From positions 1 through 38,930 of the forward strand of contig JACPKF010000001.1 of the NCBI GenBank assembly GCA_016187125.1: a stretch of DNA of 38,930 nucleotides, given 5' to 3'. Origin of the DNA: Candidatus Saccharimonadota bacterium. GTDB taxonomy: Bacteria > Patescibacteriota > Saccharimonadia > Saccharimonadales > UBA10212. Below are positions 1 to 38,930 of the stretch, in pieces. The translations under genes were made by a program, and so were the position numbers. Numbering within the stretch: the first letter of the stretch is position 1; each line of letters opens with the position of its first letter. The notes under the pieces were generated by a model. The model ran no database searches and was not told the DNA's origin. It saw nothing but the letters and a program-made list of their open reading frames with translations.

Positions 1-399
1 AATAACCCCGTCAGCCACAGCATAGATTGGCGGGTAGTTGCTGTGAGCCGTACCGCCGCGCGGCCATTTCTTGTACATGTCTTCAAAATTGACATGGCCG
101 CCGGTGTGCGGCGTGATAGCCCGTTTACCTTTATAGGGATGGCCACTGCCAATGACGTCGAAGTCGACTATGAATTGGTCAGTCGGATGGCTTTTAAAGT
201 AAGAGATATCCGGCAGAGCTGCCAGCGGATCGGATGGTTTAGTTGACGGCTGCTTAGCAACAGAAGAACTGGTGGCCAGACTGGCCGGCGATTTTTTATG
301 GTCCAAGACTTTCCAACCGGCCAGGCCGATGGTGCTGATGACTAAAACCAGCAAAAGGAGTACGCCCAAATGAGCCAAGCCTTTTTGTTGCATAAGCAT
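1..399 (-). CDS. N-terminal part (truncated by window edge) of a membrane-anchored, M23/LytM-like secreted protein
   Basis: Manual minus-strand translation gives MLMQQKGLAHLGVLLLLVLVISTIGLAGWKVLDHKKSP...AITPHTGGHVNFEDMYKKWPRGGTAHSNYPPIYAVADGVI, open to base 1 (133 codons). Missing from the ORF track because it has no stop in the window. M23 assignment is weak. Confidence 0.7.
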   Translation of the reverse strand, partial: MLMQQKGLAHLGVLLLLVLVISTIGLAGWKVLDHKKSPASLATSSSVAKQPSTKPSDPLAALPDISYFKSHPTDQFIVDFDVIGSGHPYKGKRAITPHTGGHVNFEDMYKKWPRGGTAHSNYPPIYAVADGVI

Positions 400-557
400 A
401 AGCTTATTGTACTCCGTATTTCAGATGTTTACCGTGTAGTGAATCCGCCGGCTAACGGACCTACTACGGCGGCTTGCCCGCTCCGCCCATTGGCTGCAAT
501 TACAGCTATCTTCGTAGGCTTAGTGTGGTCCACTTTTGGGGTTCGGTGAGAAAAAAT

Positions 558-791
558 CTACTTTGTTTTGCGGAGGATTTTTAAGTATGTCATATTGTCG
601 ATTCCTAGACTTCGCAGTGTATTTTTTATAATAAATACTGGTACGGGATCGTAGGTGGGTAATATTATTGGCCGATTCAGGCCTTCCTTCCAATAAACTC
701 TGTGGCTGGACTCTTGTCTAATAAATTTGCAACCTACAGCAAACAAGAACTTCTCGAATCTCCTCCATTTTATCGGAGCAATTCGAGACAT
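558..791 (-). CDS. hicA: HicA-like mRNA interferase toxin
   Basis: 77 aa, dsRBD-like HicA pattern (KWRRFEKFLFAVGCKFIRQESSHRVYWKEG...IPTYDPVPVFIIKNTLRSLGID); 5 bp downstream of a HicB-like gene. Confidence 0.75.
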   Translation of the reverse strand: MSRIAPIKWRRFEKFLFAVGCKFIRQESSHRVYWKEGLNRPIILPTYDPVPVFIIKNTLRSLGIDNMTYLKILRKTK

Positions 792-796
792 TTAAT

Positions 797-1081
797 CTAC
801 GCTGGCACAGCCACTCTTGTAGTAGTGTGTTCAACTTCTACGGGTGGTTGCCATTTCTTGCTCTTAAGTTTTTCCCACCCTAACGAAAGCAAGGCGTCTT
901 CTGTCGTCCCGTGCTTTTCTGTTTCTTCAAAAAAGATCTGAACCAGTTCGTCAAAGTTTTTCTTTGCCTCTGTCGCTGACTTACCAGCAGTAGAAATATC
1001 TAAAGCAGGGCTAAAGGCAATATATGTCTTACCTTCCCTAAAAATGGATAAGCTTAGCTTCACTTCAGTTATTTTTGTCAT
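797..1081 (-). CDS. hicB: HicB-like antitoxin
   Basis: 94 aa; HicB-type fold pattern (SIFREGKTYIAFSPALDISTAGKSATEAKKNFDELVQIFFEE); immediately upstream of the HicA-like gene. Confidence 0.7.
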   Translation of the reverse strand: MTKITEVKLSLSIFREGKTYIAFSPALDISTAGKSATEAKKNFDELVQIFFEETEKHGTTEDALLSLGWEKLKSKKWQPPVEVEHTTTRVAVPA

Positions 1082-1248
1082 ATGCTTATTATAGCTCTTA
1101 AAGACTCACCCTAAAAGCGCTTCAGCTTATTTTTCCTGCCGTGTAATTCCGCCTCAGGCGGATACTGCCGCGGCCAGGTACTCGGATTTTTCCGTCGGCT
1201 TGCATAAGTTCTCTAGTTCTGCAGAACATTGGAACTTGGGGGGGGTGA

Positions 1249-1362
1249 GGGTTGGTGAGAGAAGTCAGTTTTACTTTGTGAAATGGACAAACCTATCTTC
1301 TTTTTCAAAGAAGCAAAAATTTTGACACTTTGGACCGCCAAAGTGTCGCAAAACTCCCGGGC
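1249..1362. repeat. Intergenic direct repeat, copy 1 (contains 10-bp-stem hairpin 1324-1347)
   Basis: gggttggtgagagaagtcagttttactttgtgaaatggacaaac(c/t)tatcttctttttcaa...agaagcaaaaattttgacactttgg(a/g)ccgccaaagtgtcgcaaaactcccgggc, shared with 2352-2504. Confidence 0.9.
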
Positions 1363-1520
1363 GCGTCAGAAAGGCAGATTGAACCAGGCTTGGCTCGAAC
1401 CGCGCCGAAACAACGACAAGCGGTCCCTCACTATATAAACGGAGGTTCGGGACACAGTTTCGACTGGATTCAGTCCTCGCTCAACCTAGATTCATCTGTT
1501 TCTGTCGATACCCGGATCCA

Positions 1521-2075
1521 TCAAGTAGTTTTTATAAACTGTTTAATATCCGCTGCAGCTAATACTCTTGATAAAGAACAGTTTTTAATCAGCCCATAGC
1601 TGGGCTGGCTAGAGAATCCGATGTATTCAACTTTCTTGCCTGTCTTTTGTACATAATTAATAGCCGGAATTAGGTCGGTGTCTGACGAAATTAAAATTGC
1701 GCTATCGTATTTATCCTCACAAGCACCCACAACTAGGTCTGTGGCTATACGGACATCAACTCCCTTTTCGTGGAATACGCCGCCACTTTGCATCAAGTAT
1801 CCATGAATGGTGATGAACTTTTGGTCTTTTGACCTAAGATGAGAGAATAATTTTTGCTGATCTTTACGTAATTGTTGCCCTTTGTTATCACTAGGCTTCG
1901 CCCGGACAACTCCTACATAATAGTTTCGGCTTGTAATTCTTCTACCATTTGCCAGCCACTTCGCAAGTCCGCCAAAATCAAACTGCGTTACTTTATATTT
2001 TGGAAGTTGAAGGTTCTTAAGACTAAAGTACAGGTTGCTCCCGTCGACGAGTATCAATACTCTCTCTTTACTCAT
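1521..2075 (-). CDS. NYN-domain (LabA/DUF88-like) putative RNase
   Basis: 185 codons from ATG at 2075: MSKERVLILVDGSNLYFSLKNLQ...KGVDVRIATDLVVGACEDKYDSAILISSDTDLIPAINYVQKTGKKVEYIGF; PIN/NYN acidic motifs (VDGSNL, KGVDV, SSDTDL). Confidence 0.85.
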   Translation of the reverse strand: MSKERVLILVDGSNLYFSLKNLQLPKYKVTQFDFGGLAKWLANGRRITSRNYYVGVVRAKPSDNKGQQLRKDQQKLFSHLRSKDQKFITIHGYLMQSGGVFHEKGVDVRIATDLVVGACEDKYDSAILISSDTDLIPAINYVQKTGKKVEYIGFSSQPSYGLIKNCSLSRVLAAADIKQFIKTT

Positions 2076-2351
2076 AGATAATACTCTATCAAATAATACA
2101 AAAACCCGCCGTACTTGCGTAGGGCGGGTGGTTTTAGCAATTATTATATTATACCTTATTGACAAGAGTGTCAATACATTTATTAAGTTTTCTTTAACCT
2201 GAGCCGTGTCGAAGGTCGACTCCGAACCTAACTACTACTACCAGCTACTATCTACTATGAGTTCAGGTACTGAACTTCACACCCAGCGTTTATAAAAAGT
2301 GTTATTTTTGCTTTGCCCCGTTAAATCCCCTCCGGGGCGTATTTATATGGG

Positions 2352-2504
2352 GGGTTGGTGAGAGAAGTCAGTTTTACTTTGTGAAATGGACAAACTTATC
2401 TTCTTTTTCAAGCCTACTCCGCCGAATTGGCCTTGGCTACGAAGGCCGGAAGAAGCAAAAATTTTGACACTTTGGGCCGCCAAAGTGTCGCAAAACTCCC
2501 GGGC
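2352..2504. repeat. Intergenic direct repeat, copy 2, with a 39-nt insert that carries its own hairpin
   Basis: Matches 1249-1362 except for the insert gcctactccgccgaattggccttggctacgaaggccgga after ctttttcaa; the insert contains GGCCTT-ggctacg-AAGGCC. Confidence 0.9.
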
Positions 2505-2642
2505 TGCGTTAAAACTGGAGCGTTTTCTCTCGCCGCAAAGTGGGCCAAGCCGAGCTCCTCATTTCATTCGTCAAACATGCGTTTGGCCGTCATCTTTGCG
2601 GCTTCGTTCGAACTTCTGTTTTATCCGATGTCCGGATTATTG

Positions 2643-3869
2643 TTATTGCTGTCTGCTAAGCATTGATGCTATCAGATCGCTTACTGGGCTCGCCGATTCT
2701 TTTTTGCTCAAATGTCCATTTGGCTTCATCTCAAACATAGATTGGGCTGCCACTGTTAATAGTATGTTCTTATACCCGGGTCCAATTTTTGTCTCGTCTA
2801 ACAGAATAATACCTTGGACTGTCTTACTGACAATAGATCTAAACAAGGTTTGGTCGTATAAATTCGCATATATTCTATAATTTTTATTTGCGCTTACATA
2901 CAAAGTGCCGAAGAAAACCACAGCAACGATTTTCAGTGTCAATATTTCAGCCAAGTTATCTCTTAATGTCCACTTAAAAACAAAGGTACTTAGAACAATA
3001 TCAACTACTTCAAAGACTACGAATAGAATTAACCATATATTTTTCCAAAGCTTGTAGTGTCTCATTTGAGAAAAATAATTTTCTCTGGCTTCAAGGACGT
3101 TTCTCGTTAGATATCGGGCCGGTTTTTTTAGGATATTCAAAAAAACAACTATCGGTAGAAAGAGGAAATCGAGCGGGTATGGGATTTTCGACAATAGTGT
3201 TTTGATCTGAATAGAACTATTATTGGATTTCGCCTTATCAGATGTTGTGTCTATCAGACGGTCATAATACCCCTGCCATTCCTCCAGGCCCCTTGCCTGG
3301 GTAATCTTTTGGACTTCACTTTCAGTTAGCTTCTCGATTTCAGATTTAGCAGAAGAGAGGAGCGTATTAAATCTGTTTTTTGTGGAATTAAAAACTCTGT
3401 TTTTTTCGAGTTCCTTTGTCGACGCAAAGTATGCGACAGTCACCGCGTTACCAAAGAAGTTGTTACTAAATTCTCTCAGCCATGTGTCTGTGAATTGCTG
3501 GGCATGACTAGCAATTTCATTTTCATTCGACCCAAAAGGCGGAAGCGATATAAAGTTATTTGTTTGCTCTTGACCTTTTAACCATTTCATGGCTTCTAGA
3601 TAGAATGTGTGGATGCTGCCTATCCTGTCCGTAAGTCCATCCTCTACGACTTTTTCAATTGAACGTCCAATGTCCCATAGTCTCAATAAAGCATCTGCGA
3701 ATTGAGAGTCATCGACTTTCAACCCCAAAGACCTAAAGTCTACAATTAGATAATTTGAGTCATCAATGACCTCAACCGAATCTATCGAGACGTAGTCGTT
3801 GGTTTGCGTCATAGAATAAGCGTGAATTAAAAGTAATAATGTTGCAAATGTTTTATTTACATTGTCCAA
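2643..3869 (-). CDS. Hypothetical membrane protein associated with the R-M operon
   Basis: 408-aa ORF (TTG start at 3869; ATG alternative at 3812); hydrophobic segments in the C-terminal half; 15 bp downstream of the nuclease gene, same strand. Confidence 0.7.
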   Translation of the reverse strand: MDNVNKTFATLLLLIHAYSMTQTNDYVSIDSVEVIDDSNYLIVDFRSLGLKVDDSQFADALLRLWDIGRSIEKVVEDGLTDRIGSIHTFYLEAMKWLKGQEQTNNFISLPPFGSNENEIASHAQQFTDTWLREFSNNFFGNAVTVAYFASTKELEKNRVFNSTKNRFNTLLSSAKSEIEKLTESEVQKITQARGLEEWQGYYDRLIDTTSDKAKSNNSSIQIKTLLSKIPYPLDFLFLPIVVFLNILKKPARYLTRNVLEARENYFSQMRHYKLWKNIWLILFVVFEVVDIVLSTFVFKWTLRDNLAEILTLKIVAVVFFGTLYVSANKNYRIYANLYDQTLFRSIVSKTVQGIILLDETKIGPGYKNILLTVAAQSMFEMKPNGHLSKKESASPVSDLIASMLSRQQ

Positions 3870-3884
3870 TAAGGTAGTGCTTAC

Positions 3885-4256
3885 CTAGTCAACTTTTCCG
3901 TAGAAAGCAGCGGCTCCTTTTGTAATTTTTTTGTATTTCCACCCCTGTTTTTTACAATATATCTCGGCACTTTCACCCTTTAGCTTTGTGGATGTCCAGA
4001 ATAATAAAGGCAGGCCTTTTGTTTCATGAAGTTCTTTGCTCCCGTCCCGGTATTCAACTAGGAAATCAGGCCAGTAACTCCTTCTGAAGCCAAGGAGAGT
4101 GTATGGAATTTTTATACCGTGGTTCTTTGTCCAGCTTCTGACTGCTGGATCTCGTTCAAGCTCAACCATATACTGTCGTTCTAGTGCCGAATCGTATTTA
4201 TCCCAACCCTGAGGGTTTTTCTTCAGCTTAATCAATCTACCTCTTTTAGATATCAT
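3885..4256 (-). CDS. Stand-alone PDDEXK (TnsA/Type III Res-like) endonuclease
   Basis: 123 aa with ALERQYMVELERDP...SYWPDFLVEYRDGSKELHETKG (E...PD...ExK). Start codon overlaps the helicase stop (ATGA, 4253-4256). Confidence 0.75.
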   Translation of the reverse strand: MISKRGRLIKLKKNPQGWDKYDSALERQYMVELERDPAVRSWTKNHGIKIPYTLLGFRRSYWPDFLVEYRDGSKELHETKGLPLLFWTSTKLKGESAEIYCKKQGWKYKKITKGAAAFYGKVD

Positions 4257-6298
4257 CGCTTAGCTAATATTCCTTCGATTAATTCAGGTTGCAGGAATAC
4301 ATCTCTTACCTGATCAATCATGGCCCATAAGACTCGGAGTCTTTTTTCGTCCGCATCCTCTATATCTTTACCGAACAGGAATCTTTTTTGTATGTGAGCC
4401 TTAATTACCTTTATTAAATACACTTGGCGGTTATCAGGATTGCGGTCATATTCCAGCAGTGCGCTATTAGCAATAGAGTGTATTTGTTTCGCAAGCTGCT
4501 TTCGGAGTTCTTCCATATCCCAGTTTTCAGTATTTGTTTGTCTGGCAATATCGTTAACATCAATTTCCGGTAAGTTCTTATCAAGAGTTGCTAACTCTGA
4601 ATCAAGATTCAGGCTTTTAATTTGCGCGATGTCTTGGGATATATTCATCTTACGAGGATCATATTCTATCTCATCAAGGTACTCTTGCCATTCATAAATC
4701 GGCTTCACTACTCCTGGAGGTTCTGGTGTAGGCGGTAAATTGGAAAGGTCGAGTTTTTCAGCTTCTTCAAGACTTTTCTCACCCTCTTCAATTATTTCGC
4801 TAGTATCTTTTTCTGTGGGTATTTTTGCCTCATCGATGACAATATTAGCCGGGTCAAGACTGTCGGGATATGTAGTTGCTTTAAGGTTTTCCCATAGCCA
4901 TTGGTGTTTGAGGATGGGATGATCTACGACATAGAGTGATTCCCACTCCTCCTTACTCTTTCCCATCCGCCTAAGCCCCCGTCCGATTACCTGGGGACCG
5001 TAAACAGATTTCTTTTCTCCATTAACTTCTTTATAGCTAAATTTTCTGAATAGTAACTCCACAGCGATATTTCTTACGTCCCAGCCTTCACGTAGCATTA
5101 AAACCGAAATTACTGCATCAAACTCGGGGTGCGGGTTTTTATTTAGAGTTTTAGCCTTCTCAACCTCTTCATCATCTTGCTCGTTGTGTACCAAGATAAA
5201 TTTGTTTACGTCGTAGCCGGGTCCTAACTTTTCTAGTTCTCGAGCTATATTTTCTGCATCCTTAATGGACAAAGCTATGATAAAAAGCAAAGGTTTAAAT
5301 CTTGGCCGTCCGTCTTTGCCTCGTGGTACAGCCAATCGCTGTTTTTTAAGTAGTTCAAGTGCTATAGCAAGCTGCTGCCTCATTGGCTTCACGCTTGTAA
5401 TGTATCTTCTTGCTGGTATCTTACGTTTTTCTATCTCTTCCCAGGGAACTTCTTCGGCAGATATGGTTTGACCGGTTTCCAGATCCTCGTAAGTTAAATG
5501 CACTTTAGTTACATCGGGATGAAAAACCACAATTCGCTTGATTATTTTATCGCGCATGGCCTCAGCAATGCTGTAAACAAAAACCATTTCGCTGTCCGGG
5601 TGTAGGCCATCAAGACGATCAGGCGTGGCTGTCGTATCAAGCCTGAAAAATCTCTTTGGCTTGAGTTTATTAATCAGGTTGTTGTATAGCTCGGCTTTGG
5701 TGTTGTGTGCCTCATCGTTAAAGATAGCCAGTGAATCAACGTTTTCCAGGATTACTTTCCAGTTGTCGGTCTTCTCATAAATTTGCTGGATATTACCAAT
5801 CAAAATCGTAGCCGCCCGCACTCCTGCCGAGCTTTCACCTTGTTGCATAACATGCAATGAGATTCTCTCTTGCAGAGGCTTGTACGAATTAAAGAAAAAC
5901 GGGAAAACTCTATACACATACGATTCTGAGTTCGGGTCAAACTCGTCCGTTAACCGCGAACGAACTATAGTGTTGGGTGTAAGTACTAAAAACTTCGTTT
6001 GGCCGTGGACAATCATCATGTAAGCAATCATCGCTCCAATAATGGTCGTCTTGCCGCCACCGGTAACAATATTTGTCAAAACATCCTTTACACCCAAAAT
6101 CTCGAATGAGTAAACACATCGCTCAATAGCTTCAACCTGCACTTTCTTCCACTGATTTTCATTCCATAGCTCCAGGTCAGGCTTAAAATGCTTAGAATTA
6201 ATGTGCTTTAGGTAAGCAACCCCGGCATCCGGTATGCCTGCGTATGTTTTTCGCCATTCTCCAAAGTTAGCCTCGTGTTGTTTGAAGAAATATTGCAT
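4253..6298 (-). CDS. Type III restriction Res-like DEAD/DEAH helicase subunit without an obvious C-terminal nuclease
   Basis: 681 aa; Walker A TGGGKT, DEAH (IFNDEAH), TATPDR, VIGRGLRR. Confidence 0.85.
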   Translation of the reverse strand: MQYFFKQHEANFGEWRKTYAGIPDAGVAYLKHINSKHFKPDLELWNENQWKKVQVEAIERCVYSFEILGVKDVLTNIVTGGGKTTIIGAMIAYMMIVHGQTKFLVLTPNTIVRSRLTDEFDPNSESYVYRVFPFFFNSYKPLQERISLHVMQQGESSAGVRAATILIGNIQQIYEKTDNWKVILENVDSLAIFNDEAHNTKAELYNNLINKLKPKRFFRLDTTATPDRLDGLHPDSEMVFVYSIAEAMRDKIIKRIVVFHPDVTKVHLTYEDLETGQTISAEEVPWEEIEKRKIPARRYITSVKPMRQQLAIALELLKKQRLAVPRGKDGRPRFKPLLFIIALSIKDAENIARELEKLGPGYDVNKFILVHNEQDDEEVEKAKTLNKNPHPEFDAVISVLMLREGWDVRNIAVELLFRKFSYKEVNGEKKSVYGPQVIGRGLRRMGKSKEEWESLYVVDHPILKHQWLWENLKATTYPDSLDPANIVIDEAKIPTEKDTSEIIEEGEKSLEEAEKLDLSNLPPTPEPPGVVKPIYEWQEYLDEIEYDPRKMNISQDIAQIKSLNLDSELATLDKNLPEIDVNDIARQTNTENWDMEELRKQLAKQIHSIANSALLEYDRNPDNRQVYLIKVIKAHIQKRFLFGKDIEDADEKRLRVLWAMIDQVRDVFLQPELIEGILAKR

Positions 6299-6299
6299 T

Positions 6300-8390
6300 T
6301 TAGTTTACTACTACCTTCATATCCATAATCGTTTCACCGGCTAAGTTGTCCTGTACCTTACAGGCAACGATATATTCACCTGATTTCTCGAATTTATACT
6401 TTGCGGCTAAGGCTGCCTCGAAAATTTCACCTCGTTTAGAATCTCTTTTCTTCTCGCGTGATAGTACATAATTTTTATCTGAGGCAAAATGTCCCTCTTG
6501 ATAATCGAAATCCCATTGGCAGTTTACTAGCCAACCATTTTCGTTGGTTGATATCGCATCGACTGCCTCAAACTCGTATTCAAGCTTACTTGTCCTTTTA
6601 GCTTTTATGGCACCGATACCTGGTGGCTTAGAGAATCGCAGAAATAATTCGGCTTCCTCAACACCCGGCATTCTCTGCAGGATTCGTTTCCTGAATTCTT
6701 TAGAGTCCAGAGGAATCGCCTCAATGTCGAGAGGTAGGTTGTTTTTTTCGGAATATTTTTTTAGGATGTCGATATATTTTAAAGCCTCCCTAGAAAATCG
6801 CCAAGCAATAATTTTAGCCCGTACCATTTTGTTAGGCTCTAACTTAACCTTTATGGCATCAAAAAACTTCTGTATGTCCTTCGGGTCAATTGACTCATTC
6901 GGGTCGGCTGGTCCAATGTATAAGGGTTCCTGCTGAGCAGGAGGCTTGAAACCGTGAATAAAAGATTCTCCTGTATTACGGCTCGCTCCATAGGCTGTAA
7001 GCACAAAATTAATAAACTCTTCGTGGTCTAGGTTTGCAAACTTTTCTACTGGGTAAACTCCAAGGTAGCTAACCTCAATATTGGGTACTTTCTCAGTAAT
7101 GCCTTCTGTTTGTAGTCCCATTTGAAAAGACTCTTCTTTAGCAGAAATGTTGCTTTCTACCCCGCTCATTTTCTCCCCAAGTTTGATCAGTCTATCTAGG
7201 GTCACTGAAACCGCCACCCTGGAAGAATCAACCCCAATAAAATGGCGATTAAGTCTTTGAGCTACAGCTGTAGTAGTGCCACCACCAATAAAGAAATCTG
7301 CAATAATATCACCCTCACTTGAGGACATTTTTATTATCCGTTCGACAATTGATTCTGGTTTTTGGGTAGGATATCCAATCGATTCGCTATGCCATGAGTT
7401 TATAGATTGAAGTTCTTTTTCTATCCAAAGACTTTGTACTGGTACTCCTGGCATTTCATCCATATATTGTTTCAGTCGCGGTATACCGTTTTTTGTATAG
7501 AAAAGCTTACCTTGCTTATCGAGCTTTTCCATATTATCTCGTGTGTATCGCCAATTACGAGTGATACCTTTCCACTCATATCGAGGACCTCGACCCCCGG
7601 GAGCGCTGCAATCCCTCGAAAGCCATTTTCTACCGTCTGGATCAGAGTAACGGTAGTAATTCTCTATGTAATCGGCATCATAATTTGTGTATTCTGGATT
7701 CCACTTCCATTGATTCGACTTCGAGTAAAAATGAATTGTGTCATGAATATTACCGAGAGAACCGCTATCACTGTGAGCTGTGCTTCTTTTCCAGATTATC
7801 TCTGAGCGATAATTTTCATACCCAAAAATCTTATCTAGCTCGGCCTTTATATAATGGCTTGCGTGCCAGTCGCAATGGACATAAATACTACCAGTTTTCT
7901 TGAGCACACGTCGCATCTCCCAAAGTCTTGCATTTAACCAAATTAAATAGCTGGTTATGCCGCCCTCCCAGATATCCTCAAAAGTGCGAACTTCATTCGT
8001 GTCTCCCCAAATCACGTTATAATTTCGCCCACTAAAAAAAGGCGGATCTATATAAATCAAATCTATTGATTCACTTTTCAGCGTCCTTAGAACCTCGAGA
8101 TTATCTCCTAGGTATAGTCTGTTTGCTGGAGAGTCGGGATCATTAAAAATAACCGTATCGCCGTGATTTTTAGGGTGAAGGGAAGGAATGTTTATGTAAG
8201 GGAAAACTCTGTCAAATGCTTTATGGTCATCGTAACCCAGCGGAGGATTAGCCGGATCAGGTAGGTTATGAAGTCGTTGACGGATTTTAGAAGAAACAGA
8301 AGTAACAGTTTTTTGATCCGGTCTTAGCTGCTGCTCGGATTCTTTTTGGATTTTTTCTAATTCTTCAACTGTATAGCTATCTTCCGCCAT
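6300..8390 (-). CDS. Type III-like (beta-class) DNA methyltransferase Mod
   Basis: 696 aa; DPPFFSGRNY before DFFIGGGTTTAVAQRLNRHFIGVD; next to the Res-like helicase. Confidence 0.87.
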   Translation of the reverse strand: MAEDSYTVEELEKIQKESEQQLRPDQKTVTSVSSKIRQRLHNLPDPANPPLGYDDHKAFDRVFPYINIPSLHPKNHGDTVIFNDPDSPANRLYLGDNLEVLRTLKSESIDLIYIDPPFFSGRNYNVIWGDTNEVRTFEDIWEGGITSYLIWLNARLWEMRRVLKKTGSIYVHCDWHASHYIKAELDKIFGYENYRSEIIWKRSTAHSDSGSLGNIHDTIHFYSKSNQWKWNPEYTNYDADYIENYYRYSDPDGRKWLSRDCSAPGGRGPRYEWKGITRNWRYTRDNMEKLDKQGKLFYTKNGIPRLKQYMDEMPGVPVQSLWIEKELQSINSWHSESIGYPTQKPESIVERIIKMSSSEGDIIADFFIGGGTTTAVAQRLNRHFIGVDSSRVAVSVTLDRLIKLGEKMSGVESNISAKEESFQMGLQTEGITEKVPNIEVSYLGVYPVEKFANLDHEEFINFVLTAYGASRNTGESFIHGFKPPAQQEPLYIGPADPNESIDPKDIQKFFDAIKVKLEPNKMVRAKIIAWRFSREALKYIDILKKYSEKNNLPLDIEAIPLDSKEFRKRILQRMPGVEEAELFLRFSKPPGIGAIKAKRTSKLEYEFEAVDAISTNENGWLVNCQWDFDYQEGHFASDKNYVLSREKKRDSKRGEIFEAALAAKYKFEKSGEYIVACKVQDNLAGETIMDMKVVVN

Positions 8391-8430
8391 TCAAAACTCC
8401 AATTTGACCCGGATGGAATCGAATTTATTT

Positions 8431-8458
8431 GAATTCGTCCGCCTAATGGGCGGAATTC
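8431..8458. repeat. GAATTC/TCCGCC...GGCGGAATTC inverted repeat (hairpin)
   Basis: gaattcgtccgcctaatgggcggaattc, near-palindromic with a short bulge, in the mod leader. Confidence 0.75.
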
Positions 8459-8472
8459 CATGGGTCTATCCT

Positions 8473-8515
8473 GTGGAACTGCCGACATATGCGGCACGGC
8501 TTTGGCCGGTTCCAC
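8473..8515. other. Perfect three-way-junction fold in the mod leader
   Basis: GTGGAAC|TGCCG-acatatg-CGGCA|CGGC-tttg-GCCG|GTTCCAC: three stems, no unpaired junction nucleotides. Confidence 0.6.
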
Positions 8516-8621
8516 CTGGGATGAGGTAATTATACCGTTCTCTGTAGCTAAAGGCTACAGATTCAAGTCCCTAGTAGATAGTCCCCAGTCCCTAGCCATA
8601 AGACCCACAGGCCCAACCGGG

Positions 8622-8640
8622 GTTATAACTTTGTTATAAC
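8622..8640. promoter_or_regulatory. Candidate operator: GTTATAAC-TTT-GTTATAAC
   Basis: Reverse complement matches 8901-8919 at 18 of 19 positions; lies between the AbrB-like gene and mod. Confidence 0.65.
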
Positions 8641-8644
8641 GGGC

Positions 8645-8863
8645 TTAGAGAAGCTGGCTTTCACTAGGCTTTTTAGGAGCCTGGCCGCGGAACTTTCGAT
8701 AGTCCTCCAACTCTTGTAAAAACTCTAGACGTTTAGCAATTTCACCGGGCGGACCAATAATAACTTCAACCCGGTCGCCTACTTTTAATCTGTGGGCGCG
8801 CATAACCGACACTGGGATCACTACGCCGTCTGAATTACCGATTCTAACTATTTTCCTTATCAT
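8645..8863 (-). CDS. SpoVT-AbrB/MazE-like DNA-binding protein
   Basis: 72 aa: MIRKIVRIGNSDGVVIPVSVMRAHRLKVGDRVEVIIGPPGEI. Confidence 0.85.
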   Translation of the reverse strand: MIRKIVRIGNSDGVVIPVSVMRAHRLKVGDRVEVIIGPPGEIAKRLEFLQELEDYRKFRGQAPKKPSESQLL

Positions 8864-8898
8864 AATTTAGCTTCCGCTCCTAAACTCCCACATGTCCT

Positions 8899-8921
8899 AT
8901 GTTATAACAAAATTATAACAT
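8899..8921. promoter_or_regulatory. Candidate operator: ATGTTATAA-CAAAA-TTATAACAT
   Basis: Perfect 9-bp inverted repeat 36 bp upstream of the AbrB-like start. Confidence 0.65.
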
Positions 8922-8993
8922 CTTGAGCACATTCAATAAAATAGAAAAATTTGGAACCGTGATATTGATTGTTTTTTTTGGAAGAATAAAAGG

Positions 8994-9251
8994 CTAGGTG
9001 GTGAGGTAGACGGTGTTGCCTTCGTGAACCTTTTGGTCAACTTTCAGGCCAAAGCTGTCGCCAGCTTTGACTGATTCAACATCCTGGTGTTCCACCTGCA
9101 AGGAGTCCACTACTTGAGTGAAATCGGTGTTGTTGCCTTTGATCTGTACTTTATCGCCCTTTTTCAGACTAGCGCCCGGGTTTAGTTTGACCACTGCCAC
9201 ATTCAAGTCGTCGTAGTAGTGGCTGACTTTACCTAATGTTTTTTGTGCCAT
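8994..9251 (-). CDS. Small EF-Tu domain-2-like beta-barrel protein (translation elongation factor-like)
   Basis: 85 aa: LKKGDKVQIKGNNTDFTQVVDSLQVEHQDVESVKAGDSFGLKVDQKVHEGNTVYL. Confidence 0.7.
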   Translation of the reverse strand: MAQKTLGKVSHYYDDLNVAVVKLNPGASLKKGDKVQIKGNNTDFTQVVDSLQVEHQDVESVKAGDSFGLKVDQKVHEGNTVYLTT

Positions 9252-9325
9252 GACCTTACTCCCTTTATAACAGGATTATACCCCTAAGCTTCGCCAGACG
9301 CTACGGAAAGATGTATTATAAGCAT

Positions 9326-10303
9326 ATGCAAAATCGGCAGTCTGGCTTTAGCCATATAGGTCTGCTGTTGCTAGTAGTTGTACTGGCGATGGTTGGTTTT
9401 GTCGGCTGGTATGTTTATGACAAAAATCAAGATAAGGCAACGACGTCATCCAATCCGTCCGGGTCGTCTGCCATCTCCGTGTCGGCCGACAAATGGCAGA
9501 CGACCGGCCTGGCGGTGGCTGGCAATTACGCCGACGCCGATGTGGTCGCCCTAGGCGACGGGCGGTATCGGCTTTACTATTCGCTGGAACCCGAGCAGCC
9601 GGGATTTAACGGCCAAGTTTATTCCTCGATTTCAACCGATGGTAAAAATTGGACTAAGGAAGATGGTACGAGAATTGAACAGGCGACTTTTCCCTCCATC
9701 CTTAAGCTGCCGGATGGCACGTTCAGAATGTATTATCAAAATGCCAACGCTATTAAAAGTGCCACATCCTCAGACGGCCTTGCTTGGAGCCTAGAGTCCG
9801 GGACGAGGATTGATACGTCCAATACGGTGGGGCTTAGCTTAACGAACGTTGGTGCTCCCACAGTGGCAAAAATAGCAGACAAGTATGTGATGGTCTATTT
9901 CGGCGCGATAAACCAGAAATACACCGCTGTTGGAATGGTTCCCAACAATGAGACTCATCCACTACTTTGGGCAACCTCCACTGACGGTCTTACTTTTGAA
10001 AAGCAAGGTATAGCCTTAGACAGCCGAAATAGTGTCTTTAAGGGCTGGATGGACGGACCTGAGCTAATAGCTTGGGACGGCAATGAGCATCGTCTTTACT
10101 TTTGGGGATACAAAGGAGTTTATTATTCTGTCTTGGCTGATGATAAGTTTTCTGAGCCGCGACTGACTTACACTACAGCCACCGGCAATCAAGAATTTCC
10201 GGAAAATCCACCCGGTGACCCAACGCTGATAAAAATTAACAATACTTGGAACATGTACTACGGCGGACATCAAAAAGGCATCTACCGCGCCGTTTTGCAA
10301 TAA
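9326..10303 (+). CDS. Membrane-anchored beta-propeller (sialidase/GH43-like) surface protein
   Basis: Likely start MQNRQSGFSHIGLLLLVVVLAMVGFVGWYVYDKN, then repeated SxDGxxW blades. ORF track start is 9311. Confidence 0.75.
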   Translation: MQNRQSGFSHIGLLLLVVVLAMVGFVGWYVYDKNQDKATTSSNPSGSSAISVSADKWQTTGLAVAGNYADADVVALGDGRYRLYYSLEPEQPGFNGQVYSSISTDGKNWTKEDGTRIEQATFPSILKLPDGTFRMYYQNANAIKSATSSDGLAWSLESGTRIDTSNTVGLSLTNVGAPTVAKIADKYVMVYFGAINQKYTAVGMVPNNETHPLLWATSTDGLTFEKQGIALDSRNSVFKGWMDGPELIAWDGNEHRLYFWGYKGVYYSVLADDKFSEPRLTYTTATGNQEFPENPPGDPTLIKINNTWNMYYGGHQKGIYRAVLQ

Positions 10304-10320
10304 TTATAGCAGCTCTAGGA

Positions 10321-11172
10321 TTATTTACAGTAGTCGCTGGTCTTACCACTTTGCGAGTCAGACGATGGCAGAGCTCTGACTTTAGCTTCTTCATCGGCCC
10401 CAAGTAGGTCAAACCAACAAACAGCATATTGTTCGGTATTACTGGGGTGTTTGGCAGCCCAGTCGGCGTTCTTGGAGGCCTCGTTTTTGCTGCGCAGATC
10501 ATACATCCCCCAATCAACAAAGACATTTATGGTATTTCGATCACCCTTGACAATACCAACGGCCGTGGCCAGTGTTTCGCCGGCTTTAAAGGACAGTGGC
10601 GGGTTAATTCGAGTATCACGGGAATCGCCCTCTCTGTTTTGCGGCAATTTGTCGGCAATAGCTTGGAGCTTCGGGCTCAAGCTCAGCATATGGCCAAAAC
10701 GGTACATGTAACCGCAAGCAGCGATAAAGTCAAAAACGTACTGAGTCTCGCCATTAACTGGGTAGCGGGCGCCGCGAATAACATCGGCGTCCATCGGCGC
10801 CGTTACAGTCAGGTCATTATTGGCATTGTTGTCAAACCTAAAGCCGCCGTGGGGTTTATAATCTCCGCCGCGGTATTGCCCGGGATAAAGGATTGATGTA
10901 GCCAGACTAAGATCGACTGGAAATTTAACTAGCGGATCCGGGCAGTTGGGTGGTGTACCGCTCGGCTGCCAGCTTCCACCTTCGTCGGTCCAGGTGATTT
11001 TCGCAAGCTTTGCATCCGATGCTGAAGTTTTAATCTGGTAGCTACTACCCTTTTTATTGTCATTAGATTTTGAGCTATAAGCCCGCCAGCCGCCAAAACC
11101 AACTACACCTAGGATGATAATTACAAGCAGTAATACGAAATGACTAAAGCCTTTTGGGGCTGGCGTTGCCAT
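10321..11172 (-). CDS. Membrane-anchored, M23-like surface protein
   Basis: MATPAPKGFSHFVLLLVIIILGVVGFGGWRAYSSKSND; YKPHGGFRFD...VTAPMDADVIRG...YRFGHM...KAGETLA resembles a (possibly degenerate) LytM/M23 fold. Confidence 0.65.
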   Translation of the reverse strand: MATPAPKGFSHFVLLLVIIILGVVGFGGWRAYSSKSNDNKKGSSYQIKTSASDAKLAKITWTDEGGSWQPSGTPPNCPDPLVKFPVDLSLATSILYPGQYRGGDYKPHGGFRFDNNANNDLTVTAPMDADVIRGARYPVNGETQYVFDFIAACGYMYRFGHMLSLSPKLQAIADKLPQNREGDSRDTRINPPLSFKAGETLATAVGIVKGDRNTINVFVDWGMYDLRSKNEASKNADWAAKHPSNTEQYAVCWFDLLGADEEAKVRALPSSDSQSGKTSDYCK

Positions 11173-11173
11173 T

Positions 11174-12193
11174 TTATTGGTTCGGTGAGGCCAGTTTGTA
11201 GATCATCAGCCAGCTGTTGTTATCAAGTTGTACTGGTGACGGATCGCAAATAATTTTACCGGCCGCAGCCGTTAGATTAACACTTTCGTCCACCCAGTTA
11301 ATGCCGTCGGTTGTTGTCGAGCTGCTGATGCCGTTGGCGCAATAGAACTGCCGGTATTTGCCATCTCCGACTGACACGGTTTTAGATACTGAGCCTTTTT
11401 GGCGGGCGATACCTTGATAGGTGAAACTGGAACCATCATTCGAAGTAGCATAAATCTGTTTTGGTCCTTGGGCGAGGTACATAAACCAACGATTGTCGAT
11501 CTTGATTACGTCAGGATCTGTAATTTGCCCGTACTCGAAGCGAACACCCTGCTCTTCCTTAAAATTAATGCCATCACTACTGGTGGCGCTGTAGACTCTA
11601 TTAACCGAAGTTGGCGGCTGTCCAGGGGTCGGCGGACCAGGAAAAGCTATATAGAAAAGACGAAGTTTGCCAGAATCGGTCAGTGTAATTTGCGGATCAG
11701 CTACACCGCCGACGCGTGAACTGGTTAGCTGCATAGAGCCGGCGGTCCAAGTTTTACCCTGATCACTTGACACCGCTACCAATATCCCTGATTTTGAGCG
11801 GGCAGCGCCATCAACTGCATAAATAACAATTTGTCCTGAGGGTAATTTCATGGCATCCGGTACTGAGGCATGGTTTAGGATTTGAGTAGCGCCGCCAGAG
11901 AAACGCACTCCGTCTGGCGAAGAAGCGGTATGGACATCATGATAAAACGGGCCGTTTTTATCACCAATCGGATCGGCAACCGCCGCCTTCTGATCAAAAT
12001 CTAGTTTGGCTATATCAATTTGGTTGATTTTCCCAGACCTATCAGGCGTTAAAGCAAGCTGTTCGACAGCGCTCGGCTGGTTTTTAGAACTATTTTTAAA
12101 AACCCGCCAGGCTGCAATTCCAGCGACGCCCAGGACTAAAATAACTAAAACTATGGCGACAAGGTGAAAGCCATTTTGATTTTTATTAGCCAC
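11174..12193 (-). CDS. Membrane-anchored beta-propeller surface protein (paralogue of 9326-10303)
   Basis: MANKNQNGFHLVAIVLVILVLGVAGIAAWRVFKN; Asp-box SSDQGKTW and SSDGINF repeats. Confidence 0.75.
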   Translation of the reverse strand: MANKNQNGFHLVAIVLVILVLGVAGIAAWRVFKNSSKNQPSAVEQLALTPDRSGKINQIDIAKLDFDQKAAVADPIGDKNGPFYHDVHTASSPDGVRFSGGATQILNHASVPDAMKLPSGQIVIYAVDGAARSKSGILVAVSSDQGKTWTAGSMQLTSSRVGGVADPQITLTDSGKLRLFYIAFPGPPTPGQPPTSVNRVYSATSSDGINFKEEQGVRFEYGQITDPDVIKIDNRWFMYLAQGPKQIYATSNDGSSFTYQGIARQKGSVSKTVSVGDGKYRQFYCANGISSSTTTDGINWVDESVNLTAAAGKIICDPSPVQLDNNSWLMIYKLASPNQ

Positions 12194-12209
12194 AGCGTCT
12201 CCGTTTAGT

Positions 12210-12698
12210 TTATTTAATCTCGTAGCCGTATATGCACCATTGGTCGCTTTTTTTCAGCAAGCTTACTGCCAGAGTAGAATTGGGGCTCAGGGGTCCGACT
12301 GAACCACTGATTTTGGCCTGATTATTACGCACATCAGTGGATGTGTATTCGACATCGGAAAGATCGATAGTTTGAAAACCGGGATTGCTGAGATATGATT
12401 GGAATTTTTCATATGTCATCAAGCTTTTAAAGTCCGGACAAGTGACTTTGTAAGCTTCCTGGATTTTCTTCTGGTAAACCAATGTAAAGTGTTCTTTGGC
12501 GGCCGCTTTGACAGCTTTTTGATCAGCCGTCTCTTTAGATGCCGAAGAGCTAGCTGTAATACTTGTTGGTGAGCTGTTTTTGGCGGATTTGGAGTCGTTC
12601 TTGGCAAACACAAAATAGCCAACGCCAGCTATGGCTACCACTGCGACGACGGCTGCCACGATCATCGTATGGCCAAAACCGGTTTGATTATTTTTCAT
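12210..12698 (-). CDS. Membrane-anchored hypothetical protein, possibly NTF2/DUF4878-like
   Basis: MKNNQTGFGHTMIVAAVVAVVAIAGVGYFVFAKND; KEHFTLVYQKKIQEAYKVTCPDFKSLMTYEKFQSYL. Confidence 0.6.
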   Translation of the reverse strand: MKNNQTGFGHTMIVAAVVAVVAIAGVGYFVFAKNDSKSAKNSSPTSITASSSASKETADQKAVKAAAKEHFTLVYQKKIQEAYKVTCPDFKSLMTYEKFQSYLSNPGFQTIDLSDVEYTSTDVRNNQAKISGSVGPLSPNSTLAVSLLKKSDQWCIYGYEIK

Positions 12699-12831
12699 AT
12701 TTTATTGGTCCTTTCGCCCTATATTTAGAGCTCTAATGAGCCCTAGTGTAGCACTAGCTAAAAGGCCTATGCAAATTGCTTATGGCTTATAGTATAGCGA
12801 CGTAAACTTAATTACCCTCTTGGACCGCGAG

Positions 12832-13575
12832 CTATCTAATAATGCCCTTTTTTACCTTGGCCGCGAAAGCATTGCAATTAAATTTCGGATCTCGGCCTTT
12901 TTTATAGGGGCTATCCTTGACGACAACCCACTCAGGAAGTAGATGTATCTCAAAAGGAGGATCGGAGGGTAATTTTACTCGGCACATAGTGTAATAATGT
13001 ATTTGGCCACTTTCCGAATGACGAGGGGTCCCGTCGTCAATGTCTACTACTTGCCAGCTCTCTCTAGTTTTTGCCAATGTCCGATTAGCTTTTTGATTAA
13101 CCGAAAGCGCTAGCAGATGAATATTGTTGTCTACTGCTTTGATACCTCGTGGCCATGACTCAACTTCTTTTTCTATGTTGTCCCGAGCCGGCGGCCAGTA
13201 GCGAGTTTCAAAATGGTGTTTAGCTCCGCCCTTTACGCGATCGTAGCTTGTGCGGCCATAAGCATAATAAGGCGCTCTGGCACCTACGGGGACCCCAAGG
13301 ATTACATGGCCGATAGCATTCTCTATTAAAGCTATACAGGCTCTACGCTCCCCATTTGGGGAATTAAAAGTATACGGTGCACAGTCATCTAGGCCATCGG
13401 CTGTGACTTGACGAGCTTCGGCTGCTTGAACTCCTCCACCCAGTCCACTAAACAAGGCTGCGGCACAGGCTATCTGTGCGCCAACTGTAGGCATTCTGCC
13501 GCGCCAAAGATTTCCACATTCATACGACATAATTACATTCTTGTAGTTCTTTTTGCTAAATGCAAGCACTAGCAA
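12832..13575 (-). CDS. Hypothetical exported protein
   Basis: 247-aa ORF with hydrophobic N-terminal segment (PTVGAQIACAAALFSGLGGGVQAAEA). Confidence 0.6.
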   Translation of the reverse strand: MLVLAFSKKNYKNVIMSYECGNLWRGRMPTVGAQIACAAALFSGLGGGVQAAEARQVTADGLDDCAPYTFNSPNGERRACIALIENAIGHVILGVPVGARAPYYAYGRTSYDRVKGGAKHHFETRYWPPARDNIEKEVESWPRGIKAVDNNIHLLALSVNQKANRTLAKTRESWQVVDIDDGTPRHSESGQIHYYTMCRVKLPSDPPFEIHLLPEWVVVKDSPYKKGRDPKFNCNAFAAKVKKGIIR

Positions 13576-13593
13576 GAACGCTGAGTTTTTTTA

Positions 13594-14103
13594 TTAACCA
13601 TTTTTACCGATTTTTCTACGCTCAAGTATCGTGAATTCAAAGTCGTATTTATTTTCTTCGTCACTAACGTGTTTTTCTGACCAAATCTCGCGCCAATCAT
13701 CCCGGTTGTAGTTGAAAAACTTATCGCCCTGGACGCGAGCGTGGACTTTTGTGAGATAAAGTTTGTCGGCAAACGCTAAGGCCTGTTGATTGATTGATTC
13801 CCCGCCGATGATGAATACTTCTTCAGAATTTCGAATTTCAGGCAGTGCCAGAGCCGCTTCAAAAGAATTGACCACCGTGCAGCCGGGTGCTGCCTTGTAA
13901 CCTTTTTCGCGGGTGACTACCACGTTGAGTCTGTCAGGCAGTACTTTGCCAATGGATTCATGGGTCTTGCGGCCCATAATAATTGGATGGCCGACAGTAG
14001 TTTGGCGAAAATAAGCCATTTCTTTGGGCAAACTCCACGGCAACCCACCCCCGCGGCCTATTACGCCGTTATCCGAGACGGCTACTATAATCGATAAAAT
14101 CAT
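13594..14103 (-). CDS. folA: Dihydrofolate reductase
   Basis: MILSIIVAVSDNGVIGRGGGLPWSLPKEMAYFRQTTVGHPIIMGRKTHESIGKVLPDRLNVVVTR...EVFIIGGESI. Confidence 0.96.
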   Translation of the reverse strand: MILSIIVAVSDNGVIGRGGGLPWSLPKEMAYFRQTTVGHPIIMGRKTHESIGKVLPDRLNVVVTREKGYKAAPGCTVVNSFEAALALPEIRNSEEVFIIGGESINQQALAFADKLYLTKVHARVQGDKFFNYNRDDWREIWSEKHVSDEENKYDFEFTILERRKIGKNG

Positions 14104-14408
14104 CCGGGAACTCTCTTCGAGTCTGAGCCTGCCTTCGAGCCGTGAGCGGCCTCAGGCCGTCGAACGGAGGGCTCATCCCTCAGCCTTCGACTATCGCTCA
14201 GGCTGCCCTGAGCATGTCGTCCTTCGACTATCCTCTCCTCGAGTCTGAGCGACCTCGGAGTCGAAGACAGGACGACCCTGAGCTTTAGTCGAACGGGTCG
14301 AATGGGCAGAGTCGAATGACCGGTCGTTTTAGCTCTTAATCCGACTGCGACGGCAAAGGACTGGGGACTAAGAACTAGGGACTGATAATGCGTCAAGTCA
14401 GTCGTCAT
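14100..14408 (-). other. Bridge ORF between thyA and folA across REP-like palindromes
   Basis: 102-aa ORF; ATG overlaps thyA TGA (14405-14408) and its TGA overlaps folA ATG (14100-14103). Confidence 0.6.
14120..14305. repeat. Cluster of REP-like palindromic GC-rich motifs
   Basis: Repeats of cctt(c)gact / gctcaggctgccctgagc / gagtcgaa in both orientations; related cctgagccgtgtcgaagg at ~2198-2215. Confidence 0.7.
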
Positions 14409-15322
14409 ACCGCTATTGATGCTTTAATTCCAGGGTGCGGGTCATAGCCTTCCAGCTCAAAATCATCAATCTTAAAATCAAAGACGGACTTTACGCTGGG
14501 GTTGATTTTCATGGTTGGCAGTGCCTTGGGCGTGCGTGATAGCTGCAAATCAACTTGCTCGAGATGTGTCAAGTAAAGATGGGTGTCGCCAAAGGTATGT
14601 ACAAAATCGCCAGGCTTTAAGCCGGTAGCTTGAGCCATCATCATAGTAAGTAGCGCATAAGAAGCAATGTTAAAAGGCACTCCTAAAAAGGTATCGGCGC
14701 TGCGTTGATACATTTGGCAAGATAGTTTGCCGCCGGCTACATAAAACTGGAAAAGCAAATGACACGGCGGCAAACCGGCCTTAGCCATTTCATCAATGTC
14801 GGCTACGTTCCAAGCCGAGACAATCATCCGGCGAGAATCAGGCTCTTTTTTGATCATGTCTAGCACTTTGCTGATTTGGTCGATGTGTTTACCGTCGGGA
14901 GTTGGCCAGCTACGCCACTGGTAACCATAAACCGGGCCAAGCTCACCCCATTTTTTGGCGAAGGCCTCATCGGTTTTAATTTTCTCGGTAAATTCCTTGA
15001 TGCCAACTTGCCACTCTTCACTACTGCTGCCCGGGACTTTTTTGTCTTGCTTCGTCAAGTAATGCTTATAGGGCCACTCGTCCCAAATGTGCACGTCGTT
15101 ATCAACCAAGTACTTGATGTTGCTCGACCCTTGCAAAAACCAGATCAGCTCGTGAATAATGCCGCGCATAAAAAGTTTTTTGGTAGTCACAGCCGGGAAG
15201 CCACGGGATAAATCAAAACGCAACTGTCTGCCAAAGACACTAAGCGTACCAACGCCGGTGCGATCACTTTTTTGGCTGCCGTTGGTTTTGATGTCTTTAA
15301 GAAGATCCAAATACTGCCTCAT
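14405..15322 (-). CDS. thyA: Thymidylate synthase
   Basis: 305 aa; [57 protein letters not shown]. Confidence 0.97.
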
Positions 15323-15360
15323 AATCCCTTAATTTTAGCATGCATAATTCGGCTAACAGA

Positions 15361-15404
15361 TAGTTGCTACTTTTTCGAACGATCGTTCGAAAAAGTAGCA
15401 ACTA
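15361..15404. promoter_or_regulatory. 44-bp perfect loop-less palindrome in the divergent thyA / FAD-oxidase intergenic region
   Basis: TAGTTGCTACTTTTTCGAACGA/TCGTTCGAAAAAGTAGCAACTA. Confidence 0.9.
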
Positions 15405-15453
15405 AAATAGACAGTCTTGCGTGGTACAGATTGCTCACGTAAGCTTAAGAGAT

Positions 15454-17115
15454 ATGAGTACAGTGGGCCCATTTATTGATCTACTGAAAAAAAGAGGTTT
15501 TGAAGGCGATACTGACGACTCCGAGCAAACACGGCAATTTTACAGCTACGACGCTTCGCTTTTTGAATTGTTACCTGATTTGGTAGTCTTTCCTAAGAAC
15601 AGTCAAGACCTTCAAGAGCTAATAATTTGCGCCCATCTTCTGAAAAAGAAGATTCCTAATCTTTCGTTAACGGCTCGGAGCGCCGGCACCTGTATGTCCG
15701 GCGGCGCGATTAACGACTCGGTTATTGTTGATTTCACTCGCTATTTTAATAAGATTGAAAGCGTCCAGGATTTGGCAGTGCGGGTCCAGCCTGGCGTTTT
15801 TTACCGCGACTTTGAAAAAACTACATTAGCCAAGGGCGCGCTGCTGCCTCCATTCCCTGCTAGTCGCGAACTGGCGACGGTTGGCGGCATGGTGGCTAAC
15901 AATGCTGGCGGCGAAAAGTCGCTAGAGTTTGGCAAAACCGAAAATTTTGTAAATAGCCTTTCAGTGGTACTCAGTGATGGCAAAACATATGAGCTTAAAG
16001 CCCTAAATCGCCAAGAATTAAGCGCTAAGCGTCAACAACCAAACTTCGAGGGCCAAATTTATACGCAGCTGTTTGATCTGCTGGAGAAAAATTATGACGC
16101 AATTAAGGCCGCCAAACCTCATGTTAGCAAAAACTCGACTGGCTATAATTTGTGGGACGTCTGGAACCGTGAAACTGGCATCTTTGACCTGACTAAACTA
16201 TTCACCGGCTCACAGGGCACACTAGGTCTAATTAGTGATATTGAGTTTCGTTTGGTCCATGACAAGCCCCATTCGGGCGTTTTGGTCGGCTTTATGAAAA
16301 ATCTTAATGATCTGGGAGAACTAATCAACACTGTAGTCGCTGCCAAACCGGCCAGCTTCGAAGCTTTTGATAATCACACCCTAACCTTGGCGCTCAAGTT
16401 TTTCCCGTACTTCCGTAAAACCCTTGGCTGGGGCGGACTCATTAAACTAGGATTTCAGCTAATCCCCGATGCTCTGCTACTGTTTCGCGGCATTCCTAAA
16501 ATGGTTTTGTTGATTGAATTCACTGGCCAAACGCCTGAGGAAGTCGCCCAAAAAGTCCACGCCATGAAGCTAGCTCTAAAGCCCTATAAGCTGGAAGCCA
16601 CCGAAGAGGATAGCACCGAAGCTAAAGCTTGGAAATTTAGGATTATGCGGCGTGAAAGCTTTAACCTGCTGCGAAAAAAAGTTAAAGATAAGCACACCGC
16701 CCCATTTATTGATGACTTGGTGGTGCCGCCGCCTCATTTGGCCGAATTTTTGCCCAAACTTCAGGCTATTATCAAGAAGTATAAACTTCTGGCGACTATT
16801 GCCGGCCATATAGGCGATGGCAACTTTCATGTCATTCCACTGATGAAGATCGAAGACCCCAAGGAGCGGGCCAAACTGAAGCCAGCTATGAAGGAGGTTA
16901 ATGAGCTAGTGCTGAGCTACGGCGGTAGCCTATCCGGTGAGCATAACGACGGGATGATCCGTGGGCCTTTCCTTACGCAAATGTATGGTAAAGAAATTGT
17001 TGAGCTGTTCCGCCAGACTAAAAAAATCTTTGATCCCGAAAATATCTTCAATCCGCACAAAAAAACCGACGCTACTTGGGACTTTTCCATGAAGCATATT
17101 AGAGAACACTTCTAG
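15454..17115 (+). CDS. FAD-binding oxidoreductase (GlcD/D-lactate dehydrogenase-like)
   Basis: FAD_binding_4-like: LPDLVVFPKNSQDLQELI, SLTARSAGTCMSGGAINDSVIVDFTRYFNKI, ASRELATVGGMVANNAGGEKS; GHIGDGNFHVIPL. ATG at 15454 is preferred over the GTG at 15421 used by the track. Confidence 0.88.
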   Translation: MSTVGPFIDLLKKRGFEGDTDDSEQTRQFYSYDASLFELLPDLVVFPKNSQDLQELIICAHLLKKKIPNLSLTARSAGTCMSGGAINDSVIVDFTRYFNKIESVQDLAVRVQPGVFYRDFEKTTLAKGALLPPFPASRELATVGGMVANNAGGEKSLEFGKTENFVNSLSVVLSDGKTYELKALNRQELSAKRQQPNFEGQIYTQLFDLLEKNYDAIKAAKPHVSKNSTGYNLWDVWNRETGIFDLTKLFTGSQGTLGLISDIEFRLVHDKPHSGVLVGFMKNLNDLGELINTVVAAKPASFEAFDNHTLTLALKFFPYFRKTLGWGGLIKLGFQLIPDALLLFRGIPKMVLLIEFTGQTPEEVAQKVHAMKLALKPYKLEATEEDSTEAKAWKFRIMRRESFNLLRKKVKDKHTAPFIDDLVVPPPHLAEFLPKLQAIIKKYKLLATIAGHIGDGNFHVIPLMKIEDPKERAKLKPAMKEVNELVLSYGGSLSGEHNDGMIRGPFLTQMYGKEIVELFRQTKKIFDPENIFNPHKKTDATWDFSMKHIREHF

Positions 17116-17175
17116 TTTTTGCTATAAGCTATCAGCTAATTTTGTCCTACATCCGCCAGCACTTTAAAGCTGCCT

Positions 17176-17205
17176 TATTCTAATATTCTTAAGAATATTA
17201 GAATA
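17176..17205. repeat. 30-bp perfect loop-less palindrome between convergent genes
   Basis: TATTCTAATATTCTT/AAGAATATTAGAATA. Confidence 0.9.
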
Positions 17206-17241
17206 GACTATTACTACATAACTGTGAATATTGTGAACTGT

Positions 17242-17781
17242 CTATTTGAGGAATGGGAGGACTTGGGCCAGACGGGTTTTGAGCCACCAGGAGCGAAGAC
17301 TCCAAGCTTGATGCTCGGCTGTTAGGGCTATACCAAACAAGGCTATGGCGTAAACTATATGCTCATCAACGCCGGGTGAGTTAGCCGGCCACAGTAGCGA
17401 GCTCCACATTAGTAGCATCAAGACAATACCGGCGAAAGCTGCCAAGCGGATCCAGGTACCGAGCAGCAAACCAAGCCCGATGACCAAAAGGCCAAGCATG
17501 AACAACCAATCAACCCAGGCTCGTCCGGCCAGGTTATGGTAGAAGTCTTGGAATGGCCCAGTTGTAGCATTGGCTAAAAACCCTTTAGTAGGTGAGCCGC
17601 CGTTTACCCAAGCTTGCGAGCAGCCAACATCCACTAGCCCGCTGGCTTTGACTTTGCAGGTAGCAAACCCCAAGCCGAATAATTTGTCCAAAAAAGCCCA
17701 CAAAAATATATAGCCCAGAACGATTCTAAGCAGCGCCCAGGCATACAAGCTGCCGTCGGCGACGTATTTTTTTAATGACAT
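17242..17781 (-). CDS. DoxX/DoxD-like membrane protein
   Basis: 179 aa, about 4 TM segments; LLRIVLGYIFLWAFLDKLFGLGF, GLLLGTWIRLAAFAGIVLMLLMWSS. Confidence 0.7.
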   Translation of the reverse strand: MSLKKYVADGSLYAWALLRIVLGYIFLWAFLDKLFGLGFATCKVKASGLVDVGCSQAWVNGGSPTKGFLANATTGPFQDFYHNLAGRAWVDWLFMLGLLVIGLGLLLGTWIRLAAFAGIVLMLLMWSSLLWPANSPGVDEHIVYAIALFGIALTAEHQAWSLRSWWLKTRLAQVLPFLK

Positions 17782-17889
17782 ATCCCCTACCCCTCATTTA
17801 AATAAAGCTTATGCTTGAATGATAGTCTTTATAGGCGGAGTTGACAAGATAGTTAAGGTTAAAAAATTTGAGCTGCAGTGTAGCTAAAG

Positions 17890-18459
17890 CTATGAACTAC
17901 GAACCAAGGACTGGGCTATTCCATAACCTACATCCGGCGAAGTTTCTAACCTTGGCTTATAAAAAAGACTTGGTTCAATGCCGAATTTCCACATACGAAT
18001 TGCTAATTCCTCGAGGACAGAATTCAGCCTGTCTACCCCGTAGAAACCTATGGCATAAAAACCCAGATTATTACCCATTGCCCCGTCTAATAGCTTTACG
18101 TTATCGCCATCGTTAGCTCTTGAAAGCGCATCTCGTTTCATTCGAAGAAGATGGTATGGCTGGAAAGCTTCCAGTCCTTGCTTTAGCCTTTCGGCCAAAT
18201 CTCCATCAGTTTCTGATTCTGTAAAAGCGCAAAGTTGTTCATAAGCAGCGGTGGTTGCCTCTGGGTATAAATTGGCAAAAAGTTCATGATTTGGGGCCCC
18301 CGGCGTTATTGCGGTCCACAGTAGATAAAAATTCCCGCCGAATAGATGCGGTGGCTTGAGATTCTCGGCTTGTAAACGGGCATCCTCTGCATCAACCCTA
18401 GGAGCATGTCTTGCAATTTTCAAATAATCAGCAAATCTAAGACTAGCTTGTTCTGCCAT
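17890..18459 (-). CDS. Hypothetical protein
   Basis: 189-aa ORF; TATAAT-like -10 on the minus strand at ~18544-18549. Confidence 0.55.
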   Translation of the reverse strand: MAEQASLRFADYLKIARHAPRVDAEDARLQAENLKPPHLFGGNFYLLWTAITPGAPNHELFANLYPEATTAAYEQLCAFTESETDGDLAERLKQGLEAFQPYHLLRMKRDALSRANDGDNVKLLDGAMGNNLGFYAIGFYGVDRLNSVLEELAIRMWKFGIEPSLFYKPRLETSPDVGYGIAQSLVRSS

Positions 18460-18621
18460 AAGTATCCTCGTTAGTCATCTATTAGTCTAGTAAGCTTTTT
18501 GTTTGAGAGCAAGCCCAGTGGTGAGCTTTCCGCGGTTATCCGCATTATAAGTGGATATCTAGGTCGCCTTTGGCGACCCGACGCGAAAGTCTACTACTGC
18601 GCAAGCATAAGCGGGCTATAT

Positions 18622-19611
18622 TTAACTCAGCGGCAGCTGGACGGAAAAGGTTGAGCCTTTGTTGGGTGATGACTTAACAACGATTGCTCCACCGTATTGC
18701 TCGACAATTTTTTTAGCGATTGCCAAGCCTAGGCCATAGCCAGCCGTCTGATCTTTGGAGCGCGATGAGTCGGCCCGATAGAACCTGTTAAAAATGTGCG
18801 GCAGGTCGCTGGCCTTTATACCCATTCCCTGGTCCTTGATATGCAAAATGCCATTTTTGCCAGCTTTGGCGCTAGACAATGTGATCTGAGTGCCCTCAGA
18901 GCTATATTTTATAGCGTTATCGAGCAGAGTTATTAGCAGTTCCACTAATTTTTTATGATCAATCCTCAGCTTGAAATCAACCACCTTGTTGTTTAGATTG
19001 ATTTTTTTACCGGTAGCTAATTTTTGAAGTGGTCGAAGGGCTTCTTCTAGAGCTTCTAGAAGATTGGCTGTGCTGTCGACATCTCGGTCGTTGTCCTGGC
19101 GTGCTAATGTAAGTAATCCCTCGCTTAGGGACTTGAGCTTAGCAACTTCTTCTAGGTTGCTTTTTAGCAAATCAACCGCCTCGGATTTTGTCAGATTTAT
19201 GTTCCTAAGCCCCACCTCTATCTCCGATTGGATAGCCGTGAGAGGAGTTCGAAGCTCGTGAGAAGCATCGGCCGTAAAACGGGTTTGGGCTTCCAAAATC
19301 TCTTCAATCGGCTGGAGAGTTCGCCGGGCTAACATGTAGCTAACTCCGCCGCCGACCACCAGTACAACTACGTTATATATGACAAGATTAATCTTAAGAC
19401 GCTGGCGGTCTTGGTTGAGCAACTCTTGTCTCTGGCGGGTATAAAGATCATTGGGACCGATCGTAACGCTGGAGATGTTATACGGCCGCTGAGCACTGCG
19501 TTCCAGCTCATTTGACGAAACGTGATAAAGCGCGATGCTACTGCCAATGGACAGCGACATAATGATCGCTAGATACCAAAGACTGAGCTTGAGGGCGGCC
19601 GAATGAAACAT
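18622..19611 (-). CDS. Sensor histidine kinase
   Basis: FTADASHELRTPLTAIQSEIEV (H box), LLDNAIKYS (N box), HIKDQGMGI (G1), GYGLGLAIAKKIVEQYGG (G2). Confidence 0.95.
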   Translation of the reverse strand: MFHSAALKLSLWYLAIIMSLSIGSSIALYHVSSNELERSAQRPYNISSVTIGPNDLYTRQRQELLNQDRQRLKINLVIYNVVVLVVGGGVSYMLARRTLQPIEEILEAQTRFTADASHELRTPLTAIQSEIEVGLRNINLTKSEAVDLLKSNLEEVAKLKSLSEGLLTLARQDNDRDVDSTANLLEALEEALRPLQKLATGKKINLNNKVVDFKLRIDHKKLVELLITLLDNAIKYSSEGTQITLSSAKAGKNGILHIKDQGMGIKASDLPHIFNRFYRADSSRSKDQTAGYGLGLAIAKKIVEQYGGAIVVKSSPNKGSTFSVQLPLS

Positions 19612-19629
19612 GATATTAGTCCATAGTCC

Positions 19630-20310
19630 TTAGTCTTTAGTCCCTAGCCGGTAGCCGAAACCGCGAAGCGTCTGGATCAACGGTGGGCTTTTGAAAGGCT
19701 TATCGATTTTATTTCGTAAATAGCCCATGTAAACTTCCACGGTATTTGGCAAAATATCGGCGTCAAAGTCCCAAACATGAGCGATTATTGTGTCTTTGGA
19801 AAGTACCCGGCCGCTGTTGCGAATAAGATATTCTAAAAGTGCGAATTCCTTGGAACTCAAGGCAATCAACTTGCCATCTCTTTTGACTTGGTAGTTAATG
19901 GTATCGAGGCTTAAATTACCAACTTTTAAGATAATATTTTGAGTAACCGCTGGCCGGCGCATTAAAGCTCTGACTCGAGCCAAAAGTTCCTCAAACGAAA
20001 AAGGCTTGACTAAATAATCATCGGCTCCGGCGTTTAAGCCGTCAACGCGATCGCGAATTTGATCCTTGGCTGTCAGCAGCAGAATAGGCGTATGAATTTT
20101 GTTCTTACGAATTTCGCGGCAGATTGCCAAGCCTTCCATAGAACCTGGTAGCAGGCGGTCGATGATCATAACGTCATAACTCTCATTCAAAGCGGCGCCA
20201 AGACCACTGTCTGAATCGTATTCAACATCGACAGCATAATTCTCCTGAGACAAACCTCGCTTAATAGCTCCGGCAATTTTGTGCTCGTCTTCAATCACCA
20301 GAATTCTCAT
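19630..20310 (-). CDS. OmpR/PhoB-family response regulator
   Basis: MRILVIEDEHKIAGAIKRGL...MIIDRLLPG...LLLTAKD...GADDYLVKPF plus winged-helix C-terminus. True start is probably 20310; the track's extra MRSSNE is the leader element read in frame. Confidence 0.95.
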   Translation of the reverse strand: MRILVIEDEHKIAGAIKRGLSQENYAVDVEYDSDSGLGAALNESYDVMIIDRLLPGSMEGLAICREIRKNKIHTPILLLTAKDQIRDRVDGLNAGADDYLVKPFSFEELLARVRALMRRPAVTQNIILKVGNLSLDTINYQVKRDGKLIALSSKEFALLEYLIRNSGRVLSKDTIIAHVWDFDADILPNTVEVYMGYLRNKIDKPFKSPPLIQTLRGFGYRLGTKD

Positions 20311-20393
20311 CTCGTTAGAGCTCCGCATAACTGCCGGCTAGTTATGCGGCAGATTTTATCTTTGATAAAATACTTAGCTCTAACGGGACTCAT
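20307..20393 (-). promoter_or_regulatory. Leader element copy A: uORF MSPVRAKYFIKDKICRITSRQLCGALTR* inside a stem closing at the downstream ATG
   Basis: 29 codons; TGA overlaps the response-regulator ATG; stem arms 20311-20322 / 20376-20387 (11 of 12 pairs). Confidence 0.75.
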
Positions 20394-20471
20394 CTCGGTT
20401 ATATTGTAACCCAGTAGCTGAGATTTAGCTGAATCTTTTGTGACTCGTAAAATCCTGTAGAATATAATTTA

Positions 20472-21389
20472 GTGAGCAAAATTAAACAGTCTGCCCTGCA
20501 AATTGTAGGAGTCGTTGGCGTAGTAATCAGCCTAGCCATCTTTATCCGAAAACCAAGCTTCCCTACCCCCGATAAATTAGTAATTTTTCTGACTTTCGTA
20601 TTCATGAGTTTCCATCAGGCCAAGGAGATGCTCAAGCGTTTGCTACCATTTGTGGCGGCAATACTGGTTTATGAATCTTTCCGCGGCATAGCTCATATTT
20701 TAAACACTCACGTTAACTACAATTTGGCGATTAATGCCGATAAATTATTGTTTGGAACTTTGCCGACAGTGACGCTCCAAAAATGGTTGTGGCACGGGCA
20801 CGTGCAATGGTATGACTTTATGTTCTATATTCCATATATTTTGTTTTTTGCCTTGACTTTTGGTTTGGCACTACTGGTTTGGAAGACTCGTGAGCACTAT
20901 TATTGGCGAGTAGTGTCTACCTATACGATACTTTTTTTCGCGGCTTTTTTAACTTTTTTCTTGCTGCCAGCAGCCCCGCCTTGGCTGGCCTCCCAGAATC
21001 ACTACATAGAACCTGTCACACGGGTCTCCAGTCACGTGTGGTACGCCTTAGGACTAAACGATTTCTCTTTGGTTTACAACAAAATCTCACCAAATCCAGT
21101 AGCTGCCATACCTTCTCTTCATGCAGCCTCTTCAACTTTGTTCGCTCTTTTTATACTCAAAATCTACGGTAGACGCTGGGCAGTTTTAGCAGCAATTTAT
21201 CCGATACTTATTTATATCGGCGTTGTTTATGAAGGTGAACACTATGTCTTTGATGTTTTGGCCGGAATTATCTATGCCCTAGGCGCTTACTTGGTGACGC
21301 CTTTCATTATGAGTTGGATTAAGGACCGCGTAGTTAAACTAAAGAACTCCAGTAAAACCAAAAGCGTTTTAAAACGAGTCCGATTATAA
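20472..21389 (+). CDS. PAP2-family membrane protein (inositol-phosphorylceramide synthase-like)
   Basis: 305 aa, multi-TM; KISPNPVAAIPSLHAASSTLFALF...YEGEHYVFDVLAG. Confidence 0.8.
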   Translation: MSKIKQSALQIVGVVGVVISLAIFIRKPSFPTPDKLVIFLTFVFMSFHQAKEMLKRLLPFVAAILVYESFRGIAHILNTHVNYNLAINADKLLFGTLPTVTLQKWLWHGHVQWYDFMFYIPYILFFALTFGLALLVWKTREHYYWRVVSTYTILFFAAFLTFFLLPAAPPWLASQNHYIEPVTRVSSHVWYALGLNDFSLVYNKISPNPVAAIPSLHAASSTLFALFILKIYGRRWAVLAAIYPILIYIGVVYEGEHYVFDVLAGIIYALGAYLVTPFIMSWIKDRVVKLKNSSKTKSVLKRVRL

Positions 21390-21942
21390 GCAAGAACCAC
21401 AGCAGTAAAATATCGGCGTGGTGGCGTTGGGCAAAAGCCACTGGCTTTTTTAGCGTGGTCGGAGTTTGAATATTACCCTCCCGGAGATTAAAAAGTGTCA
21501 CATACCAAAATAGCGGTCCGGTCATCGCCCAAACAACCATGCAAAAAATACACAAAGAGCCTATTTTATAAAGCGACTCATACTGCAGCCAGCTAACAAA
21601 AACTATAGCCAGTAGCAAACCGACTTCCACTGCCTGCCAAAACCATTTTTTGAATTTTGCGCCGGCTAAAGCGGCGGCGCCAATTACCGACAGCGTCGCA
21701 TAACTGGCAATACCGATAAAATAATTAGGAAAACCAAAGACCTGCGATTGCCAACTATCAGCCACGCTGGTGCAACTCAAAATGGGGCTTAAATTACAGA
21801 CTGGCATATAGCCGGGGTTTTTAAGCCTGTTAAAAACCTCAATGGAAAGTAGTAAGGAAGCCAATAAAGCGATAGCGCCGCCGATCAGGAGCAGCCATGG
21901 CAGAGTTCTGTTTAACGTCCATTTATCCTGGGTCGTTTTCAT
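21334..21942 (-). CDS. Vitamin K epoxide reductase (VKOR)-family protein
   Basis: 202 aa, TM; MPVCNLSPILSCTSVADSWQSQVFGFPNYFIGIASY, SLCIFCMVVW (CxxC). Confidence 0.88.
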   Translation of the reverse strand: MKTTQDKWTLNRTLPWLLLIGGAIALLASLLLSIEVFNRLKNPGYMPVCNLSPILSCTSVADSWQSQVFGFPNYFIGIASYATLSVIGAAALAGAKFKKWFWQAVEVGLLLAIVFVSWLQYESLYKIGSLCIFCMVVWAMTGPLFWYVTLFNLREGNIQTPTTLKKPVAFAQRHHADILLLWFLLIIGLVLKRFWFYWSSLV

Positions 21943-21997
21943 ATAGTTCTATAAAAGTCTAGCATGGCTGGGGCGCAGGTATTGTTACAATATGATC

Positions 21998-22801
21998 ATG
22001 AGTGTCCATAGCCTAAGGATCGTGAAAAAACTGGCCGAAAAGCTCAGCGTTTTTTTGCTACTGGTAGCCGTAGTCGGAATGATTGTCTGGTGGCGTCGCG
22101 ATGATAATACTCAAGCTGTTTTAAAAAATACAAACATTCCGACCGATACCCAAAAGACAGCTCAGTCGACAAAACCTATTTCAAGTCCCGGTTTCAATAA
22201 GAAGCAATATTCAGTCAATGATCCGGCCAGTATTTGGGTTGTGGTTAATAAGGGTCGAATTCTGCCAGCAGATTATGTACCGGCAAATTTAGTCGAAAAT
22301 ATGAACCTTCGGTCTGAACCAGCCACGGCGCTTAAGAGTCTAATAAATGGGGCTGCTAAAGATGGCCTAAAGCTTATTTTGGTCAGTGGCTACCGTTCTT
22401 ATACCAGCCAAAAATCAGTCTATGACAGTTACGTAGCCACACAAGGCCAAGCTGCGGCCGATACCTTTAGTGCTCGACCCGGGCACAGCGAACATCAAAC
22501 TGGCCTGGCTGCCGACGTTGGGGCTAGTAGCGGCAAGTGCCAGTTAGACAAGTGCTTTGGCGATACACCAGAAGGCCAATGGCTGGCGGCTAATGCCTAC
22601 AGCTACGGCTTTATTATTCGCTACCCCCAAGATAAAACCAGCCTAACAGGTTACGACTTCGAACCCTGGCACATCCGCTACATAGGAATAGATCTGGCTA
22701 ACGAAGTTAATAAAACAGGCCAAACGCTGGAACAATTCTTTGGACTGCCGGCCTACTCGAATTATCCAGCTGATTATTATCAGCTTAAGACTGGATCTTA
22801 G
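21998..22801 (+). CDS. D-alanyl-D-alanine carboxypeptidase, VanY/M15B family
   Basis: SGYRSYTSQKSVYDSYV...SARPGHSEHQTGLAADV...EPWHIRYIG. ATG at 21992 or 21998. Confidence 0.92.
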   Translation: MSVHSLRIVKKLAEKLSVFLLLVAVVGMIVWWRRDDNTQAVLKNTNIPTDTQKTAQSTKPISSPGFNKKQYSVNDPASIWVVVNKGRILPADYVPANLVENMNLRSEPATALKSLINGAAKDGLKLILVSGYRSYTSQKSVYDSYVATQGQAAADTFSARPGHSEHQTGLAADVGASSGKCQLDKCFGDTPEGQWLAANAYSYGFIIRYPQDKTSLTGYDFEPWHIRYIGIDLANEVNKTGQTLEQFFGLPAYSNYPADYYQLKTGS

Positions 22802-23706
22802 ACCTTAGGATTGATCTCGTGGCCACCGAATTTGGCGCGCATTGCTGCCAGTAATTTGGTGGCAAAACTGGTCTGGCCCTTCTGGCTGGCCAAACGCACA
22901 TCGAATGAAGTTTGAATAGCTGGTAAATCTTTTCCTAATTCTTTGGCGGTTTCAAGTGTCCAACGGGTTTCGCCGCTTTCGGCTACTACGCCATCTATGC
23001 CGTCTAAATTAGGGTTCTCGGCCAAGGCCTGACGCGTCAGTTCGTTGAGCCAGGAACTCACCACACTGCCATGCTGCCAAACTTCACCGGCAGCGGCCAA
23101 ATCGAGATTTTTATATGGTCCCTCTTTGAGCATTTGGTAACCCTCAGCCAAAGATTCCATCATGCCGTATTCGATTGCGTTATGAACCATCTTGACATAG
23201 TGCCCCGAACCGCTGGGACCAAAATATTGATAAGCGCCGGATGGTTTAGCTAGAGTTTTAAAAACTGTCTCTACAACTTTGAAGGCTTTTGAATCACCAC
23301 CAACCATCATTGAAAAGCCATTTTTGTAGCCCCAAATTCCGCCACTGGTGCCACTATCCAACATAACTGAGCCTTTCGAACTAACCAGCTCGGAACGCTT
23401 CTTAGTTAAACGAAAATCCGAATTGCCGCCGTCGATAATAATGCTGCCCTTGGGGACTAGTTTTAACCATTCGTCTAGTTGAGCGTCCACAACTTCGGCT
23501 GGAATCATCACCCACAAAATTAATTGCTCGCCTTTGAAGGCATCAACAACATCTTGCTTCTCATAAGCTGCTACAGCGTTATGCTTAACTGCTTCATCGA
23601 TTGGTCCCTTGCTTCGGTTATGGGCAATGACTTGATGTTTATTCTCGGCTAGTTTTCTAGCAATCTGAGCCCCCATTCGCCCTAGTCCGGCAATAGCAAT
23701 TTTCAC
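22798..23706 (-). CDS. gnd: 6-phosphogluconate dehydrogenase, decarboxylating (short form)
   Basis: MKIAIAGLGRMGAQIARKLAENKHQVIAHNRS...GNSDFR...GTSGGIWGYKNGFSMMVGG...KMVHNAIEYGMM. Confidence 0.93.
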   Translation of the reverse strand: MKIAIAGLGRMGAQIARKLAENKHQVIAHNRSKGPIDEAVKHNAVAAYEKQDVVDAFKGEQLILWVMIPAEVVDAQLDEWLKLVPKGSIIIDGGNSDFRLTKKRSELVSSKGSVMLDSGTSGGIWGYKNGFSMMVGGDSKAFKVVETVFKTLAKPSGAYQYFGPSGSGHYVKMVHNAIEYGMMESLAEGYQMLKEGPYKNLDLAAAGEVWQHGSVVSSWLNELTRQALAENPNLDGIDGVVAESGETRWTLETAKELGKDLPAIQTSFDVRLASQKGQTSFATKLLAAMRAKFGGHEINPKV

Positions 23707-24359
23707 AAGACCTCCTTACTTATACGGTCATTAAAGATTATAACCTGTTTAAGCTCTCTAAGTATTTGAGAAGGTGTGATATCTTTTGGTTCAGTAACTT
23801 GAAGCCGCTCTATGGCTTCTTTTTTTGTGTCGCCGGCTAGATAGGCCACAGCCATATCAAGTTGACGCAGCGCTGCGAAGGTCATAGTTATGCGGTCGTA
23901 ATCCTCCCAATCATAATGTGATACCAAACCCACAGCGTCAACGGCCGGGCTTTTCGGTTTAATGCCAGCTATATGGCTGTCCGGACCGATTCCAAAAAGT
24001 CCAAGCTTAAAGTCAGCGATTTTTAAATTATGTTCTAAAAAATTACTAAAGTCGATAATTGTTCTGCTAATTGGCTCGTCTTTCAAAACCGGCTCAATTC
24101 CAAATTTAAATCCGTGCTTCGCAAGTTGTTTGGCATTTGAGTCAGTGTGGCCAAGGCGGCCGTAGCGTTCGTCAACCAGTCCGACAATCAATTTATCGGT
24201 TGGCGCGCTCAGCCGCTTGCTTATCTCCACTTCAATTGGAATAAATGAGCCGCCGGAAAGCAACCACAAAACTCGCTCACCCTGCGCCAAATGCCGGTTG
24301 AGCGTCTCAACTAAGTAATCAACTACAGGCTTAATCGAGCTAACTTTTATGAACTTCAC
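23703..24359 (-). CDS. pgl: 6-phosphogluconolactonase-like
   Basis: 218 aa; VLWLLSGGSFIPIEVEIS, GLVDERYGRLGHTDSNAKQL, LGLFGIGPDSHIAGIKP; overlaps gnd by 4 nt. Confidence 0.85.
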   Translation of the reverse strand: MKFIKVSSIKPVVDYLVETLNRHLAQGERVLWLLSGGSFIPIEVEISKRLSAPTDKLIVGLVDERYGRLGHTDSNAKQLAKHGFKFGIEPVLKDEPISRTIIDFSNFLEHNLKIADFKLGLFGIGPDSHIAGIKPKSPAVDAVGLVSHYDWEDYDRITMTFAALRQLDMAVAYLAGDTKKEAIERLQVTEPKDITPSQILRELKQVIIFNDRISKEVL

Positions 24360-24381
24360 AGTCTGATTATACCTGCGTCAA

Positions 24382-24466
24382 AATGAAAAGGAGCTCTTTT
24401 TTAGGGAGCTCCTTTTCGACAGCTGTTGTCACCGAAGTGACTAAACTGTGCCACCTCACGATGGCA
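24382..24466 (-). ncRNA. Candidate small RNA (three hairpins, own promoter and terminator)
   Basis: TTGACA-17-TAAATT promoter; TGCCATC-GTGA-GGTGGCA; GTCAC-TTCG-GTGAC; terminator AAAAGGAGCTC-N9-GAGCTCCTTTT. Confidence 0.65.
24386..24416 (-). terminator. Intrinsic terminator-like hairpin
   Basis: 11-bp perfect stem AAAAGGAGCTC/GAGCTCCTTTT. Confidence 0.7.
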
Positions 24467-24472
24467 ATTTTG

Positions 24473-24501
24473 AATTTACTCCCACACTAGATGCCTGTCA
24501 A
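24473..24501 (-). promoter_or_regulatory. Sigma70-type promoter for the candidate sRNA
   Basis: -35 TTGACA at 24501-24496, 17-bp spacer, -10 TAAATT at 24478-24473. Confidence 0.6.
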
Positions 24502-24520
24502 GTTTTTGTCATACTTAGTT

Positions 24521-24529
24521 TGTGGATAA
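24521..24529 (-). promoter_or_regulatory. Perfect DnaA-box 9-mer TTATCCACA
   Basis: tgtggataa on the plus strand. Confidence 0.5.
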
Positions 24530-24565
24530 CTGACTTTTAGCCGGTTTTAAGTACAATTTAGCAAC

Positions 24566-24736
24566 TTCACGTATTTCGCACTTTTCCATCACCCCAGATC
24601 ACAGCTGAACGGCTACAAGCTTTCATTCCTCACTCAACATAACTATGGTTATGCTTCCCTCGGATTGAAAGCTTTCGCTCGCTCGAGCTGCAATCTGTCA
24701 TCAATGGCATCAATGGCTAAGTGCGAAATGTGTGAA
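24566..24736 (+). other. 171-nt long-hairpin element (candidate RNA or MITE)
   Basis: TTCACgtATTTCGCACTT/AAGTGCGAAATgtGTGAA with nested AGAT/ATCT, CAGCT/AGCTG, AAGCTTTCA/TGAAAGCTT and CATAAC-TATG-GTTATG. Confidence 0.6.
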
Positions 24737-24807
24737 CCTGAAAAATACTTCTTTCAAAAATACTGAGCGTTATGGTATAGATTCCTTATCTTGTTGTCTT
24801 ATGAAGC

Positions 24808-24973
24808 TATAGCAATCCCAAAACAAAACGTGTCTTTTTCAGGCGATGGATCAGTCAGCCAAAAACTTTCATTTCCGATTAAAACATATCCGTAGATACG
24901 TTGCGCGAGGAATGGGAGTTTTTGGCCACTGAGGCGCGGCTCAAAATGCGTGTTTTGTTTTGGGATTGCTATA
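24808..24973 (+). other. 166-nt long-hairpin element with 22-bp perfect terminal inverted repeats (candidate RNA or MITE)
   Basis: TATAGCAATCCCAAAACAAAAC (24808-24829) / GTTTTGTTTTGGGATTGCTATA (24952-24973); inner CCAAAAACTTTCATTtCC pairs with GGAATGGGAGTTTTTGG using two G-U pairs. Confidence 0.65.
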
Positions 24974-25064
24974 TATACTAAAAAGCAATGTTAAGCTCAA
25001 AAGGAAAAGGCCCGCCAAGGTGAACAGTGTTGTTTGCGGTGGCTGGCTATTAAGGTGGTAACGG

Positions 25065-26291
25065 ATGAATAATTCTGCTAACAAGCGAGAAGAAATATAC
25101 CGAAGGACAATCCGTGTTCTGATGGGCTCGCAACTTATGGCCGGCGCCGGGCTGGCAGCAGGAATAGCCGTCGGAGCATTGCTCGCTGAGGATATGACCG
25201 GCTCAACTGGAGCAGCTGGTTTACCAGCGGCGCTATTTACTTTAGGCTCGGCTGTTGCTGCGGGGCTGGTTGGCCGCCTTTCCCAAGGTTACGGCCGGCG
25301 AATCGGGCTGAGTATTGGCTACTTGGTAGGCGCCATAGGTGCCGCCGGCATCGTTGTTGCGGCCATACTCAGTAGTCTTCCCCTGCTCTTTATCTCGCTG
25401 CTGCTATACGGCTCAGGCACAGCAACCAACCTGCAGGCCCGTTATGCTGGAGCAGACCTTGCCAAACCATCCAGAAGAGGACGGGCAATTAGTACCGTTT
25501 TGGTTGCCACTACACTAGGAGCAGTACTCGGCCCAAATCTTATAGAGGTAACAGGATCAATTGCCGGATCATTAGGCATCAGGGAACTAGCCGGACCTTT
25601 CATGCTGGCTGCGCTTGCCTACGGGAGTGCTGCCGCCGTGGTTTTTGCCCTTATGAGACCTGATCCCCTACTGACGGCCCGCAGCTTGGCATCACGTGTT
25701 TCGCAGCAAACTAAAGATCAAAGACAAACTGCCATTGCCAGCGATTCGCAGCGCACAGTTAGACTGGCGGCCACGTCCATGATAATCACCCAAATGGTCA
25801 TGATCGCAGTGATGACCATGACGCCAATACATATGAGATTACACGGTCATAGCCTGTCAGCCATCGGACTAATAATTTCGATTCACATAGCGGCAATGTA
25901 CCTGCCATCTCCTCTGACCGGATGGCTTGTCGATTGTTTTGGCTATCGTCGAGTGCTCGCCTTAGGCGGAATAACCCTGCTAGCAGCTGGAACTTTAGCT
26001 TCGGTCGCACCAGCAAGCTCTCTGATTCTACTAGGTGTTACCCTTGCTTTGCTAGGACTTGGTTGGAGTTTCGGGTTAATTGCTGGAAGTACGGCCCTCA
26101 CGCAGAATACACCTCTTGAACGAAGAGCCAGCACTCAGGGTTCGGTTGACATTTCGGTTTCTCTGGCTGGCGCGACCGGTGGGCTAGGAAGCGGCTTCAT
26201 TGTTGCTGGCAGCAGCTACGGCACATTGGGACTAGTAGGAGGCTTGCTGGGGCTGGCGATCTTGCCATTACTTATAGCCTACCGTAAGTAA
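25065..26291 (+). CDS. MFS transporter
   Basis: 408 aa, ~12 hydrophobic segments; GRLSQGYGRRIGLSIGY, GWLVDCFGYRRVLALGG; SD-like AAGGTGG upstream. Confidence 0.9.
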   Translation: MNNSANKREEIYRRTIRVLMGSQLMAGAGLAAGIAVGALLAEDMTGSTGAAGLPAALFTLGSAVAAGLVGRLSQGYGRRIGLSIGYLVGAIGAAGIVVAAILSSLPLLFISLLLYGSGTATNLQARYAGADLAKPSRRGRAISTVLVATTLGAVLGPNLIEVTGSIAGSLGIRELAGPFMLAALAYGSAAAVVFALMRPDPLLTARSLASRVSQQTKDQRQTAIASDSQRTVRLAATSMIITQMVMIAVMTMTPIHMRLHGHSLSAIGLIISIHIAAMYLPSPLTGWLVDCFGYRRVLALGGITLLAAGTLASVAPASSLILLGVTLALLGLGWSFGLIAGSTALTQNTPLERRASTQGSVDISVSLAGATGGLGSGFIVAGSSYGTLGLVGGLLGLAILPLLIAYRK

Positions 26292-26417
26292 TGGATGCCA
26301 ACTAAAACAAGCATCCAGTCAACTTTTCTCTAACAAAAAAAGGGGTATGAGTTAGTTTTGGCTGAGCATACTGGCCTGGAACCTTAATGGAAAATGTCTA
26401 AAACAAGTTTCGGTGTT

Positions 26418-26954
26418 CTATTTAACCTCAAACGGGATATCAACTACCAAAACATTATTGATGTAAGCCTTGTATTCGTAACGACCGGCAGCTACGCCCA
26501 ATGTTCCACAACCCGAGCTGGTGCCTTGCCCTGGACCCAATTCGCCTGGAAATACGGCTACAGGCACAGCGTTTTGTTTAGTCGCTACACTATATATAGT
26601 TGAGGAAAGGCTGCCCGATGGGACTTGTTTTAGGACAATCATATTTTGGCAAAGTTGGTCGGTTGAACTATTAAATGTAGTTGTATCGGTAGGGATATCA
26701 TTTGGCGGACTGATATGTTTTCCGTTGGCAAGCTTAGCCAGGCTGAATGATGAAAAGTACTGATTAAACAGTGTTTTATCTGGCTGTTCTGAGGTAGCCG
26801 CTGGAGATGGTGTAGATGAGGTAGTCGCTGTTGTTGAACTAGGCTTGCTGTTGTTTTTACCCACGAACCAAGCCCCAGCGCCTACGATGACAATAACAAC
26901 TGCAATAATCAGAAACTCCACCGCACTAAACCCCTGTTCATTCTTCTTTTTCAT
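26418..26954 (-). CDS. Prepilin-like (canonical Glu5) anchored protein
   Basis: MKKKNEQGFSAVEFLIIAVVIVIVGAGAWFVGKNNSK. Confidence 0.7.
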   Translation of the reverse strand: MKKKNEQGFSAVEFLIIAVVIVIVGAGAWFVGKNNSKPSSTTATTSSTPSPAATSEQPDKTLFNQYFSSFSLAKLANGKHISPPNDIPTDTTTFNSSTDQLCQNMIVLKQVPSGSLSSTIYSVATKQNAVPVAVFPGELGPGQGTSSGCGTLGVAAGRYEYKAYINNVLVVDIPFEVK

Positions 26955-27030
26955 AGAGCCACCCCTCTTTTATATGACATTGTCTTCATCTTAGATCAAT
27001 GTGAACTGACTTTCAAGTAGCGCTTATGCC

Positions 27031-27105
27031 TGGCTGGGGAGGAGGGATTCGAACCCCCGAATACTGGTACCAAAAACCAGTGCCTTACCACTTGGCCACT
27101 CCCCA
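27031..27105 (-). tRNA. tRNA-Gln (anticodon TTG)
   Basis: TGGGGAG...CTGGT-TTTTGGT-ACCAG...GGGGGTTCGAATCCC...CTCCCCAG-CCA; CCA is encoded. Confidence 0.95.
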
Positions 27106-27219
27106 CCGCCCAGATAACAGAATACATCAAATCGAAGAACAGAATAAAGACCAACACTGCCAAACAGGGACTAGCAACTAGCGGCAAAGCCTAAATCATA
27201 TTATAATCTGGACTCAGGT

Positions 27220-28149
27220 ATGCCAAAAACCGCAAAAGCTGCGGCAGATTACATTCTGCCGCTGAATATGAATGGGCTGTCAGGCCGAATGTTGAGATTG
27301 CCACCAAAAGGCTCCAAAAAGCGAGAGCTGCTACTAGTCTATGGTCATCATACTAGCCTGGAGCGGATGATGGGCCTAGCCGAATACCTCAACCGCTATG
27401 GCGCCATAACTATGCCCGACCTACCTGGCTTTGGCGGCATGGAGGCGTTTTATAAAATTGGCGAAAAGCCAACGCTTGACAATCTGGCGGATTATCTAGC
27501 GGCCTTTATCAAACTGCGCTACCGCAATAAACGCCTAACCATAGCCGGCTTTAGCATTGGTGTTATCATAGTTATCCGCATGCTGCAAAAATACCCTGAA
27601 CTGGTCAAAAAAGTTGATCTGGTGGTTAGCATTGTCGGCTTCGCGCACAAAGATGATTTTAGGTTTTCTAAAAAACGCTCCTTTGCTTATCGAACCATGA
27701 CTCAGATTTTTTTACACCGGTTCCCGGCTGCTATTTATAAGCATTTAATCTTGCGGCCGATATTCATTCGCTATGCCTACCGCCATATGTATAACGCCAA
27801 AGAGAAATTTCGTGGCATGAAAGCCGAAGAGCTCAAAAAAGCCATAGAGCTTGAGATTCATTTGTGGCGCTGCAATGATCCTAGAACTTATATGTTTACA
27901 GCAAACACCATGTTTAGGCTAGATATCACAGCTCAACACGTAGATCTGCCAGTCCATCACGTGTCGGTGAGAAAAGATCGATATTTTAACAATATTTTAG
28001 TAGAGCAACATATGCGGAGTATATTTTCGGACTTTTATTTACACAAAACCTCGATGCCGAGCCATATGCCTTCTATCATCGCCACAGCCGATGTGGCCGG
28101 TCCATTTGTACCGGAAAGTATTCGGCGACTCCTTCGGAAAAAGGTATAA
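27220..28149 (+). CDS. Alpha/beta hydrolase-fold protein
   Basis: LLLVYGHHTSLERMMGLAEYLNRYGAITMPDLPGFGG...LTIAGFSIGVIIVIRML. Confidence 0.8.
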   Translation: MPKTAKAAADYILPLNMNGLSGRMLRLPPKGSKKRELLLVYGHHTSLERMMGLAEYLNRYGAITMPDLPGFGGMEAFYKIGEKPTLDNLADYLAAFIKLRYRNKRLTIAGFSIGVIIVIRMLQKYPELVKKVDLVVSIVGFAHKDDFRFSKKRSFAYRTMTQIFLHRFPAAIYKHLILRPIFIRYAYRHMYNAKEKFRGMKAEELKKAIELEIHLWRCNDPRTYMFTANTMFRLDITAQHVDLPVHHVSVRKDRYFNNILVEQHMRSIFSDFYLHKTSMPSHMPSIIATADVAGPFVPESIRRLLRKKV

Positions 28150-28156
28150 TGAGCTT

Positions 28157-28267
28157 ATGAATCCCGTTAGAGTCCCTGAGGACTTACGTTTATTTAAGAT
28201 ATCTATGTTAAACACGCCAAGCTTACTTCTTATTAGACCAATATTTGTAAGGACTCTAACGGGATGA
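28157..28267 (+). promoter_or_regulatory. Leader element copy C: uORF MNPVRVPEDLRLFKISMLNTPSLLLIRPIFVRTLTG* inside a stem closing at the downstream ATG
   Basis: 37 codons; TGA (28265-28267) overlaps ATG (28264-28266); 13-bp perfect stem 28163-28175 / 28251-28263. Confidence 0.75.
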
Positions 28268-29511
28268 AAATTGGTCTGGTTTGTCCTTATAACATGTTTC
28301 AGCGTCCCGGAGGCGTTCCACATTTAATAATCCATCTGGCCGAAGGTCTACGAAAAAGAGGTCACAGTGTCAAAATCATCACTCCTAGGCCAACAACCTA
28401 TAAGGGCAAGGTGCCTGAAGACTACATCCTTTTAGGAAGTGTTAGAAATTTTGGCGGCGGCTTTGGAACAGCTGGTGCCTGGGGCAGTACCTTCAATGTC
28501 GCAGAGGTCAAAAGAACCTTAGAGGAAGAAAAATTTGATATCATAAACTTTCATGAGCCTTGGATTCCGATGATTGGTTGGCAAATCCTGAATTATTCAA
28601 AAGCCGCTCACGTTGGTACTTTTCATGCCAATTTGGCTGATAATACTGCCGGTAAATTTTGGATTAATACTTTTTACCCTATCGGCAAACCAATGATCGA
28701 AAAACTAGATATCCTTACCGCTCCGTCCAAAGTACCAACAGTTATGCTTATGGCCAAAGCCAATGAAGGCAACCAGCTGCATCAGTTTTTAATGGACAAT
28801 TTTACAATTATCCCAAACGGTGTTGATCTAAGAAAATATAGGCCTCCGAAGTCTAGGCAGCCTTTATCCGGAAAAAACACGAAAACTATAGTTTACGTTG
28901 GCAGACTTGAGAAAAGAAAGGGTGTGGAGTATTTGCTAGAGGCATTTAACCTGTTGGTTAAAGAAATGCCAAATGTTCATTTAGTAATCGCTGGTAAAGG
29001 TGGTAAGCAAAAAGAGCTGGAATACATAGTCGAAGATAACAAAACACCCAATGTCAGTTTTTCGGGTTTTATAACGGATGAGGAAAAAATCCGGCTGTTT
29101 GGGAATGCTGATCTAGTTTGTGCGCCAGCCATGTACGGAGAAAGTTTTGGAATAGTACTGGTTGAAGCGATGGCTATGGGCGCTCCAATTATTGCCGGCG
29201 CTAACCTTGGTTTTAAAAGTGTTATGAGCGGCAAGGGCCGAATCGGACTTGTTGATGCCCAGTCAGCTGATGATTTTGCCAATCGTATGGCTGTTTTTTT
29301 GAGCGTCCCGGAGATTGAAAAAATGATGCGTAACTGGGGAATTGCTACGTCCAAGCAATATGAGTACGAGCGAGTTATCAAGCAGTATGAGGCTACCTAC
29401 AAACAAGCAATCAAAATCAGTAATCAGAGGAAGATTGATAGAGCAGAAAAGAAAAATGACGGAAGGCTTAAAAAAATTGGTCGTCGGCTTTTTGTACGAC
29501 GACACGCTTGA
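28264..29511 (+). CDS. GT4-family glycosyltransferase
   Basis: MKIGLVCPYNMFQRPGGVPHLIIHLAEGLRKRGH...VYVGRLEKRKGVEYLLEA...APAMYGESFGIVLVEAMAMGAPI. Confidence 0.93.
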   Translation: MKIGLVCPYNMFQRPGGVPHLIIHLAEGLRKRGHSVKIITPRPTTYKGKVPEDYILLGSVRNFGGGFGTAGAWGSTFNVAEVKRTLEEEKFDIINFHEPWIPMIGWQILNYSKAAHVGTFHANLADNTAGKFWINTFYPIGKPMIEKLDILTAPSKVPTVMLMAKANEGNQLHQFLMDNFTIIPNGVDLRKYRPPKSRQPLSGKNTKTIVYVGRLEKRKGVEYLLEAFNLLVKEMPNVHLVIAGKGGKQKELEYIVEDNKTPNVSFSGFITDEEKIRLFGNADLVCAPAMYGESFGIVLVEAMAMGAPIIAGANLGFKSVMSGKGRIGLVDAQSADDFANRMAVFLSVPEIEKMMRNWGIATSKQYEYERVIKQYEATYKQAIKISNQRKIDRAEKKNDGRLKKIGRRLFVRRHA

Positions 29512-30613
29512 TAGCAGCGACGGCGTAGCTCAGTACGTCAAGACTATAGGGGCTTGGTTGAGCGAACAAGGTCACAGAGTTATTTATCTAGTCGGAGATA
29601 CAAAAACTAAAAATTGGGCCGGCGGCGAAGTTTATTCGTTGTCAAAAAACTTAAAGCTATCTTGGGGCGGTAATCGCCTGTCAATGCCGATACTAGCCAG
29701 AAAAAACTTAATTAGAAAAATTCTGAAGCAGAATCAATTAGACATACTACATGTACAAGTTCCGTATTCGCCTTTTATGGCTCAAAAGATTATCAATAGA
29801 ATCGACCCTTCGGTAGCAGTTGTAAGTACGTTCCATGTTTTTCCGGCAAGTTCGTTGAGTGTATTTGGTTCGAAATTGTTAAAGATAGTTTATGGTAAAA
29901 GTCTAAAACGATTCGATAGACATCTAAGTGTTAGTGCAGCGGCCCAATCCTATACCAAAGAAGTATTTAGTATTAGCTCATCAGTCATTCCCAATGTGGT
30001 AGATCTTAAAAAAATGTCGGCTGGCAAGACCACAGCTAAACCTTCTGCCCAGCAGATTGTTTTCCTGGGTCGGCTGGTCAAACGTAAAGGCGCTAAGCAA
30101 CTGCTGGAAGCTTTTTTGATCTTACACTCACGAATGCCTGAAGTCCTATTGACTATTGCTGGTGATGGTCCCAAAAGGTCTAGCCTCGAAAGATTTGTCC
30201 GCAAAAATAAACTTCGGGAATTTGTTAAGTTTCTGGGCTTTATAGATGAAAAGAGTAAAGCATCGTTACTGGTTGGTGCTGACATTGCCTGTTTCCCTTC
30301 ACTTTATGGCGAAAGTTTTGGCATAGTACTGATTGAAGCCATGGCCGCAGGCTCAGGCGCCGTTTTAGGTGGCGATAATCCGGGCTATCGAAGTGTTCTG
30401 GGCCAACAGCCAGTTCTGCTAGTAAATCCCGCCAATACAGACGAATTTGCCCGGCGACTTGAAAAGTTATTAATCAACAGAAAGCTACTTTGGCAAATAC
30501 ATAACTGGCAGGACGAACATATCAGGCAATTTGACATAGCCACAGTTGGTCCGAAACTGGTTGATATTTATAATCAGGCGATTGCCAATAAGACTCAAGG
30601 GAGGCATAATTAA
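29456..30613 (+). CDS. GT4-family glycosyltransferase
   Basis: Start MTEGLKKLVVGFLYDDTLDSSDGVAQYVKTIGAWL (inside the end of the previous GT); VFLGRLVKRKGAKQLLEA...FPSLYGESFGIVLIEAMAAG. Confidence 0.92.
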   Translation: MTEGLKKLVVGFLYDDTLDSSDGVAQYVKTIGAWLSEQGHRVIYLVGDTKTKNWAGGEVYSLSKNLKLSWGGNRLSMPILARKNLIRKILKQNQLDILHVQVPYSPFMAQKIINRIDPSVAVVSTFHVFPASSLSVFGSKLLKIVYGKSLKRFDRHLSVSAAAQSYTKEVFSISSSVIPNVVDLKKMSAGKTTAKPSAQQIVFLGRLVKRKGAKQLLEAFLILHSRMPEVLLTIAGDGPKRSSLERFVRKNKLREFVKFLGFIDEKSKASLLVGADIACFPSLYGESFGIVLIEAMAAGSGAVLGGDNPGYRSVLGQQPVLLVNPANTDEFARRLEKLLINRKLLWQIHNWQDEHIRQFDIATVGPKLVDIYNQAIANKTQGRHN

Positions 30614-30617
30614 CGGT

Positions 30618-31712
30618 ATGAACAACCGCAATATTACGGTTAGTATTAGCAATCGAACTATTCTCCGAGCAATTCTATGGGTCGTGGGAGCTATAGCCGC
30701 TTATCATTTTATCGGTCGTGTGACACATGTCTTAACTCTTATTTTTATCTCAATCTTTTTAGCTTTGGCGCTTAACCCGGTCGTGTCTTGGGCTAGTCGG
30801 CGCCTGCATGTAAAAAGTCGCGGCCGCGCCACTGCTGTCTCCTATCTTCTAGTAGTCGGATTTTTGACTGGCTTTTTCTTGTTAGTTATCCCACCGCTAA
30901 TAAGCCAAACTCGTGATTTTATTAGAGATGTGCCACAAACTGTTGAGACTTTTCAGCGTCAAGATTCCGGTTTAGCCAGAACCGCTCGCAGGTATCACGT
31001 TGATGAAAAATTGACTGAGGGCGCTCGGAATCTAACCAAGCAATATGGCAATTTTGGCACCGCTATTTTAGACACCACTAAGCGCGTAGCCGAAGCCCTG
31101 GCTTCATTTTTCGTGGTGCTTGTTTTGACCTTCATGATGCTGGTTGAAGGACCTAAATGGTTAGAATTAGGATTTGGCACTATGCCGGAAAAAGACAAGC
31201 TCCGTAGCAAACGTCTGGCGAACAGGATGTACAAAGCTGTAACCGGGTTTGTCAACGGTCAAGTGATATTGGCGGCCGTGGCTGGCCTTTTCGCTTTTAT
31301 AGCTTTGGAAATAGCATCGCATGTCATGTCCGTAAGTGTTAACGCTATGGCGCTGGCCGGCATAGTTGCTGTTTTTGGAGTAATCCCACTTTTTGGCAAT
31401 CCGATTGCTGCCGTCTTAGTGGTGCTGGTCAGCCTGTTAAATTCGATCTCTCTGGGATTGGTTATGGCGATTTATTTCGTAATTTATTTCTTTATAGAAA
31501 ATCATACCTTTCAGCCTTTACTACAGGCCAAACTTAATGAGCTGACACCACTCATGGTATTTATAGCCGCTCTTGTGGGAGTGGGGTTCGGTGGCATCCT
31601 GGGCGCTATTGTTGCCATACCGACTGCCAGCGCTATAAAAATCATACTCGAAGATTACTATGAGCGCCGTGAGCACCACAAACCAGCCATAGCCAAAGAA
31701 TCAATTAGCTAA
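30618..31712 (+). CDS. AI-2E-type transporter / PerM-family permease
   Basis: MNNRNITVSISNRTILRAILWVVGAIAAYHFIGRV...FISIFLALALNPVV...PLLQAKLNELTPLMVFIAALVG. Confidence 0.9.
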   Translation: MNNRNITVSISNRTILRAILWVVGAIAAYHFIGRVTHVLTLIFISIFLALALNPVVSWASRRLHVKSRGRATAVSYLLVVGFLTGFFLLVIPPLISQTRDFIRDVPQTVETFQRQDSGLARTARRYHVDEKLTEGARNLTKQYGNFGTAILDTTKRVAEALASFFVVLVLTFMMLVEGPKWLELGFGTMPEKDKLRSKRLANRMYKAVTGFVNGQVILAAVAGLFAFIALEIASHVMSVSVNAMALAGIVAVFGVIPLFGNPIAAVLVVLVSLLNSISLGLVMAIYFVIYFFIENHTFQPLLQAKLNELTPLMVFIAALVGVGFGGILGAIVAIPTASAIKIILEDYYERREHHKPAIAKESIS

Positions 31713-33114
31713 GATGATCTCTGTGCCAAATAGGTCCTTGCGGCGAATCGTCTATTGCTAGACCTTCGCCTGATAGCTTTTGGCGGATGATATCTGCTTC
31801 ATCCCATCGCTCTAATTTCCGGGCCTGTTCACGATCGGCAATCATTTGCTTTTGAATTTTCGTAATGTCGGTTCTACTTTTTAAGCCGAGTCCGAATATG
31901 AAGTCTAGCTTGTCTAATAACTCAGCTGTTGGACGACCTTTGATTAGGTACCGGTTTAGGACACCCAGAGCCACAGGCGTATTTAGATCATCTTGAATGG
32001 CCGATATTAGCAGTTCTAGCAGATGAGTTGTATCCTGAGCGGTAATTTCTTCTGAAACACTCGGCTGGTAAATCTGGTCCGCCCAGGCGTACATATTGGA
32101 CAAGTTTTGAGCGGCAGCCTTTAAACTATCCCAGGTGAAATTCATTTGACTTCGGTAATGCGCTTGTAAAAACAAAAGCCGCAGTGCTAAGGGCTGAAAG
32201 CCTTTTTTGGCAAGATCATTGAGAGTATAAAAATTAGCCTTTGACTTGGCCATTTTTTGGTCGTCGGCATGCAAGTGTTCGCTATGCAGCCAAAACCTAG
32301 CCAGTTTATGTCCAAAGGCCGCCTCGGTTTGAGCCATCTCGTTGACGTGGTGAGTGCCGATATTATCAACCCCACCGGTATGAATATCTATCGGATCACC
32401 TAGCGTGCTGTGAATAATGGCCGAACATTCTAAGTGCCAGCCGGGGAAGCCTTCGCCCCATGGACTCATCCAACGCATATCATGGTTTATAAATCTTCCA
32501 GTGGCAAAAAACCAAAGACCAAAATCTTGCGGGCTACGCTTGTTCTTATCTGTTATAACTTCGTGACGGACGGCTACCTCTTTGTCGGATAGCCTTTGTC
32601 TGGTAAGTTCGCCGTAACTAGGTAATTTAGCGACGTCAAAATAGATGGCTTCTTTAGTTTGATAGGCAAAATCTTTATCTAATAATATTTTGACTATAGC
32701 GATTTGGGGATCTATAAAGTCCGTTGCCCGAGCATAATTGTCGTCTTTGGAACGGTAGCCGTTGGGTGGCAATATGTTCATGGCCAGCATATCTTTTTTG
32801 AAAGCATCGGCGTAGAATTTAGCAATCTCCCAAACCGATTTACCTTCCCTGGCAGCGCCTGCTTCGAGCTTGTCCTCGCCCTCGTCACTGTCACTTACTA
32901 AATGTCCTACATCAGTAATATTCATAACATGCTTAACTTTGTAGCCGCTGGCGCTGAGCGCTCGGCGCAAGCTGTCGTCAAAGGTAAATTTACGCAAATT
33001 ACCAATATGCATGTAGTCATAGACGGTTGGTCCGCAGCTATAAAGCCTAACTTCGCCGTCGTTTATAGGTTTAAAGTCTTCCTTTTTACGCGTTAAAGTA
33101 TTATGCAGTTTCAT
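31705..33114 (-). CDS. cysS: Cysteinyl-tRNA synthetase
   Basis: LYSCGPTVYDYMHIGNLRKFTFDD...GWHLECSAI...HTGGVDNIGTHHVNEMAQ...KMAKSKANF. Confidence 0.97.
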   Translation of the reverse strand: MKLHNTLTRKKEDFKPINDGEVRLYSCGPTVYDYMHIGNLRKFTFDDSLRRALSASGYKVKHVMNITDVGHLVSDSDEGEDKLEAGAAREGKSVWEIAKFYADAFKKDMLAMNILPPNGYRSKDDNYARATDFIDPQIAIVKILLDKDFAYQTKEAIYFDVAKLPSYGELTRQRLSDKEVAVRHEVITDKNKRSPQDFGLWFFATGRFINHDMRWMSPWGEGFPGWHLECSAIIHSTLGDPIDIHTGGVDNIGTHHVNEMAQTEAAFGHKLARFWLHSEHLHADDQKMAKSKANFYTLNDLAKKGFQPLALRLLFLQAHYRSQMNFTWDSLKAAAQNLSNMYAWADQIYQPSVSEEITAQDTTHLLELLISAIQDDLNTPVALGVLNRYLIKGRPTAELLDKLDFIFGLGLKSRTDITKIQKQMIADREQARKLERWDEADIIRQKLSGEGLAIDDSPQGPIWHRDHLS

Positions 33115-33197
33115 CCCGTTAGAGCTCCGCTTGACTGCCGGCTAGTTATGCGGCAGATTTTATCAAAGATAAAATACTTAGCTCTAACGGGATTCAT
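33111..33197 (-). promoter_or_regulatory. Leader element copy B: uORF MNPVRAKYFIFDKICRITSRQSSGALTG* inside a stem closing at the downstream ATG
   Basis: 29 codons; TGA overlaps cysS ATG; start overlaps the end of the DHH gene; 12-bp perfect stem 33115-33126 / 33180-33191. Confidence 0.75.
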
Positions 33198-34209
33198 GTT
33201 TCTTCTCGATTTGGTCTAGCAGCTCAGCTGCTACTTCAATAGTTTCCGTTTTAATCTCATCATAAGTCCGACCATCAGTAATTTTAAAACCGCTGGCCAG
33301 CGAATGGCCGCCTCCTCCAAAATGCTCGGCCAATTTATCGGCCAGCGGGTAGCCAAAGTTGCAGCGGATTTTAGCAGTCACTTTGCCATCTTTGTACAGT
33401 TTGAAGGCAACCGCTACGTCGGTGCCGATAGCCAAACGCATATCATCAATAACCAGCATTGATGGATTATACCAAGGGCTGTATTTTTCAATCTCCGGCC
33501 ATGGAATACTAACCGTAGCGATACGGTTGTGGCTATGAAACTCAACCCGCTGCAGCAGACGACCTTTATAATGAATCAGTTCCGGGTCACGCTTGAGTGT
33601 CTCGCGCCTGGCACTGTCTAGTTCTGCCAGACTGATCCCGGCTTCAACTATTTCACCGATAATATGGATCGATCTGGCCGAGGTGGCCTCGCTCATTAGG
33701 CCCAAGCTATCACTCAGGATGGCGATGGCAATAAGTTTTTTGGCCTCATCGCTCATTGGCCATTTCAATTTTTGGCATAGTTCGTAAATTACTTCGCCGG
33801 TGGCGACAGCTGGCGGGCTATAAATAACACTGGCAAAACTAATAGTTGATTTGGTGCTGTGGTGGTCTAAGACAATAGATGGTTTAGCCGCTAGCCAGGC
33901 TTTGGAGCCATTTTTGTTGAGTTGCTCGAGCAGGCCGTCACTGCTGGTGTCAACGATAACAGAAGCATCGAACTGCTTGGGCAGTTCGCGCTGGACCCGA
34001 CTCCAACCGGCTAAATAGTGGAGATGAATTGGTAAATCTACCCCGCAGTAAAGAACTATATTTTTATCACGCTGGCCAAAAATTGATTCCAGGGCTAGAG
34101 CGCTCGCCAGGCTGTCCATGTCCGGATTATCGGCTTGGACTATAACAATGGTTTCAGCGCTGCTGATAATTTCTGCTATTTGCTTAATTTTGGAAGAATC
34201 AGAACTCAT
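33184..34209 (-). CDS. DHH/DHHA1 phosphoesterase (NrnA-like)
   Basis: VQADNPDMDSLASALAL...SVIVDTSSDG...VLDHHSTK...HFGGGGHSLASGFK. Confidence 0.92.
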   Translation of the reverse strand: MSSDSSKIKQIAEIISSAETIVIVQADNPDMDSLASALALESIFGQRDKNIVLYCGVDLPIHLHYLAGWSRVQRELPKQFDASVIVDTSSDGLLEQLNKNGSKAWLAAKPSIVLDHHSTKSTISFASVIYSPPAVATGEVIYELCQKLKWPMSDEAKKLIAIAILSDSLGLMSEATSARSIHIIGEIVEAGISLAELDSARRETLKRDPELIHYKGRLLQRVEFHSHNRIATVSIPWPEIEKYSPWYNPSMLVIDDMRLAIGTDVAVAFKLYKDGKVTAKIRCNFGYPLADKLAEHFGGGGHSLASGFKITDGRTYDEIKTETIEVAAELLDQIEKKHESR

Positions 34210-34362
34210 TTAACCTCTATTGTAACCCAGCGCTTGGGTCCGCGGCTATCTATTTATCATTGATAAGTTAAGACAACCCAATACCAAAGACAAAGTTAGT
34301 TACTGCCCGAGCGCCGACCAAGGAGCTGGGTAGCACCGTTCGATGCCGGTTATAAGTAGCGT

Positions 34363-34968
34363 TTACAAACTCTGTCGACCTTCTAAGGCTCTAGTCAAGG
34401 TAATTTGGTCGGCGTATTCAAGATCCACACCTACAGGCAAACCACGGGCCAGTCTGGTAACTTTGACCGGATAGTCACCGACTTGTTGCATTATTAGCAG
34501 CGCCGTACTCTCGCCTTCAATGCTGGCGTTAGTCGCTAAGATAAGTTCTTTAACTTTATCTTTAGCAACTCGTTTAACTAGCTCGGCTATATGCAGCTGT
34601 TCTGGGCTGATGCCTTCAATTGGAGAGACTAACCCTCCAAGGACATGGTAGGTTCCCTTAAAACTGTTAGTTTTTTCGAGGGCTACGATATCGAATGGAT
34701 CGGCCACGACAGCTACAATTTGTTTATCACGTTTGGGGTCGGTGTAAAGTGGACTAAATTTTTGGCCTTTGTCTATCAATGCAAAAGTTTTTGGGCAGTG
34801 GGAAACACCACTGTGTAGCTTACTAAGTGAACTGGCTATTGCCTGAGCCTTAGCCGGCTGGGTCCGCAGCAAATAATAAGCATAGCGCTCAGCCGTGCGC
34901 GGACCAACACCGGGCAATTGGCCTAAAGCCTCTATAACGCGGGCTAAGCTTTGAGGAACAACGTTCAT
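34363..34968 (-). CDS. recR: Recombination protein RecR
   Basis: 201 aa; ALGQLPGVGPRTAERYAYYLL, VLGGLVSPIEGISPEQLHI, LATNASIEGESTALLI; zinc-finger cysteines reduced. SD AGGAGG upstream. Confidence 0.93.
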   Translation of the reverse strand: MNVVPQSLARVIEALGQLPGVGPRTAERYAYYLLRTQPAKAQAIASSLSKLHSGVSHCPKTFALIDKGQKFSPLYTDPKRDKQIVAVVADPFDIVALEKTNSFKGTYHVLGGLVSPIEGISPEQLHIAELVKRVAKDKVKELILATNASIEGESTALLIMQQVGDYPVKVTRLARGLPVGVDLEYADQITLTRALEGRQSL

Positions 34969-34989
34969 AACACGCCTCCTACTCTCGGC

Positions 34990-35158
34990 TTAATTTTCAA
35001 TTTACAACGAAAAGTTGCGTGGCAACCTCGTTGCTTTACGCAATTTTCATTGAATTTACATTTCACAATTTACAAACATTAGCTGAAACCTCATTGATTA
35101 CCGGTAATTGGTTATTAATTGAGAATCGATAATTGAGCATTGTTCATTGCAATTTAGG
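34990..35158. repeat. AT-rich low-complexity intergenic repeat (CAATTT/TTCAAT family)
   Basis: ttaattttcaatttacaacg...gcaattttcattgaatttacatttcacaatttacaaa; similar tracts at 35460-35526 and 38210-38350. Confidence 0.6.
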
Positions 35159-35452
35159 CTACATGCCTAAATTGCTTAACGCGCCCATCATAGGCTGCAT
35201 TTTTTCGGCCGCAAGTTTTTGACTTTTTGAAATCGCTTCTTTGACGGCCTCTTCTATCCAATTTTCTAATTGACCGATGTCGCTAGTATCAATCATCTCC
35301 GGGTTAATACTGATTTTCTTAATTTTTTGTTCGCCGCTAATTTCAACTCGCACTGCTCCCTCGCCGGCTTCCACTACAATAATTTCTCTTTGCAGCTCCT
35401 TTTGCAGTTTACGGGCCTTCATCAGTAGCCTGGCTTGGTCAAATTTGCTCAC
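35159..35452 (-). CDS. YbaB/EbfC nucleoid-associated protein
   Basis: 97 aa; MSKFDQARLLMKARKLQKELQREIIVVEAGEGAVRVEISGEQKIKKISINPEMI. Confidence 0.9.
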   Translation of the reverse strand: MSKFDQARLLMKARKLQKELQREIIVVEAGEGAVRVEISGEQKIKKISINPEMIDTSDIGQLENWIEEAVKEAISKSQKLAAEKMQPMMGALSNLGM

Positions 35453-35526
35453 ATCAACTCCTTCCAGTCATTAAATGCTCAAACATCAATGAACAATTGT
35501 CAATGAAGTTGCATTGAACATTGGCT

Positions 35527-36720
35527 TTATTTTAACACGTATAGGCTTTTGGTAGACGGGGTGTTTGGCCAGGCGGAAAGGCTGTAATTAAGTCCGTACG
35601 TGATATGAAGGCCGACCAATATACTCATCAGTGCCAAGGCTAGATATTTAGGAATTGGATTACGGGGGAAAACCTTGCGCCATTCTACAAACAAATACCG
35701 CAGTCCGGCCGCCACCAACATAAATATAGCCGCTAAGCTAAACATCAAATAGATGGGACTATGATTCAAGCCAGAGGCGATCAGGCCCAAAACTATCAAA
35801 AAAACTAGACTGTAAATCTTGGCTCGGGCCAGCCGACCCATAGCGTAAGTCCCAAAAATCAGTAAGATTATCTGAGCGGCGTCGAGAATTGGCAGCCGGC
35901 CAATAATTAAGTCACTAGGCGAAGGGGCTTGCAAAGTCAAAGCCAGGACAGCCCAGCCTAACTGACTAAGTCCCTCAACTGCAGATGGCCAATCACTGGG
36001 TATGAGCAGCCAAGCTCGGATAAGACTCGGATGCTTAGCAAGACCGTAAACTAAAGGAACAATAAGCAGCAGTGATATGAGTAGTCCCAGAACCTTATAG
36101 CGGCGACTAATTTTTGACAGCGCGGCAGCTACCCGCCGCCGCTTAAAGATAAGAATTCCAAAGACTAACCAGACTCCACCAGGGATGTAAAACGTGCTAG
36201 CGGCAACGAGGCACAAAGCCATCCAAGCAACGCTGGTCTTGGTCTTAGGTTTTTCCAGCCAAGTGTAAATTGCCAGCAGGGCCAAAGGCGAAAGTAGTAG
36301 TATTCCCGGCGTGGCGCTCCTGGCACTTAAAATCACCAGAGGTGTGCTGGCGGCAATAAGAGCCGACAAAACACCGATAATTTTACCAAACCAGGCTTTG
36401 GCCAGATAGTAAAATGCCCACATCAAAACTACAGCCAAAATTGCCGATGGCAATCTTAAATAAAAGGCCGTAGTCGAAGTAAAGTGAGTCAACAAATATT
36501 GTAGAAAATGATAAGGAGCATTTAAAGGACTCTCAACAATGGTCTGCAAGGAATTACTAGCAGCTCTGGCCGATAACTCGGCTTGACTTAAACCTTTTGT
36601 CAATGAATCTAAACGCCAGAAGTATAAAAAGAAGACCAAAACTGTCAAACCTACGTAGGCAAAAAATTTATACGGTTGATTAATAAGCCGCTTTAGGCTG
36701 ACCCACACATAACCCAACAT
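35527..36720 (-). CDS. GT39/ArnT-like membrane glycosyltransferase
   Basis: 397 aa, many TM; FYLRLPSAILAVVLMWAFYYLAKAWFGKIIGVLSALIAASTPLVILSARSATPGILL. Confidence 0.75.
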   Translation of the reverse strand: MLGYVWVSLKRLINQPYKFFAYVGLTVLVFFLYFWRLDSLTKGLSQAELSARAASNSLQTIVESPLNAPYHFLQYLLTHFTSTTAFYLRLPSAILAVVLMWAFYYLAKAWFGKIIGVLSALIAASTPLVILSARSATPGILLLSPLALLAIYTWLEKPKTKTSVAWMALCLVAASTFYIPGGVWLVFGILIFKRRRVAAALSKISRRYKVLGLLISLLLIVPLVYGLAKHPSLIRAWLLIPSDWPSAVEGLSQLGWAVLALTLQAPSPSDLIIGRLPILDAAQIILLIFGTYAMGRLARAKIYSLVFLIVLGLIASGLNHSPIYLMFSLAAIFMLVAAGLRYLFVEWRKVFPRNPIPKYLALALMSILVGLHITYGLNYSLSAWPNTPSTKSLYVLK

Positions 36721-36827
36721 AAGTCACAGTATAGCGGACTTTTAAGTCCGTAGAAAAAAGTTAAAAAATATCAAAAAGAGCAATCTAACATCCTTATTAC
36801 TTGGTGCTTTCGGCTTATTGGATGTGG

Positions 36828-38195
36828 TTAGGCTGCGAAGAACTGGTCGTGCTTGGTGTCCAGATCGTGGAATTTTTGCTTAGTGATGTCAAAGTAAAGT
36901 TCAATTTTTCCGGTCGGGCCATTACGGTGTTTTTTTATAAAAACGTCAGTGATATTTTGCCTGTCCGTTTCGGGGTTATAAAAATCCTCGCGGTATAAAA
37001 ACATCACAATATCGGCATCCTGTTCAATGGCGCCTGATTCGCGCAGATCAGACAGTTGCGGTATTTGCGGGCTGCGACTCTCTACTAATCTACTAAGTTG
37101 GGACAAGGCTACGACTGGCACGTTCAGTTCGCGTGCCAGAATTTTTAGATTACGGCTGATTTCAGAAATTTCTTGGACTCGGTTAGCGACTTGTGAAAAT
37201 CGACTGCCACCACTCATCAGCTGTAAGTAGTCCACCATAATTGCTGCCAGTGGAGTTTGGTGATGCATGCGCCGAGCCTTAGTACGCAGATCGCTAACTG
37301 TTATACCGGAAGTATCATCAATATAGATTGGCGCTTCAGCAAGTTCGCCCATGGCAACGCTTATCCGCTCAAAATCTTCATCGCTCAGTCCTTCACCGGT
37401 GCGGATACTCCAGGCGTTAACACCAGCCTCGGCGGCCAGTAAGCGATCGACGAGTTGTTCTTTGGCCATTTCCAGGCTAAAAATGAGAACCGCGCCTTGT
37501 TTGGCCTTGGTAGCAATTTGAAGAGCCATATTTAACATTAGAGCAGTTTTGCCCATCGAAGGACGGGCGGCAATGACATCAAGGTCCGAGCGCTGCAAGC
37601 CGGCCAGCATTCGGTCAATATCCTTAAGTCCGGTGGCAATGCCCCGAAGCCCGCCTTTATGCTTGTGCAGCTCATCAAGACGATCAAAACTTTCGCCTAG
37701 GATTGACTCTAAACTGGTAATATCCTGGCGGACATGTTTTAAGCTAACCTCAAATAAGCTGGTTTCAGCCTCTTCTATGAGTTCTGAGACAGATTTAGTT
37801 TCTTCATGGCTTAGGCCGGCTATAGTCTTTGAAGCTTTAATTAGTTTTCGACGAATTGATTTATCAGCCACGATCTCGGCGTACTTTTCGACATGGGCCG
37901 TCGCCGGTACAAAATTAGTTAACTCTGTCAGATAGCTGGCACCGCCAACACTGTCAAGTTCATTACTGCTTTTAAGTTGCTCGGACAGTGTCAATATATC
38001 GATTGGACTGCGCTTATCGTGAAGAGTCAGCATGGCGTTATAAATAGATTTATTTGGCTTTGAATAAAAGTCATCCGGCTTGATGCGATCAGCGATTTTA
38101 ATGAACGCTTCGCTATCAATAATTAAACTGCCGAGTAAACTGGTTTCGGCGTCAAGGTTTTGCGGTGGCGCTGCTGCCATTTTGTCGTCCATCAC
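36828..38195 (-). CDS. dnaB: Replicative DNA helicase
   Basis: 455 aa; PQNLDAETSLLGSLI...LDVIAARPSMGKTALMLNMALQ...VDYLQLMSG...SDLRESGAIEQDADIVMFLYR. Confidence 0.97.
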   Translation of the reverse strand: MMDDKMAAAPPQNLDAETSLLGSLIIDSEAFIKIADRIKPDDFYSKPNKSIYNAMLTLHDKRSPIDILTLSEQLKSSNELDSVGGASYLTELTNFVPATAHVEKYAEIVADKSIRRKLIKASKTIAGLSHEETKSVSELIEEAETSLFEVSLKHVRQDITSLESILGESFDRLDELHKHKGGLRGIATGLKDIDRMLAGLQRSDLDVIAARPSMGKTALMLNMALQIATKAKQGAVLIFSLEMAKEQLVDRLLAAEAGVNAWSIRTGEGLSDEDFERISVAMGELAEAPIYIDDTSGITVSDLRTKARRMHHQTPLAAIMVDYLQLMSGGSRFSQVANRVQEISEISRNLKILARELNVPVVALSQLSRLVESRSPQIPQLSDLRESGAIEQDADIVMFLYREDFYNPETDRQNITDVFIKKHRNGPTGKIELYFDITKQKFHDLDTKHDQFFAA

Positions 38196-38367
38196 TCGCT
38201 CCCCATGGTCGCTTCAATTTTCAATTCGCAATTTACATTTTTCAATGAATTATCATTTATAAATTTACAAAATAAAACAGAAGAGGCAGCTTGGTTGTTA
38301 AATGTCAAATGTGAAATAAATGGCAAATGGTAAATGATAAATGGTAAATGGAACGATTGCATCGTGA

Positions 38368-38930
38368 CTATGATTCTAGCACTTCACTCTTGCCGAAGAT
38401 ATTGCTAATGGTCTGTAAGTCTTCAGCTTGAAGCTCACCGACAAGGTTTTTAGTAGAACTTGTTTTTTGAGGTGCAGGCTTTGAAATAGTTTTATCTAAG
38501 AAACACTTAACAATGAGATCTGCGCCAGTAAGTTCTTTAATAAGCTTTTCTACTAGCTCAATATGTTGACTCTCACTAGCTTTTGTGTGGTGTAGGGCGA
38601 ATTGAAAGAAAAGATGCAAGCTATTGCCGTCGAGTTTTGGCGAAGCCAGTCGCAGAGCGGTATATAGCGATCCTGCCCTGCTTTTAACAGCCGCCAGTAC
38701 CAAGGGCCACCTTTCAAGATTAAAACTAGCAGTGCTGGCAGGTTTTTTTATAATTGGTTGAGCTTTTTTGGTCGGGGTGACCGGTGATGAGCGCTGCCCG
38801 GACGGCGGCAGTGGATCGGGTTGAACAGGAGACTTTACTTCACCTGATGAGCGCCTGCGGCTGGTAGATGTTTGCAGGACAGCAATTTCTAAAATCTCTT
38901 GAGGTTGTCTACTAGCAGCTACCTCTAGTA
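38368..38930 (-). CDS. dnaX: DNA polymerase III gamma/tau C-terminal part (truncated by window edge)
   Basis: Manual translation is stop-free to the window end: LEVAASRQPQEILEIAVLQTSTSRRRSSGEVKSP...RWPLVLAAVKSRAGSLYTALRLASPKLDGNSLHLFFQFALHHTKASE; sits upstream of dnaB/ybaB/recR. The TTG start at 38703 in the track is spurious. Confidence 0.7.
   Translation of the reverse strand, partial: LEVAASRQPQEILEIAVLQTSTSRRRSSGEVKSPVQPDPLPPSGQRSSPVTPTKKAQPIIKKPASTASFNLERWPLVLAAVKSRAGSLYTALRLASPKLDGNSLHLFFQFALHHTKASESQHIELVEKLIKELTGADLIVKCFLDKTISKPAPQKTSSTKNLVGELQAEDLQTISNIFGKSEVLES

What the first reader, a model, noticed from the sequence alone, without database searches (positions are those of the whole stretch)
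1..399. Family of surface proteins sharing a prepilin-like N-terminus with His+3 instead of Glu+5
Proteins at 1-399(-), 9326, 10321, 11174, 12210 and 26418 begin with a short polar leader, then G(F/L) and a long hydrophobic helix ending in GW/AW and a charged stretch: QKGLAHLGVLLLLVLV, QSGFSHIGLLLLVVVL, PKGFSHFVLLLVIIIL, QNGFHLVAIVLVILVL, QTGFGHTMIVAAVVAV, EQGFSAVEFLIIAVVI. Only the last has the Glu5 of type IV prepilins; four of the others have His at +3. The domains behind it differ (beta-propeller, M23-like, NTF2-like). This suggests a portable sorting or anchoring module derived from prepilins, possibly cut by PilD but not assembled into a pilus.
Basis: partly seen in the sequence, partly recalled or inferred. 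Interest (0 to 1): 0.72.

Follow-up and report, generated by a model that had tools for sequence, protein, structure and literature searches.

The report
Pilin-type anchor on non-pilin surface proteins
In this tiny Saccharibacterium and its relatives, many unrelated surface proteins (sugar-enzyme-like propellers, cell-wall-peptidase-like domains, a serpin and others) carry the same pilin-style N-terminal tag, often without the glutamate that pilins need to build a filament, so a pilus signal seems to have been reused as a general surface anchor.

Summary
All six window proteins begin with a short polar leader, Gly, a hydrophobic helix and a Trp/Tyr at +21/+22. The genome (Candidatus Saccharibacteria, 828 kb) has 14 such proteins, and 100 of 118 genomes of the order have at least one match. 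I extracted 136 members. Their ectodomains fall into 51 BLAST clusters (GH43/GH130-like propeller, LytM/M23, PsbP-like, serpin and others), so the tag is portable. Glu5 and His3 nearly exclude each other (Fisher p=2e-12). A search with a propeller ectodomain alone found 12 homologues; all 12 have the leader-Gly-helix, while +2/+3/+5 vary freely. Among close homologues the helix is less conserved than the ectodomain, unlike canonical pilins of the same order. The genome also has PilD, two PilC loci and ordinary Glu5 pilins elsewhere. Best reading: a class III (prepilin-type) signal reused as a membrane anchor, probably cut by PilD after Gly; His2/3 members are unlikely to homopolymerise. Cleavage and filament exclusion are inferred, not shown. 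The closest precedent is the archaeal bindosome. I found no description of this in the papers searched.

The parts
1..399 (-). Truncated gene; module MQQKG|LAHLGVLLLLVLVISTIGLAGW (His3), profile match 286-393
   Evidence: gene runs off the contig end
9326..10303 (+). Module MQNRQSG|FSHIGLLLLVVVLAMVGFVGW (His3; match 9332-9436), disordered linker, propeller like GH43/GH130
10321..11172 (-). Module MATPAPKG|FSHFVLLLVIIILGVVGFGGW (His3; match 11062-11160), LytM/M23-like domain
11174..12193 (-). Module ANKNQNG|FHLVAIVLVILVLGVAGIAAW (His2; match 12080-12184), propeller (BNR-like), distant paralogue of 9326
12210..12698 (-). Module MKNNQTG|FGHTMIVAAVVAVVAIAGVGY (His3; match 12588-12692), small domain, weakly DUF4864/Rv0361-like
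26418..26954 (-). Module MKKKNEQG|FSAVEFLIIAVVIVIVGAGAW (Glu5; match 26841-26945); Ser/Thr-rich linker, ectodomain unassigned
   Evidence: (N_methyl 17.4 bits, below the 21.2 cut-off)

Best explanation
A class III (prepilin-type) N-terminal signal has been reused in Saccharimonadales-like Patescibacteria as a portable export-and-anchor module for many unrelated ectodomains. Proposed steps: (1) the 6-9 residue leader (consensus K-x-N-Q-[K/S]-G) and the ~21-residue helix insert the protein N-in/C-out; (2) the prepilin peptidase PilD cuts after Gly on the cytoplasmic side; (3) the helix stays in the membrane, ended by Gly-Trp/Tyr, and holds the ectodomain on a Ser/Thr/Asn/Lys-rich tether; (4) members that lost Glu5 (often with His at +2/+3) cannot homopolymerise and act as monomeric anchors, while Glu5 members might still enter pili as minor subunits. 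SHOWN by sequence: the module, its portability, its kept Gly and leader, the Glu5/His2-3 alternation, no alpha1-C and non-pilin domains in the two modelled proteins. INFERRED: steps 1, 2 and 4 and the surface location.
For: 136 members from genomes of the order (one, L032, from another class) in 51 ectodomain clusters; domains include M23, PsbP_2, serpin, PepSY, NHL, B_lectin, plastocyanin. Search with the 302-residue ectodomain of 11174 alone: 12/12 homologues have leader-Gly-[FIL]-helix with Gln at -3 from the cut, but His2, His3, Glu5, both or neither behind it. Leaders of His2/3 members (Gln 31/41), Glu5 members (52/81) and canonical pilins (23/51) favour the same residue. His and Glu within +1..+21 are almost confined to +2/+3 and +5. 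Homologues with 72-83% identical ectodomains differ in state. For pairs with ectodomain identity of 45% or more, helix minus ectodomain identity has median -10 in module proteins and +37 in canonical pilins. Linker +26..+50 is 10% hydrophobic against 23% in canonical pilins. One PilD, two PilC loci and ordinary pilins lie elsewhere in this genome. Literature: Gly-1 critical and Glu5 always dispensable for processing; Glu5 mutants do not homopolymerise (PMC4471445).
Against: No cleavage data. Presence/absence of PilD cannot test it: 108/118 order genomes have PilD; three PilD-negative genomes of at least 97% completeness have no module hit, but so do several PilD-positive ones, and one 93% complete PilD-negative MAG (G358) has six. 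Glu5-less subunits can enter mixed filaments (PMC4471445), so exclusion from pili is not proven. The helix-conservation contrast is driven partly by major pilins, and pairs are not independent. The module is abundant in this genome but a minority of single-TM proteins in others (2/35, 3/25, 0/39).
Confidence: 0.62

Rival explanations
1. The proteins are minor (tip or adhesin) pilins: cut by PilD and built into the type IV pilus, like PilX2 of Nanosynbacter lyticus with its RCC1 propeller.
For: PilX2 carries a beta-propeller and a signal peptide that SignalP did not call, and its loss lowers host binding (PMC12206443). Glu5-less pilins can be incorporated with wild-type subunits (PMC4471445). 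81 of 136 members keep Glu5.
Against: An RCC1-bearing protein seen here (L298, G263) has a canonical GFTIVELL helix that runs on into a pilin-like region, unlike the module. Module genes lie outside the PilC/pilin loci of this genome. Fourteen different proteins in one genome and enzyme-like domains are odd for tip subunits. The modelled propeller member has a disordered tether instead of alpha1-C.
Confidence: 0.22
2. Plain uncleaved signal anchors whose N-terminus descends from a prepilin but is no longer processed.
For: A TM helix followed by a tether is enough to anchor a protein. Glu5 is lost in 40%, and the helix itself is weakly conserved.
Against: Gly and the Gln of the leader are kept in 12/12 homologues found without using the N-terminus, while the helix diverges. 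Other single-TM proteins of the same genome (for example VanY at 21992) show no such leader.
Confidence: 0.13
3. Chance resemblance or an artefact of the profile search.
For: Short hydrophobic profiles attract unrelated TM segments; beyond the order most hits were canonical pilins matching only the first ~24 model positions.
Against: Ectodomain-only search, aromatic at +21 or +22 in 135/136 (versus 13 of 51 canonical pilins), and none of the other single-TM proteins in 235 kb has the combination.
Confidence: 0.03

Closest known systems
Type IV prepilin class III signal peptide (PF07963, N_methyl)
   Same: Short hydrophilic leader, Gly at the cut, about 21 hydrophobic residues, mostly Phe at +1; Glu5 in 60% of members
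   Different: Glu5 missing in 40%, His at +2/+3 instead in 30%; Gly-Trp/Tyr stop at +21/+22, no alpha1-C; no pilin domain in modelled members; only 18 of 105 members match the Pfam model at E<=1e-3
Bindosome of Sulfolobus solfataricus (substrate-binding proteins with class III signals)
   Same: Large non-pilin proteins carry a pilin-type signal; Glu5 often absent in archaeal pilins
   Different: Archaeal, sugar-binding proteins, needs its own Bas PilB/PilC pair; here bacterial, dozens of ectodomain types, no linked assembly genes seen
PilX2/PilX1 of Nanosynbacter lyticus TM7x
   Same: Saccharibacterial, propeller on a pilin-type N-terminus, signal peptide missed by a predictor
   Different: Genetically tied to a T4P; the RCC1 homologue seen here has a canonical Glu5 pilin helix and an RCC1 propeller, not a GH43/GH130-like one

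Membership tests
Class III (type IV prepilin) signal peptide | Hydrophilic leader ending in Gly | tested here: met
   Gly in 136/136 (by search) and in 12/12 homologues found without it; leader mostly 6-9 aa
Class III (type IV prepilin) signal peptide | About 21 hydrophobic residues after the cut | tested here: met
   Aromatic stop at +21/+22 in 135/136, positions +6 to +20 almost free of polar residues
Class III (type IV prepilin) signal peptide | Glu at +5 | tested here: inconclusive
   81/136 have it, 55 do not; absent in 5 of the 6 window proteins
Class III (type IV prepilin) signal peptide | Cleavage by prepilin peptidase | not testable with these tools
   PilD present in own genome and 108/118 order genomes; no protein data
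Type IV pilin | Pilin fold: alpha1-C packed on a beta-sheet head | tested here: not met
   Models of 9326 and 10321: TM helix, low-confidence tether, then GH43/GH130-like propeller or LytM-like domain; other members not modelled
Type IV pilin | Assembly into a filament | not testable with these tools
   Helix poorly conserved and Glu5 often lost argue against homopolymers
Bindosome-type system | Linked PilB/PilC assembly genes | tested here: not met
   The window encodes none by inspection; PilC loci lie at C6:374 kb and C7:65 kb with canonical pilins

The most novel reading that the evidence does not exclude
Patescibacteria run a PilD-dependent surface-display pathway separate from pili: a class III signal sorts many unrelated ectodomains to the cell surface as monomers, and the residue at +5 (Glu) or +2/+3 (His, or Asn/Pro in other classes) sets whether the protein can or cannot enter a filament.
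Probability: 0.35. Interest if true: 0.8.

Novelty: new variant of a known kind. Interest (0 to 1): 0.62.

Why it matters
Saccharibacteria live on other bacteria, and how they display the proteins that touch the host is largely open. If this module is a PilD-dependent anchor, it gives a sequence tag that lists much of the surface proteome of these mostly uncultured cells, most of which Pfam's N_methyl model misses. It would give PilD a role beyond pili and be a bacterial counterpart of the archaeal bindosome principle. It also makes the role of Glu5 testable by natural variation.

Tried and rejected
PilD co-occurrence as a test of cleavage: both are nearly universal, and MAG incompleteness blurs the rest. 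Phylum-wide search with the order's profile: beyond the order it mostly returned canonical pilins. Ectodomain search with the M23-like protein at C6:347 kb: found only itself and its own paralogue. Sequence search of the 11174 propeller and the 10321 M23-like protein against solved structures: no match. RCC1 search for PilX2-like proteins: none in this genome; one hit in G263 has a canonical pilin N-terminus and the other readable N-termini were ordinary anchors or signal peptides. Papers on this in CPR: none found in the open-access library.

Full report
Observation. The six N-termini are in the sequence as described. 1-399 is cut by the contig end (the window is G000:C6:1-38930). His stands at +3 in four proteins and at +2 in 11174; Glu5 occurs only in 26418. 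NCBIfam and Pfam see only weak traces of a pilin N-terminus.

Own genome. A profile of the six, then one of 14, finds 14 members in the 828-kb genome. The eight outside the window carry an M23 peptidase-like domain (C6:347413 and its paralogue at C1:8138), a serpin (C6:357241), a PsbP-like domain (C2:13808) and others (domains and by eye). Of the 14, four have Glu5, seven His3, one His2, two neither. In a background sample of 235 kb, 8 of 22 genes with a single N-terminal TM segment carry the pattern (9 of 23 with the truncated one), and none of the rest does. In 200-kb samples of other genomes the share is smaller: 2/35, 3/25 and 0/39 in the order, and 2/36 looser ones in another class.

Organism. 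Relatives of the 9326 protein are in records named Candidatus Saccharibacteria, several from groundwater.

Order-wide family. 100 of 118 genomes of the order have matches at E<=1e-4 (in some families these include canonical pilins). From retrieved loci I extracted 136 distinct members. Consensus: M-K-K-N-Q-K-G|F-S-x-V-E-x-L-L-x2-V-V-x4-I-G-x2-G-W-x-V. Glu5 is present in 81, His3 in 41 (6 have both); 20 have neither Glu5 nor His3, some of them with His2 (Fisher p=1.6e-12 for exclusion; relatedness not removed). Counting His2 as well, 81 are Glu5, 41 are His2/3 without Glu5 and 14 neither. Polar residues inside the helix are almost confined to +2, +3 and +5. All but one member have an aromatic residue at +21 or +22.

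Portability. Ectodomains form 51 BLAST clusters, 42 of them single proteins. Pfam matches include PsbP_2, M23, serpin, PepSY, NHL, B_lectin, RskA_C and plastocyanin. AlphaFold models: 9326 has a helix at 9-33, a low-confidence tether at 34-55 and a propeller whose best PDB matches are mannoside phosphorylases (GH130) and GH43 enzymes (E about 1e-9; pLDDT 68). 10321 has a helix at 11-38 and a LytM/M23-like domain (pLDDT 85; best E 1.7e-3).

Test without the motif. To avoid selecting on the N-terminus I searched the order with the ectodomain of 11174 only. All 12 homologues (7 genomes, 32-100% identity over the matched part) have the leader, the Gly and the helix; at +2/+3/+5 they have His2 (3), His3 (4), Glu5 (1), His3 plus Glu5 (1), or neither (3). 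The 10321 family behaves alike: Gly invariant, Gln nearly so, Glu5 in L074, L119 and L137, His in the others. Homologues with ectodomains 83%, 79% and 72% identical differ in state. Parsimony needs at least 2 changes on the 16-member ectodomain tree and 11 on the weakly supported 51-member tree.

Unlike pilins. For pairs with ectodomain identity of 45% or more, helix minus ectodomain identity has median -10 points in module proteins (55 pairs) and +37 in canonical pilins of the order (24 pairs; p=2.6e-7; pairs not independent; major pilins dominate the latter). The segment after the helix is poor in hydrophobic residues (10% versus 23%). Canonical pilins of this genome lie next to PilC at C6:374-376 kb and C7:65-66 kb and next to PilD on C5, not near the module genes.

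Mechanism. [quoted passage not shown] The data fit this rule: what PilD is thought to read is kept, and what filament packing needs is not. So PilD cleavage followed by membrane anchoring is the best reading. Uncleaved anchors and minor pilins remain possible. The archaeal bindosome shows that such hijacking exists (PMC4371748).

Wider. Other Patescibacteria classes have similar Glu5-less N-termini with Asn, His or Pro at +3 (MNQKG|FANIILVV...GGYF, FIHILVII, FAPIIIIL), with the same MNQKG leader and Ser/Thr/Pro-rich linkers. This suggests the use is older or arose repeatedly; I did not test which.

Verdict. A new variant of a known kind.

Noticed in passing
window 3885-8390 (-): Genes resembling a type III-like restriction-modification pair (DNA methyltransferase 6300-8390, helicase/nuclease 4253-6298) with a TnsA-like small ORF at 3885-4256, judged by eye from the translations.
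   Followed up: no
L024, match at 1501 (+), G000:C9:6170: A predicted multi-pass membrane protein begins with a similar start (PTRGFSHFGHLVLVALL), so the GFSH start is not limited to single-TM proteins.
   Followed up: no
L298 (G263:C5, pilin helix at 280365): A canonical Glu5 pilin helix (GFTIVELLIVIVIIGILAAI) fused to a C-terminal RCC1 propeller, resembling PilX2 of TM7x.
   Followed up: partly
L264-L272, L281-L282: Other Patescibacteria classes have Glu5-less prepilin-like N-termini with Asn, His or Pro at +3 (GFANI, GFIHI, GFAPI) and Ser/Thr/Pro-rich linkers.
   Followed up: partly
G124 (same order, f2): This genome has 36 N_methyl matches, far more than most of the order.
   Followed up: no
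L115:310-2866: Four tandem module genes (GFAHIG) in G322; similar tandem arrays in G296:C4, G294:C6 and G314:C9.
   Followed up: no
window 12832-13575 (-): ORF with no Pfam or NCBIfam match, next to genes that look like dihydrofolate reductase and thymidylate synthase.
   Followed up: no

Follow-up and report, generated by a model that had tools for sequence, protein, structure and literature searches.

The window (the whole 38,930-nucleotide stretch of DNA that was analysed) contains a 36-aa ORF whose stop codon overlaps the start of a glycosyltransferase gene (Table 1). The sequence of this region (ATGAATCCCGTTAGAGTCC...GGACTCTAACGGGATGA, positions 28157-28267), its start, its stop and its place before the glycosyltransferase are all as given in the original prediction, which had grouped it as leader element C with two others, A and B. 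The TATAAT just before the first ATG (ATG1) suggests that the glycosyltransferase gene was originally leaderless, or nearly so. A stem joins the two ends of C; it had been put at 13 bp, but the perfect inverted repeat measures 15 bp (28161-28175/28251-28265), and the further CTTAC/GTAAG pairing was recovered at 28183-28187 and 28247-28251. The RNA fold of the element (z = -3.7) beats all 200 shuffles.

Table 1. Features of the window connected with leader element C and with the other two copies (positions are those of the window).
Feature	Position	Strand	Remarks
-10-like box, TATAAT	28145..28150	+	6 nt upstream of first ATG; from sequence; orthologues in relatives arranged alike
ATG1, original start codon of the glycosyltransferase, now start of the leader ORF	28157..28159	+	From sequence and the empty site in relative L280
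Leader ORF, 36 aa, from ATG1 to the TGA overlapping ATG2	28157..28267	+	
TGAA, left copy of 4-bp target duplication	28158..28161	+	Size set by cases with GTG left and ATG right
Leader element C, inferred mobile element, 103 bp, TCCCGTTAGAGTC...GACTCTAACGGGA	28162..28264	+	
Left terminal inverted repeat of C, 10 fixed bp and 3 variable but complementary bp	28162..28174	+	
Right terminal inverted repeat of C; its final A is the first base of the new start codon	28252..28264	+	
TGAA, right copy of 4-bp target duplication	28265..28268	+	
Host gene, GT4-type glycosyltransferase, 415 aa, from regenerated ATG2	28264..29511	+	Pfam PF00534, E 2e-36
Element A, interior family AAGTATTTTATC, before response regulator	20310..20388	-	
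Element B, interior family as in A, before cysS	33114..33192	-	Site empty in relatives read

When up to 3 mismatches were allowed, the first 18 bases of C were matched 4 times in the window, compared with 0.03 matches expected from shuffles; the four are elements A and B and both arms of C. The interior of C had been described as wholly different from those of A and B. Interiors are indeed interchangeable, but that of C is not unique: at least three relatives of equal length, which form a subfamily with it, stand at other genes (L017, L088 and L066, with 44, 39 and 34 identical positions out of 77; shuffle maxima 35, 32 and 33, respectively). Elsewhere in the window, at 24549-24973, lies a cluster of 3 inverted repeats (16-41 bp, loops of 37-123 nt) whose sequence is unrelated to these elements.

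A search of the 828 kb assembly with the element end only (TCTAACGGG) gave 62 matches, compared with 12 for the reversed control. Together with near matches these pair into about 34 copies, mostly of 72-112 bp, with interiors from several unrelated families. The terminal inverted repeats of the family are 13 bp long, 10 positions being fixed (TCCCGTTAGA...TCTAACGGGA) and 3 covarying. In most copies the 5 bases before the left repeat are the same as the 5 after the right repeat (ATGAA/ATGAA, ATGAG/ATGAG, ATGGA/ATGGA, ATGTA/ATGTA and ATGGG/ATGGG). In 10 copies of the whole collection the left-hand start codon is GTG or TTG and the right-hand one ATG, with identical bases following each. The target that is duplicated is therefore the 4-bp TGNN, and the second ATG takes its A from the element; this duplication is exact in 26 of the 34 genome copies. 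The insertion point thus lies between the first base of the start codon and TG; a new ATG is formed with the element's final A, and the host coding sequence is kept intact. The host genes in this genome are functionally unrelated (murJ-like, cysS, murB-like, valS-like, gatC-like and response regulator genes, amongst others).

No exact-end pair in the genome spans more than about 200 bp, and no larger element was seen there. Of the unpaired ends, 2 look like chance matches inside genes and 3 are elements with minisatellite-filled interiors. In L078, L080 and L082 the left end lies on or close to a start codon, the interior is a GTGAAAT-type minisatellite and there is no right end nearby. Several element ends are nested upstream of an rpmJ-like gene (L001/L010, G000:C6:63029-63153), apparently as a result of elements inserting into elements; the same gene carries a copy in G011 (L342). 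A 190-bp copy with a long inner palindrome (L083, G000:C5:42099-42288) seems to contain a rearranged or duplicated element in its interior.

Relative to the host gene, members of one interior family point either way; a forward copy and an inverted one share up to 81% identity over 84 bp. Moreover, orthologous genes from different genera carry different interior families at the same start codon (L037 and L092, L062 and L093, L018 and L066). The glycosyltransferase gene is without such an element in most relatives, its start (ATGAAAATAGG) being intact in G011, and no element occupies the cysS site of B in those relatives whose start was readable. We therefore consider it almost certain that leader element C is a mobile element inserted at a start codon. 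The idea of a regulatory leader family had to be given up; the shared ends are the terminal inverted repeats and duplicated start-codon target of such an element. Recurrent insertion at the same gene start is compatible with homing-type spread, in which an empty allele is cut and then copied into. The G020 counterpart of the glycosyltransferase start occupied by C also carries an element, a separate and degenerate one whose ends are altered (ATGAAACCCGTAAG...TTTCTAACAGG, L296); this suggests that there are divergent end families that are missed by exact-end searches.

The association with start codons was tested by end-only searches; a set of elements found via exact ends that include the ATG cannot test it. 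Short copies located by their ends alone in seven relatives adjoined an ORF start in 30 of 30 cases; the hosts of 25 of these include genes resembling gyrB, frr, gatC and rpmJ. Full-length GIY-YIG copies recovered in the same way from a phylum-wide sample were likewise all at ORF starts (8/8). Uniform insertion into starts and non-coding TG sites would place about 5% of copies at starts. As regards place, the outcome against which the original prediction had been staked, namely ends lying mostly away from gene starts, did not occur; ends lie at gene starts essentially always.

A -10-like box is present upstream of 40 of 101 short copies with a left start codon, compared with 12 in shuffles. 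Targeting of the promoter, through the open complex at a leaderless start, was considered as a candidate. However, many copies, such as that at cysS, have no -10-like box, and the start codon fits better than the transcription start. Some hosts, again like cysS, begin inside or right after the upstream gene, and thus the factor common to all is the start codon. In viral contigs 4 stretches with exact ends were found, only 1 of them clearly at a gene start; phages are therefore not an obvious carrier.

The three variable positions of the arms pair within elements in 97-100% of 113 distinct long elements (shuffle maxima 62-85%), and in 77-88% of 84 short elements, above every shuffle. Since these positions covary, the palindrome is maintained, either as DNA or as RNA. 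The covariation that the original prediction called for is therefore real, but it does not single out a particular RNA leader, given that one family is found in both orientations. The frame and ATGA overlap common to A, B and C are also no rule for the family, in which all three frames occur. Among the 34 genome copies, the distance from ATG to ATG leaves a remainder of 1 on division by 3 in 19, of 2 in 12 and of 0 in 3; for the 101 short copies with a left start codon the corresponding numbers are 58, 29 and 14.

Despite this freedom of frame, the leader is stop-free from ATG1 to the right repeat in 83 of these 101 copies, against 23 in shuffles (s.d. 4, maximum 36), so that, as in translational coupling, an upstream ORF ends beside or overlapping the downstream start. 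Turning the element round served as a control: 62 copies were open in the sense direction only and 3 in the antisense direction only (p = 2.5e-15). Open leaders are correlated within families, and with singletons only the numbers were 16 and 3. Members of the family that occurs in both orientations are mostly open in whichever direction they are inserted. Depending on the frame, the right end offers a TAA 4 nt upstream of ATG2, a TGA overlapping ATG2 (with ATGA) or read-through. These patterns in sequence indicate that translation from ATG1 to ATG2 is under selection, and the excess of leaders that are stop-free in the inserted direction (62 against 3) strongly supports a hand-over of ribosomes to ATG2. 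We infer from the open leader that re-initiation is the route by which the host gene is actually expressed. Two copies, L023 and L029 (G000), are in frame and without stops, and here the host protein may gain about 24 element-encoded N-terminal residues. The stem and the ATGA coupling had been singled out as the selected parts; the ends do matter and passage between the two ATGs appears to be selected, but neither a fixed frame nor a regulatory leader is borne out.

Element C encodes only the 36-aa leader and has no GIY-YIG domain. Copies that appeared to lack a left end, by contrast, proved to be longer elements: in six genomes of the class, the two repeats start 264 bp from one another with a single ORF between them, typically M[NS]PVR...YVYVL...LTG*, which begins at the host start codon in 5 of the 6 and ends in a TGA that overlaps the new ATG. 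This ORF is a GIY-YIG protein (Pfam PF01541), and the elements, of about 275 bp, have ends and sites as in the short copies. A scan of one genome per prokaryote species for exact ends with similar spacing found at least 116 stretches, mostly in CPR bacteria (Saccharibacteria, Nomurabacteria, Kaiserbacteria, Yanofskybacteria, Doudnabacteria, Roizmanbacteria and others), with a few in Omnitrophota, Planctomycetes and Desulfobacterales and one in a Woesearchaeote. A GIY-YIG ORF of at least 80 aa was present in 102 of 119 long elements, in some of which it starts at an internal ATG. The flanks of 31 of the 119 differ by at least 2 mismatches, some being offset by one base. Five records (L191, L206, L223, L228 and L255) have GIY-YIG elements before the same gene (MQFKVPQFL...), some with duplications one base off; these could reflect either inheritance or repeated insertion.

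Very probably these GIY-YIG elements are relatives of the start-codon mobile elements, and the form of about 275 bp is probably the autonomous one. In the class sample, the genomes with the most copies generally also carry a full-length copy. The genome of the window, which is 97% complete, has no full-length GIY-YIG copy with exact ends, and none of the four GIY-YIG loci examined in it has both ends; its short copies may therefore be orphans. From the shared ends, the shared target and the co-occurrence of short and full-length copies in the class sample, we lean towards the GIY-YIG nuclease as the agent that mobilises the short copies. The GIY-YIG domain alone is not known to act as an integrase, and we know of no mechanism by which it would find start codons. 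The need of the nuclease ORF for a host start codon is a possible part of the explanation for the targeting, though it does not account for the short copies.

Rfam searches of the window (relaxed threshold) and of ten element loci (gathering threshold) returned nothing relevant, the one hit being a tRNA elsewhere in the window. A leader of the Rfam type is kept in one orientation with orthologous genes, whereas here both orientations occur and orthologues are mostly empty or have other interiors. Integron attC sites were rejected, as the core arms are inside out for attC (GTTAGAG...CTCTAAC). IS200/605-type and REP elements duplicate no target and were ruled out for that reason.

The nearest published systems are the prokaryotic MITEs and the Rickettsia palindromic elements (RPEs; PMC10969869), along with GIY-YIG insertions in CPR rRNA genes (PMC11270868), none of which is described as targeting start codons. 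Like MITEs (PMC10969869), the start-codon elements are short and (nearly) non-coding, have terminal inverted repeats and a target-site duplication, lie at many unrelated loci with empty orthologous sites, and may depend on a longer relative. They differ from MITEs in sitting at starts and rebuilding the ATG, in having interiors that are unrelated between families, and in that their longer relative carries a GIY-YIG nuclease gene instead of that of any known transposase; these same-ended GIY-YIG elements, which could act in trans, are found in relatives and not in the genome of the window. With RPEs (PMC10969869) they share a palindromic, selfish nature and toleration in genes through staying translatable. 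Many RPEs, however, are in-frame insertions within coding sequences, to which they add a peptide, whereas the start-codon elements sit at start codons in any of the three frames and usually leave the protein unchanged. GIY-YIG homing endonuclease genes, including the CPR rRNA insertions reported as sparse and as matching no intron type (PMC11270868), resemble the long elements in that the insert has no gene besides a small GIY-YIG ORF, and they occur in the same bacterial radiation. Compared by description with such homing endonuclease genes, the start-codon elements have terminal inverted repeats and a target duplication, occupy the start codons of many unrelated protein genes and contain no intron. 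No published description of start-codon elements was found, which is weak evidence of novelty as most subscription journals and preprints lay outside the search.

The original view, that C is a cis-regulatory leader (a structured RNA or leader-peptide attenuator exerting control via the stem and ATGA coupling), can draw on the strength of the stem (z = -3.7), the compensatory variation in its arms and the open leader ORF. It is largely refuted by the inverted copies of a single interior family and by the empty sites; most orthologues either have no element there or have an unrelated one. The downstream genes have no function in common, all three frames occur, target duplications are present, Rfam offers no match and elements with the same ends encode a nuclease, leaving this view very improbable. 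The hairpin, flanked as it is by matching take-off and landing sequences, would also suit translational bypass or RNA excision between two identical ATGNN copies brought together by the stem. Plain initiation or re-initiation at ATG2 is enough, however, and bypass or excision does not need a leader that is stop-free to its end, as is observed. Moreover, the first base of the two copies sometimes differs (GTG left, ATG right), and we regard this explanation as the least credible of all.

A greater share of probability, though still one that makes it unlikely, falls to a MITE family of the conventional kind, mobilised by a transposase (DDE or other) that escaped detection, with the GIY-YIG gene as a passenger homing endonuclease that invaded the element. 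Cut-and-paste transposons typically have perfect repeats and duplicate a short target of constant length, and GIY-YIG domains are not known as integrases. Against this, a GIY-YIG ORF is the main coding content between the repeats (102/119 long elements), often starting and ending inside them, and the exact-end pairs of the genome reveal no element larger than about 200 bp.

The reading that we prefer is a start-codon mobile element. A short, non-autonomous element would insert between the first base of a start codon and TG, duplicating TGNN, and its final A would rebuild the ATG, leaving the coding sequence of the host gene whole. In the putative autonomous element of about 275 bp, the nuclease ORF would typically borrow the host start codon (M[NS]PVR...) and end (...LTG*) over the regenerated ATG. 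Ribosomes from the old ATG would cross the element and pass to the new one by way of the TAA 4 nt before it, the overlapping TGA or in-frame reading. We consider this statement as a whole, with its GIY-YIG autonomous form and ribosome hand-over, to be likely. On balance, we also favour the broader proposal of a distinct, CPR-wide class of mobile elements with insertion specific for translation start codons, whose GIY-YIG gene borrows the host promoter and start codon, rebuilds the ATG and trails swarms of non-autonomous copies that are retained via a stop-free ribosome path.

If true, this would put a name to a large group of mobile elements, apparently undescribed so far, in bacteria whose genomes are very small, and would account for many of the tiny ORFs that overlap gene starts in CPR bacteria as well as for some of their small GIY-YIG proteins. 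It would also show how essential genes (cysS, gyrB, ribosomal protein genes) can harbour a parasite and stay intact, and would pose the question of how an insertion at the level of DNA recognises a translation signal. Lastly, the copies provide a natural experiment on re-initiation, in which retention of an interior, whatever its family or direction, mostly depends on whether a ribosome can traverse it.
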